Assembly (NCBI RefSeq): GCF_946479765.1
Contig: NZ_CAMLHO010000006.1
Coordinates: forward strand, 1-64,000
DNA length: 64,000 nucleotides
Reading direction: 5' to 3'
Source: an uncultured Aliivibrio sp.
Lineage (GTDB): Bacteria > Pseudomonadota > Gammaproteobacteria > Enterobacterales > Vibrionaceae
The translations under genes were made by a program, and so were the position numbers. Below the pieces are notes generated by a model that was not told the DNA's origin, did no database searches, and saw nothing but the letters and a program-made list of their open reading frames with translations. Below, piece after piece: positions 1 to 64,000 of the stretch (positions are counted from its first letter, which is position 1; the number at the start of each line of letters is the position of its first letter).

Positions 1-149
1 ACCATTGTAGTGAAAGATATCGTTAGTATAGTTCGGGCTAATTGAATTCACTCTAAGTATTGGAAAGTTCTATTCTTTACTGTCATCTAATCTAAAATAT
101 TTTTGAATACTTCATTAAGCATCGATAATCCTTTTTTATTTTTGTTTAC

Positions 150-890
150 TTATAGGCTCTCAGCAATATCGACAGTATGACTAATAATGTTTGTCCCTTC
201 GCCAACGTTACCATGCCCGGGAACAACGAATCGAGTTTCAGGGTATTTAGTTAATACTTTCTGAGCTGAATCCGCCCATTCTTTCGTATCTGCATCACCC
301 GTCCATCCAATCGTATTAACCTCATTTGCTCGCATTAAACAACCGCCAAGTAATACTTTTTCTTTGGGTAGCCATACAACAGAATTATCTTTAGTGTGAC
401 CCGCCCCCGGGTAGAAAACTTCAATCTTATTTTCTAACAGCACAAAATTATCACCTGAAAATTGATGATTAGTCGCTTTCTTGTTATCACCTTTCAAAAA
501 ATTGTTGGTTAATGCAGACGCGTAAGTCTCAAAGTGATGTTCTTGCAGGTATTCTAATCCACCAGTTTGATCTTCATGAAAATGAGAAAATACCGTTTTC
601 TTTAATGTTAATCCTCTATTTTCAATCCACGTCATCAACTGAGGCATGTTCGACGCATTCCATGGCGTATCAATTAAATACGCATCCTTTCCATCAATAT
701 ACACTAAAGAATTAGCATCGACCAAAATAGGTTTCTTTGGGCTCTGTAAGTTTTTAAATTCACGATACGATTTAACTAAAAACACATTATTCGTGATTTC
801 TTCAAATTGAAGCGGTTTAACTGGCTCATCCGCAGCAGATACATTAAAGCCAATAACCGCACTCAATAGCGCTATAGTAAATTTAAACAT
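150..890 (-). CDS. Subclass B1 metallo-beta-lactamase (IMP-like)
   Basis: A predicted periplasmic zinc enzyme that hydrolyses beta-lactams. After a signal peptide (about residues 1-19, ending VSA-ADEP) the mature domain carries all B1 zinc ligands: HFHED (His103, His105, Asp107), His165 in PGAGHT, Cys184 in GGCLMR and His226 in VPGHG. ETYASALTN and KIEVFYPG resemble IMP-type enzymes, as does the total length of 246 aa. The start at 890 is preferred because an AAGGA box lies 9 nt upstream; the ATG at 899 would touch that box directly. It faces the biosynthetic-looking operon across about 200 bp. A chromosomal B1 enzyme called ALI-1 is known from Aliivibrio salmonicida, and this may be its orthologue; that is from memory, not a comparison. 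Confidence 0.9.
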   Translation of the reverse strand: MFKFTIALLSAVIGFNVSAADEPVKPLQFEEITNNVFLVKSYREFKNLQSPKKPILVDANSLVYIDGKDAYLIDTPWNASNMPQLMTWIENRGLTLKKTVFSHFHEDQTGGLEYLQEHHFETYASALTNNFLKGDNKKATNHQFSGDNFVLLENKIEVFYPGAGHTKDNSVVWLPKEKVLLGGCLMRANEVNTIGWTGDADTKEWADSAQKVLTKYPETRFVVPGHGNVGEGTNIISHTVDIAESL

Positions 891-1097
891 GAATTCCATT
901 CCTTTTTAAATATTGCTATAAATATACAATATTCCTCCGCTTTCAATTGTTAGTTAAGTGTAAAATCCAGCCTAACTCTACGTTAACGCATTGTTTGTTT
1001 TAATAGCCTTATTTTTGAAAAAAGCAATTTTGTACAAGAACCAATTCATGCCCTGCTTTACTCTAGTTACATAAATAAAAACAAGGATTGATACACA

Positions 1098-1730
1098 ATG
1101 ATGGATCAAAATTATTATTGGCTACGGGATAACAGTAATATTACGACAGTTGCCACTCTTGGCCCAAAAAGTTCAAGCAGTGAAGCCGCGGCTAATTACT
1201 ATTCAAATTTACTCAATAGACCATTAAAGATCTTACTTTTCGATACTTTTGAAAAAGCTTCTGACTTCGTCGAAAATAATGACAATGTGGCATTACTTGT
1301 TGCGAACGCCTATAAAAAAGCAGATTATTTTTACATGAACCCAAGAACATTACTGTCAGGGTCATTCTTTTTTTCTCCTCCTAAATACTACCTTTGTTGT
1401 AGAAATCTTCATGAATTACAGCAAAAAATAAATAATAACGACACTATAAGCATCGATACTCATCACGCCCCTATTTCACGTCTTGATGGCTTAATCAAGA
1501 CTGCGAGCCCAAGCCTAATAGATCTATCGAGCGCTAATTTAAATATCAAACTTTCATCTTCAACAAGTCAATCTGCTATCCATGTTTCTGAAGGTTTATC
1601 AGACTGTTGCCTTGTCAATTCAGATTCCATCAAACTCTATCAACTAGAAAAAATTTCAGCCCCTTTAACCATTCAAATGACTTGGGTGCTTTTTATAAAA
1701 AATAAACAACGTAAAAAGGAAGAAGTGTAA
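1098..1730 (+). CDS. BacA-like prephenate decarboxylase/dehydratase-fold protein
   Basis: A 210-aa stand-alone prephenate dehydratase-type fold without an ACT regulatory domain. The N-terminal ATLGPKSSSSEAAANYY matches the LGPEGT-SE-AA signature of this superfamily. FYMNPRTLL in the middle and GLSDCCLVN plus MTWVLFIK near the end resemble Bacillus BacA (bacilysin prephenate decarboxylase, about 204 aa) as I recall it, more than PheA. The TRF catalytic motif of true dehydratases is replaced by TWV, which argues against phenylpyruvate formation. It heads an operon and overlaps the next gene by one base (TAATG). The substrate could be prephenate or a related keto acid; function is inferred from family only. 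Confidence 0.7.
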   Translation: MMDQNYYWLRDNSNITTVATLGPKSSSSEAAANYYSNLLNRPLKILLFDTFEKASDFVENNDNVALLVANAYKKADYFYMNPRTLLSGSFFFSPPKYYLCCRNLHELQQKINNNDTISIDTHHAPISRLDGLIKTASPSLIDLSSANLNIKLSSSTSQSAIHVSEGLSDCCLVNSDSIKLYQLEKISAPLTIQMTWVLFIKNKQRKKEEV

Positions 1731-2134
1731 TGGACAATCAAAAATGCGTGCTCGTGATAGATAAAGCCTTGCCACAAGGGCTAATTGCGAATACTGCGGC
1801 TGTTCTTACTTTATCGCTAGGTAAACTACACCCAGAACTAATCGGCGCAGACAACATCAATAATGATGGCGAAACTCATACAGGGATCACTTCAATTCCA
1901 ATCCCTATTTTAGCCAGTTCATCTGGTTCAATTAAAGAAATAAGACGCTTTCTAAAAGATGAAGTCACCGTAGTCGACTTTTCAAACGTAGCTCAAAGTA
2001 CTAAAAATTATCAAGATTATTCAGAAAAACTGGCTTCAACTAAAGCCGATGATATTGAATATCTTGGTATCGCAATTTATGGAGCAAAAAAAATAGTCAA
2101 TAAATACACGGGGGATTTAGGATTAGTAAGATGA
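1730..2134 (+). CDS. DUF2000 family protein
   Basis: A 134-aa cytoplasmic protein. The opening CVLVIDKALPQGLIANTAAVL and later KLHPELIGAD and HTGITSIPIPIL fit the DUF2000 family, which has a peptidyl-tRNA hydrolase II-like fold and no settled function. No signal peptide or membrane segment is visible. It starts on the stop codon of the BacA-like gene and overlaps the SUMF1 gene by 4 nt (ATGA), so the three are probably translationally coupled. Its position inside a biosynthetic-looking operon suggests an accessory or enzymatic role there, but the sequence does not say which. Confidence 0.65.
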   Translation: MDNQKCVLVIDKALPQGLIANTAAVLTLSLGKLHPELIGADNINNDGETHTGITSIPIPILASSSGSIKEIRRFLKDEVTVVDFSNVAQSTKNYQDYSEKLASTKADDIEYLGIAIYGAKKIVNKYTGDLGLVR

Positions 2135-2889
2135 GTAGAATCAATAACATGACATTAGTTTCAGGGGATCCTTATGAGAGAGGTTCGAACTTAAGCCCTG
2201 ATGAACAGCCTATATGTACAATTACTCTGGCACCTTTTTTTATAGATATACACCCTGTATTAAATAAAGATTTTAGAATTTTTATCGAACAAGGCGGTTA
2301 TTCAGACCCTTCTTATTGGTCGCATAAAGGGTTTAACTTTATTACAGATAGCCAAATCACTGAACCATTATATTGGCATGATAAAAACTGGAATGGTGAT
2401 AAAAAACCAGTCACTGGTATTAGTTGGTATGAAGCTGAAGCTTATGCAACCTTTGTAGGTAAAACACTTCCAACAGAGACTCAATGGGAATATGCCGCCA
2501 AAGGAAATGATACTCGTACTTACCCTTGGGGCAATGCAGAACCGACCTCTTCTATTGCTAACTTTGCACCTGATTGTGAACCCGAAGAGTTTGACAGAAA
2601 ATCAACAGATTGGGATGCTCACCCCCAAAATCGGTCACCTTTTGGTTGCGTTGATATGGGGGGAAATCTCGCTGAATGGTGTTTAGATAATTACCTTCCA
2701 AATTATGCATGGGACACTAAAAACATCGATCCTATTTGTATATCAAATATTAATTTTGACCATGTTGTCAGAGGTGGTTCAGGCCTGCATGATGAAGATT
2801 ATATGCGATGCTCAAGTAGAGATAATTACCCCCCAACGGTTAGAGATAATATTGTTGGTTTCCGCTGTGTTAAAAATTTAACGGATTAG
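2131..2889 (+). CDS. SUMF1/FGE-like (formylglycine-generating enzyme fold) protein
   Basis: A 252-aa single-domain SUMF1/FGE-sulfatase family protein. Signature blocks appear in order: ISWYEAEAYATFVGKTLPTE, QWEYAAKG, YPWGN, GGNLAEWCLDNY and, at the end, VVRGGSGLHDEDYMRCSSR followed by GFRCV. The paired copper-binding cysteines of authentic formylglycine-generating enzymes (a C-x4-C pattern after RGGS) are absent, so it is unlikely to mature sulfatases. The family also includes EgtB/OvoA C-terminal domains and PvdO-type tailoring enzymes. No sulfatase gene is nearby. It is the third gene of the operon and overlaps DUF2000. A tailoring role on the operon's product is inference. Confidence 0.75.
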   Translation: MSRINNMTLVSGDPYERGSNLSPDEQPICTITLAPFFIDIHPVLNKDFRIFIEQGGYSDPSYWSHKGFNFITDSQITEPLYWHDKNWNGDKKPVTGISWYEAEAYATFVGKTLPTETQWEYAAKGNDTRTYPWGNAEPTSSIANFAPDCEPEEFDRKSTDWDAHPQNRSPFGCVDMGGNLAEWCLDNYLPNYAWDTKNIDPICISNINFDHVVRGGSGLHDEDYMRCSSRDNYPPTVRDNIVGFRCVKNLTD

Positions 2890-2900
2890 TGAGTCGTATT

Positions 2901-3542
2901 ATGGAAACAATTACGAAAACCCCTTTTATAGAGAAGAAACCCTCGTCATTACGCTATTACCAAGAAGGACCACCAGTAGAGTTTGATACTCAAAAATGGT
3001 CATTAAAAATCTTTTTGCCTAATGAAGCAACGCCAATTGAAATTGGTCTTGATGAATTAAAAAAAATTGCCCCAATAACAGAAAATCGTCGTGAAGTTTG
3101 TGTCTGTAACTGGAGTATTCGTCGTACTTGGACAGGAATTTTACTCTTAGATTTATTGAATTATCTTAAAATTGATAGTCCACAATACCGCTCTCATTTC
3201 TTGAAACAAATAAGCGTGGGTACGGAGAAAGGTCAATACGACTCTACCATCCCTTTTATCAACGCCATTGAAAACCGCACTATGCTTGTATGGGCAGTAG
3301 ACAGCGAAGAACTGTCATTTGAAGAGGGCTATCCATTAAGACTAATTAATTTCTCTTTATATCGCTATAAAGGAGTTAAGTGTTTGTCTGAACTATACTT
3401 TACTAAAGAATTTAAAGCCGGATTCTGGGAAAAAAAAGCAGGCTACTGCAAAGAAGGACAAATTAAGGCAAAACGCTATCGTATTGTCGATTTACAAGAA
3501 CACCGCTTCATTGAAGGACACAAAGAAGTAACCGAATTTTAA
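2901..3542 (+). CDS. Orphan sulfite-oxidase-fold molybdopterin-dependent protein
   Basis: A protein of about 213 aa with the oxidoreductase molybdopterin-binding (sulfite oxidase/MsrP) fold. REVCVCNWSIRRTWTG aligns with the MsrP segment that contains the molybdenum-ligating cysteine, and GYPLRLINF and YRYKGVKCLSEL match the later conserved GYPxRL and G-K-W/C-like blocks. There is no Tat signal, haem domain or dimerisation domain, so it should be cytoplasmic. An alternative GTG start at 2889 overlaps the previous stop (TAGTG) and would add four residues; ATG 2901 is chosen for the GAG-type Shine-Dalgarno 7 nt upstream. Substrate unknown. Confidence 0.65.
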   Translation: METITKTPFIEKKPSSLRYYQEGPPVEFDTQKWSLKIFLPNEATPIEIGLDELKKIAPITENRREVCVCNWSIRRTWTGILLLDLLNYLKIDSPQYRSHFLKQISVGTEKGQYDSTIPFINAIENRTMLVWAVDSEELSFEEGYPLRLINFSLYRYKGVKCLSELYFTKEFKAGFWEKKAGYCKEGQIKAKRYRIVDLQEHRFIEGHKEVTEF

Positions 3543-3551
3543 GGATAAATT

Positions 3552-4154
3552 ATGACTCTATTTCTAGCGATGGCAACGTTTGCCTTTGTCACTTCACTGT
3601 CACCTGGACCGGTAAATATTCTTGCCACCATTACTGGTGCCAATCATGGGTACACGAGAACCATTCCACATATTTTTGGTGCAACTGTGGGGTTTGTGTC
3701 TATCCTTATCTTATTGGGATTAGGGCTCATACAAGCCTTTGATGATTCTCATACAGCAACACTCATCTTAAATTACCTTGGCAGTGCCTTTCTACTTTAT
3801 TTGGCTTATAAAGTGGCAACAAGCGAAAGAACTGAACAAGATAAAAGTAAAAAAGACGATGCTCCAACCATGACCCAGGGCTTATTGTGTCAATGGTTAA
3901 ATCCAAAAGCTTGGATTGTGTCTTTATCAGGTGTCACCGTTTTTTCTAGTAATGGTGTGATTCCTCTCGAAGACCTTGGGGCATTTAGTGTGATATTTTT
4001 TATCGTATGTTATTGCTGTATATCAACCTGGGCTCTATTAGGGTTAACTATAGGCAAATACCTTGAGCACCCTATTCATTATAAAATTTTTAATCGAATT
4101 ATGGGGGCCTTACTTGCACTAACCGTAGTGTATGTTTTCTTTATATCAAAATAA
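3552..4154 (+). CDS. LysE/RhtB family amino-acid exporter
   Basis: A 200-aa inner-membrane protein with about six hydrophobic segments. It opens with FVTSLSPGPVNILATITGAN, the SPGP motif of LysE/RhtB exporters, and carries the QWLNPKAWI motif in the middle. The family exports amino acids or small amine/acid metabolites. A good ribosome-binding site (AAGGA, 6 nt) precedes the ATG. It is the fifth gene of the operon, followed after 2 nt by an AraC regulator, an arrangement often seen for exporters controlled by their own substrate. In this context it probably exports the product made by the upstream enzymes (inference). Confidence 0.85.
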   Translation: MTLFLAMATFAFVTSLSPGPVNILATITGANHGYTRTIPHIFGATVGFVSILILLGLGLIQAFDDSHTATLILNYLGSAFLLYLAYKVATSERTEQDKSKKDDAPTMTQGLLCQWLNPKAWIVSLSGVTVFSSNGVIPLEDLGAFSVIFFIVCYCCISTWALLGLTIGKYLEHPIHYKIFNRIMGALLALTVVYVFFISK

Positions 4155-4156
4155 TA

Positions 4157-4978
4157 ATGGACGTTACGTTGGCTAATTCAAATCCTCACTTTTTAAGATC
4201 ATCAGTTCTTCCGTTTGAGTTACGTTATTCAGATAATTCAAACGCCTGCTACAAAAAGCACACCCATTCAGAATTCTCGATAGGAGTGGTTGATAGTGGG
4301 ATCAGTGAGTATGTAAATCAAAATATAAAACAAACAATTCAACCAGGTTCTACTGTTATTGTAAACCCGGAAGAAGTGCATTCATGTAACCCACAAAAAG
4401 GCACAAACTGGAGCTATAAAATGCTGTATGTTGAGCCCAGTTGGTTGGCTAACCTTCAATCTAAAATATCTAATAAGAACAACAATAACTTTCAACCTAT
4501 TCAGATGACACACAGCGATTGTCCTTTTCTATATCAAGGATTCCAATCACTAGCTCAAACCCTAATAGAAAATGAATCAGCGATTAAAGTGGAGCAAACC
4601 GCAATCAATTTTTTCGCTGAATTATTTTTAATTGATGCCAAAATACCTTCGATAGATATCATTTCTAAAAAAGCTGTTGATTGTGCTTATCAATATATTT
4701 CAGATAATTTTGATAAAAACATTTCAATTTCTGACATTGCCAATATCTCGGGTTTAAGTGATTTTTATCTTATCCATTCATTTAGAAAACAATATGGTAT
4801 TACTCCCCATGCTTATCAAATTGTCATGCGCATCAATCGAGCAAAAGAATTATTAAAACAAGGAGATAATATTGCGTCTATTGCGACAGACCTTGGCTTT
4901 ACTGATCAAAGTCATTTCCATCGAAATTTTAAGAAAATGGTCGCAGCAACACCAAAACAATATAAAAAAGACTTATAA
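4157..4978 (+). CDS. AraC family transcriptional regulator
   Basis: A 273-aa regulator. The N-terminal half (about 1-150) is an AraC-type cupin with KKHTHSEFSIGVVDSG and PGSTVIVNPEEVHSCNP. The C-terminal 100 residues contain two helix-turn-helix motifs, ISISDIANISGLSDFYLIHS and NIASIATDLGFTDQSHFHRN, then TPKQYKK. The start lies 2 nt after the exporter stop with no strong Shine-Dalgarno, suggesting translational coupling. It most likely senses the exported metabolite or its precursor and controls the 1098-4978 operon, possibly also the facing beta-lactamase; no operator could be identified by eye. Confidence 0.88.
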   Translation: MDVTLANSNPHFLRSSVLPFELRYSDNSNACYKKHTHSEFSIGVVDSGISEYVNQNIKQTIQPGSTVIVNPEEVHSCNPQKGTNWSYKMLYVEPSWLANLQSKISNKNNNNFQPIQMTHSDCPFLYQGFQSLAQTLIENESAIKVEQTAINFFAELFLIDAKIPSIDIISKKAVDCAYQYISDNFDKNISISDIANISGLSDFYLIHSFRKQYGITPHAYQIVMRINRAKELLKQGDNIASIATDLGFTDQSHFHRNFKKMVAATPKQYKKDL

Positions 4979-5056
4979 TTATTCATCATTGATAACTTTT
5001 ACTATAACTGTTTCAATGGAGTCATTCACATTATAATAACCAAAGGATGATGACGA

Positions 5057-6010
5057 ATGAACTTACGCTATTTACTTCTTACTACTTGCGTAATTAGTAC
5101 GCCTGCGCTTTCGAAATTAGCAAATAAAGAAGGCATTAGTGGTGAAATTGCATTAACAACGGGGTTTGCATCTTCAACATCCAATTTTAATACTGACGGT
5201 GATGACACCATTACCTCAACAAATCAAAAAGCCTCTGCCGAAAACAGCTTCATGGCCTTTCCTCTTGGTAATATTGCCTATACGTTTGGCCAAGAGTTAA
5301 ATCAACAAGTTCACGTTGGTACAACACGTCAAGATGTGGCAACAGGTACGGTTGTTCTTGAAGTCGGTTATAAATATCAATTTAAATCAAGAATGGCGAT
5401 TGATGTTTCTATTCTGCCAACCATTATGTCGAGCAATACATGGGCTGACCCATATTTGGTCGGTTCTGCACGTACAGAAACGGATGCCTCAGGAAACGCA
5501 TTTCGTTTTAAAGTCGATAATATTGCAGGTTCAAACTTTACCATTGATACCGCTTATGCCACCAAAGATATCAAAAACGATGAGGTCGAAGACATACTAA
5601 AAAGAGACGCCGATACTCTCTACTTAAAGGGTCAATATCGTTTACCATTAAGTCGCACTTCTTTCGTCCTACCTTCTGTTATTTACCAATCGTCATCTGC
5701 AGACGGAGAAGCGAGCTCTTACGATCAATACGGCGCTGAGCTGAGCTTTTTCAAATTAATGCAAAGGCATAAGTTAGTAGTAACCGCAGGGTACAACCAA
5801 CAAAACTTCAGCGCAGACAATCCTATTTATAATAAAACTCGTAAAGACAATAAGTTAAGCCTATTTGCCGCTTACGAATACACTAAATTCATGAATTCGA
5901 AAGATTGGTCATTCATCTCTTTTGCGGGTTACAGCTCAACCGATTCAAACATTACTTTTTATGACGAATCAGAATACATTGTTACTGTCGGTCTAAACTA
6001 TAAATTCTAA
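5057..6010 (+). CDS. DUF2860-type outer-membrane beta-barrel protein
   Basis: A 317-aa exported protein. A signal peptide (MNLRYLLLTTCVISTPALS) is followed by alternating polar/hydrophobic strands typical of a barrel, with many Tyr/Phe residues at strand ends, and the chain ends in GLNYKF, an outer-membrane C-terminal signature. It resembles the DUF2860 family common in vibrios (from memory). It lies 78 nt after the AraC gene on the same strand, with its own AAAGGATGATG ribosome-binding region, and is followed by a strong terminator. It may be co-transcribed with the upstream operon; function unknown. Confidence 0.7.
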   Translation: MNLRYLLLTTCVISTPALSKLANKEGISGEIALTTGFASSTSNFNTDGDDTITSTNQKASAENSFMAFPLGNIAYTFGQELNQQVHVGTTRQDVATGTVVLEVGYKYQFKSRMAIDVSILPTIMSSNTWADPYLVGSARTETDASGNAFRFKVDNIAGSNFTIDTAYATKDIKNDEVEDILKRDADTLYLKGQYRLPLSRTSFVLPSVIYQSSSADGEASSYDQYGAELSFFKLMQRHKLVVTAGYNQQNFSADNPIYNKTRKDNKLSLFAAYEYTKFMNSKDWSFISFAGYSSTDSNITFYDESEYIVTVGLNYKF

Positions 6011-6025
6011 TACCATTAACAACAT

Positions 6026-6060
6026 AAAGCCCTGTTTAAGATTATGCCGCAGGGCTTTTT
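6026..6060. terminator. Intrinsic terminator between convergent genes
   Basis: The arms AAAGCCCTG (6026-6034) and CAGGGCTTT (6050-6058) form a hairpin followed by a T run. It closes the DUF2860 gene and could also serve the convergent phospholipase gene. Confidence 0.85.
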
Positions 6061-6064
6061 ACCA

Positions 6065-7984
6065 TCAATAATAACGATAATCACTGGTATAAAAATCCAG
6101 TAGTTTATTAATCGCAATATCTCGATAACTGTCTTTCTCAATTAACATATCGTGATAAGCCCCTGCGACTTGTTCTAAATGGCTTGTATCGCATTTCTCA
6201 TGAAACTCAGATTGCGCCACGTTACTCACCACAAGATCTTCCCCTGCTTGAAGGATCAGTATTGGGATTTTTACTTTATGTGCATTCGCAATGCATTTCT
6301 TACCCGCCCTAATAGATTCAGTGATCCAATGGGTACTTGGTCCACCTAATCTTAGGTTTGGCTTCTCTAAAAACAAATCAAGAAATAGTTTATAGCGCGC
6401 CTCACTGTGAGTTAAGACATTATCTTGATATTGAACTTCTTTAAAATGACTTTGGCCTAACGCATAGTTTGGTTTACTCGCTAACACATCAAGTAAATTT
6501 AACGTTTGTTTTTTAAAGCCATGCGCCCTGCCCGAAATGTACACACCAAACATAGGAGAGGTTGCTGCTGATGCCTTTACTGGATGATCGAAGGTTGATA
6601 AATATTGAGTCATTACCGCAGCGCCCATCGAGTGAGAAAGCATAAAACACTCGCCCTCTAAATTTGGTCGCACGACCTTCTCCATAAAAATATAAAGATC
6701 CATAACATAATCATGAAAATCATCCACGTGACCTAATTCATGATCTTGTGTCATTCGTCCAGACTCACCTTGACCACGGTGATCATAAGCGTAGATATTA
6801 AAATACTGACTTAATTCAAGAATCGCTTCTTTATATTTCCAATAGCTTTCATTACGACCATTCACAATAACTAACGTTTGCTTTTTATCATTAGGGTTAA
6901 CATTAATCCATTTTAATGGAATACGTTCTACACCTAAGACTTCACCGAGCTTTTTGTTATTCCAAATAGCATCAATTTGCTCATTGTATTCTTGCTGTTT
7001 CTCTCCATCCGTAAAATGCTCTTCACGAGTTTTCACTAAAAAACGTTCTTGTGATAAATGCGCTAAATTCAGCTTTGGTGCTATTGTTTCAAGAAATAGC
7101 TTACCTACGTCTTTACCATGATGATAATCGGCGTCCAATTGTTTTTTTGTACTACCAAGTACTTTAGATTGAAGACTTCTATTCGGTGATATTTCATAAA
7201 TAATGACATCATCTGGTGGATTCGCTAAAAATGCTTGAGTCTTACGATAATTATCTTCGTGAATAATCAGCATTGCGGCCATATGATCTAACGTATTATT
7301 CTTTGTCATCTTAGCAAGAGAAATTAACCAGTCATGATTTTCTTTAAAATCAACAGGTACTGTGCGAATAACAACAATATGACGAAAACCTCTATCATAC
7401 GCGGCTTGCACTGGAATAGGCATTGTTAAGCCACCATCAAGCCAACGTTTATCATCCATAATTACAGGCTGTTTATGTAGAGCAGGGATAGCACAAGAGG
7501 CGCGGAGGATGTCTTTCCAATTACTGGTAGAAAGATCGAAGTATTTGGTTTCAAAATTGGTTGCATGAGCCGCAACGGCAAGCACTTGTTTAGTATTGAG
7601 ATGTTCTTCTCCAACTTTCCAATTAAGAGGAATATCGAATTCTGTTTTATCAATTAACCAATCTAAGTCCATCCCTTCGCCAGTCAATAAGAAGCGGGAT
7701 AATTTGAAAAAATCAGGACTGCGAGTAACTTGATCGATAATTCGATAAGCGTGTCCTTTATGACCACAAATATAAGACGCTAAATTAAGCGATCCGGCAG
7801 AGGTTCCAATCAATAAATCAAATGGGTTAAAGTTCGCTTGCAAGAAGCTATCAAGCACACCAGCAGTAAACACGCCTCTTTGGCCGCCACCTTCAGTAAC
7901 TAACGCAATTTTATCGACATCTCTTTTAGCGAAACGAAAAACATCAAAACTGTTTTTACTAATCGAATAATGTTCACCCATCAT
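6065..7984 (-). CDS. Patatin-like phospholipase fused to alpha/beta-hydrolase (lysophospholipase)
   Basis: A 639-aa cytoplasmic or membrane-associated lipid hydrolase built from two enzymes. Residues about 25-330 are a patatin/YjjU-type domain: the oxyanion loop GGGQRGVF (32-39), nucleophile Ser62 in GTSAGS and Asp183 in DGG. Residues about 340-639 are an alpha/beta hydrolase of the PldB/monoacylglycerol lipase type, with YAYDHRGQGESGR, the nucleophile elbow SHSMGAA, ILILQAGEDLVV and a late His in GAYHDML. Each half is close to full family length and both catalytic sets look intact. In other gammaproteobacteria the activities are on separate proteins (YjjU, PldB). Two adjacent ATG codons make the exact start uncertain. 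Confidence 0.88.
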   Translation of the reverse strand: MMGEHYSISKNSFDVFRFAKRDVDKIALVTEGGGQRGVFTAGVLDSFLQANFNPFDLLIGTSAGSLNLASYICGHKGHAYRIIDQVTRSPDFFKLSRFLLTGEGMDLDWLIDKTEFDIPLNWKVGEEHLNTKQVLAVAAHATNFETKYFDLSTSNWKDILRASCAIPALHKQPVIMDDKRWLDGGLTMPIPVQAAYDRGFRHIVVIRTVPVDFKENHDWLISLAKMTKNNTLDHMAAMLIIHEDNYRKTQAFLANPPDDVIIYEISPNRSLQSKVLGSTKKQLDADYHHGKDVGKLFLETIAPKLNLAHLSQERFLVKTREEHFTDGEKQQEYNEQIDAIWNNKKLGEVLGVERIPLKWINVNPNDKKQTLVIVNGRNESYWKYKEAILELSQYFNIYAYDHRGQGESGRMTQDHELGHVDDFHDYVMDLYIFMEKVVRPNLEGECFMLSHSMGAAVMTQYLSTFDHPVKASAATSPMFGVYISGRAHGFKKQTLNLLDVLASKPNYALGQSHFKEVQYQDNVLTHSEARYKLFLDLFLEKPNLRLGGPSTHWITESIRAGKKCIANAHKVKIPILILQAGEDLVVSNVAQSEFHEKCDTSHLEQVAGAYHDMLIEKDSYRDIAINKLLDFYTSDYRYY

Positions 7985-8167
7985 ATTTGACCATTTTTGA
8001 TAGAGTAATTATGTCTATATTATGGCATATCACTATAAAATCAGGGAAAATAAATGCCCTTTCAATAAATAACGATTCAATTCCCCCTCACTAACAAAGA
8101 AACCTTCTTCATAACTCGATATTTGCGATCTACCTATGCTATGGTTCTTTTAGTAATAAGGAGTCCA

Positions 8168-8371
8168 ATGAACGACTATGAGCTTTTCATCAAAGTAAAT
8201 GATGCGATTTTACTTAAGTTTGATGTGTTTAAACCGTGGGAAAAAACGTTACTTTTAAGTATTCAAAATCAATTAATGGAGCGATTTCCGATTTCGGAAC
8301 CACAGCGAAAACTACTCACTAAAGTACTTGAGAAAAAAAGACCAAAGAAAAAGAAAAAAAGATCAATATAA
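8168..8371 (+). CDS. Small basic hypothetical protein
   Basis: A 67-aa protein that I do not recognise. It starts MNDYELFIKVNDAILLKF and ends in a lysine/arginine-rich tail (KKRPKKKKKRSI). The start at 8168 is chosen because AAGGAG lies 4 nt upstream; an in-frame ATG at 8123 lacks such a site. A terminator follows immediately. The tail suggests nucleic-acid or ribosome binding, which is inference from composition only. Confidence 0.65.
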   Translation: MNDYELFIKVNDAILLKFDVFKPWEKTLLLSIQNQLMERFPISEPQRKLLTKVLEKKRPKKKKKRSI

Positions 8372-8405
8372 AAGCCATAATGATAAGTATCACTATGGCT
8401 TTTTT
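8371..8405. terminator. Bidirectional terminator
   Basis: AAAGCCATA (8371-8379) pairs with TATGGCTTT (8394-8402) and is followed by T residues; on the other strand a run of U follows as well. It separates the small basic gene from the convergent antiporter gene. Confidence 0.8.
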
Positions 8406-8433
8406 GTTTAACGCTTATAATATTTATTACATT

Positions 8434-10311
8434 CTAATACAAGACCATTGTCAGATAACCTAAGACCAGTACTATCATTGAGGTTAATGCGTAAGGAACC
8501 GGATAGCCTACCGCTGGCATATCGCTTTGACATTCATCCTGAGCACCTTTCATTGCAGGGGTACTATTACGACCACCAGCACAAGCACCCGCTAGGATCG
8601 CAGGATTCATCTTTCGGAAATACAAACCATAAATCCAAGCCAATAATGGGGGAAGTAAAGCTGCAACTAAACCTAAACCTGCAATTTTAATTACCACAAT
8701 ACCTTGGAATGAAGCCAAGATTTTTGGCCCTACCGTTGCTGCTAATACCGCAACAAACAAGCTCAAACCAATATCTTGTAAGAAGCTACGAGCCCCCTCA
8801 CTCATAGGGCCGCCAAATGCTGGATTACGAGTACGTAGGAATGAGAATATAATCCCCGTCAACATACAGCCCGCAGAGGTTCCTAATGCAAATGGGATCC
8901 CACCTAAAGTGACACTAAAATGACCACATACATAACCTATCAATAAAGAAAGCGCTAAGTAGAAGGTTTCTGTCAATGTACTCTCAACAATAGGATTACT
9001 ATTCAATTTTTTCGCGGCCTGTTTAACACACCAATCAGAGCCTGCGACACGGATAACATCACCTACTTCAACCACCGTTTGAGGTAGCATAGGAAGTTGA
9101 TGTCCTTGTCTAAACACCGCTTTCATGTAGATACCAAAACCAACTTCTTTACTCATTTCTTCGATGGTTTTGCCTGTGTAGGCTGATTTACCTAAATGAA
9201 TATCGGCAACTTCTATATCGACATTACGCGCTCTAGGCTCATCAACTTCTACACCGACAGTTGATTCTCCACCTTCTATTAATACATGGTAATCACCTCG
9301 AACCCCGATGATATCTCCAAGTTGAAGTTGTGGGTTATCTGCCGCATCGAATACGTCATCACCACGAACCACTTTAAGGATTGCAGCATGAGGATAACGA
9401 TGGAATAACGCGTCGACATCTTGTCCAACTAATTCTTGGTGATCAACTCTGTACGCTCGAATATCTAAAGGAAGAACTCCTAAATTTGAGAAACCATTGG
9501 TACTAGGTAATGCCTCTGTATCACCTCCGGCACCAAAATCAGCTTCAGCATCTTTACCCGCTTTCACCGGGTCAATACCAGACATCGCAGGTAGGTATTT
9601 AATAAGTAAAATAATGAAGACACTAGAAAGAATATAACTAATGGCATAACCCGCGGCTATGTTGGCACTGATTTGATCGAGAGTCATTCCTGCGGGTGCT
9701 TTAACGGCACCAGAATCAATGGCGGATTGAGCAACCCCCATCACCGCAGTTACCGTATAGCTACCAGATATAATCCCAGCAGCATAACCCGGAGCTAAAT
9801 CCAATAATTTAGCACCAAAGAAAACGATAATAAAATTACTGAATACAACAATTAAGCCAATAACGACAAAGTCTAACCCACCTCTTGCTAAGCCAGAGAA
9901 AAACTGTGGCCCTACTTTCATACCGATGGCATACATGAACATCATTAAGAAGATATCAGACACCAAACCCGGCGCATCGATATGTAAGCCATAAACAGAG
10001 AACGCGGTTAATGCGATACCGACACCAACAACCAATGTACCTGCCGTTGAGCCTAAATTAATACCTTTAATTGTTACTTTTCCTAAAGGATAACCAATGG
10101 CAATACTTAAGAAAAGAAACACAAAAGGATTGTGAGCGATATAAGTAAACAAAAAGCCAAACAATCCAGAAGCTTCATGCTGCGCTAACGCTTCAACAGA
10201 TTCGGCAGCCATAAGGCGACTAGAAAATAGAAAAAGTGATAGAGTAAGTAATAAAGTTCGGCGTTGAGACTTAATCCAATGAAAGGCATGGTTCAATTGA
10301 TCCATATTCAT
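8434..10311 (-). CDS. AspT family antiporter (aspartate:alanine exchanger-like)
   Basis: A 625-aa inner-membrane transporter of the AspT/YbjL/YidE family. Two membrane halves (about residues 55-250 and 450-625) flank two soluble TrkA-C/RCK-C domains (about 285-360 and 370-440; for example VGQDVDALFHRYPHAAIL and YTGKTIEEMSKEVGF). Glycine-rich repeats GISGSYTVTAVMGVAQS and GACAGGRNSTPAMKGAQD are the family's duplicated signature. The protein is longer than the usual 540-560 aa because of an N-terminal extension with an extra hydrophobic stretch (LLLTLSLFLFSSRLMAAES). It lies downstream of glutamate decarboxylase on the same strand, so glutamate/GABA exchange is a plausible role (inference). Confidence 0.88.
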   Translation of the reverse strand: MNMDQLNHAFHWIKSQRRTLLLTLSLFLFSSRLMAAESVEALAQHEASGLFGFLFTYIAHNPFVFLFLSIAIGYPLGKVTIKGINLGSTAGTLVVGVGIALTAFSVYGLHIDAPGLVSDIFLMMFMYAIGMKVGPQFFSGLARGGLDFVVIGLIVVFSNFIIVFFGAKLLDLAPGYAAGIISGSYTVTAVMGVAQSAIDSGAVKAPAGMTLDQISANIAAGYAISYILSSVFIILLIKYLPAMSGIDPVKAGKDAEADFGAGGDTEALPSTNGFSNLGVLPLDIRAYRVDHQELVGQDVDALFHRYPHAAILKVVRGDDVFDAADNPQLQLGDIIGVRGDYHVLIEGGESTVGVEVDEPRARNVDIEVADIHLGKSAYTGKTIEEMSKEVGFGIYMKAVFRQGHQLPMLPQTVVEVGDVIRVAGSDWCVKQAAKKLNSNPIVESTLTETFYLALSLLIGYVCGHFSVTLGGIPFALGTSAGCMLTGIIFSFLRTRNPAFGGPMSEGARSFLQDIGLSLFVAVLAATVGPKILASFQGIVVIKIAGLGLVAALLPPLLAWIYGLYFRKMNPAILAGACAGGRNSTPAMKGAQDECQSDMPAVGYPVPYALTSMIVLVLGYLTMVLY

Positions 10312-10400
10312 AATTATTTCCCATATAGAATAAAGATGAAGCAGGCTTCTATTATCAATCTAGATAAAAATAAGATTTATAGAAACCCATTAGAACGAAA

Positions 10401-10421
10401 ATGGGCCGTAAAAACGGCCCA
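10401..10421. terminator. Intercistronic hairpin between gad and the antiporter gene
   Basis: A GC-rich perfect 7-bp stem, GGGCCGT (10403-10409) and ACGGCCC (10414-10420), with an A4 loop lies just after the decarboxylase stop. On the minus strand only a short ATTTTCG follows, so it may be a partial terminator or a 3' end-stabilising hairpin that lowers antiporter expression. Confidence 0.5.
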
Positions 10422-10428
10422 AGAAACA

Positions 10429-11823
10429 TTAACCGTGATTAAAGCCTGAAGATTCAACTTCATCACTGCCATGAGAGATTGGGTGCTTGTCGAAAAACTC
10501 GATGCAATGTTTTAAATCAGCAACCAGCAGATCAGCTTGATCTCGACTAAAGCCATGACGAACCAAAATACGCATGATAACTAAGTCTTCACGTTTTGGT
10601 GGCATTGCATACGCCGCAATTTGCCAACCACGAGAACGAATTCGATCCGACAGATCAAATAAGTTAAACCCTGGGTTCACGCCTTCTTTTAGCGACCAAC
10701 TCATTGCAGGAATACCACCTTTGCCATCATAAATAATGTCAAACATTCCCATTTTCTCGATTTCAGCTGAAAGATAAACCGCCGTGTCGTAACACGCTTG
10801 GTGGATCTTACGATACCCTTCTTTACCTAGACGCAAGAAATTATAGTATTGCGCTACAATTTGGCCGCCAGGACGAGAGAAGTTCAACGCAAAGGTAGGC
10901 ATGTTGCCACCTAAGTAGTTCACGTTGAAAATAAGATCTTCGTGCAATGCAGACGCATCACGCCATATTACCCAACCCACACCTAATGGACTCAAACCAA
11001 ATTTATGGCCTGACGCATTGATTGATTTCACACGAGGTAAACGGAAATCCCACTCTAACTCAGGATCACAGAATGGGGCTAAGAAACCACCACTCGCCGC
11101 ATCAATGTGCATTGGAATATCTAAACCCGTTTCTTCTTGTAATTTATCTAACGCTTCATGCACCGCTTTTACAGGTTCATACTGACAAGTAAATGTCACA
11201 CCTAATGTTGGAACAACACCAATGGTATTTTCATCACAGCGTTTAATCACCTCTTCCGGTGTCATGATTAAGCGATCGCCTTCCATTGGGATCTCACGTA
11301 ATTCAATGTCCCAATAACGCGCAAATTTATGCCAGCACACTTGAACAGGACCACAAATCATATTTGGTTTGTCTGTTGGTTTTCCCAACTTTTTCATTTT
11401 TTCACGCCAAGCCCATTTTAGCGCCATTCCGCCTAGCATTGCGGCTTCACTTGACCCTGTAGTAGAACAACCTAACGTATTTTCTGCATCTGGTGAGTTC
11501 CACAAATCAGCCAACATATGCACACAACGCGCTTCAAGCTCTGCTGTTTGAGGGTATTCATCCTTATCGATCATGTTTTTATCGATGCATTCGTCCATTA
11601 GTTTATGAACTTCATCTTCAACCCAAGTTTGGCAAAACGTAGCTAAGTTCTGTCGAGAATTACCATCCATCATGAGCTCATCATGAACGACTTGGTAGGC
11701 ATGACGGGGGTCATGTTCTTGTTCAGGCATTTTGTATTTTGGCATAGACAACGAAAGGTCAGCTGACGAATAAACATCATCAAGAAGATCATCTCTGACT
11801 GTATCTTTAGAGTGAAGTGGCAT
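10429..11823 (-). CDS. gad: Glutamate decarboxylase (PLP-dependent)
   Basis: Converts L-glutamate to GABA and CO2, consuming a proton. The 464-aa chain aligns throughout with E. coli GadA/Gad[47 protein letters not shown] and the PLP-lysine motif [14 protein letters not shown]. The start at 11823 (MPLHSKDTV) has GGAG 9 nt upstream and matches the E. coli N-terminus; the reading frame extends to a TTG at 11874 but without support. The AspT-type antiporter follows after about 117 bp, suggesting an acid-stress or GABA-producing module that uses an AspT carrier instead of GadC. Confidence 0.93.
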
Positions 11824-12013
11824 ACGTTTTAGCTCCATTAAATTGAACAAACAATTAAGAATATAAACTGTCAAATTTATTAGATTCGGCCGTAAATAAA
11901 TAAGTAATTACAATAGTGTCAATTAGTTACTTGTTGGTATTTAGTTGTATTTTTAGGCCTTTTAGTTATGAATGTCAATGCTATTTGTTGCATTTTATAA
12001 GGCATGTACGTCG

Positions 12014-12913
12014 CTAAGTTAACGACTTCTGTGAACGAATTATCTCGTCATCTACCCATTTAAGCAGTTGTTTAATCGCCTTAGATAGCACCTGATTTTG
12101 TCTAACAATGTAACCTAAGCTGGTCGTAGGAAACTTAGGCAATGGAGTTACTGCTGCCTTAATATTTCGCTTTGCATGGATAGAAAATTCAGGAACTATG
12201 GCTACACCAAACCCAGCTTCAGCCCAATCAATCTGAGCATCGACACTGCCCACTTCCATGATGCGGTACTTAGGCAAATTCAAGGATGGTAACGCCAAAT
12301 CAAGTAAATCTCGTGTTCGTGTATCATGGCCTAGTAATATGAGCGTAGGTTCACCATCTAAAACAATAGTAGGATCAAAATTCGCTTGCTGCCACTTTTC
12401 AAGATGATTCCCCAATGCACACCACTTTATTTGCTGAAGTTCAGTAAAATGAAGCGGTTGACTCTCTTTTTGAGCAATAACAAATCCCAGATCTGCCTCT
12501 GCACTTTTCACTAATTCTGACGCTTGTGATGACGTTGTATTGAGTAGTGAAAAATCGATCCCTGGAAACTCTTGTTTAAATAATTGAAAAGGTCCGATCA
12601 ATAATAAGCGAGAAATAATATCGCTCGCCGCAATCGTCAATGTTCCACGGCTTAAATCATTAATGGCGTTGAGATCCGCTTGGCACACTTGCAGTTCCAT
12701 TAATGTATTTTGACTGGTTTTTAATAATCGAACGCCTGCTTCAGTTAGATGAAATGGGGTTCTTTCAATCAACTTTACTCGAGTCGCACTTTCTAACTGT
12801 TTGATATGTAAACTTACATTAGGTTGCGTCATGTGAAGAACTACGGCTGTTTTACCAAAATGTTTTAACTCTGCCAATGTTACAAATGTTTTAAGCCAAT
12901 GAAGATCAAGCAT
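12014..12913 (-). CDS. LysR family transcriptional regulator
   Basis: A 299-aa LysR-type regulator. The winged helix-turn-helix is at residues about 3-60 (LHWLKTFVTLAELKHFGKTA, TQPNVSLHIKQLES) and the effector-binding domain follows from about residue 90 (TLTIAASDIISRLLLIGP). It resembles HdfR-type members. The start at 12913 (MLDLHW) has AGGG 7 nt upstream; an upstream GTG at 12943 would add ten atypical residues. It is divergent from the second adenylosuccinate synthetase gene across about 135 bp that contain a GCAATATG/CATATTGC inverted repeat, so it probably regulates that gene and itself. Confidence 0.88.
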   Translation of the reverse strand: MLDLHWLKTFVTLAELKHFGKTAVVLHMTQPNVSLHIKQLESATRVKLIERTPFHLTEAGVRLLKTSQNTLMELQVCQADLNAINDLSRGTLTIAASDIISRLLLIGPFQLFKQEFPGIDFSLLNTTSSQASELVKSAEADLGFVIAQKESQPLHFTELQQIKWCALGNHLEKWQQANFDPTIVLDGEPTLILLGHDTRTRDLLDLALPSLNLPKYRIMEVGSVDAQIDWAEAGFGVAIVPEFSIHAKRNIKAAVTPLPKFPTTSLGYIVRQNQVLSKAIKQLLKWVDDEIIRSQKSLT

Positions 12914-12943
12914 TCCTATACCCTTTTTTTGAATAGATTTCAC

Positions 12944-13002
12944 GCAATATGTTATATGAATTTCTTATCAAGTCGATAATTATAATTAATTTCTCATATT
13001 GC
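12944..13002. promoter_or_regulatory. Candidate LysR operator pair in the divergent promoter
   Basis: An exact inverted repeat, GCAATATG (12944-12951) and CATATTGC (12995-13002), spans the region between the divergent LysR and purA-like genes. Spacing and placement are suitable for a LysR regulator binding as a tetramer; this is by eye only. Confidence 0.35.
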
Positions 13003-13048
13003 ATTATTAGGATTAGCATAGCGTCTTAATCATTTAGGAGTTTGTATT

Positions 13049-14305
13049 ATGCCGTCTATTGTTGTTGTTGGTGCTAATTGGGGCGATGAAGGTAAAGGCC
13101 GTATCGTTGATTTTCTTGCTGCTGACGCGTCTGCAAGCATTCGTTTTCAAGGTGGTAATAACGCCGGTCATACCGTGGTAAATGACTTCGGTACATTTAA
13201 ACTACACCAACTTCCAAGCGGTATTTTTAACCCAGATTGTACAGCGATTCTTGGCCCTGGCATGGTAATTAGCCCTGCGGCATTAAGCGAAGAAATCGCA
13301 GAAGTAAAAGCGGCTGGTATTACGGTAAAAATGCACATTTCTGACCGTGCTACGCTTTGTCTTCCTCTTCATGCTCTTGAAGATACATTAGAAGAATTAC
13401 GTTTAGGCGACGGCGCTTACGGTTCAACTCGCCAAGGTATTGCTCCTGCGTACGGTGACCGTGTAATGAAAAAAGGCATCCTTGTTGGTTGGTTAACACA
13501 ACCTGAAGTATTGCTTGAGCGTATTCAATTCATGCTTGATTGGAAAATGCCACAACTGAAAGCACTATACCCAACGTGCGATTTCAGCCAAACGGCTGAA
13601 GAAATGACGGAATGGTTACTAGAAGTGAGCGCACCTTGGCGCGAATTCATCTGTAACGTGACTGAACCTCTAAAAGTAATGCAAAAGAACGATGCAAATT
13701 TATTGTTTGAAGCACAGTTAGGCGCTGGGCGTGACTTAGTTTATGGTGAATACCCATGGACGACTTCTTCAAACGTAACCGCAGCTTATGCTGGTATCGG
13801 CAGTGGTCTACCTGCTTTACGTCCTGAGCGTATTATTGCGGTTGCTAAATCATTCAGCTCATCTGTTGGTACGGGTACTTTAGTAACAGCAATGGAAGAG
13901 CAAGATAACTTCCGTGAAGCGGCTAACGAATATGGCGCAGTAACAGGTCGCCCACGTGATATGGGTTATTTTGATGCAGTCGCAACACGCAACGGTATTG
14001 AGCTACAAGCAGCGACTGAAATAGCATTAACAAAAATTGACTGCTTAAGTGGCATGGCGGATCTTAAAATCTGTACGTCTTACGCTGGCGAACACACTGA
14101 GAACCCAATTTGGCCTCAAACCGCTGCATTAAGCCCTGTATATGAAAACATGGAAGCATGGCAAGAAGATATCACAGGTTGTCGTACTTTTGAAAGCCTA
14201 CCAAAAGCGGCTCAAGCATATGTATTACGTATTGAAGAGCTGATGGGTGTACGAGTAAGCATGGTTTCTGTTGGTCCTGAGCGTGAACAAATGATCATCC
14301 GTTAA
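13049..14305 (+). CDS. Adenylosuccinate synthetase paralogue
   Basis: GTP-dependent joining of IMP and aspartate to adenylosuccinate (AMP synthesis). The 418-aa protein keeps the PurA signatures: GANWGDEGKGRIVDF (P-loop with catalytic Asp), QGGNNAGHTV, LPSGIFNPDCTAILGPGMV, GSTRQGIAPAYGDRV and TKIDCLSG. It is shorter than usual (about 430 aa) and differs clearly from housekeeping PurA (for example QGGNNAGHT for QGGHNAGHT and an altered central region), so it is probably a second, diverged copy. Phage PurZ is unlikely because the catalytic Asp remains. AGGAG precedes the start. Divergent LysR control suggests conditional use. Confidence 0.85.
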   Translation: MPSIVVVGANWGDEGKGRIVDFLAADASASIRFQGGNNAGHTVVNDFGTFKLHQLPSGIFNPDCTAILGPGMVISPAALSEEIAEVKAAGITVKMHISDRATLCLPLHALEDTLEELRLGDGAYGSTRQGIAPAYGDRVMKKGILVGWLTQPEVLLERIQFMLDWKMPQLKALYPTCDFSQTAEEMTEWLLEVSAPWREFICNVTEPLKVMQKNDANLLFEAQLGAGRDLVYGEYPWTTSSNVTAAYAGIGSGLPALRPERIIAVAKSFSSSVGTGTLVTAMEEQDNFREAANEYGAVTGRPRDMGYFDAVATRNGIELQAATEIALTKIDCLSGMADLKICTSYAGEHTENPIWPQTAALSPVYENMEAWQEDITGCRTFESLPKAAQAYVLRIEELMGVRVSMVSVGPEREQMIIR

Positions 14306-14360
14306 TCTGAATATCATTATATACGGCCACCTCAATGGCTGATGTGTAGAATCAAAAATT

Positions 14361-14411
14361 AAAACCGCACTACCCTATTTTGTGAGAATTTTAGGTGGTG
14401 CGGTTTTTTGA
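14361..14411 (+). terminator. Intrinsic terminator after the purA-like gene
   Basis: AAAACCGCACTACC (from 14361) pairs imperfectly with GGTGGTGCGGTTTT, followed by six T. The remaining sequence to 14678 is AT-rich, with no other gene seen; it should contain the promoter of the FAH-family gene. Confidence 0.85.
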
Positions 14412-14678
14412 TCAAACTGTCGCTTTTATTCAATCTTCCTTTTTTACTTTTGCCTACAATCCCTACCAAGAAATAATTCAAAATAATAAACAGATAAATG
14501 ATGGTCTAACTGATTTATCTCATTAACAGCACAACAGATCACCATAATTATTTATATGATCCGATTCGTAGTTGAGCTAGAGATCTGATTTTTGACTAAA
14601 AACTCAACAGAGTTCGATTGAAAAAAGAGGAGTTCAGGTACACTCTGCATTGCATATTTAAAAACCAAGGATAGGAAA

Positions 14679-15293
14679 ATGAATTCGGTTCGCTTTGGAG
14701 AAAAATTAATTACTCCATCTAAATTATTATGTATTGGCCGTAATTACGTTGCCCATATTAATGAGTTAAATAATACGATCCCTGAACAAATGGTGGTGTT
14801 TAATAAACCAAATTCATGCATCAATTCAACCCTATCTTCTTTCCATCAAGAGCGTTTACATTATGAAGTAGAGATCTGTTTTTTGATTGAAAAAGAACAG
14901 CTATCTGCCGTTGCAATAGGTTTTGATTTAACCAAACGAGATTTACAATCTGAGCTAAAAAGCAAAGGACTTCCTTGGGAGCGAGCAAAGGCATTTGATG
15001 GCTCAGCTGTGTTCAGCCGCTTTATTCCTCTTGATGACATCGATATTAATAAACTACAAATCGAGCTATTTATAAACAGTATAAGAGTTCAGTGTGGTCA
15101 CGTTAACCAAATGATCTATTCGCCAACCACTATTCTTTTAGATTTAAAATCTTACACACAACTTTGCGATGGCGACATCGTCATGACAGGTACACCACAA
15201 GGCGTTGGCGAAATTCACATGGGGGATATTTTTCTTAGCCGTTTAAAATCAAATGGAAATACATTAATAGAAGCAGAATGGGTTGCAAGGTAA
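14679..15293 (+). CDS. Fumarylacetoacetate hydrolase family protein
   Basis: A 204-aa YcgM-like member of the FAH superfamily (C-C bond hydrolases, isomerases or oxaloacetate-type decarboxylases). Visible family motifs are LLCIGRNYVAH near the start, HYEVEICFLI with metal-binding Glu residues, KAFDGSAVFS and TGTPQGVGEIHMGD near the end. It has its own ribosome-binding site (AAGGATAGGAAA ATG) and is followed by a terminator, so it is probably monocistronic. The natural substrate cannot be read from the sequence. Confidence 0.85.
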   Translation: MNSVRFGEKLITPSKLLCIGRNYVAHINELNNTIPEQMVVFNKPNSCINSTLSSFHQERLHYEVEICFLIEKEQLSAVAIGFDLTKRDLQSELKSKGLPWERAKAFDGSAVFSRFIPLDDIDINKLQIELFINSIRVQCGHVNQMIYSPTTILLDLKSYTQLCDGDIVMTGTPQGVGEIHMGDIFLSRLKSNGNTLIEAEWVAR

Positions 15294-15302
15294 TAAAAAG
15301 AC

Positions 15303-15340
15303 AAAAAAAATCCTCAGCAAACTCACTGAGGATTTTCATT
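15303..15340. terminator. Bidirectional terminator
   Basis: AAAATCCTCAG (15307-15317) pairs with CTGAGGATTTT (15326-15336), with A and T runs on the outer sides, between the convergent FAH and chitinase genes. Confidence 0.88.
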
Positions 15341-15352
15341 TATTCGTTAAAT

Positions 15353-17026
15353 TTATTCTACATCATTAATGATGTTCACTTCAAAGTTCGCCTGAACACA
15401 TTTTGTGTAGTCACGAGATTTAAATGCTGAATGTGGTGTCTGATAACCCACTAATTGACAAGCGTATGCTTTGCCATCAGGAGTTGCACTTGACCAACTC
15501 CAATCTTGTTCCCAATAGATATTAACTGCACCCGCTCCCGCTGCATCAAATTGTTTCATACCTTTACAGCCAAGAATTTCATCGTCAGCCACTTGCACAC
15601 CCAAGTAGTTAGCAAATTCTTTATAATATTTAATACGATTTAAAGACTGTGCAATTTCAACTGTGCCACCACACTCAACACCACCATTGATGATTTGAGT
15701 AGTAACACCAAAGCCTGGAACTAATCCATTATTAAGATCCGCTTGGTTTGGCTGCCATGTACCATCAATAACATGTAGCATGCTTGGTTTTGGCGGCTGT
15801 GGGTATACAAAAAAGAATACCGCTGACGCTAAGTTTAACCATGTATCTGCCACCATCTCTGGCTTATCTAATAACGTACGTACTGTTCCAAACATCGCAT
15901 CAGAGAATGGGCCATAGTTATAGTTATAACTTAACTGTTTTGCACCACGACCAAAATAAGATTTAAATTCATCATTTTCAAATTGACCACATGGCCATGT
16001 TTGACCTTGCCATACGTTAGGATTACATTCACCGTTATAACCGCCACGCATCTCCTCATCCCAACCCATTTCACGAACATGAACTAAGCCTTGACGCCAC
16101 TCAGCCACTTCCCAGTGTGCTGTATGACCACCTGTTTCTTGTGTAAAGTGAGCAAACATAGTAGCTAATGACTTCTTACAAATCGCGTCTGAATCACGAC
16201 CATCTTCATACGTTGCACAAAATGCAGGAAATTTGCCTATCGCCTGCAAGAAATGACGGTATGTATATTCTGGGGCACGTTTAGGGAACAAGAACTGCCA
16301 CGTTTGTTCAGATACAATACCTTCAATACGCTTTACGTTTGCAGGATTTGATTCAGCACCAGGTATAATACGCTCAACCGCGTCATTACCTAATGTTGCT
16401 ATTGCCGCTTTAACATCATTCATTGTATCGAAATCCGTTAATACCGCTTCTTTTGCATCCAATTGAGATTGCTTAATCGTGTAACCATCACCCTCTGTTG
16501 GTGGTATTTCTGGTTCTACCGGTGGTATCTCTGGCTCTACCGGTGGTAAAATATCACCTTCTTTAATTTTTTCCCATGCATCCACCCACGCTGTACCGGT
16601 ACCTGGAGCATAAGCCCATGCAGCACCTGAACACCATGCTTCTGTTATGCCTATTTTACAACGATATAAATCGTTTTCATTTTGAACAACATCACCACCT
16701 TTATATTTTTCGCCATCTTTATATTGAGGGTAATCACCTTCAGGCAATTCTGGCTCAGGTTCAGGCTGTTCGGGATCAACCACTGGTGGCGGAGGTGTTA
16801 CACCATCACCTTCTGAAATCAACGCCCAAGGAGTATCCCATGGATTTGCAGCAATATCCGCAGGTGTTTGACCTGGGTTTGCCCACCATTTTGCTTCATA
16901 GATATCACCATTAAAAGAAACTTGGCTACCTGCTTGATAACTTTGTTCTTTATTGTATAAATCAGCCGCATTTACATACGTTGAACTGGCTAGCATCACT
17001 GCGATACAAAGAGTGCTTAATTTCAT
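15353..17026 (-). CDS. Secreted GH19 chitinase with two chitin-binding domains
   Basis: A 557-aa extracellular chitinase. The signal peptide (MKLSTLCIAVML...VNA) is followed by two CBM5/12-type chitin-binding modules (about residues 22-75, with WWANPGQTP, and 95-160, with YRCKIGITEAWCSGAAW) joined by Pro/Glu-rich linkers. The second linker contains the repeat PPVEPEI. The catalytic GH19 domain (about 215-557) has the glutamate motif FAHFTQETGGH, YFGRGAKQLSYNYNYG and FGVTTQIINGG. The start at 17026 has AGG 9 nt upstream; the frame runs on to 17116 without support. Chitin degradation fits a marine vibrio. The upstream 340 bp to the exporter gene show no other gene. Confidence 0.93.
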   Translation of the reverse strand: MKLSTLCIAVMLASSTYVNAADLYNKEQSYQAGSQVSFNGDIYEAKWWANPGQTPADIAANPWDTPWALISEGDGVTPPPPVVDPEQPEPEPELPEGDYPQYKDGEKYKGGDVVQNENDLYRCKIGITEAWCSGAAWAYAPGTGTAWVDAWEKIKEGDILPPVEPEIPPVEPEIPPTEGDGYTIKQSQLDAKEAVLTDFDTMNDVKAAIATLGNDAVERIIPGAESNPANVKRIEGIVSEQTWQFLFPKRAPEYTYRHFLQAIGKFPAFCATYEDGRDSDAICKKSLATMFAHFTQETGGHTAHWEVAEWRQGLVHVREMGWDEEMRGGYNGECNPNVWQGQTWPCGQFENDEFKSYFGRGAKQLSYNYNYGPFSDAMFGTVRTLLDKPEMVADTWLNLASAVFFFVYPQPPKPSMLHVIDGTWQPNQADLNNGLVPGFGVTTQIINGGVECGGTVEIAQSLNRIKYYKEFANYLGVQVADDEILGCKGMKQFDAAGAGAVNIYWEQDWSWSSATPDGKAYACQLVGYQTPHSAFKSRDYTKCVQANFEVNIINDVE

Positions 17027-17370
17027 GTGGATAAACCTTTTCTCAAACAGGGTTGATAATTGACTGGCGAAATATAGTAGATAAATGCACACAGTATCAA
17101 CAAAAAGACACTGCAAACTTTAATATATGTGATATTACTTCAGTTATTTTACACCCAACTGTGATATCGAAATCATTACTCCGTATTTAGTAAGAACAAA
17201 GATATAAATACAACATTTAATTCTCTGATTTTATAGTGAAAAAAATTCATCACTGACGCATAACTAGCCCTGCTTTCATCAAATTATATTCCCAATCATT
17301 TTAAGTAGTAGAAATGCCCTACTCACTACTATAAAATCCGCCACCTAATTTAACTAATCAATATGTACTA

Positions 17371-18009
17371 ATGATTGATATTTCTATTCTTCCTGTTTAT
17401 TTAACCGCCGTGATCGCACTGCTTCTTATCCCTGGGCCAGATATGCTCCTCATTACTTCCTCGAGCATGAGTTATGGTAAAAAAGTAGGGGTATTTGCCA
17501 GCTTAGGTAATGCGACCTCTGGTATTATTTTAACCTTGCTTGCTGCTTTAGGCGTATCTGCATTGATTGCTATGAGCCCTATTGCCTTAAAAGCATTACA
17601 TCTAGTTGGTGGCGCTTACTTATTAAAGATGGGTTTGGATTGTATTCGTGCAGAAGCTGATGAAGCGCCTGAATTAGAGCAAGGCTCAACCATGGCGACT
17701 ACATTTTACCAGCGCGCTTTAGTGAGTAACTTATTAAATCCAAAAGCCTTAGTATTCTTTGTGATGTTTCTGCCGCAATTTGTCTCTACGAATATTGCTG
17801 CGACTTCAGGAGAGCAAATGCTGGTTCTGGGGTTATTGCTGAATGTTCTGGGGTTAGTGTTTAATCTAATCCTAGTTGCTTTAGTCGGTACGCTTGGTAA
17901 ATCATTAATTAACAATGTGAAATTCAGAACCTATCAACATAAGTTTATGGGCGGGATATTTATTGTTCTTGCACTATGGATGTTGAGTTCTTTTGCAATG
18001 TCGTTTTAA
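17371..18009 (+). CDS. LysE/RhtB family exporter
   Basis: A 212-aa inner-membrane protein with about six transmembrane segments. It shows the family motif ALLLIPGPDMLLITSSSMSYG at the N-terminus, GGAYLLKMG in the middle and SNLLNPKALVFFVMFLPQFV. The family exports homoserine, threonine, lysine or related metabolites; the substrate here is unknown. It stands alone between the chitinase promoter region and a bidirectional terminator, and is only distantly similar to the exporter at 3552-4154. Confidence 0.88.
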   Translation: MIDISILPVYLTAVIALLLIPGPDMLLITSSSMSYGKKVGVFASLGNATSGIILTLLAALGVSALIAMSPIALKALHLVGGAYLLKMGLDCIRAEADEAPELEQGSTMATTFYQRALVSNLLNPKALVFFVMFLPQFVSTNIAATSGEQMLVLGLLLNVLGLVFNLILVALVGTLGKSLINNVKFRTYQHKFMGGIFIVLALWMLSSFAMSF

Positions 18010-18030
18010 TTTCACTTTAGAATACAAATG

Positions 18031-18064
18031 AAAACGGTGAGCCTCATAGCTCACCGTTTTTATA
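18031..18064. terminator. Bidirectional terminator
   Basis: AAAACGGTGAGC pairs with GCTCACCGTTTT (18031-18060) around a 6-nt loop, with T residues following on the + strand. It lies between the exporter and the convergent phosphohexomutase. Confidence 0.9.
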
Positions 18065-18078
18065 TTTACGCCTAAATA

Positions 18079-19782
18079 TTATAAACTTTTTTGATGCTCG
18101 CTAATCAATCGAGTCATTGCTGCATTTGCTTTTATTTGAGTCTCCGCATAATCATCAGTTGGAGCGACCTCTGTTACCATCTCATAATAACATTTCAGTT
18201 TTGGCTCAGTTCCTGAAGGACGAACAATAATACGAGACTCATCTTCTAGATGATAAATCAGCACATCACTCGCAGGCAGATCAATTGACTCTGTTGAACC
18301 ATCAGATAAGTAACGTAATGATGCTTTCAAATCTTCAGTCACACTAATGTTAACACCAGCAATTTGCTTGGGTGGATTTGCTCTTAATTTATCCCCCATT
18401 GGTGGAGAGTTAGGATCTAGTGCAATGCTTTGTTGCGCATTTACATATAAACCATTAGTGCGATAAATCAACTCTAACTCATCCCAAACACTCTTGCCTT
18501 GGGTTGAAAGCTCTGCCGCTAATTGAGCAAAGGCAACTAAAGCAGATAACCCATCTTTATCCCACACTTCACTACCAACGGTATAACCAAGCGCTTCTTC
18601 ATAAGCAAAAAGAAATTGTTTCTCATCACTCTGTTTTTGCATTGCAACGTTAGTCAGCCACTTAAAACCAGTCAGCGTCTGAAAATACTCTGCCCCTTTT
18701 GCTTCTGCAATTTTCTTTAACAAACGAGAAGACACAATCGTATTACCGACTAACTGCTTAGTGGCATCCGTGTGTTTCAATAAATAATGTCCAAACAAGA
18801 TACCGACTTGATCTCCTGTTAGCATTTGGTAACTACCATCTACTTTTCTCGCAGCAAGTGCAAAGCGATCCGCATCGGGATCATTGGCACACGCCAGCTC
18901 AGCCTGTATTGAATCAGCTAGTGCAATCACCATATCCATCGCGCCTTTCTCTTCTGGATTAGGGAAATTTACCGTTGGAAAAGTCCCATCAGGCTCTCTT
19001 TGCTCTGCGACACTAACAACATGGTTAAACCCAGCGTCACGTAATAAAGTTTCGGCCATATCAGCACCCACGCCATGCATAGCAGTATAAGCAATTGAAA
19101 TGGCTGATGGGTTAGTATGATTTGAAAGTAATGGATTACTGTTCATCGCATTACGATAGCTTTGATAGTAATCATCATTCAGCCACACCAATAACCCTTT
19201 AGCTTCGGCATCACCAAGCGACATCAATGGGATTGGCTTAGTCGCCGCAATCTCTATTTCATTGGCAATACCGGAATCGTGCGGTGGAATAATTTGCGCC
19301 CCATTTTCCCAATACACTTTAAAGCCATTGTATTCTGGTGGATTATGACTTGCAGTAACCACCACTGCGCCTGCTGCATTAAATTTCTTTATGCCATAAG
19401 CAACAATTGGAGTCGCTGCTACTTTGGTTGTTAAAAAGACTTTAATGCCAAGTGCAGTTAGAACGCTAGCGGTATCATGAGCAAATTGTTGAGAGTCTGT
19501 ACGACCATCATAACCAATCACAACCCCTCTTTGGCTTGCATCTGTAATGTGTTCAATTAAGTAATGACCTAACCCTGTTGCTGTCTCTTGGATCACGAGT
19601 CGATTCATTCGGTTCGGTCCAGCACCTACCATGCCACGCAACCCTGCAGTACCAAATTGCAGACGAGAAGAAAAACGGTCTTCTAATTCAGAGATATTAT
19701 TACTATCAACAATGTATTGAAGTTCTTCACGTGTTTTTGGATCTGGATCTCTCGCTAGCCATTCTGTTATTTGCTGCATCAT
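18079..19782 (-). CDS. Phosphoglucomutase/phosphomannomutase family protein
   Basis: A 567-aa alpha-D-phosphohexomutase, interconverting hexose 1- and 6-phosphates. The phosphoserine loop is TASHNPPEYNGFKVYWENG, the metal loop DPDADR occurs in CANDPDADRFAL, the sugar-binding loop is AYEEALGYTVG and the phosphate-binding loop is RPSGTEPKLK. Length and the N-terminal RLQFGTAGLRG match the PGM2/PgcA-type branch, which also contains phosphopentomutases, so sugar specificity is open. AGAGG lies 8 nt upstream of the ATG at 19782; a second ATG follows directly. Confidence 0.9.
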   Translation of the reverse strand: MMQQITEWLARDPDPKTREELQYIVDSNNISELEDRFSSRLQFGTAGLRGMVGAGPNRMNRLVIQETATGLGHYLIEHITDASQRGVVIGYDGRTDSQQFAHDTASVLTALGIKVFLTTKVAATPIVAYGIKKFNAAGAVVVTASHNPPEYNGFKVYWENGAQIIPPHDSGIANEIEIAATKPIPLMSLGDAEAKGLLVWLNDDYYQSYRNAMNSNPLLSNHTNPSAISIAYTAMHGVGADMAETLLRDAGFNHVVSVAEQREPDGTFPTVNFPNPEEKGAMDMVIALADSIQAELACANDPDADRFALAARKVDGSYQMLTGDQVGILFGHYLLKHTDATKQLVGNTIVSSRLLKKIAEAKGAEYFQTLTGFKWLTNVAMQKQSDEKQFLFAYEEALGYTVGSEVWDKDGLSALVAFAQLAAELSTQGKSVWDELELIYRTNGLYVNAQQSIALDPNSPPMGDKLRANPPKQIAGVNISVTEDLKASLRYLSDGSTESIDLPASDVLIYHLEDESRIIVRPSGTEPKLKCYYEMVTEVAPTDDYAETQIKANAAMTRLISEHQKSL

Positions 19783-20028
19783 AATGAAAACCTCTTTACT
19801 GAATATGCCATAATTCTAAATGATATTTATTATCAATTACATGAGCGCAATCGCTAAACTCAATGTAAAATTAAATATGAACAAATTATAGCTCTAATAC
19901 ATAACTATCTTTACTCAGATAATACAAAAAACAACTATCTCTCATTTTTCACTTATTTTTACATTAATAAGTGATAGAGTAGAAACAGAGTAAAATTAAT
20001 ATAACCTATTTATTTGTAAGGATATTAT

Positions 20029-21024
20029 ATGAAAATTGCAATGTTCAGCACTAAATCTTATGATGAATCTTCTTTTAGCCGAAGTAATGAGAAATATCAG
20101 TTTGAGTGCCAGTATTTCAACTTTCAACTCACAGAAAGTACAGCACCTATTGCCAATGGTGCTGATGTTATCTGTGCTTTTGTCAATGATGACTTATCTG
20201 CACCAGTACTAGCTAAACTGGCTTCTCAAGGCACCAAATTAATCGCAATGCGTTGCGCAGGTTTTGATCGTGTTGACCTTGAGGCGGCCAAAGAATTGGG
20301 ACTGCAAGTTGTTCGTGTTCCTGCTTATTCACCAGAAGCTATTGCCGAACATGCCGTTGGAATGATGATGTGTCTTAACCGCCGTTTTCATAAAGCATAC
20401 CAACGCACTCGTGATGCAAATTTCTCTTTAGAGGGCTTAACTGGCTTTAACTTCTTTGGAAAAACGGTTGGAGTTATTGGTTCAGGTAAAATTGGCCTTG
20501 CAACGATGCGAATTCTGAAAGGATTAGGGATGGATATCCTCTGTTATGACCCATATCCAAACCAAGTTGCTATTGATTTAGGGGTTAAATACACGACCTT
20601 AGATGATATTTTTACCCACTCAGATGTGATCACATTACACTGCCCACTAACTCCAGAAAATACACATTTATTAGATACTGACTCATTTGAAAAAATGAAA
20701 GATGGTGTGATGATCATCAATACAAGCCGTGGTGGTTTACTTAATTCAGCCAATGCGATTGAAGCATTAAAATCAGGAAAAATAGGCGCGCTTGGGTTGG
20801 ATGTTTATGATCACGAGAAAGAATTGTTCTTCCAAGATAAATCAAACGATATTATTACGGATGATGTATTCCGTCGTTTATCTGCTTGCCATAATGTTCT
20901 CTTTACTGGACATCAAGCATTCTTAACAAACGAAGCCTTAGAGAATATTGCGGGCACTACATTGGGAAGCATTGACTCTTTCATTAACGGTAATGTGTCT
21001 GGTAATGAATTAATTCAGGCGTAA
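20029..21024 (+). CDS. ldhA: D-lactate dehydrogenase (fermentative, NADH-dependent)
   Basis: Reduces pyruvate to D-lactate with NADH during fermentation. The 331-aa protein matches LdhA: MRCAGFDRVDLEAAKELG, the Rossmann motif GVIGSGKIGLATMRILKG, HCPLTPENTHLL, NTSRGGLLN with the catalytic Arg nearby, GLDVYDHEKELFF and the catalytic His in FTGHQAFLT. Its ribosome-binding site is TAAGGATATT before the ATG. It appears monocistronic and ends near a long perfect hairpin. Confidence 0.94.
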   Translation: MKIAMFSTKSYDESSFSRSNEKYQFECQYFNFQLTESTAPIANGADVICAFVNDDLSAPVLAKLASQGTKLIAMRCAGFDRVDLEAAKELGLQVVRVPAYSPEAIAEHAVGMMMCLNRRFHKAYQRTRDANFSLEGLTGFNFFGKTVGVIGSGKIGLATMRILKGLGMDILCYDPYPNQVAIDLGVKYTTLDDIFTHSDVITLHCPLTPENTHLLDTDSFEKMKDGVMIINTSRGGLLNSANAIEALKSGKIGALGLDVYDHEKELFFQDKSNDIITDDVFRRLSACHNVLFTGHQAFLTNEALENIAGTTLGSIDSFINGNVSGNELIQA

Positions 21025-21028
21025 TTAT

Positions 21029-21068
21029 GATAACTCCCTCATATAAAACAGTGCATGAGGGAGTTATA
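21029..21068. terminator. Stable hairpin between convergent ldhA and receiver gene
   Basis: ATAACTCCCTCAT (21030-21042) and ATGAGGGAGTTAT (21055-21067) are perfect 13-bp arms with a 12-nt loop. No strong T run follows on either strand, so it may be a weak terminator or an RNA-stabilising structure. Confidence 0.55.
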
Positions 21069-21082
21069 GTAAAAATACCAGA

Positions 21083-21556
21083 TTATCGTAGTCGGTTTAA
21101 TACTACTTGCTGATCAAGGTGTTCTTGATAATCGGTATATTCAAGTCCTTTATCAAATACAAACTCGGTCACTAAACGAGTGACTAATGCTCTTAATTCG
21201 TCTGCGTTCCATGGTTTTTCAATATAACTTTCAATACGTGCTCGATTTATGGCAATAATGGTATCTTGATGAGTTGCTTGCCCTGTTAGCAATACCTTCT
21301 TGGTTCTTAAAAAACGGTAGTCGTGAGACACATCGGTTAATAACTCCACACCACTTTTACCCGGCATCACATGATCAGACAACACTAACGCAATGTACCC
21401 ACCTTCACTGTCCAATTCATCCATTAAATCGAGAGCTTCATCTGCCGACTCACATTCTTCAATGTTGATCCATGACTTTAGTGGTGCGAGATCTTGCAAA
21501 ACGGCACTCAGCACTTCCCTTTGATCGTCTACACAAATCAGATTAAGCTTTTCCAT
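21083..21556 (-). CDS. Stand-alone response regulator receiver protein
   Basis: A 157-aa CheY-like receiver with no DNA-binding or enzymatic output domain. Acidic residues Asp10/Asp11 (ICVDDQ), phospho-acceptor Asp61 (LVLSDHVMPG), the Thr/Ser switch (VLLTGQAT) and Lys in IEKPW are all present. About 30 residues extend past the receiver (FVFDKGLEYTDYQEHLDQQ). It overlaps the histidine kinase gene by 14 nt and is the last gene of the DASS transporter operon, so it is the expected phosphorylation partner of that kinase. Confidence 0.88.
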   Translation of the reverse strand: MEKLNLICVDDQREVLSAVLQDLAPLKSWINIEECESADEALDLMDELDSEGGYIALVLSDHVMPGKSGVELLTDVSHDYRFLRTKKVLLTGQATHQDTIIAINRARIESYIEKPWNADELRALVTRLVTEFVFDKGLEYTDYQEHLDQQVVLNRLR

Positions 21557-22883
21557 GACCGTCCTCCACTGGCAATTTAATTCTAAAAATAGTTTTTTCT
21601 TGATTGCTTTTTACTGCAATTGAGCCACCGTAGCCACTCAAGATCCGTTTCACGATAGCTAACCCTAACCCCAAGCCAAAAGAGAGTCCGCCTTTTTTGG
21701 TCGTAAAGTTAGGTTGAAATATTTTACGTCTTGTCGCTTCATCAATTTCGGGGCCATTATTAGCAATAGTGACTAGGACAAAACGGTTTGATACTCTGGT
21801 AGAGATCTCAATCTCTGGTTCTTGTACTTTCTCCATGGCATCACTGGCATTTTTGATAATGTTAGCCCATATCTGCACAAGCTCTGTTGCTGAGGCTTTC
21901 ACCATTGGCATAGCTGCAGGACTTAAATGCACAGAGACACGGCGTAAATCACTTTGCAGTAGTACTAAGGCTTTATTGATACTGTCATTCACATCTAAGA
22001 TTTCATCGGTATCAATGTCTGTTCGACCTAGCTGTTTGACAGAACGAACAATGCCAACAGAATGTCTTGCAGCCAAACGCATGTCATGTAGATCTCGACC
22101 TATGTTCCAATACCTTACCGCTTGTTCTGGACTTTTAAGCCAAAATTGAGAAAGCTCACCTTCTGGAACAGCTCTAGCTAATTCTCGTGCGGTATCTCTA
22201 TCAATACCGTAGTTCACTTCAAGCTCTCGCCCTCGCTTTCTTACTTCAGAAGAGCTGATGTTTTGCCCGTGGATTAACCCTTGATCGACAAAGCTACTCG
22301 CTTCTGGGTGTATCTCTTCAAGTAACTCTAAAATAATAGATTGAAGTCGCTCTGTTTTACTGCTCAAGACACCTACTGCATTATTGAGTTCATGGGCAAT
22401 TCCCGCTGCCAGCTGCCCCAACGTTGTCATTTGCTCTGCTGAATACAACTTTTGCAATGCTTTCTCTTTTTCAATAGATTCATGCATTGCTCTGCGTTGC
22501 CTACGAGAAAGTTCATTAACAATAATAGGCGTAAATTGAGCAGTTAAAGGGCCATAGCGCTCTAACTCAATTGCGGTTGTTGTAGAATCAATCCAACTCA
22601 ATTCACTTTCGGTTTTACTCACCACCGTTGACGAGGCAATTAGGGTTTCAGAAAAAAAACTGTGTACCCCAATAAAAGCGCCTTCAGAAGCGCTGAATAC
22701 CTTAACTTGATTCTCACCATTCTCTTCTAGATAAAACCCTTCTAGCTCTCCAGAACAGACGTAATAGAGACGATCATTATCAGCACCTTGCTCTAAAATC
22801 GTTTCTCCGGCGGGAATAACGACTCTTCGCTCAGGTTGACTAAAATAGGCATCAATCAAACGTTGTAATTTTTCTTGATTCAT
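21543..22883 (-). CDS. Cytosolic sensor histidine kinase with cyclic-nucleotide-binding-like domain
   Basis: A 446-aa kinase with no transmembrane segment. Residues about 10-125 form a CRP/cNMP-binding-type beta-roll (VVIPAGETILEQG, GELEGFYLEENGE). The phosphorylated His is His164 in GIAHELNNAVG, then come the N box IWANIIKNASDAM, G1 NNGPEID, the F box and G2 GLGLGLAIVKRILSGYGG. An unusually long stretch of helical sequence (about 175-285) separates the H box from the ATPase domain. It starts 3 nt after the transporter gene and overlaps the receiver gene, so it likely senses a cytoplasmic ligand related to uptake by the transporter (inference). Confidence 0.88.
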   Translation of the reverse strand: MNQEKLQRLIDAYFSQPERRVVIPAGETILEQGADNDRLYYVCSGELEGFYLEENGENQVKVFSASEGAFIGVHSFFSETLIASSTVVSKTESELSWIDSTTTAIELERYGPLTAQFTPIIVNELSRRQRRAMHESIEKEKALQKLYSAEQMTTLGQLAAGIAHELNNAVGVLSSKTERLQSIILELLEEIHPEASSFVDQGLIHGQNISSSEVRKRGRELEVNYGIDRDTARELARAVPEGELSQFWLKSPEQAVRYWNIGRDLHDMRLAARHSVGIVRSVKQLGRTDIDTDEILDVNDSINKALVLLQSDLRRVSVHLSPAAMPMVKASATELVQIWANIIKNASDAMEKVQEPEIEISTRVSNRFVLVTIANNGPEIDEATRRKIFQPNFTTKKGGLSFGLGLGLAIVKRILSGYGGSIAVKSNQEKTIFRIKLPVEDGHGKA

Positions 22884-22886
22884 AAG

Positions 22887-24305
22887 CTATCCAATGTGGC
22901 CAACAGAATGAAGTATCCATACCATAACAAAGCTTAATAGCACCCCAACAACACCTAATATCACACCTGTTTTTGCCATTTGGCTGCTTTCTACATTCCC
23001 TGTTGCGTGTGCTAATGCATTCGGTGGCGTACTGATAGGTAATGACATACCTAAAGAAGCAGCAAACGTTACGATTAAGATAAGCGTTAACTCTCCGCCA
23101 AGTGGTGTCAGTGACGTCATTGATGTACCTAACGCCGCCATAATTGGCATTAATAAGTTAGCGGTTGCGGTATGAGACATGAAGTTTGCCATGATTAAAC
23201 ATAAGAAAGCCGCACCAAATAAAACCACATAAGGAGAATAAGCATCAAATGGAATGCTATGAACCACTAACTTAGCCAAGCCTGTTTTATCTAAAGCTAA
23301 ACCAAGTGCAATACCACCCGATACTAACCATAGAACATCCCACGAAATTTTCTTAAGATCTTCTTTGTTAATGATCCCTGTAATAGAGAAAATAGCGACG
23401 GGAATAAGAGCAACTGTATATGAGTTCATGCCGTGACTTGATCCCATAAGCCATAATAAGATCGTACCTGCAAACGTAATATAAACCGTGATCGCTTTTG
23501 GTGTTTTTAAGAACTTACCTTTAATGTCTAAGTTCATTGATGTTTGCTTGGCTGGATATAGATAAACAATTAAGAACCAAGCCAGTGCCATCATAATAAT
23601 CACAAATGGCACCCCAAAGACCATCCATTCACCGAAAGTAATTAAATTATCACCCACTAAGTATTTCAGCGCTATCGCATTAGGTGGTGTTCCAATAGGA
23701 GTACCAATACCACCAATATTCGCTGCAATTGGAATACACAATGCAAAAGCAATACGACCTGGATCTTTAGGTCCAAATACGGCGATTACTGGCGTTAAGA
23801 TAGATAGCATCATCGCTGTTGTCGCAGTATTAGACATGAACATCGAAAAGATGCCAGTAATCAACATCAAACCAAGCATAACGAATTTTGGATCTGTTCC
23901 AAATGGCTTCAACAATACTCTAGCTAAGTTAACATCTAAACGGTATTTCGTAGCTGCCATTGCAAGAAAGAATCCACCTAAAAACAACATGATAATTGGG
24001 CTAGCAAACGTGGCCATGATGTCGGTGTAATTAAGAAGCTCACCAAAATGGGCAGCATCTTGATTCATCTTAAATAAGAATAAACCTTTGTCTGACACCA
24101 TAAGTAACTCTAAGACAATAATAACAACCGAGGTAGCGTAAATAGGAATAGGTTCGAATACCCAACATAGTGCGGCTAATAAAAAGACAGCGATGACACG
24201 TTGCTGAATGATCGTCATACCTTCAAAAGGAAAAGCTGACAAAGGCATCAAAAGAATGATGAGTGGGATAATTGTTGGGATTAAATACTTCATGTATTGA
24301 CGCAT
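22887..24305 (-). CDS. DASS family (SLC13-type) anion:sodium symporter
   Basis: A 472-aa inner-membrane transporter with about 11-12 hydrophobic segments. It has both SNT-type substrate/sodium motifs of the VcINDY/CitT family: FMSNTATTAMML in the first half and FMSHTATANLLMP in the second, each followed by a TPPNA loop (GTPIGTPPNAIAL, PISTPPNALAHA). Di- or tricarboxylates or sulfate are typical substrates. The start MRQYMKYL at 24305 is preferred; the frame extends to 24458 but that segment overlaps the topA terminator and encodes non-family sequence. It is first in an operon with a kinase and a receiver. Confidence 0.9.
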   Translation of the reverse strand: MRQYMKYLIPTIIPLIILLMPLSAFPFEGMTIIQQRVIAVFLLAALCWVFEPIPIYATSVVIIVLELLMVSDKGLFLFKMNQDAAHFGELLNYTDIMATFASPIIMLFLGGFFLAMAATKYRLDVNLARVLLKPFGTDPKFVMLGLMLITGIFSMFMSNTATTAMMLSILTPVIAVFGPKDPGRIAFALCIPIAANIGGIGTPIGTPPNAIALKYLVGDNLITFGEWMVFGVPFVIIMMALAWFLIVYLYPAKQTSMNLDIKGKFLKTPKAITVYITFAGTILLWLMGSSHGMNSYTVALIPVAIFSITGIINKEDLKKISWDVLWLVSGGIALGLALDKTGLAKLVVHSIPFDAYSPYVVLFGAAFLCLIMANFMSHTATANLLMPIMAALGTSMTSLTPLGGELTLILIVTFAASLGMSLPISTPPNALAHATGNVESSQMAKTGVILGVVGVLLSFVMVWILHSVGHIG

Positions 24306-24443
24306 AACGCTACCGACTTCCATAGAACAATAAAGGGTAATAACGATAATTATCTCCTTAACCATTCGTTCGGTATAACGTCCTAGATCAATCATTATTT
24401 CGAAATAATAATAAATATGAAATTTTGTGACAGCGGTATCATA

Positions 24444-24475
24444 AAAAAAGAGCTGCATTTCTGCAGCCCTCTTCT
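24444..24475 (-). terminator. Intrinsic terminator of topA
   Basis: On the minus strand GGGCTGCA, loop GAAA, TGCAGCTC is followed by TTTTTTT. It stands between topA and the transporter gene. Confidence 0.9.
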
Positions 24476-24503
24476 GTTTAGCTTGAGATTAATGTCTTAA
24501 AAA

Positions 24504-27143
24504 TTAAGACTCTTTCTCTGCCTTTGGCTTTTTACGTTTATCGGTAACAGCCCATTTTCCATCAAGATATAACCCCGTCCAACCAGATGGCTTACCATCA
24601 GTTTCAGTACGAACGTAATTTTCTTTAGTCTTACGACTAAAACGAATTACGGCTGGTTTACCGTCTGGATCATGTGTTGGTGCTTCCGTTAAGTATAAGA
24701 ACTTAGGTGATAGGCGATCTTTAAAGCGAACTAACTCTTCCACTAATGGCGCTCGTGTTTCACGCGATTTAGGGAACGTACTTGCCGCTAAGAATAACCC
24801 TGATGCACCATCACGTAATACAAAGTACGCGTCAGATTTTTCACATTCCAATTCAGGAAGATGAACAGGATCTTCTTTTGGTGGTGCAACATCGCCATTT
24901 CTTAGGATCTTACGTGTGTTTTTACAGGTCTCACTCGTACAATCCATGTATTTACCAAAGCGACCGTTCTTAAGCTCCATATCTGAACCACATTTGTCAC
25001 ACTCGACAATTGGACCATCATAGCCTTTAAGTTGGAATTCACCTTTCTCTACAATGTAACCATCACAGTTCGGGTTATTACCACAAACGTGTAGCTTACG
25101 ATCTTGGTCTATCAGGTAAGGGTCCATTGCTGTTTCACACTTAGGACAACGTTTCTTCGCACGTAATGCGGCGGTTTCTACGTCTTCTTCAAGAACATTA
25201 ATAATGCCCTCTTCATTACCTAAGTTAATGGTTTTCTTACAGCGTTCTTTTGGTGGCAGTGCGTAACCTGAACAACCTAGGAATACCCCAGTTGATGCAG
25301 TACGAATACCCATATTACGGTCACACGTCGGACATTTAATATCAGTCTCTACGATATTATTTGGTGACATACCGCCTTCTGATTCATCAAGCTCAGCTTT
25401 TGCTATATCGTCAGTAAAGTCTTGGAAGAATGCATTTAGCACTTCTTTCCAATCTTTGCTGCCTTCAGCAATTTTATCCAAGTTGCCTTCCATGCGAGCA
25501 GTAAAATCGTAATCCATCAAATCATCAAACGATTGATTTAGACGATCAGTGACAATTTCGCCCATTTTTTCTGCATAGAAACGACGGCTTTCAACACGAA
25601 CATAACCACGGTCTTGAATCGTTGAGATGATTGATGCGTAAGTCGATGGACGACCAATGCCTTTCTTTTCAAGTTCTTTAACCAATGCTGCTTCGCTGAA
25701 ACGCGCTGGTGGTTTAGTAAAGTGTTGCTTTGGATCAAGCTGTTCTAGTTTTAGCTTATCGCCAAGTTGAACGGCAGGAAGCAGTTGATCTTCGTTTTTA
25801 CCCATTGGACGTTGCACTCGAGTCCAACCATCAAACTTAAGGATACGACCTTTCGCTTTTAGGGTGAATTCATCGGCTTTAACGCTCAATGTGGTTGAAT
25901 CGTATTGTGCTGGCGTCATTTGACACGCCACAAATTGATTCCAAATTAGGTTGTAAAGTTTATGAGCGTCCGCTTCCATACCTTGTAGGTCGTCAACTTT
26001 CACTTCTACGCTCGAAGGACGAATCGCTTCGTGAGCTTCTTGTGCGCCTTCTTTGCTTCCATAAATAATTGGCGCGGCTGGTAAATAGCTGTCGCCATAC
26101 TCAGAACCAATAAACTCACGTAGCGTCTCTACAGCTTCTTTACTTAAGTTAGTTGAGTCAGTACGCATATAAGTGATGTAACCGCCCTCATAGAGGCGCT
26201 GAGCTAGCATCATGGTCTTTTTCACACCGTAACCTAAGCGAGTACTTGCCGCTTGTTGCAATGTTGACGTAATAAATGGTGCAGATGGCTTACTTTTCGT
26301 AGGACGGTCTTCACGCTTACAGACTTCGTATTCAGCTTTCTCAAGAATGCTTACCGCTGATTCTGTATCAGCTTGGTTCAGAGGCTTAAATACTGAACCA
26401 TTACGCTGTGCCACTTGCAAACGGAAGTTTTCTTTACCCGCTGTCAGTGTATCCGCATGGATATCCCAGAACTCTTCAGGAATGAATGCGTTGATTTCAC
26501 GTTCACGTTCCACCAATACTTTCACGGCAACGGATTGAACACGACCAGCAGACAAACCACGTGCGACTTTCTTCCACAACAGCGGAGAAGCCATGAAGCC
26601 AACCACACGGTCTAAGAAACGACGTGCTTGTTGAGCATTAACACCAGGCATGCTTAGTTCACCCGGAGTTTCAAACGCTTGTTGAATCGCATTTTTTGTA
26701 ATTTCGTTAAAAACTACTCGTTTATAGCGTGAATCATCACCACCGATGATCTCGCGAAGGTGCCACGCAATAGCTTCCCCTTCACGGTCTAAATCGGTTG
26801 CGAGATAGATAATATCTGCGTCTTCAGCCAGTTTTTGTAATTCTGCTACGACTTTTTCTTTGCCAGGAAGAATTTGGTAATTTGCCTCCCAATCATTATA
26901 TGGGTCGATCCCCATTTTATTGATCAGATTCTTCTTGTCTCTTTCTTTCTTAATGCGTGCTTTATCTTCAACACTCATACCTTTGGTTGACGCTGCCGCC
27001 GTTTTCTTTCCGGTGCTTGTCGAACCCATAGGCAAATCACGTACGTGACCTACACTGGATTTTACGATGAAGTCCTTGCCAAGGTATTTATTAATTGTTT
27101 TTGCTTTGGCTGGTGACTCCACGATAACTAGAGATTTACCCAT
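24504..27143 (-). CDS. topA: DNA topoisomerase I
   Basis: Relaxes negative supercoils by single-strand passage. The 879-aa protein begins with the Toprim domain ([33 protein letters not shown]), has the active-site Tyr in [15 protein letters not shown] and the [19 protein letters not shown] motif. C-terminal zinc ribbons follow with Cys sets [17 protein letters not shown] and [10 protein letters not shown], then a basic tail. Length matches E. coli TopA (865 aa). The neighbours yciN and sohB repeat the E. coli arrangement. The 398 bp upstream to yciN hold both promoters. Confidence 0.97.
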
Positions 27144-27541
27144 AATGTCTCACTAACGTCCTCGTGCTGAAATACAATACTGTCGAAAAACGATATCCGC
27201 AGCTATAAATTAAACTTTTATCTCTATATTACTATTGAGGGAGGATGCCATCACGTCAACCTCTTTTTTTACAATTGATTCTAAATGGTCGCGCTTTGGA
27301 CAGATGTTAACTAGATGTAATAACCATTGCATCCTATTTCATGTCTTATTATTTCGATGGAATCTATTAACATTTACCGACCAATAGCTCAAAAAGTTAA
27401 TCTCATAACTTGCGCTTGCTCACAATAAAACGCCAATTAACTCCCCTGTATTTTATTTTAAACATCATGATTTACATCAATTGTAATTTTAATTCTTTAT
27501 GCTTAAAATCCCTCCTTTATACAGTAAAAAATGAGTGACTT
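27144..27541. other. topA-yciN divergent intergenic region
   Basis: A 398-bp AT-rich region without a convincing gene. It must contain the divergent promoters. One weak hairpin (GAGG...CCTC followed by seven T, ending about 27270) was seen on the + strand; its role is unknown. Confidence 0.5.
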
Positions 27542-27787
27542 ATGAGCGATAAAAAATCCATTTCAGAGGCTGATTTACTGTTAATCGCCAATCAAATCAT
27601 TCAAGATCATGAGAACTATGCCGAAGGCATGCGTGCAACTAGTGTAGAAGAAAAAGACGAAGTATTAGTCTTTAAAGGTGAGTACTTTTTATCAGACCAA
27701 GGGTTACCAACAGAGAAAACAACCGCTGTATTTAATATGTTTAAGTACCTTGCCCACCAGCTTTCAAAAAAGTTTACCGTTAAGTGA
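27542..27787 (+). CDS. yciN: YciN family protein (DUF2498)
   Basis: An 81-aa cytoplasmic protein of unknown function. ISEADLLLIANQIIQDHENYAEGM and VLVFKGEYFLSDQGLPTEKTT match the YciN family, and the gene sits next to topA as in E. coli. It is transcribed divergently from topA and followed by a terminator shared with the convergent sohB. Confidence 0.88.
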   Translation: MSDKKSISEADLLLIANQIIQDHENYAEGMRATSVEEKDEVLVFKGEYFLSDQGLPTEKTTAVFNMFKYLAHQLSKKFTVK

Positions 27788-27807
27788 TTTTTGCTAGTCA
27801 AAAACAA

Positions 27808-27842
27808 TAAAAAAGGCTGAATTATTCAGCCTTTTTTTGTTA
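27808..27842. terminator. Bidirectional terminator
   Basis: AAAAAAGGCTGAATTATTCAGCCTTTTTTT forms a perfect stem (AAAGGCTGAA/TTCAGCCTTT) between yciN and convergent sohB. Confidence 0.88.
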
Positions 27843-27860
27843 ATTACCATTGCTTAAAAC

Positions 27861-28922
27861 TTAAACAATCGGACGTTGACCCTTGCTGATTAAACGCATA
27901 AATACATTCTCAGCAGATTGCCCTGCAATTCCTGCGATTTTAGCGCCTAACTTCTTCTTTTGTACGTAATGAATCGCTAGTACTTCACGATCTTTACATG
28001 CTTGTGTTACATAATCATCTGACGTTTGAATGGCATCAATCAAGCCTAATTCTAGCGCTTGCTTTCCAAACCAATGTTCACCTGTCGCTACTTTTTCAAG
28101 ATCTAATTCTGCACGGTGCTCATGAATGAAATCTTTAAATAACACATGAGTTTCTTCTAATTCTAATTGGAATTTTTCACGTGCTTTATCACTATTTTCA
28201 CCAAACATAGTAAGCGTACGCTTGTACTCACCAGCAGTCAGTTGTTCGAATTCAATATCGTTTCTCTTCAACAACTTACTGAAATTTGGCAATTGAGCGA
28301 CAACACCAATAGACCCAACAATCGCAAACGGTGCTGCAATGATTTTCTCACCGATACACGCCATCATATAGCCACCTGAAGCCGCAACTTTATCTACTGA
28401 AATAGTCAGCGTAATATTGGCATCTCGTAAGCGATCCAGTTGTGACGAGGCTAGGCCATAACCATGAACCATGCCACCACCACTTTCAAGACGCAAAAGC
28501 ACCTCATCGCCTTCAACAGCAATCGCTAAAATCGCGGACACTTCTTCACGAAGACTCGCAACTTCTTTAGCATCAATACTGCCTTTAAAATCTAAAACAA
28601 ATAAGCGAGCATCACGTTTCAGCTCTAATTCACCTGATTTTGCCGCTTGTTTAACTTCTTTCTGTTTTGCTTTATCGGCTTCTTTCTGTGTTTTTTTCTC
28701 AGCTTTTGCGCGTGCTTTTAATTCAGCCTCGTCAAATAAATGGTGCTCTAACTCTGCAACCGTATCCTTATATTGCTCAGTTAAGTTAGTGACTTCCAAC
28801 TCACCTTTTGCTGCCGCAGATTTACCACCTACCGCTTTCACCGCTACTAAAATGACGATAATAGACACAACCACTGTGGCTACTTTCGCTAAAAAGAGAC
28901 CGTAATCAAACAAAAATTCCAA
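27861..28922 (-). CDS. sohB: Inner-membrane S49 peptidase SohB
   Basis: A 353-aa S49 (signal peptide peptidase A-type) serine protease. An N-terminal membrane helix (about 8-30) is followed by a charged Lys/Glu-rich coiled region (about 55-100) and the protease core. Catalytic Ser is in KVAASGGYMMACIGEKI and the general-base Lys is in the later segment GEYKRTL. Length and domain order match E. coli SohB (349 aa). It lies between yciN and yciK as in related genomes and appears to be transcribed alone. Confidence 0.95.
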   Translation of the reverse strand: MEFLFDYGLFLAKVATVVVSIIVILVAVKAVGGKSAAAKGELEVTNLTEQYKDTVAELEHHLFDEAELKARAKAEKKTQKEADKAKQKEVKQAAKSGELELKRDARLFVLDFKGSIDAKEVASLREEVSAILAIAVEGDEVLLRLESGGGMVHGYGLASSQLDRLRDANITLTISVDKVAASGGYMMACIGEKIIAAPFAIVGSIGVVAQLPNFSKLLKRNDIEFEQLTAGEYKRTLTMFGENSDKAREKFQLELEETHVLFKDFIHEHRAELDLEKVATGEHWFGKQALELGLIDAIQTSDDYVTQACKDREVLAIHYVQKKKLGAKIAGIAGQSAENVFMRLISKGQRPIV

Positions 28923-29084
28923 TGTAATACCCTCTTAAGTATGTTTCGTGTATTGTACCTAACTTAACCCTAAGTTAATTCACCTTATGATAGAAACTCG
29001 CACTAAATGCGTGTTTTTACATCAATACACTGCAAAAACAAGCAGTCTTATTTATGGTGAGCGTTGAAATACAAGGATTACAGA

Positions 29085-29825
29085 GTGGACTATCAGGTTT
29101 CAGCTGACGCATTAAAAAACAAAACAATTCTCATTACAGGTGCTGGAGATGGCATTGGTAAGCAAGCGGCATTACATTATGCACAACATGGCGCGACAGT
29201 GATTCTGCTTGGTCGTACCGTGGCTAAATTAGAAGCCGTATATGATGAAATCGAGGCGGCAGGTTACCCTACACCAGCAATTGTCCCTCTTGATTTAAAA
29301 GGTGCAACCAAACAACACTACGTCGATATGGCTGAAACAATTAGCAGTCAATTTGGTCAACTAGACGGTCTGCTACATAATGCAGGATTGCTTGGCATGT
29401 TAAGTCCATTTGAGCAATTTGAAGAAGCTATGTTTGACGAAGTTATGCAAATTAACGTCAAAGCACAATTCTTAATGACTCAAGCTTTACTGCCTGTTCT
29501 ACAGCAATCAGATGATGCACGTATTATTTTCACTACATCGACGGTCGGACATCAAGGCCGTGCTTTTTGGGGAGCTTACGCTATCTCAAAATTTGCCACT
29601 GAAGGGATGATGCAAACGCTCGCACATGAAATGGAAGGGACTAACGTAAAAGTAAATGCCATTAATCCTGGCGGTACTCACACTCGTATGCGAGCACAAG
29701 CTTTTCCAGCGGAAGACATTAGTCTACTTAAAACACCAAAGGATATCATGCCTCTATATGTTTACTTAATGGCTACAGAAAGCATTAACGTTAACGGCCA
29801 ATGTATTGACGCACAACCAAAGTAA
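29085..29825 (+). CDS. yciK: YciK-type short-chain dehydrogenase
   Basis: A 246-aa SDR oxidoreductase. The nucleotide-binding motif is TGAGDGIGKQAA, NAG is in LLHNAGLLG, and the catalytic Ser...YAISK set is in TTSTVGHQGRAFWGAYAISK. SINPGG-like INPGGTHTRMRA follows, as in E. coli YciK. The GTG at 29085 is chosen as the start because AAGGA lies 7 nt upstream; the TTG at 29064 has no such site. Substrate unknown. The order sohB-yciK-rluB is conserved. Confidence 0.9.
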   Translation: MDYQVSADALKNKTILITGAGDGIGKQAALHYAQHGATVILLGRTVAKLEAVYDEIEAAGYPTPAIVPLDLKGATKQHYVDMAETISSQFGQLDGLLHNAGLLGMLSPFEQFEEAMFDEVMQINVKAQFLMTQALLPVLQQSDDARIIFTTSTVGHQGRAFWGAYAISKFATEGMMQTLAHEMEGTNVKVNAINPGGTHTRMRAQAFPAEDISLLKTPKDIMPLYVYLMATESINVNGQCIDAQPK

Positions 29826-29865
29826 GTGATTTTTAGAACTCTCTATAATATACAAAAAATAGATA

Positions 29866-29905
29866 AAAAAAGGGTTGAAACCGTATGGCTTCAACCCTTT
29901 TTTAT
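29866..29905. terminator. Bidirectional terminator
   Basis: AAAAGGGTTGAA pairs with TTCAACCCTTTT around a GC-containing loop, between yciK and convergent rluB. Confidence 0.9.
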
Positions 29906-29940
29906 TTGTCTGTTTTCTGATTTTTAATCAGCGATTCAAC

Positions 29941-31017
29941 TTAACGTTGTCTTGGTGCTGATTTTGGTGCTTTACCATTTGGAGAGAACTTAGTTCTAAT
30001 TGGTTTTACACCATTTGCAGAAGGTTTTTTACCTTTACCGCTTGGCTTACCAGTTGGCTTAGTAGCATCACCCGTTGTATTACGTTTTGCTGATGGTAAT
30101 GAGCTACCGACAGGTTTCTTGTTATTACGACCACGACGACCAGCAGCAGCAGGTACTGCACCACGATCATCCGTTGTACGCTCATCATGACGTTTTACTG
30201 CACGACGGATCTTTTGAGATTTAGACTTAGCACGCTTACGTGATTCTTTATCTACATCTAATAAACTTTCTTTTTCGTGTGGCAATTCAACCATTTCACG
30301 TAAGTAGTTTACTTCTTTAAGCTCAAGCTCCATCCAACCGCCGCGTGGTAATGCTTTCTCTAGGAAAATATCACCGTAACGAACACGTTTTAGACGACTT
30401 ACTGTTACGCCTTGAGAATCCCATAAACGACGAACTTCGCGGTTACGACCTTCATTGATTACAACATAGAAAGTATGATTCATACCTTCGCCGCCTGCAT
30501 ACATCACGTCTTCAAAACGAGCTTCACCATCTTCCAGTTTTACACCTGAAACAAGGTTTTTAACCATTTTGTCATTAATGTCACCGAATATACGACACAT
30601 ATATTCACGTTCAACTTTACGGCTTGGGTGCATTAGACGGTTTGCTAGTTCACCATCAGTAGTGAACAACAATAAACCAGCAGTGTTGGCATCTAGACGA
30701 CCAACAGAAACCCAACGAGAGTCTTTGATTTTTGGTAAACGGTCAAAAACAGTACGACGACCTTCAGGATCGTGACGAGTACACAATTCGCCTTCTGGTT
30801 TATGGTAAGCAAGAACACGACAGATAACTTCAGTTGACTCTTTTACCGATATAACATGACCATCAATACGAATTCTTGCATCAATATTTTCTAGGCGGTC
30901 ACCTAACTTTGCAATCTGACCATCAACACTAACACGATTAGACTGAATCATCGTTTCTAATTCACGACGAGAACCAAGACCTGCTCGTGCTAATACTTTC
31001 TGTAATTTTTCGCTCAT
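29941..31017 (-). CDS. rluB: 23S rRNA pseudouridine(2605) synthase RluB
   Basis: Makes pseudouridine in helix 93 of 23S rRNA. The N-terminal S4 domain ([19 protein letters not shown]) precedes the catalytic domain with the Asp motif [19 protein letters not shown] and [16 protein letters not shown]. After about residue 250 the 358-aa protein has a long Lys/Arg/Gly/Ser-rich low-complexity tail, typical of RluB and likely RNA-binding. Its start faces ainS across about 240 bp. Confidence 0.95.
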
Positions 31018-31254
31018 TTTTTACCTTATTATGTCGCCTTCACAGGCGTCAATTAACTTTTATGAATCAAGAATCTACCTAAACTAGATAGTATTTCTCA
31101 ACCACTTTAAAATTCTATGGAGGGTGATTATACAATAAGGTTGTGACGAATGGTAAAAAATTAAGCAAAAATTTATATTACATGAAATTTTACCGTATGA
31201 TGGAGATGCTGATTTATAATCAGTACATCTTAATCATCACAAAGGAAAATAGAG
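31018..31254. promoter_or_regulatory. Divergent rluB-ainS promoter region
   Basis: An AT-rich region of 237 bp with no gene. It should carry the rluB and ainS promoters. A TGTGA half-site occurs at about 31142-31146 (GTTGTGACGAATGG), which could be half of a CRP site, but the second half is poor. No convincing lux box was found by eye. Confidence 0.4.
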
Positions 31255-31323
31255 ATGAAAAAATTACATCAATTACTGAACTCAGTATCAAATAATTCAT
31301 TTAATGAAATGGCACAAAAAAAA
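31255..31323 (+). other. ainS: Displaced 5' end of ainS before an 8-A tract
   Basis: An ATG at 31255 with an excellent ribosome-binding site (AAAGGA, 8 nt upstream) opens a frame MKKLHQLLNSVSNNSF... that hits TGA after 26 codons. Within that frame, an A8 run (31316-31323) precedes the point where the long ainS frame takes over; with seven A the two frames join as ...MAQKNQQDEF. This segment is probably the true start of ainS, put out of frame by one extra A. Confidence 0.6.
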
Positions 31324-32488
31324 CCAGCAAGATGAATTTATACAGCTACTCGAAATACACTGTAAAAAAACGGAAAATCCCAATTTACTCAAACAAATTG
31401 TTGATAGTCGAAAGACTACTATTTCGCGTAAATTAATCGAATCGAATCAAGGAAACCTTGCACACATTTTTTCAACTGATATCGCTTTTAATATTATAGG
31501 TAAGATCCCCTGCTCAACCCTTCCGCAACACTACTTTGTCATCGAACAACTTGCACAAAAACTGTTTGGTTGTTTATTAACATGCTGGACTGAATTTGAA
31601 ATCTTTCGAACCATACAAAATTCAGCACTAAGCAATAAACATACAAACCAATTCCAAACAACGGCATCATCTGTTATTCATGAAGACTACCACTATGAAT
31701 TAGTTAGAGATATCTCCCAAGATCAGCGATATTTTTATACCGAATTTACAGATCAACCATTGTTACTTTCAGATGCTATTGTACTAATAAACATTGCTAC
31801 TTTTATAAAACAGCACAAATGGTACGAGATGCTTAATCTTCTCGATGTTTCGTCAAAAGGAGAGCATTTTATCTTGTATCAAATGGACGAACAGATCAAA
31901 AAGCCAATGATCATTTCCTCCGCACTGATTGAACACTATCAAGACAAAGAAAATTGGTTGTTTTTTGATTCTTTTTTCTTAACAGAGCAATGGAATAAAT
32001 ACGATATCACCCCTTCACTGCAGCATTTTTCTCCACAACTAAAATCACGACTTACTTTATCTAAAAATAAAAACACAATGATGTGCAGCTCAGTTCTAGA
32101 AAACGCCATTTATTCTTCTATAGTAGATAAAAAAAGAGTGTGTGGCGTGATTAGATTTACGATAAATGGACCAAAACGAAAATTAAATCATTTTCTGTAT
32201 TTAGCTCAGAAAGGCTTAGCCAATGCGCTTTATAACTCAGGTAGGGATATGATCTTCTCTATTATAGAGCAGCCAGCAATGATACTTTTCTATCAAGCAA
32301 TGAATAGTATAGAAACAGAACATATGCCTTTTATTTTTACTAGCTCTCAAGATATCAATAGCTCAGGTTTAATTACTTACAAAGGGATCTGTCTAACAAA
32401 GAACGCAAGTTATGTTTTCAACCAATATGATTTTAAAGAATATAATGTTAAAATCATCCAACGAAGAAAAGAACTAAAACAACAATGA
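31304..32488 (+). CDS. ainS: Acyl-homoserine-lactone synthase AinS (LuxM family), 5' frame disrupted
   Basis: Expected to make N-octanoyl-homoserine lactone from SAM and an acyl donor. The 394-aa open frame fits the LuxM/AinS family in length, and its identity is strongly supported by the LuxN/AinR-type receptor 11 nt downstream, the paired arrangement known from V. fischeri. No signal peptide or membrane segment is visible. Residues 1-6 (MKWHKK) come from a frame without a ribosome-binding site; the natural start is likely 31255, joined by a one-base shift in an A8 tract. Whether functional enzyme is made depends on that tract. Confidence 0.85.
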   Translation: MKWHKKNQQDEFIQLLEIHCKKTENPNLLKQIVDSRKTTISRKLIESNQGNLAHIFSTDIAFNIIGKIPCSTLPQHYFVIEQLAQKLFGCLLTCWTEFEIFRTIQNSALSNKHTNQFQTTASSVIHEDYHYELVRDISQDQRYFYTEFTDQPLLLSDAIVLINIATFIKQHKWYEMLNLLDVSSKGEHFILYQMDEQIKKPMIISSALIEHYQDKENWLFFDSFFLTEQWNKYDITPSLQHFSPQLKSRLTLSKNKNTMMCSSVLENAIYSSIVDKKRVCGVIRFTINGPKRKLNHFLYLAQKGLANALYNSGRDMIFSIIEQPAMILFYQAMNSIETEHMPFIFTSSQDINSSGLITYKGICLTKNASYVFNQYDFKEYNVKIIQRRKELKQQ

Positions 32489-32499
32489 GTTTAATATAA

Positions 32500-34950
32500 A
32501 TGTTAAGTGGCCTCCCAAAAGATAATTTATTACTGTTTATTGCCGTCTTTATCTTATTATGGGTGGCCTACTTTATTCGATCATTGTTTAAAGATCGGAT
32601 GGAAGTTGACCCTAAAGTTTATCATCCATATATTGCATACTCTATTTTTATCGTTCTTTGGATTTTAACTAATTACTATTTTCAATCTAATCTATTAGTT
32701 AAATTTACTGAACGTACCGCGATACAAGTCGCACTACTTGCTAACTTAAGCTCATATTTTGCCTTTAGTTTTGCCTTCTTATTTTCCTGTCGACTAGTAT
32801 CAACAGAGAAAAACAAAAAATTAAAAACGTGGCAAGTGGTTCTTTTTTATGCTGAAACAACATTTGCTCTGGCCATCAATCTAATACCAAACTTAACCGT
32901 TACTGGTGTTACTATTGTAGATAAAGGCCTTTTTACTATTCATTTTGGCCCATTAGCTACTCTGTTTTTTCTTAATGCTTTTGTCTTTATTGGCTTGATT
33001 ATTTATAATTTTACAAAATTAAGAAAAAGTAAAATAAAACTGAATAAAGAAAAATCGACTTACTTATTGTTTGGTATTTTAATCTTTATGTCTTCCACTA
33101 TTATTTCTCAAATAATAATACCGATGGTATGGCACGACTTTTCATTTGCTTGGATACCACCTGCCCTTTCTGTCACCGAAGCCGTTTTAATTGGTTATAC
33201 GTTACTTTATCATCGCTTATACAGCTTCCGTTATATCTCTTTTTGGGTAGCCTCCTATACGATGACCTTAATCGTCTTCCTTAGCCCTTTTCTCTATTTT
33301 TATAATAACCATCAAGAAAGTGGTCTATTCTATAGTAGTATTTTATTGATAATTTTCACTGGTTTGTTTTGGAATAAAATACTTTCAAAAGCAAAAATGC
33401 TCTCTAGTTTATTAATCTACAAAGACAAAAAAACACCGGTAGATAAAATATATGAAATTGCTGATGAATTTAAATATTCAACTCAACATGCTATCGAGAA
33501 ATTGGCTTCTCTGCTTGGAACACCACAAGATGATCTGCTCTTAGTCGGTAAAAACACAAACTACAATATCTTCATACCACATTTGAACCGATCAAATTCT
33601 GCATTGGTGAAAGATGAGTTAGATTATCAAATTCACTATGCTCCAGAATCAAATCATTCTGAACTGCATCAAATCCAAAAAGAGATGGATTCCCATAAAA
33701 CAGCCTTAATACTTCCTGTGTTTGGAAAAAATAAGCTGATTTCTCACTTACTTATCTCTGCAAATAAGCGAGATGGTTCTACTTTTTCTAATGAAGAGAT
33801 TACCGCTGTACAGTGGGTATTAACCAAGGTTCAAGGGTATATTGAAAGTGAACGTAAAGTTCTTCAATCTCAAGCACTTGCAAACTCTATCGCCCATGAG
33901 ATGCGTAATCCTTTATCACAACTTCAGTACCACTTTGAACGTATTGGCGCGCATTCAAACGAAACAACGATCAATGATGAGTTACAAAAAGGCAAATTGG
34001 CGATCCAACGTGGCGCTCAACTCATTGATATCATTCTCAGTGAAAGCAAAGGTTCAGAAATAAACCAGCATTTATTTAAGTATTATTCCATTTCGGAATT
34101 AACTAATCAGTTTATAAATGAGTATGCTTTTGACTCAGAAAAGATTCGTAACCGTATTCACGTTAATCTAAGCGATGATTTCACCATACATGCTAACGAT
34201 ACTTTATTTGGTTTTATCCTCTTTAACTTATTACGTAATTCCATTCATTATTTTGATGACTCAGACTGTAAAATATCAATACAGTTAACTAGAGGGAATA
34301 CGACCAATTCTTTAATCTTTAGAGATACTGGGCCTGGAATTGATTCAAATATATTACCTAATATCTTTGATGATTTTTTTACTCATAATAAGAAAGGAGG
34401 CACTGGTTTAGGACTATCTTATTGTCTAAGAGTTATGCACTCCTTTGGTGGCAATATTGCCTGCTATTCAAAAAAAGGGGCATTTACTGAATTCGTTCTG
34501 AGTTTTCCTAAAGTGAGTAATGATAACCAGCCAATAACTCAGTCTCCACAAGTACAACAAAACATCACATTAGAAACGAATATTACAAATAACAACTCGG
34601 AAAAAACCATACTTATCGTCGACGATAAAAAAGTACAGAGAATGTTAATTCAAACCTTCATTGCAAGAGATAATCTCACTATTATTGAAGCAGGGGATGG
34701 ATTAGAAGCCATTGATGTAGTCCACAATACTCATATTGATCTTATTTTTATGGATTCTCGTATGCCTATTATGAATGGTGTTGATGCCGCAGAAAAAATT
34801 AAAAAAACACACCCATTAATCCCTATTATCGCTTTAACTGGTGAATCTGATCATAATGAACTAATGAAAATAACAACGATAATGGATGGGTACTTAACAA
34901 AGCCTATTATTAAATCACAGCTACTAAAAATCGTAGAACAATGGATATAA
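32500..34950 (+). CDS. ainR: AinR/LuxN-type hybrid sensor kinase (autoinducer receptor)
   Basis: An 816-aa inner-membrane quorum-sensing receptor for the AinS signal. The first ~300 residues hold about nine hydrophobic segments (for example LLLFIAVFILLWVAYFI). A linker region leads to the kinase: phosphorylated His in NSIAHEMRNPLSQL, N box LFNLLRNSIHYF, G boxes DTGPGID and GTGLGLSYCL. A C-terminal receiver has ILIVDDKK, phospho-Asp in IFMDSRMPIMNG, ALTGES and LTKP. By analogy with LuxN, it phosphorylates LuxU at low signal and acts as a phosphatase when ligand is bound. It is co-transcribed with ainS and ends at a terminator. Confidence 0.93.
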   Translation: MLSGLPKDNLLLFIAVFILLWVAYFIRSLFKDRMEVDPKVYHPYIAYSIFIVLWILTNYYFQSNLLVKFTERTAIQVALLANLSSYFAFSFAFLFSCRLVSTEKNKKLKTWQVVLFYAETTFALAINLIPNLTVTGVTIVDKGLFTIHFGPLATLFFLNAFVFIGLIIYNFTKLRKSKIKLNKEKSTYLLFGILIFMSSTIISQIIIPMVWHDFSFAWIPPALSVTEAVLIGYTLLYHRLYSFRYISFWVASYTMTLIVFLSPFLYFYNNHQESGLFYSSILLIIFTGLFWNKILSKAKMLSSLLIYKDKKTPVDKIYEIADEFKYSTQHAIEKLASLLGTPQDDLLLVGKNTNYNIFIPHLNRSNSALVKDELDYQIHYAPESNHSELHQIQKEMDSHKTALILPVFGKNKLISHLLISANKRDGSTFSNEEITAVQWVLTKVQGYIESERKVLQSQALANSIAHEMRNPLSQLQYHFERIGAHSNETTINDELQKGKLAIQRGAQLIDIILSESKGSEINQHLFKYYSISELTNQFINEYAFDSEKIRNRIHVNLSDDFTIHANDTLFGFILFNLLRNSIHYFDDSDCKISIQLTRGNTTNSLIFRDTGPGIDSNILPNIFDDFFTHNKKGGTGLGLSYCLRVMHSFGGNIACYSKKGAFTEFVLSFPKVSNDNQPITQSPQVQQNITLETNITNNNSEKTILIVDDKKVQRMLIQTFIARDNLTIIEAGDGLEAIDVVHNTHIDLIFMDSRMPIMNGVDAAEKIKKTHPLIPIIALTGESDHNELMKITTIMDGYLTKPIIKSQLLKIVEQWI

Positions 34951-34980
34951 AAATAGCCAGTCACTGCTGGCTATTTATTA
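34948..34980 (+). terminator. Intrinsic terminator of ainSR
   Basis: AAATAGCCAG (34951-34960) pairs with CTGGCTATTT (34967-34976) around a 6-nt loop. Confidence 0.82.
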
Positions 34981-35001
34981 GTAAGTGTTGACTATACTCT
35001 C

Positions 35002-35622
35002 TTACTGAAATGGGCTTGGATCACCCGCACCAATACGTACAACATTAATTTCATCATCACTAAAATCAACAACCGTTGTTGGTTGCTCGCCTAAATAACC
35101 ACCATTCATAATTAAATCGACAGTATGCTCAAGTTGATCACGAATTGCTTCAGGATCAGACTCTGCCATTTCATTACCAGGTAAAATCAAGGTCGTAGAC
35201 ATTAATGGCTCACCCAACTCTTCTAACAGAGCTAAGGCAATTTTATTGTCAGGTACACGCATACCAATCGTCTTACGCTTTGGATTCATCAAACGACGCG
35301 GCACTTCTTTTGTGCCTTTAAAGATAAAGGTGTATGCGCCCGGCGTATTATTTTTCAATAAACGGAAAACACTATTATCAACACGAGCGTAAATCGATAA
35401 CTCAGAAAGATCACGACACAACAGGGTAAAATTGTGCTTATCATCTAAACGACGGATCTGACAAATTCGCTCTAATGCTTGTTTATTTTCTAATTGGCAA
35501 CCTAGCGCATACCCTGAATCGGTTGGGTAAATAACCACACCACCATTACGAATGATCGCAACCGCTTGAGTTATTAAACGCGCTTGCGGGTTTTCTGGAT
35601 GTACATAAAAAAACTGGCTCAT
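35002..35622 (-). CDS. yciO: YciO/Sua5/YrdC family protein
   Basis: A 206-aa YrdC-like domain protein that binds double-stranded RNA or nucleotides; YciO is a paralogue of the threonylcarbamoyl-AMP synthase TsaC with uncertain cellular role. AVAIIRNGGVVIYPTDSGYALGC, FTLLCRDLSELS, GTKEVPRRL and TIGMRVPDN are family motifs. It is 54 nt downstream of rnm on the same strand, as in E. coli, and probably shares its transcript. Confidence 0.92.
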   Translation of the reverse strand: MSQFFYVHPENPQARLITQAVAIIRNGGVVIYPTDSGYALGCQLENKQALERICQIRRLDDKHNFTLLCRDLSELSIYARVDNSVFRLLKNNTPGAYTFIFKGTKEVPRRLMNPKRKTIGMRVPDNKIALALLEELGEPLMSTTLILPGNEMAESDPEAIRDQLEHTVDLIMNGGYLGEQPTTVVDFSDDEINVVRIGAGDPSPFQ

Positions 35623-35676
35623 TATTCCTCCTGCCTAGCAGGTCATTATTATATTAATTATTATCTAGAGCAGAGT

Positions 35677-36522
35677 TTACTCAAATGTGGGTAAATCCCA
35701 TTCTTGCCATACTGGTACTACCCCTTCAGGTAGCCATAAATTTCTTCCAAGCTCTGTCCAAGGTGACGGATAATGAAAATCTGACCCTTGTGATGCTTGT
35801 AATTCATAATCAATGGCATAGTTTGCAAGCACTCGACGTTCTTGCACACCTTGTTGTGGTAATGCGACTTCCATTGCATCCCCCTTTGCCTCAACAAAAG
35901 CGACCAATAGTCGTTTAATCCATTTTGCCGTTAAATTATATCGGCCAGGATGAGCTAATACCGCTGTTCCACCAGCATTATGAATGACCTCCACCGCTTC
36001 TTCGATTGAGCACCAATCTGGTGGAGCATATCCTATGTTATTGCGTGTTAAGAACTTTTTAAAGACCGCCTGCATCGTTTTTGCGTGACCTTGGTCAACT
36101 AACCACTTACCAAAATGCGCTCGCGTCAACGAGCCGCCATTAGCCAGAGCCACCGCGCCTTCATACGCTCCCGCATAACCGGCTTTTTCAAGACGTTCAG
36201 CCATTTTTCTCGCACGAGAATCTCGACGCTGCGCTTGTTGTTCTATCAGTGCAATTAATTCAGGGTGATTCACATCAACATTAAGGCCAACAACATGAAT
36301 GTCTTTGTTGCTCCATAAAGTCGAAAGTTCAATACCATCAATTAAATGTACTGGCAGAGCTTTTGCTTTAATCGTTTGATGAGCTTCAACCAAGCCCGCC
36401 ACGGTATCGTGATCAGTAATAGCAAGCACCTTCACATTAAAAGTAACCGCTCTTTCTACTAATTCAGTAGGTGACATACGCCCATCTGACGCAGTTGTGT
36501 GACTATGTAGGTCTATTTTCAT
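35677..36522 (-). CDS. rnm: PHP-domain 5'-3' exonuclease RNase AM
   Basis: A 281-aa PHP phosphoesterase (formerly TrpH/YciV), known in E. coli to hydrolyse 3',5'-bisphosphonucleotides and to trim 5S/other rRNA 5' ends. The metal-binding motifs are [15 protein letters not shown] at the start, [24 protein letters not shown] and SQGSDFHYP near the end. It is divergent from the trp operon, and its 5' end lies next to the trp promoter, as in E. coli. Confidence 0.93.
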
Positions 36523-36530
36523 AATTATTC

Positions 36531-36564
36531 TTGACTTTCACCTTGCGTACTAGTTTACTGATAC
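36531..36564 (+). promoter_or_regulatory. trp promoter with TrpR-type operator
   Basis: TTGACT (36531-36536) and TTTACT (36554-36559) with 17-bp spacing form a sigma70 promoter. The near-palindrome GTACTAGTTTACTGATAC (36547-36564) over the -10 resembles the TrpR operator core ACTAGTTAACTAG, the same layout as E. coli trpPO. Confidence 0.75.
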
Positions 36565-36617
36565 ACAGTTAAACATTTTTTCACCAATTCATTATTGGTT
36601 TACATAGTAGGTACTTT

Positions 36618-36695
36618 ATGTCACAGCTTAGCAAACAACAAGTATTCTTAAAAAGAAGCGTGATGACTCAACGTTGGTGGCACTACTTCGGGTAG
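36618..36695 (+). CDS. trpL: trp operon leader peptide
   Basis: A 25-codon leader starting MSQLSKQQVF with two adjacent Trp codons (TGGTGG, 36675-36680) followed by HYFG and TAG. It precedes mutually exclusive RNA hairpins, so ribosome stalling at the Trp codons can control termination ahead of trpE. Confidence 0.92.
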   Translation: MSQLSKQQVFLKRSVMTQRWWHYFG

Positions 36696-36756
36696 TGTTT
36701 TTGTGCTTAATATTTTTCAACATAAAAACCTTACCCGCCATCCAGCGGGTTTTTTA
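36681..36756 (+). promoter_or_regulatory. trp attenuator
   Basis: Pause hairpin CACTAC/GTAGTG (36681-36686/36692-36697); antiterminator CGGGTA (36689-36694) with TACCCG (36732-36737), extended by T5/A5; terminator ACCCGC (36733-36738) with GCGGGT (36745-36750) then T6. The three structures share strands as expected for attenuation. Confidence 0.88.
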
Positions 36757-36925
36757 TACCTTAAGCTTAAACGATAGATAACACCAATAATAGATGAAAA
36801 TCTAAACAGCCAGTCATTCAGCCCTCACAAGTTTTAAGAAAAGAGTGGCAACAAAAGTGAAATATGCGACTATGAAATCCAATAAAAATGTAACATCAAT
36901 TCAACGTATTAGCATGGAGGCTGGA

Positions 36926-38512
36926 ATGCAGTCAGTAATGTCCAATGATGGTCAGCTAGAAGTTCTTTCCCTTAACGTTCCATACGTTTCCGATCCAACA
37001 CAACTTTATTCTACTTTATGTGAGAATAAAGAGATGAGCTTGTTACTCGAAGGGGCTGAAGTAAACTCTAAGCAAAACATCATAAGCTTAATGCTGATTG
37101 ATGCGGCGGTACGAATTCATTGTTTTGATAAAGACGTTACCTTAGAAGCCCTAACGCTGAACGGTGAACGTTTATTACAGACCTTAGCGCTATCTCTGCC
37201 TTCTTCTTTGATCACTCTATCTTCTCAAACTCTACTCACGCTGCACTTTCCAGAGATTAACCAAGATCTGGATGAAGACAGCCGTTTACGTGAGCTTTCT
37301 TCTTTTGATGCTCTGCGTTTTATTCAGAATCACTTTGATGTAACTGGATTACCCTCTAATGCGCTATTTTTGGGCGGTTTATTTGCTTATGATTTAGTGG
37401 CGAATTTTGAAAACCTCGGTAATGCAGAAACAACCAATAATTGTCCAGACTATGTGTTTTATGTAGCGGAATCACTTTTGGTTATCAATCACCAAACCGA
37501 GTCTTCGGTACTTCAGGGATCACTGTTTAATACTGATGAGACTATCAAAGCCAGTGTTTCTACCCGACTTCTTGAAATAAAAGAATTTTGCTCAGAGCCA
37601 CATACGGTTCCCTCAGCCCCAACGCTAGAACGTTGTGAAGCAATTCCAAGTGTGTCAGATGAAGATTTCTGTCAAACCGTATTAGATTTAAAAGAATTTG
37701 TCATTAAAGGCGATATTTTCCAAGTTGTTCCTTCTCGTCGCTTTACTCTTCCTTGCCCTGCGCCATTAGCAGCTTACCGTGAACTGAAAATAGGTAATCC
37801 AAGCCCTTATATGTTTTATCTGCAAGATCGCGATTTCACCCTGTTTGGTGCATCGCCTGAATCTGCATTGAAATACGGCAAAGAAACAAACCAAGTTGAG
37901 ATTTACCCAATCGCAGGCACACGTCAACGTGGTAAAAACAACGATGGCTCTATCAACCATGATTTAGACAGCCGCATTGAATTAGAACTGCGTTGTGATA
38001 CCAAAGAAAATGCAGAGCACATGATGCTAGTTGATTTGGCTCGTAATGATGTGGCTCGTATTTCAGAAGCAGGCACTCGCTATGTGGCTGATTTATTAAA
38101 AGTCGATCGCTACAGCCATGTTATGCATCTGGTTTCTCGTGTTGTTGGTCAATTACGCGGGGATCTTGATGCCCTTCATGCTTACCAAGCGTGTATGAAT
38201 ATGGGGACATTAACTGGCGCACCAAAGATCCGTGCTATGCAGCTCATTCGTGACGTAGAAAAAACACGCCGAGGCACTTATGGTGGCGCTGTTGGTTATT
38301 TAACAGGCGATGGCAACATGGATACTTGTATTGTTATTCGTTCAGCCTATGTTGAAGACGGTATCGCTCAAGTTCAAGCCGGAGCTGGTGTGGTGTATGA
38401 CTCTGACCCACAAGCTGAAGCTGATGAAACGCGTGGAAAAGCCCAAGCGGTGATCTCTGCAATTCAAAAAGCGCACTTAGCTCAACCAGTAAGCACTAAG
38501 GAGAAAAACTAA
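36926..38512 (+). CDS. trpE: Anthranilate synthase component I
   Basis: Makes anthranilate from chorismate with ammonia from TrpG. The 528-aa protein aligns along its length with E. coli Trp[50 protein letters not shown] and [18 protein letters not shown]. The start at 36926 has GGAGG 5 nt upstream and fits the family N-terminus; the frame is open back to 36845. The Trp feedback motif LLES is LLEG here (Ser to Gly at the position of E. coli Ser40). The stop overlaps the trpG start by one base. Confidence 0.95.
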
Positions 38513-39120
38513 TGGCTCATATTGTATTACTCGATAATTTCGACTCCTTTACTTATAACTTGGTTGATCAATTTCGCTCACTTGGCTACCCAGTTACCAT
38601 TTATCGTAATAGTTTATCTGCGGTAGCTTTTGAAGAGGCGGTAAATAAACTAGAAAATCCGGTAGTTGTATTATCTCCAGGACCAGGGGCTCCATCAGAA
38701 GCGGGCTGTATGCCTGAAGTCATTCAACGCTTAAAAGGCAAAGTACCTATGATCGGTATTTGTCTTGGTCATCAGGCAATTGTTGAAGCATATGATGGTA
38801 CGGTTGCAGGTGCTGGTGAAATCGTTCATGGTAAATCTGCAATGATGAGCCATAACCAACACGCAATTTTTGACGGTTTACCAAACCCACTCTCTATTGC
38901 TCGTTACCACTCTTTAGTCGCAACAAAGGTAACCGATCAATTAACCATTACAGCAACCGTTGATGATTTAGTCATGGCGGTGATCCAAGAAGAAGATAAA
39001 GTGTGTGGATTCCAATTTCATCCTGAATCCATTTTAACGACGCAAGGCGCTGAGCTACTAATTAATACACTAAACTGGGCTTTAAATTTAGATTCAAGCC
39101 ATTCAGATAACAAAGAATAA
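38512..39120 (+). CDS. trpG: Anthranilate synthase component II (glutamine amidotransferase)
   Basis: A 202-aa class I glutamine amidotransferase that supplies ammonia to TrpE. The oxyanion/nucleophile motif [10 protein letters not shown] carries the catalytic Cys and FQFHPESIL the His/Glu pair; [16 protein letters not shown] is the family N-terminus. It is a separate gene, whereas E. coli has trpG fused to trpD. It overlaps trpE by one base and lies 10 nt before trpD. Confidence 0.96.
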
Positions 39121-39130
39121 GGATATTCTC

Positions 39131-40138
39131 ATGACTCAAATTGAAGCCATTTTTACAAAACTATATGATCAAATTTCTCTTTCAGAAGCGGAAAGCCAAG
39201 TCCTTTTTGATGCAATTATTAAAGGTGAGTTAGATCCGATTCTACTTACCGCCGCGCTAACTTGTTTAAAAATAAAAGGCGAGACGCCTAACGAAATTGC
39301 AGGCGCTGCAAAAGCATTGCTTGAAAATGCCAATGATTTTCCTCGCCCAGATTATGATTTTGCCGATATCGTAGGCACAGGAGGAGATGGTTCAAATACC
39401 ATTAATATCTCCACCACAGCAGCGTTTGTTGCTGCAGCGTGTGGTCTAAAAATCGCAAAACACGGTAATCGTGGCGTATCAAGTAAATCAGGTTCTTCTG
39501 ACTTGCTGGATTCTTTTGGTATCAACTTAGCGATGTCAGCAGAAGATACACGAAAAGCCGTTGATGACTTAGGCGTTGCCTTCTTATTTGCACCGCACTA
39601 TCACGGCGGTGTACGTCATGCGATGCCAATTCGTCAAACCATGAAAACACGCACCATCTTTAATATCCTTGGTCCATTGATCAACCCTGCTCGTCCAAAC
39701 ATTGAATTAATGGGTGTATACGATGAGTCTCTTGTTCGACCAATTGCAGAAACCATGGTGAATATGGGAATGAAACGCGCAGCCGTGGTCTTTGGTTCAG
39801 GTTTAGATGAGGTTGCGATTCATGGTCCAACAACGGTTGCTGAAATCATTGATGGCGAAATCAAAGAATACACATTAACCCCTGAAGATTTTGGTTTAGA
39901 CACCCACCCACTTGAAGCAATTAAGGGTGGAGAGCCGGAAGAAAACAGAGCCATTATTACTGATATCCTGACGGGTAAAGGGACTGACGCTCAATTAGGT
40001 GCCATTGCCGTTAACGTTGCCCTATTAATGCGTTTATTTGGACATGAAGATTTAAAAGCCAATGCACAAAAAGCCATTGATGCGATGAACTCAGGAAAAG
40101 CATTCGAGCTAGTTCAACAACTGGCTGCACGAGGATAA
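39131..40138 (+). CDS. trpD: Anthranilate phosphoribosyltransferase
   Basis: Transfers phosphoribose from PRPP to anthranilate. The 335-aa protein has VGTGGDGSNTINISTTAAFV (PRPP-binding glycine loop), KHGNRGVSSKSGSSDLL, FLFAPHYHGGVRH and RTIFNILGPLINPA, all canonical. It sits between trpG and trpCF with 5-10 nt spacing and AAGGA upstream. Confidence 0.96.
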   Translation: MTQIEAIFTKLYDQISLSEAESQVLFDAIIKGELDPILLTAALTCLKIKGETPNEIAGAAKALLENANDFPRPDYDFADIVGTGGDGSNTINISTTAAFVAAACGLKIAKHGNRGVSSKSGSSDLLDSFGINLAMSAEDTRKAVDDLGVAFLFAPHYHGGVRHAMPIRQTMKTRTIFNILGPLINPARPNIELMGVYDESLVRPIAETMVNMGMKRAAVVFGSGLDEVAIHGPTTVAEIIDGEIKEYTLTPEDFGLDTHPLEAIKGGEPEENRAIITDILTGKGTDAQLGAIAVNVALLMRLFGHEDLKANAQKAIDAMNSGKAFELVQQLAARG

Positions 40139-40143
40139 TAAAG

Positions 40144-41556
40144 ATGACACAACAATTGTCTGAGCACATCTCAGTAGAAAATACCCAAATGGCTGAAGTG
40201 CTAGTTAAAATTGTCAAAGACAAAGCGATTTGGATAAATGAACGTAAAGAAAGTCAGCCTCTCGATACCTTTAAGAATGGCCTAACAAATTCTGATCGCA
40301 GTTTTTATGATGCATTAAAAACGGGTAAAACCGAATTTATTCTTGAATGTAAAAAAGCATCGCCATCGAAAGGACTAATTCGACAAGATTTTGATTTGAA
40401 TTACATTGCATCAGTTTATAACAAACACGCCAGTGCAATTTCTGTGTTAACGGACGAAAAGTATTTCCAAGGCAGTTTTGATTTCTTACCAATTATTCGT
40501 GATCAAGTTAATCAGCCTATTCTATGCAAAGATTTTATGATTGATGCATACCAAGTCTATTTAGCTCGCCACTACGGTGCTGATGCTATTCTACTAATGC
40601 TTTCAGTGCTTAACGATGAAGAATACAGAGAACTTGCAGAAGTCGCTCATTCATTTGGTATGAGTGTACTCACGGAAGTCAGTAATGAAGAAGAGTTACA
40701 CCGAGCGGTCGCATTAGAAGCGCAAGTGATTGGCATTAACAACCGCAATCTACGTGATTTATCCACCGACTTAAACCGCACGAAAGAACTTGCCCCACTG
40801 CTACCAAAAGGCACAATAATCATTTCTGAGTCAGGCATTTATAACCATCAGCAAGTGAAAGATCTAGCGAAACACGCAACGGGGTTTTTAATTGGCAGCT
40901 CGTTAATGGCAGAAGAAAATCTAGAACTAGCTGCGCGAAAAGTAATTCTAGGTGAGAACAAAGTCTGTGGCTTAACTTCTGTTGAAGATGCAAAAGCAGT
41001 TTATGACTCAGGTGCTGTGTATGGCGGATTAATCTTTGTTGAAAAATCACCTCGCTTTGTCTCTCTTGAAACCGCAAAAACCATCACTCAAGCGACAACA
41101 TTAAACTATGTCGGGGTGTTTCAAAATGAAACAGTTGCAACCGTAGTGAATGCAGAAAGCCAGTTATCTTTAGCTGTTGTTCAACTTCATGGAAATGAAA
41201 GTGAAGAATATATTGCCGAGCTAAAACAGCAATTACCAACAGCATGCCAAGTGTGGAATGTTATTTCTGTGTCAGATGATGCGCAAAGTATTTCCCTTCC
41301 GCAAAGCCTTGCTGATAAAGTGTTGGTAGATTGTAAAGTTGGCTCTCAAGCAGGCGGCACAGGCGTTAGTTTTGATTGGAGTAAACTGCCACATAACGAC
41401 ATTATGCTAGCCGGAGGCTTATCACTAGACAATACCAAACAAGCCGCACAACTTGGTTGCCACGGATTAGATTTCAACTCTGGTGTCGAATCGGCCCCAG
41501 GAAAAAAAGATCACACAAAATTACGCGCCGTATTTAGCGCATTACGAGATTATTAA
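40144..41556 (+). CDS. trpCF: Bifunctional indole-3-glycerol phosphate synthase / phosphoribosylanthranilate isomerase
   Basis: A 470-aa fusion of two TIM barrels catalysing consecutive steps. The TrpC half (1-260) shows [38 protein letters not shown] and ISESGI. The TrpF half (about 260-470) shows [34 protein letters not shown] and [13 protein letters not shown]. The fusion matches that in enterobacteria and vibrios. It ends 10 nt before trpB. Confidence 0.96.
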
Positions 41557-41566
41557 GGAAAATATC

Positions 41567-42757
41567 ATGGCAAAATTAGATGCCTACTTCGGCGAATATG
41601 GTGGTCAATACGTTCCACAAATTTTAGTACCTGCACTTGATCAACTTGAGCAAGCCTTTATTGATGCTCAAGCAGACGAAGATTTCCGTGCCGAGTTCAT
41701 GACACTGCTGCAAGAATATGCCGGTCGTCCTACCGCTCTTACGCTTTGTCGTAACCTAACCAAGGGTACTAAAACTAAGTTATACCTAAAGCGTGAAGAT
41801 TTACTGCACGGTGGCGCACACAAAACCAACCAAGTATTAGGTCAAGCACTGCTCGCTTTACGTATGGGTAAAAAAGAAATTATCGCTGAAACAGGGGCAG
41901 GTCAACACGGTGTAGCAACTGCACTTGCATGTGCTCTACTCGGCTTAAAATGTCGCGTTTACATGGGCGCAAAAGACATTGAACGTCAAAGCCCGAATGT
42001 ATTCCGTATGGAATTAATGGGCGCAGAAGTGATCCCTGTTCATTCTGGTTCATCAACACTGAAAGATGCATGTAATGAAGCATTACGCGATTGGTCTGCA
42101 ACCTATGAAACCGCGCATTACCTATTGGGTACTGCGGCAGGCCCTCACCCATTCCCAACCATTGTACGTGAATTCCAACGTATGATTGGCGAAGAAACAA
42201 AAATGCAGATCCTTGCTCGTGAAGGTCGACTTCCTGATGCGGTTATTGCTTGTGTTGGTGGCGGTTCAAACGCAATTGGTATGTTTGCTGATTTCATTGA
42301 AGAAGAAAACGTAAGATTGATTGGTGTAGAGCCGGCAGGTAAAGGTATTGATACCAACCAACATGGCGCACCACTTAAACATGGTAAAACCGGTATATTC
42401 TTCGGTATGAAAGCCCCACTAATGCAAGATGAGCATGGTCAAATCGAAGAGTCTTATTCGGTATCTGCTGGTCTTGATTTTCCATCGGTTGGTCCACAAC
42501 ACGCACACTTAAATTCGATTGGCCGTGCTGAATATGGCTCAGTAACCGATGATGAAGCATTAGAAGCCTTTCAAACTCTGGCAAAAGGCGAAGGCATCAT
42601 TCCTGCTCTTGAGTCTTCTCATGCACTGGCTTATGCTCTACAAATGGCACATTCAGAACAAGAAAAAGAACAACTGCTAGTAGTAAACCTATCTGGCCGT
42701 GGTGATAAAGACATCTTTACTGTTCATGATATCCTAAAAGAAAAGGGAGAAATCTAA
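41567..42757 (+). CDS. trpB: Tryptophan synthase beta subunit
   Basis: Condenses indole and serine to tryptophan, PLP-dependent. The 396-aa protein starts [20 protein letters not shown] at 41567, with AAGGAA upstream; the open frame reaches back into trpCF but is not used. The PLP-lysine is in [14 protein letters not shown], the phosphate loop in [12 protein letters not shown], and [10 protein letters not shown] and [11 protein letters not shown] close the chain. It overlaps trpA by one base (TAATG), usual for the complex. Confidence 0.97.
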
Positions 42758-43563
42758 TGGATCGTTATCAAGCCCTCTTTGCTAAATTAGCAGACAAAAA
42801 TCAAGGTGCCTTTGTTCCTTTTGTAACGATTGGCGATCCAAATCCAGAACTTTCTTATCAGATAATGGAAACACTACTCGAGTCTGGCGCAGACGCACTT
42901 GAACTTGGTATCCCATTCTCTGACCCTCTGGCTGATGGCCCGACAATTCAAGGCGCAAACATCCGTGCATTAAACAGCAAAACAACCCCTATTGTGTGTT
43001 TTGATTTAATCGCAAAAATCCGAGCTAAATATCCTGAAACACCCATTGGTTTATTAGTTTACGCGAACCTTGTGTTCGCAAATGGCATTGATACTTTCTA
43101 TGCTAAATGTCAGAAAGCTGGTGTAGATTCAGTGTTAATTGCGGATGTTCCAACCAATGAATCAGCAGAGTTTAGAACAAGCGCGATTAAGCACAATGTT
43201 CACCCTATCTTCATTGCACCACCATCGGCCTCTGACGAAACATTAGAAACGGTAGCTAAATTAGGCGGCGGCTATACTTACCTTCTTTCTCGTGCAGGTG
43301 TTACCGGTGCAGAAACAAAAGCAGGCATGCCAGTTGCTCAATTACTAGAGCGCTTAAACCAATTTGATGCGCCTCCTGCTATCTTAGGCTTTGGTATTTC
43401 AGAACCAGCTCAAGTAGAAGAAGCCATTAAAGCGGGTGCTGCCGGGGCAATCTCAGGCTCTGCAACCGTAAAAATCATTGAGCAACATCAAAATGATTCT
43501 ATCGCCTTACTTAACGCTCTTTCATCATTTACCTCATCGATGAAAGCTGCAACACAAAAATAA
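42757..43563 (+). CDS. trpA: Tryptophan synthase alpha subunit
   Basis: Cleaves indole-3-glycerol phosphate to indole, channelled to TrpB. The 268-aa TIM barrel has [12 protein letters not shown], catalytic Glu in [19 protein letters not shown], catalytic Asp in [11 protein letters not shown] and [12 protein letters not shown]. Last gene of the trp operon, followed by a terminator. Confidence 0.97.
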
Positions 43564-43586
43564 CCGTTAACACAAATCTCCCACTA

Positions 43587-43618
43587 ATAAAGAGCTCATG
43601 ATGAGCTCTTTATTATTT
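43587..43618 (+). terminator. trp operon terminator
   Basis: AAAGAGCTCA (43589-43598) pairs with TGAGCTCTTT (43602-43611), then a TATTATTTT tail. Confidence 0.85.
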
Positions 43619-43750
43619 TATAACCTTTAACCAATGATCTTTTAAAAAAAATGAACAAGTAAAATGTAACAAGCAATTTTTAGCGATTCCCTCCCCCACA
43701 AATTTTAGATACACTCACAATATAATTTATTATTGGCTCGACATATAAAA

Positions 43751-44296
43751 ATGAAACAGATCTTAGATTTTATTCCACTGGTCATCTTTTTTACACTGTA
43801 CAAAATGTACGACATTTATACAGCGACAGGCGCACTGATCATCGCTACGGCTGTACAGCTCATCGTTACTTTCGCTTTATACAAAAAAGTAGAAAAAATG
43901 CAGCTAATCACCTTTCTTATGGTGACCGTATTTGGTGGCATGACCATCTTCCTGCACGATGACAATTTCATTAAATGGAAAGTAACTATCGTTTATTGTG
44001 TATTTGCCGCAGGATTAATCGTTACTCACATTATGGGTAAACCAATTATCAAAGGCATGCTAGGTAAAGAAGTGACCTTACCTGACGATAAATGGGCAAA
44101 AATTAATCACGCGTGGGTTCTATTCTTCGCCGTGTGTGCCATTGCAAACTTATACGTCGCCTTTGAAATGCCATTAGATGTATGGGTTAACTTTAAAGTC
44201 TTCGGCTTACTTGGCCTAACCTTCTTATACACATTACTTACAGGTATGTACGTTTACAAATTCATGCCAAAAGAGAAAAAAGAAGAACAAGAGTAA
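43751..44296 (+). CDS. yciB: Inner-membrane-spanning protein YciB (septation protein A family)
   Basis: A 181-aa inner-membrane protein with five hydrophobic segments, near-identical in pattern to E. coli Yci[65 protein letters not shown] and [19 protein letters not shown] in separate stretches. YciB is involved in envelope maintenance and cell elongation/division. The start at 43751 matches the family; a TTG at 43733 is not needed. Gene order trpA-yciB-yciA-yciI follows the usual synteny. Confidence 0.94.
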
Positions 44297-44312
44297 TCTT
44301 AGTTTCTATTTA

Positions 44313-44347
44313 TTAAGCCGTGCTGTTTTATCGCACGGCTTTTTTAT
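44313..44347 (+). terminator. Terminator of yciB
   Basis: AAGCCGTGC (44315-44323) pairs with GCACGGCTT (44333-44341), followed by T residues. It lies inside the open frame upstream of yciA and so argues for the later yciA start. Confidence 0.88.
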
Positions 44348-44406
44348 ATCTGTTTTTTTGTGATAGACTGCCGCCAATTTCATTTTTGTTGTATTGGAAC
44401 CCCACT

Positions 44407-44817
44407 TTGACAACACCAGATAATCTAGGACAAGCTCCTAAAGGCCAGCTTCTTCTTCGTACTCTTTCTATGCCTGCTGATACCAATGCAAATGGTGATA
44501 TCTTCGGCGGATGGATCATGTCACAACTGGATTTAGCCGGTGGTATTTTAGCCAAAGAAATTTCTGGTGGCCGTATTGTTACGGTTTCTGTTTCTAGTAT
44601 TACCTTTAAAAAGCCAGTAAAAGTTGGCGATGTGGTTTGCTGTTACGGTGAGTGTGTGAAAATCGGTCGAACTTCAATGTCTATCAATCTTGAAGTGTGG
44701 GTTAAGCCAATTAAAGAACATGGTATTGGCGATCGCTTCATGGTTTGTGACGCTATATTCAACTATGTTGCCATTGATGCGAAAGGAAAACCCCGTCCAA
44801 TAGCTAAAAGTGCGTAG
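44407..44817 (+). CDS. yciA: Acyl-CoA thioesterase YciA
   Basis: A 136-aa hotdog-fold thioesterase that hydrolyses acyl-CoA. LRTLSMPADTNANGDIFGGW, the catalytic Asp region in SQLDLAGGILAKE, VSSITFKKPVKVGDVVCCYG and FNYVAIDAKGKPRPI match E. coli YciA closely. The TTG at 44407 is the best start (GGA 8 nt upstream, family N-terminal length); the frame extends to 44320 only through the yciB terminator. Confidence 0.9.
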   Translation: MTTPDNLGQAPKGQLLLRTLSMPADTNANGDIFGGWIMSQLDLAGGILAKEISGGRIVTVSVSSITFKKPVKVGDVVCCYGECVKIGRTSMSINLEVWVKPIKEHGIGDRFMVCDAIFNYVAIDAKGKPRPIAKSA

Positions 44818-44842
44818 TTATTAGTATTTTTCTGATTAATTA

Positions 44843-44877
44843 TCAAAAAGCTCTGGTTTATCGCTAGAGCTTTTTTT
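44843..44877 (+). terminator. Terminator of yciA
   Basis: AAAGCTCT (44847-44854) pairs with AGAGCTTT (44866-44873), followed by T run. Confidence 0.85.
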
Positions 44878-44922
44878 ATGATGGTTATATCAATGATGAT
44901 TCAAAAATAAAAGGATTCAGCT

Positions 44923-45225
44923 ATGTGGTATGTCATTTTTTCTCAAGATGTTGAAAATAGCTTAGAACGTCGTTTAAGTGTTCGTGAAAAACATCTAGAG
45001 CGCCTTACTCAACTGCAAAATGAAGGCCGTTTATTAGTAGCTGGCCCAATGCCTGCGATTGATTCTGAGAACCCAGGAGACGCTGGTTTCACAGGGTCAA
45101 CTGTCATCGCAGAATTTGACTCTTTAGATGCGGCAACAGAATGGGCAAATAATGACCCATATATTGATGCAGGCGTTTATGCTAATGTAATCGTTAAACC
45201 ATTCAAGAAAGTACTCCCAGCTTAA
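44923..45225 (+). CDS. yciI: YciI family protein
   Basis: A 100-aa ferredoxin-like (dimeric alpha-beta barrel) protein of the YCII family. [40 protein letters not shown] and [22 protein letters not shown] are typical, including the His and Asp of the putative active site ([12 protein letters not shown]). Function in the cell is not settled. AAAGGA precedes the ATG. It overlaps the frame of the following lipoprotein region by its stop codon. Confidence 0.92.
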
Positions 45226-45278
45226 TGACACTATTTTTAATAAATAGTAAAATTAAACTAAAAATGATAAAGAATCCT

Positions 45279-45674
45279 ATGAATAAAATTATTCTTACCG
45301 CGTTAAGTGCCATTCTGCTCTCAGGATGTTCTTCCAACGAACAGCAACAAAAAATAGAGATGCTTGCCGATTACCGCGCCAGTATTCTTGCAAGTACCCT
45401 CCCATTAGAAATGGGACAACTGACCTTGATTCAAGTAAAAGAAAAACAAGGTGTGATTGAAATGATGTTTTTAGACAGCGGTGTTGGTGAAACTAGTACC
45501 AATCAAATCATAGAGCAAAGCATTACAACTTACTGTAAAGATCAAGAGATCCGCCCTGTACTTGAAAAAGGCGTCGCTTATCGTTATTTAATCCGTAATG
45601 CACGTGGTCAAAAGCAAAATGATATTTTTGTTAATGAACAATCTTGTTTAGATCGAGAGCAAGCTGAAAATTAA
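45279..45674 (+). CDS. Lipoprotein, probable GspS/AspS-type T2SS pilotin
   Basis: A 131-aa predicted outer-membrane lipoprotein: signal MNKIILTALSAILLSGCSS with lipobox LLSGC. The mature part (EQQQKIEMLADYRASILAST, LPLEMGQLTLIQV, SITTYCKDQEIRPVLEKGV, YRYLIRNARGQKQNDI, NEQSCLD) has two Cys that could form a disulfide. It resembles the AspS pilotin family of vibrios, which targets the secretin GspD, as I recall it. The frame is open from 45225, but the lipoprotein start at 45279 is the sensible one. No other T2SS gene is nearby. Confidence 0.65.
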   Translation: MNKIILTALSAILLSGCSSNEQQQKIEMLADYRASILASTLPLEMGQLTLIQVKEKQGVIEMMFLDSGVGETSTNQIIEQSITTYCKDQEIRPVLEKGVAYRYLIRNARGQKQNDIFVNEQSCLDREQAEN

Positions 45675-45712
45675 CCTCTTTCTTCTCTCATTTATGCACA
45701 TTTAGCTAATTA

Positions 45713-45753
45713 AAAAGCCCTCTCATAATCTGATAATGAGAGGGCTTTTCTGT
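45713..45753. terminator. Bidirectional terminator
   Basis: AAAAGCCCTCTCAT pairs with ATGAGAGGGCTTTT (to about 45750), between the lipoprotein and the convergent methyltransferase gene. Confidence 0.92.
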
Positions 45754-45778
45754 AAATATTAATGTCTTATACTGAAAA

Positions 45779-46744
45779 CTAACGTGTAAATAGCATCACT
45801 TTTAAACCACTTTCAGGATTGATATCAGCAAACTCAGGTGGGTTATCTAAACGCTCAATATATTTCAACTCTGGTGCTTCTTCTGCCATACCATCAATTA
45901 AGAAATCCGTTGATACTGCCGGTGAATTCACACACGCCAATACCTCTCCATTTTCTGTTAACAGATCTGGCAGACGACGTAAGATCTTTTGATAATCTTT
46001 AGTTAACGCAAAACTGCCTTTTTGAAAACTTGGCGGATCAATAATGATCAAGTCATACAAACCCAATTTCTTAATCTTTCCCCATGACTTAAATATATCA
46101 TGACCTAAGAATTTTACTTTAGAAAGATCATGTTCATTTAAACGATGGTTATCACGGCCACGGCCTAATGATGCTTTCGCCATATCGAGGTTAACCACTT
46201 GAGTTGCACCACCAGCAATAGCAGCCACAGAGAAACCACAAGTATACGCAAATAAATTTAATACCGACTTGCCTTCGCTATGTGCTTGAACCCACTGGCG
46301 ACCATAACGCATGTCTAAAAAGATCCCCATATTCTGGTTCTTTTTCAGCTCTAGTTGGTACTTTAAACCGTTTTCTTCAACGACAGGGTACGTATTTTCT
46401 TCTCCCCATACCACTTGTGTTGGCGCTAATTCTTGGTAACGATGCTGCAATAAGATAGAAGCCCCTTTTGCATTCGTCCATAACTCTGAGTCTGCAAATG
46501 CTTTTAGCCTAGCTTCTAACTCTTCTAAAAATTCAGGTTCTTGCTCTTTAAATAACGCCACTACTAGTTGACCTTGAGAGCCCTGCCCCTGAGAGTCTTT
46601 CGCTTGTAGCCAATCTACCGTAATTTGCTCTAATCCTTCAAAACATTGTCCACGACCATGGAATAAACGACGAAGCTCATTCTGTGGTGTTGCTAACTGC
46701 GCTTCTAAATGAGTAAATAACGTATCTAATGCTTCTATCTTCAT
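45779..46744 (-). CDS. Class I SAM-dependent methyltransferase (RlmI/RlmK-like)
   Basis: A 321-aa methyltransferase of the type acting on 23S rRNA. After an N-terminal region of about 130 aa, the Rossmann core shows motif I VLNLFAYTCGFSVAA, motif II VVNLDMAKASL, and motif IV LIIIDPPSFQKGSF, which resembles the DPPxF of m5C/m7G rRNA methyltransferases (RlmI, RlmK/L). The PUA domain of RlmI is absent. It overlaps the upstream pseudouridine synthase gene by 4 nt, consistent with an RNA-modification pair. The exact target is unknown. Confidence 0.82.
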   Translation of the reverse strand: MKIEALDTLFTHLEAQLATPQNELRRLFHGRGQCFEGLEQITVDWLQAKDSQGQGSQGQLVVALFKEQEPEFLEELEARLKAFADSELWTNAKGASILLQHRYQELAPTQVVWGEENTYPVVEENGLKYQLELKKNQNMGIFLDMRYGRQWVQAHSEGKSVLNLFAYTCGFSVAAIAGGATQVVNLDMAKASLGRGRDNHRLNEHDLSKVKFLGHDIFKSWGKIKKLGLYDLIIIDPPSFQKGSFALTKDYQKILRRLPDLLTENGEVLACVNSPAVSTDFLIDGMAEEAPELKYIERLDNPPEFADINPESGLKVMLFTR

Positions 46745-47427
46745 GATTTCTTCTTAATCTCAGGCCAAGTTAATGTCCATGGTGTTTGCCACTGCGCTAA
46801 TCCTGCTTGAATGGTGTCATCTTGCCACTCATCACCTTGTTTTGGTATTTCAACAAATTCAAACGCTTGCCCTTGATAGGTAAATCGCAAAGCATAAGCG
46901 TGTAAATAACCGCGATCAGACGTTGATGAGCTGTAAATAGAGTCGCCTAAAATACCAGAACCTACACTTTTTAAAGCCACTCGAATTTGATGAGTTTTAC
47001 CTGTATGAGGCTTACATAAAAACAAGCGGTTGCCATCATGTGCTGCTGTTGAGAAAAACTGAGTTATCGCAGGGTTTTCTTTGCTATTTATTAACTTCCA
47101 TGAAGAACGACGTGAACGCTCCATATCACCAATAACTAAGCCTTGTTTTTTCTTTGGTTTTTTATCGCCAATAGCTAAATAGTATTTTTCAACTAAGCGA
47201 TTTGCAAACAATTGTGATAATTCACTGGCTGCAGATTGAGTACGTCCAATCAATAATAATCCTGACGTCATTTTGTCTAAACGATGAATAAGATACAGCT
47301 GTTTATCACCTGTAACTTTCCCGAGTTCGATTAATAATGAAGTGTCACCATCATCTTTATGAACACTAACATTAGGGTGTTTATTGATGACAAGAAAATC
47401 TGAATTTTGATAAAGGATATCGAACAT
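46741..47427 (-). CDS. RluA-family pseudouridine synthase
   Basis: A 228-aa RluA-type synthase without an S4 domain. The catalytic Asp lies in LIHRLDKMTSGLLLIGRT; VEKYYLAIGDK, HTGKTHQIRVALKSVG and GDSIYSS are family motifs. It resembles the small TIGR01621-type members found in vibrios and Shewanella (from memory). It overlaps the methyltransferase gene by 4 nt; the substrate RNA is not known. Confidence 0.85.
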   Translation of the reverse strand: MFDILYQNSDFLVINKHPNVSVHKDDGDTSLLIELGKVTGDKQLYLIHRLDKMTSGLLLIGRTQSAASELSQLFANRLVEKYYLAIGDKKPKKKQGLVIGDMERSRRSSWKLINSKENPAITQFFSTAAHDGNRLFLCKPHTGKTHQIRVALKSVGSGILGDSIYSSSTSDRGYLHAYALRFTYQGQAFEFVEIPKQGDEWQDDTIQAGLAQWQTPWTLTWPEIKKKS

Positions 47428-47542
47428 TGGCGCTCCTAAAATTGAGCGCAGAGTATAGCGAGGTTAGTTTCTCAATTCCAACAAAAACGCCGATCAGATG
47501 ATCGGCGTTATCTTTGAATCTACGTCATTCAGAACGATAGAC

Positions 47543-48159
47543 TTACTTATGACGTTCTTTTAGTTTGTTGATCACATCATCAAACGACAAACCTTGATCT
47601 TGAAGCAAAACAAACAAGTGATACATCAAATCCGCAGATTCACATACTAGCTCCGCCTTGTCACCCGACGTCGCTGCAAGCGCGACTTCAACGCCTTCTT
47701 CGCCAACTTTCTGCGAAATACGTTTGGTGCCACGGGCATAGAGACTTGCTGTGTAAGAGGAATCAGGATCAGCATTCTTACGCTCGGCAAGTAGCTGTTC
47801 CAACTGATGAAGCCACACCAATTGTGTCTCTTCTGTTTTATCGCCATCCCAACAAGTGGTTGTTCCTGTATGGCACGTTGGGCCTACTGGATTGACTTTA
47901 ATAAGCAAAGTATCGTTATCACAATCTAAAGAGATATTGACTAGATTTAGGCTATTGCCAGACTCTTCACCTTTGGTCCATAGACGATTTTTAGTGCGAG
48001 AAAAAAACGTTACCTTCTCTGTTTCTAATGTTTTCGACAATGCTTCTTGGTTCATGTAACCCATCATCAATACTTGGCTTGAACCAAAATCTTGAATAAT
48101 TGCAGGCACTAACCCGTCCACTTTTTCCCAATCAATTCGTGTTGCTAATTCTTGTTGGC

Positions 48160-48163
<4 letters not shown>
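47543..48163 (-). CDS. hisI: Bifunctional phosphoribosyl-AMP cyclohydrolase / phosphoribosyl-ATP pyrophosphatase
   Basis: A 206-aa HisIE fusion, steps 2 and 3 of histidine synthesis. The N-terminal cyclohydrolase has [32 protein letters not shown] and zinc-ligand HTGTTTCW. The C-terminal pyrophosphatase has [20 protein letters not shown] and EGVEVALAA. It is last in the his operon and overlaps hisF by 4 nt. Confidence 0.96.
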
Positions 48164-49694
<1,531 letters not shown>

Positions 49695-49731
49695 TTATTT
49701 ACGCTATCAAATACTGTACTTTCAGAGTAAT

Positions 49732-49840
49732 AGAGTTCAGATCGCTTCGCTTGAAGAATTCAGAAAAACCGCTTTGGCATTAATAATCCCCTCACCTTTC
49801 TCTGAATTCTGCAAGGGAGCTTGCGACCGATCTGAACTCT
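49732..49840. repeat. Imperfect palindromic element between hisH and hisA
   Basis: Outer arms AGAGTTCAGATCG (49732-49744) and CGATCTGAACTCT (49828-49840) are exact 13-bp inverted copies; inner arms GAATTCAGA (49756-49764) and TCTGAATTC (49801-49809) are exact 9-bp copies. The middle of each arm is similar with indels. It is non-coding, about 109 bp and looks like an interspersed repeat or MITE. Confidence 0.75.
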
Positions 49841-49860
49841 TTTATTTTGAACCCTGCCTT

Positions 49861-50481
49861 TTACAACTCCAAAAAGTTCTGAATAAGCTTTGAGCCCACT
49901 TTACTTGAGCGCTCTGGATGAAACTGAACACCGTAATAATTACCCACTTGTAATGCGGCGGTAAATTGCTGTCCATAGTCACAAGAAGCAATAGTGTAAT
50001 CACCCACTTGCATGCCAAAGCTGTGTACGAAGTAAAAGTAACTGTTCTCTGGAATATCTTTAAATAACGGATGACCATCGACAGGCTTAATCGTGTTCCA
50101 ACCCATGTGAGGCAGGGGTAAATCACCCGTTTGAAGCTTACGAACTTCACCGTCACATAGGCCTAAGCAATCCACAATTTGATCTGCTTTTTGGCCTTTC
50201 TCTTCAGAGAGCTTACCTAGCAGTTGCATACCTAAACAGATACCCAATAGCGGCTTTTCAACTTGTTTTACTAATTCAATAAGATCTCGCTCAGCCAAGT
50301 TTTTCATCGCCTCGCTTGCCGTACCAACACCCGGTAAAAACAGCTTTTCTGCTGCTAATACCACTTGTGGATCTCTGCTTATCGTAACGTCATAACCCAA
50401 ACGCTCAATCGCAAATCTCACTGATGATACGTTAGAGCAGCCTGTATCAATAATAACGACATTTTGCTTTGTCATAGTCAC
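49861..50481 (-). CDS. hisH: Imidazole glycerol phosphate synthase glutaminase subunit
   Basis: A 206-aa class I glutamine amidotransferase feeding His[31 protein letters not shown], the nucleophile motif [12 protein letters not shown] and [10 protein letters not shown] with His/Glu are all present. It is 2 nt downstream of hisB. Confidence 0.97.
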
Positions 50482-50483
50482 TC

Positions 50484-51557
50484 CTACAATACGCCTTTTG
50501 AGCTTGGCAATTCATTACCTTCCACTTTAATCGCTTGGCGTAACGTACGACCAAACGCTTTAAATAAGCTTTCAATAATGTGGTGATCATTATGACCTGC
50601 AGAAGAAAGGTGTAATGTACAAGCAAGGGTATCTGTTAATGAGCGGAAGAAATGAACCACCATTTCTGTTGATAAATCCCCTACTTGATCACGACTAAAT
50701 TCCGCATCAAATTTTAGATATGGACGGCCTGATAAATCCAACGCACACTGCGCTAAACACTCATCCATTGGTAAGCTGAAACCAAAACGACCAATGCCAC
50801 GCTTATCTCCTAACGCTTCTTTTAACGCTTCACCTAAAGCAAGCGCTGTATCTTCAATAGTGTGGTGATCATCAATGTGTAAGTCGCCGTCCACATTGAT
50901 CTTCATTTGGAAGCCGCCATGTGTGGCAATTTGATCAAGCATGTGATCAAAGAAGCCAAGACCCGTTGAGATTGTATTACCGCCTTGTTCATCCAAATTA
51001 ACAAAGACTTTGATATCGGTTTCTTTGGTGGTGCGGATCACTTCAGCAGTACGAGCATTTACCATCAGATCTTTTAGGATCGCAGGCCAGTTCATTGTCT
51101 CAGGGTGATATTGAATACCACGGATTGCCATGTTCTCAGCCAATTGAAGATCCGTTTGGCGATCACCAATCACAACCGAGTGTTGAAAATCAACTTTTCC
51201 ACCTTGAAGGTACTCTTTTACCATACCCAATTTTGGTTTACGGCATGAGCAGTTATCTTCTTCAAAGTGAGGACAGATCAGAACATCATCAAACTTCACA
51301 CCTTGAGATTCAAAGAACTCCATCATCATATTGTGTGGCGCATCGAACTCATCTTGTGGATAGCTATCTGTACCCAAACCATCTTGGTTGGTGACCATCA
51401 CTAAACGGTAACCGGCATCTTGAAGAGACAGCAGAGAAGGAATAACCAGAGGCTCAAATTTTAACTTATCTAAACGGTCTACTTGAAAATCGACAGGCGG
51501 TTCAACAATTAAGGTGCCGTCACGGTCGATAAATAAAATCTTTTGTTGTTTGCTCAC
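50484..51557 (-). CDS. hisB: Bifunctional histidinol-phosphatase / imidazoleglycerol-phosphate dehydratase
   Basis: A 357-aa fusion as in enterobacteria. The N-terminal HAD phosphatase (1-165) has [24 protein letters not shown] and a zinc loop [15 protein letters not shown]. The C-terminal dehydratase has [30 protein letters not shown] and [15 protein letters not shown]. hisC lies 236 bp upstream, and that gap holds a MITE-like element. Confidence 0.97.
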
Positions 51558-51632
51558 AGGAACGTCCTTTTAATTTTTCTAATTCTATTATTGATAGCCC
51601 CAAGCCTTATTCCTAGGCTTAGAGGATAAATT

Positions 51633-51794
51633 ATACCAATCACAGTAAGTAAATGAGCAGTAATAGCGAAGGAAAAATGCTTGAGAACAAGGCAAAATTT
51701 TTCGATAGGTAGTTATTCTACAATCAAAAATTTTAACGCAGTTATCGAGCATTTTAACTAGCTAGGATGATCAGTTATTTACTACGATTGGTAT
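51633..51794. mobile_element. MITE-like element between hisC and hisB
   Basis: A 162-bp non-coding element with terminal inverted repeats ATACCAATC (51633-51641) and GATTGGTAT (51786-51794). Similarity extends inward (AGTAAGTAAATGAGCA against AGTAAATAACTGATCA on the other strand), and the interior carries further inverted stretches (AATGCTTGAGAAC, AATGCTCGATAAC). Its last base is also the first base of the hisC stop complement. I recall similar ATACCAATC-ended elements in vibrios and Shewanella. No transposase is encoded. Confidence 0.75.
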
Positions 51795-52837
51795 TAGATT
51801 AATTGATTACGAATAAAACCCAATGTTTTTTCACACTCTTCGCGGTTACCAACACTAATACGCACACAATCTTTAATTGGTGAGTTACGTAAAATAATGC
51901 CGTGATCCCACGCGGCTTGAAACACTGCATCGCCATCAGAGAACTGCACTAATAAATAGTTACCCCAACCTTCATGAACAGTAACTCCATTCAATACCAT
52001 TAATCCTGCGTGCAAATAAGCACGGTTGGCGCTTAAATCAAGCATTTGGTATTTCATGCGAGCTAAACCGGCTTCAGATAAGGCTTGAGTTGCAATATCA
52101 GCGACAGGGACTGGCACCGGATATGGGGCAATCACTTTCAGTAGTACATTAATCAGTTCTTCATTTGCTAATGTAAAACCACAACGTAAACCAGCCAAAG
52201 CAAATGCTTTAGATAGTGTACGCAAGATAGCAAGGTGCGGATAATCAGTAAGTAAATCAACTGTTGAGACTTCCAGACAGAAATCAATGTACGCCTCATC
52301 CATCACTACAATGGCACGATCTTTTGTCATCTCTAATAAAGACAAAATATCGTTACGATTGATCACATTGCCTGTTGGGTTATTTGGGCTACAGATAAAG
52401 ACCAATTTTACGTTATCTAAATTTTGCTCAATCGATGGTAAATCCAATTGCCAATCAGAGGTTAACGGAACCATTTTTGTCTCTACACCAATGGTTTCTG
52501 CACTGATTGAATACATGCCATACGTTGGTGGACAATATAAAATCGCATCTTCATTTGGCTCACAGAACGCACGAACTAATAACTCGATACCCTCGTCTGC
52601 ACCGCGAGAAGTTAGCACTTGTTCAGGCTTTACTTTTGCATAAGCCGCATAAGCATTAATCAACTCTGGAGGCTGACATTCACTGTAACGATTTAGTCGT
52701 GCAAAATTGAATTTGTATTCGTTATCAAATGGAGATTCATTGGCATTTAACCATACATCACCTGTTCCACCAATACGGCGAGCAGAGAGGTATGGTGTTA
52801 ACGCTTGCACTTGTTTTCTGGCTAACTTTTCCATCAT
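51794..52837 (-). CDS. hisC: Histidinol-phosphate aminotransferase
   Basis: A 347-aa PLP-dependent class I/II aminotransferase. [12 protein letters not shown], the phosphate-binding [31 protein letters not shown] and the PLP-lysine in [15 protein letters not shown] are present. It is 9 nt downstream of hisD. Its stop codon lies exactly at the end of a MITE-like repeat, so the element inserted without disrupting the reading frame, or set the present C-terminus (FIRNQLI). Confidence 0.96.
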
Positions 52838-52846
52838 GAATTCCTA

Positions 52847-54181
52847 TTAATTCGCTTCTAATTGATTTGCTTCAAGCTGATCTTTTTCTAGTTTAGCTAG
52901 TTTTTCAACTCGGATTGTTACCGCACGTTTGTGAGCGTCAAGCCCTTCCGCTTCGGCCATTGTTACTACTGTTGGTGCTAATCCTTTTAAACCATCTGCT
53001 GTCAATTCTTGCACTGTCATACGCTTAGAGAAATCAGCGAGACCAAGACTTGAATAGGTTCTGGTATAACCATAAGTCGGCAATACATGGTTAGTTCCTG
53101 ATGCATAATCCCCTGCTGATTCTGGAGAATACTCACCTAAAAAAATAGATCCTGCATTATCTAGCAGTGGTAATAATTCACGTGGGTTTTTAGTTTGAAC
53201 AATTAAGTGCTCAGGACCATAAAAGTTTGAGATTGAAACACATTGCGTCAATGATTCAGCAATAATCAATAAACTAGACCCTAGCGCTTGGCGAGCGATA
53301 TCTGCACGAGTCAGTGTTTTTAATTGCTTTTCGATGGCATCAGCGACTTGATCAGCAATGATTGGTGATGGTGTAACTAAGATAACTTGTGAATCAGGAC
53401 CGTGTTCAGCTTGGCTAAGAAGATCTGCCGCAATAAAATCAGGATCTGCCGTTTCATCAGCAATAACCAAGACTTCAGAAGGTCCCGCTGGCATATCAAT
53501 AGCAGCACCACGAAAATCATTAGAAACTTGGCGTTTTGCTTCAGTGACATATGCGTTACCAGGGCCAAAGATCTTATCTACTTTAGAAACCGATTTTGTG
53601 CCATATGCCATAGCAGCAATCGCTTGTGCGCCACCAATGTTATACACCTCATCGACTTTACATAGTTTTGCAACGTATAAGATCTCATCAGCAATCGGCG
53701 GTGGTGAGCAAAGTACCACTTTATGACAACCCGCAATCTGCGCAGGAATACCTAACATTAATACTGTTGAAGGCAATGGCGCACTGCCACCCGGAATATA
53801 TAGGCCGACTTTGTTCACTGGCATCGTAATTTGTTCACATACGACACCAGGTTGAGTTTCAACTTTGATTGGCTGAGGCTTTTGTGCTTTATGGAACTTT
53901 GAAATATTACTATAAGCTTGTTGCAGTGCCGCTTTCATCTTTTCAGATAAACGTTCACTCGCCGCGTCAATTTCTGCTGCTGAAACGCGAATAGAATCAG
54001 GTTTAACCCTATCAAACTTTTCAGTCAACGCTAACACGCCAGCATCACCGTCTTGTTTTACGGTATTTATCACACTGGTTACAGCGGCCGTTATATTAGC
54101 GCCTTCTGTAATAGCTGGACGTTGAAGCACCGTATCTTGTTGTGAGTCGCTTAATGATTGCCAAACTAGGGTTTTCATCAT
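52847..54181 (-). CDS. hisD: Histidinol dehydrogenase
   Basis: Oxidises histidinol to histidine with two NAD+, zinc-dependent. The 444-aa protein has [44 protein letters not shown], the zinc/catalytic region [15 protein letters not shown] and GPEHLI, and [19 protein letters not shown] lies 5 nt upstream of the first ATG. The C-terminus ends with a short tandem duplication ([10 protein letters not shown]). It is 2 nt downstream of hisG. Confidence 0.97.
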
Positions 54182-54183
54182 GG

Positions 54184-55080
54184 TTACTCCATCATCTTCT
54201 CAATTGGCAAGACAAGAATTGAACTTGCACCCAATGCTTTTAGTTGCTCCATCGTTTCCCAGAATAGATTTTCAGTACTCACTAGGTGAACAGCTACTTT
54301 CGCACCATCACTTGATAGAGGAAGCACGGTTGGATCTTCTGCACCCGGTAGTAGTGATTTAATCGCCTCTAACTTATCGGTTGGCGCGTGTAGCATGATG
54401 TACTTAGATTCTTTCGCTTGGATACAACCTTGCATACGAGTCAGTAATTTATCAATCAAGGCTGCTTTATCCGCATCAAACTCACCTTCACGTTGAATTA
54501 GCGTTGCTTTAGAGCGGAAGATCACTTCAACTTCTTTTAGGCCATTTGCTTCAAGGGTTGCGCCTGTTGAAACTAGATCGGCAATTGCATCAGATAGACC
54601 CGCTCGTGGAGCAACTTCAACAGAACCATTTAAAATACAAGTTGAGAATGGGATATTTTGCTCATCCATAAAGCTTTTAAGCAATTGTGGGTAAGTCGTT
54701 GCAATGCGTTTACCTGCAAGATCTTGTGGGCCGTTGTAGGTTTCATCTTTATCGATAGCGATAGATAAACGGCAACCACCGAAATCTAAACGGCGCAGTG
54801 TGGTGAATGCAGAAGCCTCGCCTAATGCTTTACGTTCTAGACGTACTTCTTCTAATTCGTTTTCGCCAATAACACCTAAGTCAACCACGCCATCCATGAT
54901 AAGACTTGGAATATCATCATCACGAACTAATAGCAGATCGATTGGCATGTTTTCAGAATGAACCACTAGACGCTCACCTGAAATATTAAATTTCATACCA
55001 CAGCGCTTAAATAGCTCTTGGCACTCTTTAGACAAACGTCCCTTTTTTTGAATCGCGATGCGTAATCGTTGTGCTGACAT
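54184..55080 (-). CDS. hisG: ATP phosphoribosyltransferase (long form)
   Basis: First, feedback-controlled step of histidine synthesis. The 298-aa protein is the long HisG with its own C-terminal regulatory ACT-like domain (from about 225). [49 protein letters not shown], the PRPP loop in [20 protein letters not shown] and [12 protein letters not shown] are canonical. It is the first structural gene after the hisL attenuator. Confidence 0.97.
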
Positions 55081-55151
55081 AATCTCTTCCTTGTAAAAAT
55101 GTAATTCTAAATTTGTTGTGGTTATCTGTTACTAATGTTGGTCATAAAACG

Positions 55152-55188
55152 AAAAAACCCTCAGAAGTTTTACCTTCCGAGGGTTTGA
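55152..55188 (-). terminator. his attenuator terminator
   Basis: On the minus strand AAACCCTCGGAAG pairs with CTTCTGAGGGTTT and is followed by further T. It lies between hisL and hisG. A GGAAGG/CCTTCC pair in the preceding 60 bp can form the competing antiterminator. Confidence 0.88.
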
Positions 55189-55250
55189 AATTTTATTCAT
55201 CGGAAGGAAATTCTAGTTGCCTTCCCGGATATGCATATCCTCCCGAAAGA

Positions 55251-55298
55251 CTACTCAGGATGATGGTGGTGATGAATGTTCAGACCTTGAATACGCAT
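55251..55298 (-). CDS. hisL: his operon leader peptide
   Basis: A 15-residue leader, MRIQGLNIHHHHHPE, with five consecutive His codons, ending in TAG. It lies upstream of the attenuator hairpin and hisG, so His-tRNA shortage would stall the ribosome and favour antitermination. Confidence 0.93.
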   Translation of the reverse strand: MRIQGLNIHHHHHPE

Positions 55299-55459
55299 AA
55301 TTATAAACCTTTAGTAACAAATTGATTTTGTTTTTAACCTTGTAAACACATTAGCAAACTGTGGTTTTATTTCAACAAAAAAGATCAATTATTTTAAAGA
55401 AAGTTTTGATGTTATGAAAGGTTTAATAAATATACTTATATCTGACTTTTATTCAGACG

Positions 55460-55488
55460 AAAAAAAACCAGTCACAAGGACTGGCTTA
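55460..55488 (-). terminator. Terminator of downstream porin gene
   Basis: On the minus strand CCAGTC, loop, GACTGG is followed by TTTTTTTT. Confidence 0.88.
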
Positions 55489-55516
55489 ATAATTTGGTTT
55501 ACTTTAAATCAAGAGA

Positions 55517-56551
55517 TTAGAAGTAGTAGTATGCAGCTGCGAATACGTGAGTTTCTTCTTCATCAAACATTTCTAGGTCTTGCTTAATATCAATACCCAT
55601 GTCGATGTTTTTCGCCATTGTGTACATTGCTGCAATATTCACGTAAGAAGTATCAACATCTTGATAATTATTCTTTTCTGTTGTGTTTGCAGCATAACCC
55701 ATAGCAAGTCTTAGATCTTCTGATACTGAGTAACCAGCTGATACGTAATAACCAGTCTCTTTCTTATTATCTGCATTGTTGCCAGATAGATCATCTGAAT
55801 CGCCATTTTCGATCCAGAAGTTAGCGCCTAATGTTAGAGCACCTAGAGTTGTATTACCTGTTACAGTCATTACGTCGTAATCTGCATCATCACGCTTTTC
55901 ATAACCAGCATAGATATTGAACATCTCTTGCTCAAGACCCACGTAACCACTTAAACCTTTGTCAGACGCTTTATGGCTATCTTTCGTTTCAAAGTAAGAC
56001 ACACCGTATGCGAAACCGCTAGTAGAGCCTTCAAATTTTGCAACATTGAATGCATCACCAGCATCACCAACATTAGCACCAAACTCGTACGTATTATCAC
56101 CTGCACCGTCAATTGTATCTAACGCTGTATCATTTTCCCAACCAAAAGAAGCGATACCAAAGCCAGTATCAAAACCTAACCATGCTTTATCAACATCAGT
56201 TGCAGGACCAGACTCAATACCGTTAACCCACCCAGCTGTATTAACATTTGCAGCAACATCATGCTTAGTTGCGTAGTTCAACATTAGGTCAGTTTCAAAA
56301 TAACCAACAATGCGGTTGTTACGGTAGTTAACTGCTAGCGTTAGGCCAGTAGCCCAATCATCATAAAATGCTTTAGAACCTGTGTCGTAATAACCACCAA
56401 CGCCAACAGAACCAGATACAGAGAACTGGTCTTTGTGCATTGGGTCAAATGCAAACATTGCATCATTTTTGCTGTTTTGGCTGCTTGTATCAACAGCAAA
56501 AGCTGAAGCTGAGATACTTGCGATTGCAAGCGCTAAAAGAGTCTTTTTCAT
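55517..56551 (-). CDS. Outer-membrane porin (paralogue 1)
   Basis: A 344-aa outer-membrane barrel. Signal peptide MKKTLLALAIASISASAFA is followed by VDTSSQNSKNDAMFAFDPMH, many amphipathic strands (KDQFSVSGSVGVGGYYDTGS, NNRIVGYFETDLMLNY) and an aromatic C-terminus, FAAAYYYF, which is the outer-membrane assembly signal. It belongs to the Gram-negative porin superfamily. The start at 56551 is set by the signal peptide. It is a tandem paralogue of the next gene upstream (57147-58160), with high similarity throughout and a shared 5' leader, but has its own terminator. Confidence 0.88.
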   Translation of the reverse strand: MKKTLLALAIASISASAFAVDTSSQNSKNDAMFAFDPMHKDQFSVSGSVGVGGYYDTGSKAFYDDWATGLTLAVNYRNNRIVGYFETDLMLNYATKHDVAANVNTAGWVNGIESGPATDVDKAWLGFDTGFGIASFGWENDTALDTIDGAGDNTYEFGANVGDAGDAFNVAKFEGSTSGFAYGVSYFETKDSHKASDKGLSGYVGLEQEMFNIYAGYEKRDDADYDVMTVTGNTTLGALTLGANFWIENGDSDDLSGNNADNKKETGYYVSAGYSVSEDLRLAMGYAANTTEKNNYQDVDTSYVNIAAMYTMAKNIDMGIDIKQDLEMFDEEETHVFAAAYYYF

Positions 56552-57099
56552 AATAAGTCCACTGCCTTTTCTTAGAAAGATTGGAAATCCGATTTCCGGT
56601 TCCATTATTTTAGAGCGCTACAGCTACATCTAATGTGCGACTTGTTAGCGTCTCTGTTTCTGGACGCTACTTTGCTAAAGTTTTCTCATTGTGTCAACGC
56701 GCAAAGTCAAGGAAAGTAAAAATTAATAAAGAGTTGCAATACATACACTTAATGCCAAGTATATAGAAGTGTGACCTACTTCAAATCATAAAATATAAAT
56801 TTATATAAATTACCGTAACGCATTACCCACACAGAAAGCGCATAACTCACTAATAAATTAGGGTTAATAATATAAATATACCTAAATTACCGATATTTTA
56901 GCGGTAAGAGCGCTTAATGTTTATAAATAGAAATATAGATAGAAATACAAGCAAAAAAAATGTCATCCTGAGTGAATTATTTTCCAAATATCAGAACGAC
57001 AATACAGTTTTTGTAAGAAAGGATAAAAATTAATTGTGATCTATGATCCACTTTATAACCTATTTAAAGCATCCATAAACGCCTCACTTAAAAAAGAAC
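56552..57099. other. Intergenic region between tandem porins
   Basis: About 550 bp, very AT-rich, no gene seen. The 53 bp next to the porin start (56552-56604) are a leader shared with the upstream paralogue and contain GGAAATC/GATTTCC. A TGTGA-N6-TCAAA site at about 56768 could be a weak CRP site. Confidence 0.5.
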
Positions 57100-57126
57100 A
57101 AAAAAAACTGACCATTAGGTCAGCTT
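57100..57126 (-). terminator. Terminator of upstream porin gene
   Basis: On the minus strand CTGACC, loop TAAT, GGTCAG is followed by TTTTTTTT. Confidence 0.88.
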
Positions 57127-57146
57127 TAATATCTATAATATTAGAA

Positions 57147-58160
57147 CTAGAAGTAATAATAGCCAGCTGCAAACACGTAAGTTTCTTCGTCAGCAGCACC
57201 GGCATCAAGATCTTGACGAATATCAACACCCATATCCATATTACTAGCTAACGTGTACATTGCTGCAACGTTCATGTAAGAGTAATCAGTCTCTACGTTT
57301 GAAATATCTTTAGTATTAGCGGCATAACCAGCCGCTAATGTTAGGTCTTCACTTAACGTATAACCAGCAGATAAATAATAACCAGTATTTTCTTTATTTG
57401 TAATATTCTTACCAGTTAAATCTTTAGCATCGCCATCTTCAATCCAGAAGTTTGCACCTAACTTAACAACACCAAGATTAACATTACCAGTAACAGTAAT
57501 TACATCATATTCAGCTTCATCACGTGTTTCATAACCAGCATAAACATTAAAAATTTCTTGTTCAATACCAACGTAACCATTCACACCTTTATCGGCAGTA
57601 ACATGGATATCACCAGTTTCAAAGTAAGAAACACCGTAAGCAAAACCGCTTGTTGAACCTTGGAATTTTACAACATTAAAACCATCAGATGCGTCACCAG
57701 CAGAGGCACCGAACTCGTATGTATTATCACCAGCACCATCAATAGCATCAAGAGCGGTATCATTTTCCCAACCAAAAGATGCAATACCAAAACCAGTATC
57801 AAAACCTAACCATGCTTTATCTACATCAGTAGCAAATTCAGATCCTTTATTTAAAACAGGTGATGTTTTACTGTCAGTTGTATAATTCAGCATAAAATCA
57901 GTTTCAAAATAACCAATAATACGATTGTTACGGTAATTAACTGCAAGAGTTAAACCAGTAGCCCAGTCGTCATAAAGTGCTTTAGATTTTGTATCGTAAT
58001 AACCACCAACACCTACAGAACCTGACACAGAAAACTGATCTTTATGCATAGAATCAAATGCAAACATTTCATCATTCTTACTGTTTTGGCTACTTGTATC
58101 AACAGCAAAAGCTGAAGTTGAGATACTTGCGATTGCTAGAGCTACTAGAGTCTTTTTCAT
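57147..58160 (-). CDS. Outer-membrane porin (paralogue 2)
   Basis: A 337-aa porin with signal peptide MKKTLVALAIASISTSAFA. Apart from variable loops (for example TTDSKTSPVLNKGSEF versus ATKHDVAANVNTAGWVNG), it is nearly co-linear with paralogue 1: DKAWLGFDTGFGIASFGWEN is identical in both. It ends FAAGYYYF. Divergence is concentrated in the predicted surface loops and the C-terminal third. It probably arose with paralogue 1 by tandem duplication that included the 5' leader. Confidence 0.88.
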   Translation of the reverse strand: MKKTLVALAIASISTSAFAVDTSSQNSKNDEMFAFDSMHKDQFSVSGSVGVGGYYDTKSKALYDDWATGLTLAVNYRNNRIIGYFETDFMLNYTTDSKTSPVLNKGSEFATDVDKAWLGFDTGFGIASFGWENDTALDAIDGAGDNTYEFGASAGDASDGFNVVKFQGSTSGFAYGVSYFETGDIHVTADKGVNGYVGIEQEIFNVYAGYETRDEAEYDVITVTGNVNLGVVKLGANFWIEDGDAKDLTGKNITNKENTGYYLSAGYTLSEDLTLAAGYAANTKDISNVETDYSYMNVAAMYTLASNMDMGVDIRQDLDAGAADEETYVFAAGYYYF

Positions 58161-58686
58161 AATAATCCACTGCCTTTTCTTAAAAGATTTGGAAATCCGT
58201 TTTCCGGTTCCATGTATTTATGTGATTTTATTCTGCACCGACCAACACATCTAACTGTGTGATTAATCAGAGATTCTGAATTCGAAAGCTACTTTGCAAA
58301 ATCTTAGCTCACATGTCAACGAAAGGTAAAAAAACAACAAAAAATACAAACCAATAAAAAACAATAACTTAAATATAAGCGATCTAGTTTCCGACACGGC
58401 GCACACATCAAAATTAAATTGAATGTAAATATTTATTTCTCACCATAAAAGAATTTAAATCCAAAAAAAACAGTAAAACATAGTAACCACCAGCATAAAA
58501 TACCAAAATAAGAACGAAAAATAGAAATTAACGCAATCTAAAAATTAACATTTAGACTATTCACATTAGTTCATCTTGTTTTCGTGACGTGTATCTCGAT
58601 TTAAAAACATAAGAATCTATTCTTTGCAGGAGATCACATTCAAGAGTGCGTGTTACAATGGTTTTTTATCTTCACTAGAGCTCATC
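58161..58686. other. Intergenic region between porin and dinG
   Basis: About 525 bp, AT-rich, no supported gene. The first 53 bp (58161-58213) repeat the porin leader with GGAAATCCGTTTTCC. Both divergent promoters should lie here. No LexA-type CTG-N10-CAG site was seen near dinG. Confidence 0.5.
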
Positions 58687-60771
58687 ATGCTGAACAAAGC
58701 GGTTACTGATTGCATTCGCGAAAGCTATAAAACACTACAAGATCAACTTCCAGGCTTTATACCTCGCCGTGCCCAGAACTATTTAGTAGCAGAAATCGCT
58801 AAATCACTCGCAGGTGAATACAGTGAGACGCATCGCATGATTGTGGCAGAGGCAGGTACTGGTATTGGTAAATCCTTAGCTTATCTACTAAGTGTGATTC
58901 CTTTTGCTAAGTTAAATAATAAGAAAGTCGTCATTTCGACAGCAACGGTTGCACTGCAAGAACAGTTAGCACTTAAAGACTTACCTTTTTATCGTCGTAT
59001 TTCACCGCTTCCGTTCTCTTTTATCATTGCTAAAGGTCGTCAACGCTATTGTTGCAGCCATAAATTGGCTCTATTAGTTGAAACCAATCATGAAGAAGAT
59101 AAACAAGCGGCTTTATTTACAGAAAAACCTAAAAAGAAAGATTTAGATCTTTTGAGAAGAATGCATAAGGCGCTTACTGAAGGGAAATGGGATGGCGATA
59201 GCGACAGTTGGCCAACCACTATTCCCTCATCTATATGGCAAACTATTGTCTCAGATAAGTATAGTTGTCATAACGGATTACCAATGCATCGTGACTGCCC
59301 ATTCCAAAAAGCGCGTGAGCATCTAGACAAAGCCGATGTAGTCATAGCAAATCACAGTCTTGTTATGGCTGATATTGATTTAGGTGGTGGCGTAGTTCTC
59401 TCAGAACCGGAACAAACTATCTATATATTCGATGAAGCACATCACTTACCTAATGTGGCTCGTGAGCATTCTTCGGCTGCAGCAAACTTAAAAGGAACAG
59501 CAACATGGTTAGAGTCATTAAATAAATCCGTCAGCAAATTTTGCAATCTAGCCGATCAAAAGCGAGTTAACCGTTTTCAAAATACCTTGCATGAAAACAT
59601 ACAAGAGTTAATTCCCTCTCTTAATCAGTTAAGTAAGCAATTTGACCCAAGTCTATTTAACGATGATGGCATTTACCGTTTTGAACATGGCGAAATACCA
59701 ACTTGGCTTGCAGAACAAGCGAAAGATTTAAAAGAACTCTCTACCAAAGCGAATCAAGCCTTAGCTAAAATCAGTGATTTAATCTCTGAGCGTATGAAGG
59801 ATGGAGAGCTAGCACCAAGAATGGCAGAGCCTGTACTCGCAGAAACCGGGTTTTATTTACAGCGATTAGAGAATCTAGCCCAAGTTTGGTTCTTAATGGC
59901 AAAACCAAATAGTGACAAAGGTGCTCCACTCGCTCGTTGGTTAGAAAAAAGTAAAGACAGAGAAAGTGACATTGTCATTAATGTCTCTCCGCTAGAAGTG
60001 GGTTGGCAATTAGACCAAAACCTTTGGAGTCGTGCTGCTGGTGCCGTTATTGTTTCTGCAACTATGCGCGCGCTTAATAGTTATTCATTCTTTTGTAAGC
60101 AAGCGGGTATTTCAGAGAAACCTGAGGATGGCGTTCGTTTTCTTTCTTTGGCTTCGCCATTTAATTATCAAGAAAATGCACAATTGGTTATTCCAAAATT
60201 ACCAATTGAGCCATCAGCACCTGGCTTTACTGATCTATTAATCGAAGAGTTGCCTTTCTACCTTGCTGATCAAACCTCAAGCTTGGTTTTGTTCTCCTCA
60301 TATTGGCAAATGAACAAAGTAGCAGAAGGCATTGAAAAAATAGCAGCAAAACACGGTTGGAGCTTATTAATACAAGGGCAAGAGTCTCGACAAGAGATCT
60401 TGAAAAAACATAAGAAACTTTGTGAAACGAATAAAATCAGTATTTTATTTGGTACAGGAAGTTTTTCTGAAGGGTTAGATTTACCAGGAAATTTGCTCAC
60501 AAACCTAATAATAACCAAGATACCATTTGGTGTTCCTACATCACCCGTGGAAGAAGCACACTCAGAATACATTGAAAGCCGAGGTGGTAATCCATTTATG
60601 CAGATCAGTGTTCCAGAAGCGAGTAAAAAATTGATTCAATCTGTAGGTCGATTACTGCGTAAAGAAGAAGATTCTGGTAGAGTTGTGCTGCTTGACCGCC
60701 GCGTTATAACTAAACGTTATGGGAAAGCGCTTTTGGATGCATTACCTCCTTTTAAGAGGGTGATAGAGTAA
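58687..60771 (+). CDS. dinG: ATP-dependent DNA helicase DinG
   Basis: A 694-aa superfamily 2 (XPD-like) iron-sulfur helicase involved in DNA repair and resolving replication conflicts. Walker A is in AEAGTGIGKSLAYLL, the DEAH box in YIFDEAHHLPN, and the Fe-S cluster cysteines in RQRYCCSHK, KYSCHNGLPMHRDCPF. C-terminal helicase motifs are LVLFSSYWQM, FGTGSFSEGLDLPG and QSVGRLLRKEEDSGRVV. The start at 58687 matches the family; the frame extends to 58624. It appears monocistronic or leads the TSUP-priC-rsmS genes. Confidence 0.95.
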   Translation: MLNKAVTDCIRESYKTLQDQLPGFIPRRAQNYLVAEIAKSLAGEYSETHRMIVAEAGTGIGKSLAYLLSVIPFAKLNNKKVVISTATVALQEQLALKDLPFYRRISPLPFSFIIAKGRQRYCCSHKLALLVETNHEEDKQAALFTEKPKKKDLDLLRRMHKALTEGKWDGDSDSWPTTIPSSIWQTIVSDKYSCHNGLPMHRDCPFQKAREHLDKADVVIANHSLVMADIDLGGGVVLSEPEQTIYIFDEAHHLPNVAREHSSAAANLKGTATWLESLNKSVSKFCNLADQKRVNRFQNTLHENIQELIPSLNQLSKQFDPSLFNDDGIYRFEHGEIPTWLAEQAKDLKELSTKANQALAKISDLISERMKDGELAPRMAEPVLAETGFYLQRLENLAQVWFLMAKPNSDKGAPLARWLEKSKDRESDIVINVSPLEVGWQLDQNLWSRAAGAVIVSATMRALNSYSFFCKQAGISEKPEDGVRFLSLASPFNYQENAQLVIPKLPIEPSAPGFTDLLIEELPFYLADQTSSLVLFSSYWQMNKVAEGIEKIAAKHGWSLLIQGQESRQEILKKHKKLCETNKISILFGTGSFSEGLDLPGNLLTNLIITKIPFGVPTSPVEEAHSEYIESRGGNPFMQISVPEASKKLIQSVGRLLRKEEDSGRVVLLDRRVITKRYGKALLDALPPFKRVIE

Positions 60772-60842
60772 GCCTACATTGTTTTGATTAACTGTCGCCA
60801 CAGTGCGATTCTACCTATACTAATAATTAAATAAGAGCCTAT

Positions 60843-61613
60843 ATGGAATTTCTTGAACCAGGTACCCTACTCATTTTAGGGTTGGTTGCTTTTATCGCTG
60901 GATTTATTGACGCAGTTGCTGGCGGCGGAGGTATGTTAACTGTACCTGCTCTGCTTTCTATTGGCTTACCACCACACATGGTTCTTGGAACTAATAAGTT
61001 AGCAGCAACGTTCGCCTCATCAACCGCTGCCTTAACTTATTATAAGAAAAAGCTGTTTGATCCCAACTTTTGGAAAACATCATTCATCGCCACCTTATTT
61101 GGCGCAACTTGCGGCACCTTATTAGTCAGCTATATTTCAACAGAATGGCTTGAGAAAGGATTGCCACTCGTTATCCTTTGTGCCGCTATATATACCATTT
61201 GGCCAAAACGAGTTACCGCCGAGCAAAATGAACTACCAAAACAAACACCAAAGCTAAAAAAACAGCAGATTATTCAAGGTTTATCTCTTGGCTTTTATGA
61301 TGGTGTGGCAGGCCCAGGAACTGGTGCTTTTTGGACAGTCAGCAGCATGGCAATGTACCGTTTAAATATTCTATTGGCTTCTGGTTTAGCCAAAGCGATG
61401 AACTTTACCAGTAACATTACCGCTCTAATCACCTTTGCCTTTTTAGGTCATATCAACTGGGCTCTTGGGTTAACAATGGGAGTATGCTTGATGGTTGGTG
61501 CTTTTATTGGCGCTCACTCTGCGATTCGATTTGGCTCTAAGTTTATCCGTCCAGTGTTTGTCACTGTGGTGTGTATTTTAGCCGTTAAGCTCGCCTTCGA
61601 TGCTTGGTTTTAA
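60843..61613 (+). CDS. TSUP family (TauE/SafE) membrane transporter
   Basis: A 256-aa inner-membrane protein with about eight hydrophobic segments and the family's duplicated glycine motifs: FIDAVAGGGGMLTVPALLSIG with LGTNKLAA in the first half and GFYDGVAGPGTGAFW with LAKAMNFTSN in the second. It resembles E. coli YfcA. Members move sulfur-containing or organic anions; substrate unknown. It lies 13 nt before priC on the same strand. Confidence 0.9.
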   Translation: MEFLEPGTLLILGLVAFIAGFIDAVAGGGGMLTVPALLSIGLPPHMVLGTNKLAATFASSTAALTYYKKKLFDPNFWKTSFIATLFGATCGTLLVSYISTEWLEKGLPLVILCAAIYTIWPKRVTAEQNELPKQTPKLKKQQIIQGLSLGFYDGVAGPGTGAFWTVSSMAMYRLNILLASGLAKAMNFTSNITALITFAFLGHINWALGLTMGVCLMVGAFIGAHSAIRFGSKFIRPVFVTVVCILAVKLAFDAWF

Positions 61614-61626
61614 ATAAGAGATTACT

Positions 61627-62178
61627 ATGACTAATTTTAGCTCCATTGAAATCATGCTTGAACAGTTAAGTAAAACAGCAGCCGAAATTGATAGTCGCCG
61701 AGGAGAGCAACGTTTACCTCTCTTTGATGAACGACTATTTGGCTGCCGTAGCCGCTATCTTATTCCTTGTATAAATGAAACCAAATCAACACTAGGCTCT
61801 ATTCAACGCGAAGAAAAAGCGGGACTACTTACCAGCCAACGTGCTGAGTATTTAACTCAAATGCTAGTCGCTCAAATAGAAGCAGTTCAACGTGAAGTTG
61901 CTACTCAACGAATTCGTTCCAATGAACCTCGTCCAAAAGGCAGTTACAGAAAGCCAATCAGTGATATGTACCAAGATTTGGCTCAACATCAAGAATGGGA
62001 ACGCCGACTAGGCCAAATGGTTCGAGAACAAGAACACGCTGTTAATAATTGTCACTCTTTCACTCAACAGCAAGGTTTACAAAAGACACTGCTTACTACC
62101 GAAAAACGCTTACAACGCTGTAAAGACGCCATGAAACGTTTAGAGCAACAAATTACTTATAGAGAACAAAATGACTAA
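61627..62178 (+). CDS. priC: Primosomal replication protein PriC
   Basis: A 183-aa protein for replication restart. RLPLFDERLFGCRSRYLIPC near the N-terminus and MYQDLAQHQEWERRLGQMV near the middle match PriC (primosomal protein N''), which binds SSB and loads DnaB at stalled forks. Much of the chain is Gln/Glu/Arg-rich helix. It overlaps the next small gene by 8 nt, as priC does with ybaM in related genomes. Confidence 0.92.
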   Translation: MTNFSSIEIMLEQLSKTAAEIDSRRGEQRLPLFDERLFGCRSRYLIPCINETKSTLGSIQREEKAGLLTSQRAEYLTQMLVAQIEAVQREVATQRIRSNEPRPKGSYRKPISDMYQDLAQHQEWERRLGQMVREQEHAVNNCHSFTQQQGLQKTLLTTEKRLQRCKDAMKRLEQQITYREQND

Positions 62179-62374
62179 AGACATTAACGCAATAGAAACA
62201 ACAAACCCAACCATTGAAGTAAATCAATCTACTACGCCAAGTCCTTTAGACAACGCACCAAGTGAGATTAAACTTGCTGTTGATTTGATTTATTTATTAG
62301 AAAGCAGTGATATTGAGAAAGAAACTGCAATCAAAGCTCTTGAAATTGTTCTTAATGACTATAAGAATAAATAA
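62171..62374 (+). CDS. rsmS: RsmS/YbaM family small regulator (DUF2496)
   Basis: A 67-aa protein whose C-terminal 45 residues, NAPSEIKLAVDLIYLLESSD then KALEIVLNDYKNK, match YbaM/RsmS, a small protein implicated in pleiotropic control in Pectobacterium. An N-terminal Thr/Asn/Pro-rich extension of about 20 residues is extra. Position directly after priC is conserved. Confidence 0.87.
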   Translation: MTKDINAIETTNPTIEVNQSTTPSPLDNAPSEIKLAVDLIYLLESSDIEKETAIKALEIVLNDYKNK

Positions 62375-62412
62375 GACAAAAAATAAACGGGCAGTAAAGT
62401 GCTCAATAAACG

Positions 62413-64000
62413 TTAGGTAATTTGTTCCATTTCAGCAGAACTAAAACAAGACATTTTATTTCGACCCGATGTTTTTGAATCATATAACGCGAGATCAGCA
62501 CGCTTATAGCTTGCTTCACTGCTGTAACAAATATCGGTAATGCCACCACTGATGGTTACTTTAATGTCATCATTCAAGGTTATTGCTACACGCAATCGAT
62601 TTAGAATAACTTCCGCTTCATTAAGTTGAGTATTCGGTAAGATAATTGCAAATTCCTCACCGCCAATACGAGCAACAAAATCAGCTCGGCGGCTCTCTAC
62701 ATCTAAAATTCGTCCTACTTCTGTAATCACTTTATCGCCGATATCATGCCCGTATGTATCATTAATACGCTTGAAATGGTCAATATCTACAATGGCTAGG
62801 CAGGAAGGTTCCATTTCTTTTGTAAACGGGCCGCTACCAATAATATTCGAAAATTCAGCCTCAAATTTTCGTCGATTCCAACACTGTGTTAGTACGTCTT
62901 TTTCACTTAACTCCCTGAGCCTATTTTCAAGCTCTTTTCGCGCGGTAATATCAACGAAAGACGCGATGAAATATTTCATTTCCCCATGTTTATCAACGAT
63001 AGCTTGAATACGTAAAATCTCAGTTAATAATTCACCATTTTTTCGCTTGTTTGTCACTTCACCTTGCCAGATTCCATCAGTTTGAATCGCTTTCCACATC
63101 GTAGCGTAAAAGTTTTTATTATGATTACCTGATTGAAATATAGACGGTGGTTGACCAAGCACTTCACTCTCTGTCCATCCACTTAAACGAGTAAACTCTT
63201 CATTAACTTTAATAATACGATTATTTTTATCTGTGATAACAATGGCTGACATTCCGTTCAATGCAGCTAAAGCAAGCTGACTTTCAAGGCTTGTTGTTCT
63301 GTGTTTAGCAATGTATCTAGCAATAGCGATTGATAGAAAAACAATTAATATCAATACCATGACTGCTTCATAAATAATAAAGGTCAGTTTATGCTCTAAC
63401 TTTGTTGCTTTTAAATCATTCTGACTGCTCAATATTAAATACAGAGAACTACTATTAAAATTGCCACCAAGTATGATTTTTGAAAATGAATAAAACGCTT
63501 TTTCATCAGAAAACTCTCCAGATATTTGAGCTTTCATCTCTGTCCATAAGCCCGGAGTTTCAATCAATATATTGTAGTTATCACGCTCTGTAATAATATG
63601 CCCTAGAGTTTTACGTTTATCTTGAGAGGCAAGGTAATACCCTTCTTCATTAACAAATTCTATTTGATATCCCGGCTCTAGTGACGATCCCACTTGTGCA
63701 ACAATTTCATACACATCTAAATTAAAAAAGAGATAGCCTTTACGTTCATCATCAACCTCAACTGGAGTGAATATGCGTAATGATGGTTTTGGTGGTGTAA
63801 GTACCTTGCCATGCTCTACTTCCAGATCGATACCAAAAAAACCAAGGTCATCTGGTTTTAAGCTTTGAGCATAGATAAAATAGTCTCGCTGGGATTTATC
63901 TTGCAGTTGATCGATAGGCACAATAGTGATTTCGTTATTATCATCATTGATACGCGAAATTTCTTTACCGTCCACACCAATAAAACGTACTTGTGATATA
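62413..64000 (-). CDS. Membrane PAS-GGDEF diguanylate cyclase (5' end beyond window)
   Basis: A diguanylate cyclase whose N-terminus runs off the right edge; the frame is open to 64000 and the upstream residues (ISQVRFIGVDGKEIS) read as a continuing periplasmic sensor domain. A membrane helix (FIIYEAVMVLILIVFLSIAI) is followed by PAS (LAALNGMSAIVITDKNN to FVDITARKE) and GGDEF domains. The active motif RIGGEEFAIILP is intact, and the RxxD inhibitory site (RRAD) is five residues before it. It probably makes cyclic-di-GMP and is feedback-inhibited; ligand unknown. Confidence 0.92.
   Translation of the reverse strand, partial: ISQVRFIGVDGKEISRINDDNNEITIVPIDQLQDKSQRDYFIYAQSLKPDDLGFFGIDLEVEHGKVLTPPKPSLRIFTPVEVDDERKGYLFFNLDVYEIVAQVGSSLEPGYQIEFVNEEGYYLASQDKRKTLGHIITERDNYNILIETPGLWTEMKAQISGEFSDEKAFYSFSKIILGGNFNSSSLYLILSSQNDLKATKLEHKLTFIIYEAVMVLILIVFLSIAIARYIAKHRTTSLESQLALAALNGMSAIVITDKNNRIIKVNEEFTRLSGWTESEVLGQPPSIFQSGNHNKNFYATMWKAIQTDGIWQGEVTNKRKNGELLTEILRIQAIVDKHGEMKYFIASFVDITARKELENRLRELSEKDVLTQCWNRRKFEAEFSNIIGSGPFTKEMEPSCLAIVDIDHFKRINDTYGHDIGDKVITEVGRILDVESRRADFVARIGGEEFAIILPNTQLNEAEVILNRLRVAITLNDDIKVTISGGITDICYSSEASYKRADLALYDSKTSGRNKMSCFSSAEMEQIT

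Follow-up and report, generated by a model that had tools for sequence, protein, structure and literature searches.

On balance, we favour the reading that six closely packed genes of an uncultured marine Aliivibrio sp. form a self-contained and portable pathway, in which non-aromatising decarboxylation of prephenate would lead to an amino-acid-like natural product that is exported and sensed by its own producer, and that relatives keeping only the exporter would tolerate this compound. The six packed reading frames claimed in the original prediction are all present on the + strand, at positions 1098–4978 of the window (the whole 64,000-nucleotide stretch analysed), and are preceded by a short conserved element:

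Upstream element, 1023..1039, + strand: 17-bp element AGCAATTTTGTACAAGA, candidate operator/promoter of the six-gene unit
Gene 1, 1098..1730, + strand: 210 aa, single-domain prephenate-dehydratase fold, BacA-like, putative non-aromatising prephenate decarboxylase
Gene 2, 1730..2134, + strand: 134 aa, DUF2000, predicted peptidyl-tRNA-hydrolase-2 (Pth2) fold
Gene 3, 2131..2889, + strand: 252 aa, SUMF1/FGE fold lacking a DinB domain, with His220/Met225 in place of the two FGE copper cysteines
Gene 4, 2889..3542, + strand: 217 aa, cytosolic-looking single-domain sulfite-oxidase-fold molybdoprotein
Gene 5, 3552..4154, + strand: 200 aa, LysE/Rht-type exporter
Gene 6, 4157..4978, + strand: 273 aa, AraC-family regulator with AraC_binding sensor domain

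Organisation and distribution of the six-gene unit

From gene 1 to gene 6, the junctions are overlaps of 1, 4, and 1 nt followed by gaps of 9 and 2 nt; gene 4 starts with GTG at 2889, and the next in-frame ATG (2901) would give an 11-nt gap. The proposal that these genes are a functional unit is borne out by their recurrence, with gene order kept, in Aliivibrio, Vibrio, and Xenorhabdus; a gene-neighbourhood check confirmed that the six families co-occur in other genomes. The full-length set was found at eight sampled loci (four Aliivibrio, Vibrio halioticoli, and three Xenorhabdus), always in identical order. All six genes are under purifying selection, with dN/dS of 0.04–0.32 in 22 of the 24 gene-by-pair comparisons and saturation in the remaining two. 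The same order in a second bacterial family, together with the low dN/dS, indicates that the grouping goes beyond chance.

The unit is patchy and accessory (5/14 Aliivibrio and 5/30 Xenorhabdus genomes). It is also often lost, as five of the 13 six-gene loci show: those of G004, Vibrio sp. J1-1, V. metschnikovii, and X. khoisanae carry damage or are cut, and that of X. bovienii is cut by a contig end. The flanks are unrelated between the Vibrionaceae and Xenorhabdus loci; flanking frames common to single Vibrio and Xenorhabdus loci are limited to an IS66 transposase (L046/L048) and a MarR regulator with an EamA transporter (L048/L050). The unit is best read as self-contained and portable between bacterial families.

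Neither the divergent beta-lactamase gene (150–899) nor the downstream DUF2860 gene (5057–6010) was retained as a pathway part, since the flanks read in Vibrio and Xenorhabdus contain neither. Base composition is not telling with respect to recent foreign origin (operon GC 36.4% vs 39.1% for the window). Viral contigs gave one partial match, around which no query gene was found at E 1e-4, and E. coli genomes gave no match.

Predicted functions of genes 1–4

The earlier description of gene 1 as BacA-like holds for its fold, motif, and relatives. Its only Pfam match is PDT (PF00800, E=0.016, 15.5 bits), below the cut-off of 25.2, and therefore the label is based on relatives, predicted fold, and motif instead of a direct family match. 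The protein is predicted to be a single PDT-fold domain with the regulatory ACT part absent. At the place where prephenate dehydratases carry TRF it has IxMxWxxF, as do BacA-like proteins; this motif was derived in the present analysis and has no published source, and its column equivalence with TRF is our own reading. Among the aligned gene 1 relatives, IxMxWxxF occurs in 20 of 21 non-PheA rows and NITRFIVL in all four PheA rows. An ordinary prephenate dehydratase was rejected on account of the low score and the missing TRF motif. Motif and sequence group point to a putative non-aromatising prephenate decarboxylase, although identity to BacA-annotated proteins is only about 30%. BacA, a protein of 204 aa, decarboxylates prephenate without aromatisation, according to a passage of PMC9147277.

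The gene 1 tree recovers the groups, with long branches and poor support for the deep ones. A gene 1 profile run against 394 genomes of the order gave 21 matches, 19 of them weak (E 2e-7 to 8e-6) and mostly within PheA-length frames. Genes for a gene 1-like protein, DUF2000, and LysE are grouped in 11 of 13 distant loci (L051–L063), and of nine distant loci in Vibrionaceae, two (L034, L035) showed no DUF2000 gene in the vicinity at the threshold used. The gene 1 group has a member in S. goshikiensis, which adjoins cupin, SDR, MFS, and aminotransferase genes in a bacilysin-like set annotated BacA.

Gene 2 belongs to DUF2000 (PF09391, E=6.8e-43, 146.2 bits vs a cut-off of 25) and is predicted by modelling to have the Pth2 superfamily fold; in a sequence search of the PDB, 2gax alone was convincing. 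The catalytic lysine region of peptidyl-tRNA hydrolase appears to be replaced. DUF2000 is not named in the open-licence full texts searched; the present analysis gives the family a predicted fold and places it in the context of a pathway.

Gene 3 matches FGE-sulfatase (PF03781, E=1.2e-49) and shares fold and core residues with the SUMF1 superfamily (FGE, EgtB, CalU17, PvdO), from which it differs by the replacement of the Cys/Cys pair and by the lack of a DinB domain. In the alignment to FGE 6s07, His220 and Met225 stand where the two copper cysteines sit. Both residues are invariant in 10/10 homologues, and the pair is not present in any of the seven other FGE-like proteins compared. The EgtB DinB domain, missing here, carries the iron ligands. 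The best NCBIfam matches are EgtB (1.2e-38) and SenA (4e-34), and EgtB 4x8b was the top result of a profile search of the PDB. Nevertheless, assignment as EgtB fails (133 vs 360 bits, with only the C-terminal half aligned, profile positions 194–412 of 413), as does that as SenA (119 vs a cut-off of 420 bits, C-terminal part only) or PvdO (48.7 vs 500 bits). The original likening to PvdO/EgtB thus stands for the fold neighbourhood, but not for function-level scores or the DinB half. The copper site of FGE consists of two cysteines, as an excerpt of PMC12123546 describes, and since both are replaced, a formylglycine-generating enzyme was also rejected. A His/Met pair in place of the two FGE copper cysteines makes a precise and testable prediction.

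Gene 4 matches Oxidored_molyb (PF00174, E=7.3e-20, 71.7 bits vs a cut-off of 24). The closest relative with a solved structure is 1xdq ("Bacterial Sulfite Oxidase"), which is YedY/MsrP. Judged from the alignment, the Mo-ligand cysteine is retained: Cys71 aligns with the Cys of 1xdq and is invariant in 9/9 homologues. Neither an export signal nor a twin-arginine (Tat) signal was seen in the sequence by eye. Gene 4 was not accepted as MsrP (42.1 vs a cut-off of 207 bits, no Tat signal by eye); the earlier comparison with MsrP is sound as to fold, but the score lies far under the cut-off. The moaA gene is above cut-off in 8/8 genomes checked.

Exporter, regulator, and upstream element

Gene 5 belongs to LysE (PF01810, E=1.3e-21, 77.5 bits vs a cut-off of 25.6) and reaches no NCBIfam equivalog cut-off. 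Gene 6 carries HTH_18 (PF12833, E=1.4e-21) and AraC_binding (PF02311).

The 17-bp element contains the palindrome TTGTACAA. Its 13-mer core is exact at 10 of the 11 six-gene loci, the 11th (V. metschnikovii) having one mismatch, and at 10 loci it lies about 53–59 nt from the gene 1 start. The sequence MRCAATTTTGTACAAKA occurs once per genome in 9/9 six-gene genomes, in 10/14 Aliivibrio, and in 7/30 Xenorhabdus, and the reversed-pattern control gave 0 in all three genome searches. In all 18 examined genomes that carry the element, it is single-copy and located at the six-gene or LysE–AraC locus. Within the window, further copies are near-matches only, at chance level (four found vs 5.9 expected). 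A conserved core promoter, instead of an AraC operator, is another possible identity of the element. Sigma-70 and terminator scans were uninformative, with promoter matches below the shuffle mean.

Only the element, LysE, and AraC are present in seven further genomes, five of Aliivibrio and two of Xenorhabdus, which lack genes 1–4. Gene 5 is intact in all seven, and gene 6 accompanies it at every two-gene locus; among the five Aliivibrio, dN/dS of both genes is 0.04–0.11. Deletion scars of genes 1–4 are present in both two-gene Xenorhabdus, and no remnant of these genes was seen in the five Aliivibrio, so loss is demonstrated for the two Xenorhabdus only. The original suggestion of a compound "exported and sensed" is strengthened by the private element and these relatives, while the product itself is deduced. 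Convergent LysE–AraC pairs also occur in seven plasmid records (rhizobia, Cupriavidus, Azospirillum, and Burkholderia), and the pair may thus be an older general module.

Comparison with known systems

No characterised pathway matching the six-gene set was found in open-licence PMC full texts (most subscription journals lie outside this scope), in agreement with the original prediction. A close parallel is bacilysin/anticapsin synthesis (bacABCDEFG), which likewise has a small amino-acid-like product and a dedicated exporter, and starts with a BacA-type protein of similar size (204 vs 210 aa; PMC9147277). However, the BacB cupin, BacC/BacG, the BacD ligase, and the BacF aminotransferase are missing from the six-gene unit; in their place stand the DUF2000, FGE-fold, and molybdenum proteins, and export is assigned to LysE, not to an MFS protein.

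In Photorhabdus luminescens, dihydrophenylalanine is formed by a transaminase together with a prephenate decarboxylase of the non-aromatising kind, according to a review passage (PMC5897657). In 3/3 Photorhabdus genomes, the sole relative found is the locus with DUF2000, aminotransferase, and LysE. This "type B" cluster (Dabb, DUF2000, PaaK-like ligase, class IV aminotransferase, PDT-like, CMD, OCD, and LysE) was taken as the dihydrophenylalanine locus by elimination and from that passage. It shares PDT-like, DUF2000, and LysE genes with our unit, but type B loci read frame by frame or annotated have no FGE-fold or molybdenum gene, and their regulator is Lrp instead of AraC.

Aeruginosin AerD and salinosporamide SalX, prephenate decarboxylases of the same enzyme family, provide tailoring precursors within NRPS/PKS clusters, whereas the six-gene unit is stand-alone; a cyanobacterial relative (Iningainema, L061) has the IxMxWxxF motif in common with gene 1. 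A distant PDT-like relative also occurs in Phaeobacter, in the tropodithietic acid (tda) cluster, but VPMGFTIH replaces IxMxWxxF there and the neighbours are unrelated. The tda pathway is not known to start from prephenate, which weighs against the favoured reading.

Proposed pathway and alternative explanations

In the scheme that we infer, from the substrate and every reaction to the product, the AraC ligand, and the immunity role of LysE, gene 1 would decarboxylate prephenate without aromatising the ring, giving dihydro-hydroxyphenylpyruvate. Gene 3, probably a metal-dependent oxidase or oxygenase with a His/Met site, and gene 4, as a cytosolic mono-MPT molybdenum enzyme, would oxidise or reduce the ring or side chain, and the Pth2-fold protein may act as an isomerase/hydrolase-like or binding accessory. 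The unit contains no aminotransferase gene, and a housekeeping aminotransferase would convert the pathway product to an amino acid. LysE would export the compound, serving both release and self-protection, and AraC would sense it and drive the unit from the single upstream element. The element–LysE–AraC relatives may then be exporter-only (immunity-like) alleles tolerating the compound made by others.

It is unlikely, in our opinion, that LysE–AraC is an old general amino-acid sensor–exporter, that genes 1–4 are a later cassette between the element and LysE, and that gene 1 acts on a substrate other than prephenate. The remnant-free pairs in five Aliivibrio, their low dN/dS, the convergent plasmid pairs of other genera, and the distant gene 1 relative in the Phaeobacter tda-type cluster agree with this explanation; the two Xenorhabdus two-gene states, however, are derived by deletion, and the motif and group of gene 1 indicate prephenate decarboxylases. 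A sulfur or selenium compound pathway, with C–S bond formation by gene 3 as in EgtB/OvoA/SenA and sulfoxide reduction by gene 4 as in MsrP, would accord with the EgtB and SenA matches, 4x8b, and 1xdq. It is nevertheless improbable: gene 3 covers only the C-terminal half of EgtB, the scores of both proteins are far under the cut-offs, and the unit has no sulfur-donor gene.

The AraC sensor domain, the exporter, and the patchy presence would also suit an operon for catabolism or detoxification whose inducer is an aromatic compound from outside, but this appears highly improbable, as the unit has neither an uptake system nor a ring-cleavage enzyme and the gene 1 group is biosynthetic wherever its neighbourhood is readable. 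Hardly credible is a protein maturation or repair unit of the formylglycine or methionine-sulfoxide type, to which nothing but the folds of genes 3 and 4 points: the FGE cysteine pair is replaced, no sulfatase is encoded, and the BacA-like gene and amino-acid-type exporter are left unexplained.

Significance

Odd cyclohexadienyl amino acids that are active as antibiotics can be reached through prephenate decarboxylases, and a compact unit in which two unusual oxidoreductase folds are combined would add a new branch to this chemistry. To our knowledge, neither FGE-fold His/Met nor cytosolic molybdenum chemistry occurs in any prephenate-decarboxylase pathway. Were the compound a weapon or signal, one would expect relatives such as those seen, which retain exporter and sensor but lack the making genes. 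More tentatively, the unit might make antimetabolites or signals of a new prephenate-derived class, by means of an FGE-fold enzyme whose His/Met site, possibly a copper site, would be novel and of a cytosolic molybdenum enzyme. It would then move between animal-associated bacteria as a producer unit, and the exporter-plus-sensor relatives would persist as dedicated immunity to the compound. The unit is small enough for gene-by-gene dissection, and the element–LysE–AraC loci without biosynthesis genes suggest an inter-strain role of the compound in genera of squid and nematode symbionts.

Composition and recurrence of the six-gene unit

The unit is real and conserved. All six ORFs that the original prediction had placed here were borne out by an ORF check at the same positions, together with their tight packing (overlaps of 1, 4 and 1 nt; gaps of 9 and 2 nt). 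Pfam families are assigned to genes 2–6 with scores well over the cut-off, and the sole Pfam match of gene 1 is a sub-threshold one to prephenate dehydratase (E = 0.016). Purifying selection acts on all six genes, with dN/dS values of 0.04–0.32 in 22 of 24 comparisons.

Features of the window
150–899, minus strand: ALI-family metallo-beta-lactamase of subclass B1, scoring above the NCBIfam blaALI cut-off
1023–1039, plus strand: conserved 17-bp element upstream of gene 1
1098–4978, plus strand: six-gene unit (1, BacA-like with the prephenate dehydratase (PDT) fold; 2, DUF2000; 3, FGE fold; 4, sulfite-oxidase fold; 5, LysE; 6, AraC)
6065–7984, minus strand: patatin-like domain, DUF6363 and Hydrolase_4 alpha/beta hydrolase fused in one 639-aa protein
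55149–55275, minus strand: histidine operon leader RNA (Rfam, gathering threshold)

The link between the genes, originally read from their packing, holds elsewhere: counting one locus per species, the six genes occur at full length and in identical order at eight loci, the window included, in Vibrionaceae and Xenorhabdus. Four of them are in Aliivibrio (the window, G002, G010 and G003, the last two named in the GTDB scan as the loci of Aliivibrio sp. S4MY1 and A. fischeri emors.2.1), one is carried on a 244-kb plasmid of V. halioticoli, and X. lircayensis, X. anantnagensis and X. szentirmaii hold the Xenorhabdus loci. Five more are damaged or incomplete (Aliivibrio G004, Vibrio sp. J1-1, V. 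metschnikovii, X. khoisanae and X. bovienii, where the locus is incomplete at a contig end), and G407, which belongs to a different genus, also holds remnants. IS66-family ORFs interrupt the unit's AraC gene at the V. metschnikovii locus (L048, 10404–13583), where just pieces of genes 1 and 4 are left from genes 1–4.

Among the genomes examined, gene 4 is present in 5 of 14 Aliivibrio and gene 3 in 5 of 30 Xenorhabdus. Relatives of gene 1 were detected in 16 of 296 Vibrionaceae genomes (E ≤ 1e-5), seven carrying the six-gene type and nine a distant type, and the GTDB genome scan gave 23 loci.

An all-against-all comparison of flanking ORFs, covering the window and ten loci, showed that the Vibrionaceae and Xenorhabdus flanks have in common the six genes, their antisense shadows and four further ORF groups (two IS66 transposase ORFs, one MarR regulator and one EamA transporter), each of which joins V. 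metschnikovii to one single Xenorhabdus. Since the flanks share so little between the families beyond the six genes, the unit is portable.

Upstream element

The regions upstream of gene 1 are poorly alignable between the genera except for one conserved block, (A)(G/A)CAATTTTGTACAA(T/G)A. Its 13-mer core is exact at 10 of 11 loci, with one mismatch at the remaining locus, and at 10 loci the element lies about 53–59 nt ahead of the start codon. The 17-bp pattern occurs exactly once per genome in all nine six-gene genomes; across the whole genera, a single occurrence was found in 10 of 14 Aliivibrio and 7 of 30 Xenorhabdus genomes, while the reversed-pattern control gave zero occurrences in the same 14 and 30 genomes. 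We take the element as a putative operator or promoter of the unit, which is probably self-regulated through this putative site and AraC.

Loci with the exporter and regulator only

Half of the element-positive Aliivibrio (G006, G007, G008, G012 and G013; 5 of 10) and two of the seven element-positive Xenorhabdus (G664 and G678) lack the six-gene unit, and in all seven of these genomes intact LysE and AraC genes lie downstream of the element. In the Xenorhabdus loci, remnant DNA separates the element from the pair: in G664 the scar still encodes 16 residues from the beginning of gene 1 plus 75 from the end of gene 4, whereas G678 has 46 residues from the beginning of gene 1. These scars show that the biosynthesis genes were lost there, and that the exporter, the regulator and the element were kept.

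In the Aliivibrio two-gene loci, the element is 58–68 nt upstream of LysE-AraC. Four of the five have the beta-lactamase gene of the window directly upstream and the window's DUF2860 gene downstream, and therefore occupy the same site as in the window; in G007, two other genes stand between the locus and the DUF2860 gene. No remnants of genes 1–4 are visible in these five loci, and their two-gene state could be ancestral. Low dN/dS among them (0.04–0.10 for LysE and 0.06–0.11 for AraC, 10 pairs each) shows that the pair is maintained, though some of this signal may have arisen before any loss. Compared with the window proteins, LysE is 90–95% identical but AraC 66–86% (loci L105–L109); this better conservation of LysE is a hint that the sensor or the DNA contact has changed.

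Outside the unit, neighbouring convergent LysE and AraC genes, 34–39% identical, are found in at least seven plasmid records among the matches listed (the best 15 of each of two listings), from rhizobia, Cupriavidus, Azospirillum and Burkholderia. Their presence on plasmids of other genera suggests that the pair itself is older.

Neighbours, related clusters and the proposed pathway

The blaALI-family gene is divergent from the operon in the window, and several other Aliivibrio likewise carry it next to either the unit or the two-gene locus. The histidine operon leader is the only match at the gathering threshold in an Rfam scan of the window.

Related genes occur in other settings. A second cluster type is located on a large Pseudomonas aeruginosa plasmid (L093, 2070–8889; NZ_CP096823.1) and comprises Lrp, Dabb, DUF2000, AMP-binding, aminotransferase, BacA-annotated, CMD, OCD and LysE genes. 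On a plasmid of Streptomyces sp. NBC_00464 (L096, 5215–10759), a set of Dabb, PaaK-like ligase, IlvE, PDT-like, OCD, DUF1330 and PhzF genes adjoins NRPS/PKS genes, which is another context in which the PDT-like family occurs.

We suppose that the pathway would start with decarboxylation of prephenate without aromatisation, followed by two redox steps; the amino group would come from transamination by the host, and the product would be exported by LysE and sensed by AraC. A full-text search of open-licence PMC papers found none describing the six-gene set. The novelty of the unit is that of a new gene combination within a known kind of pathway.
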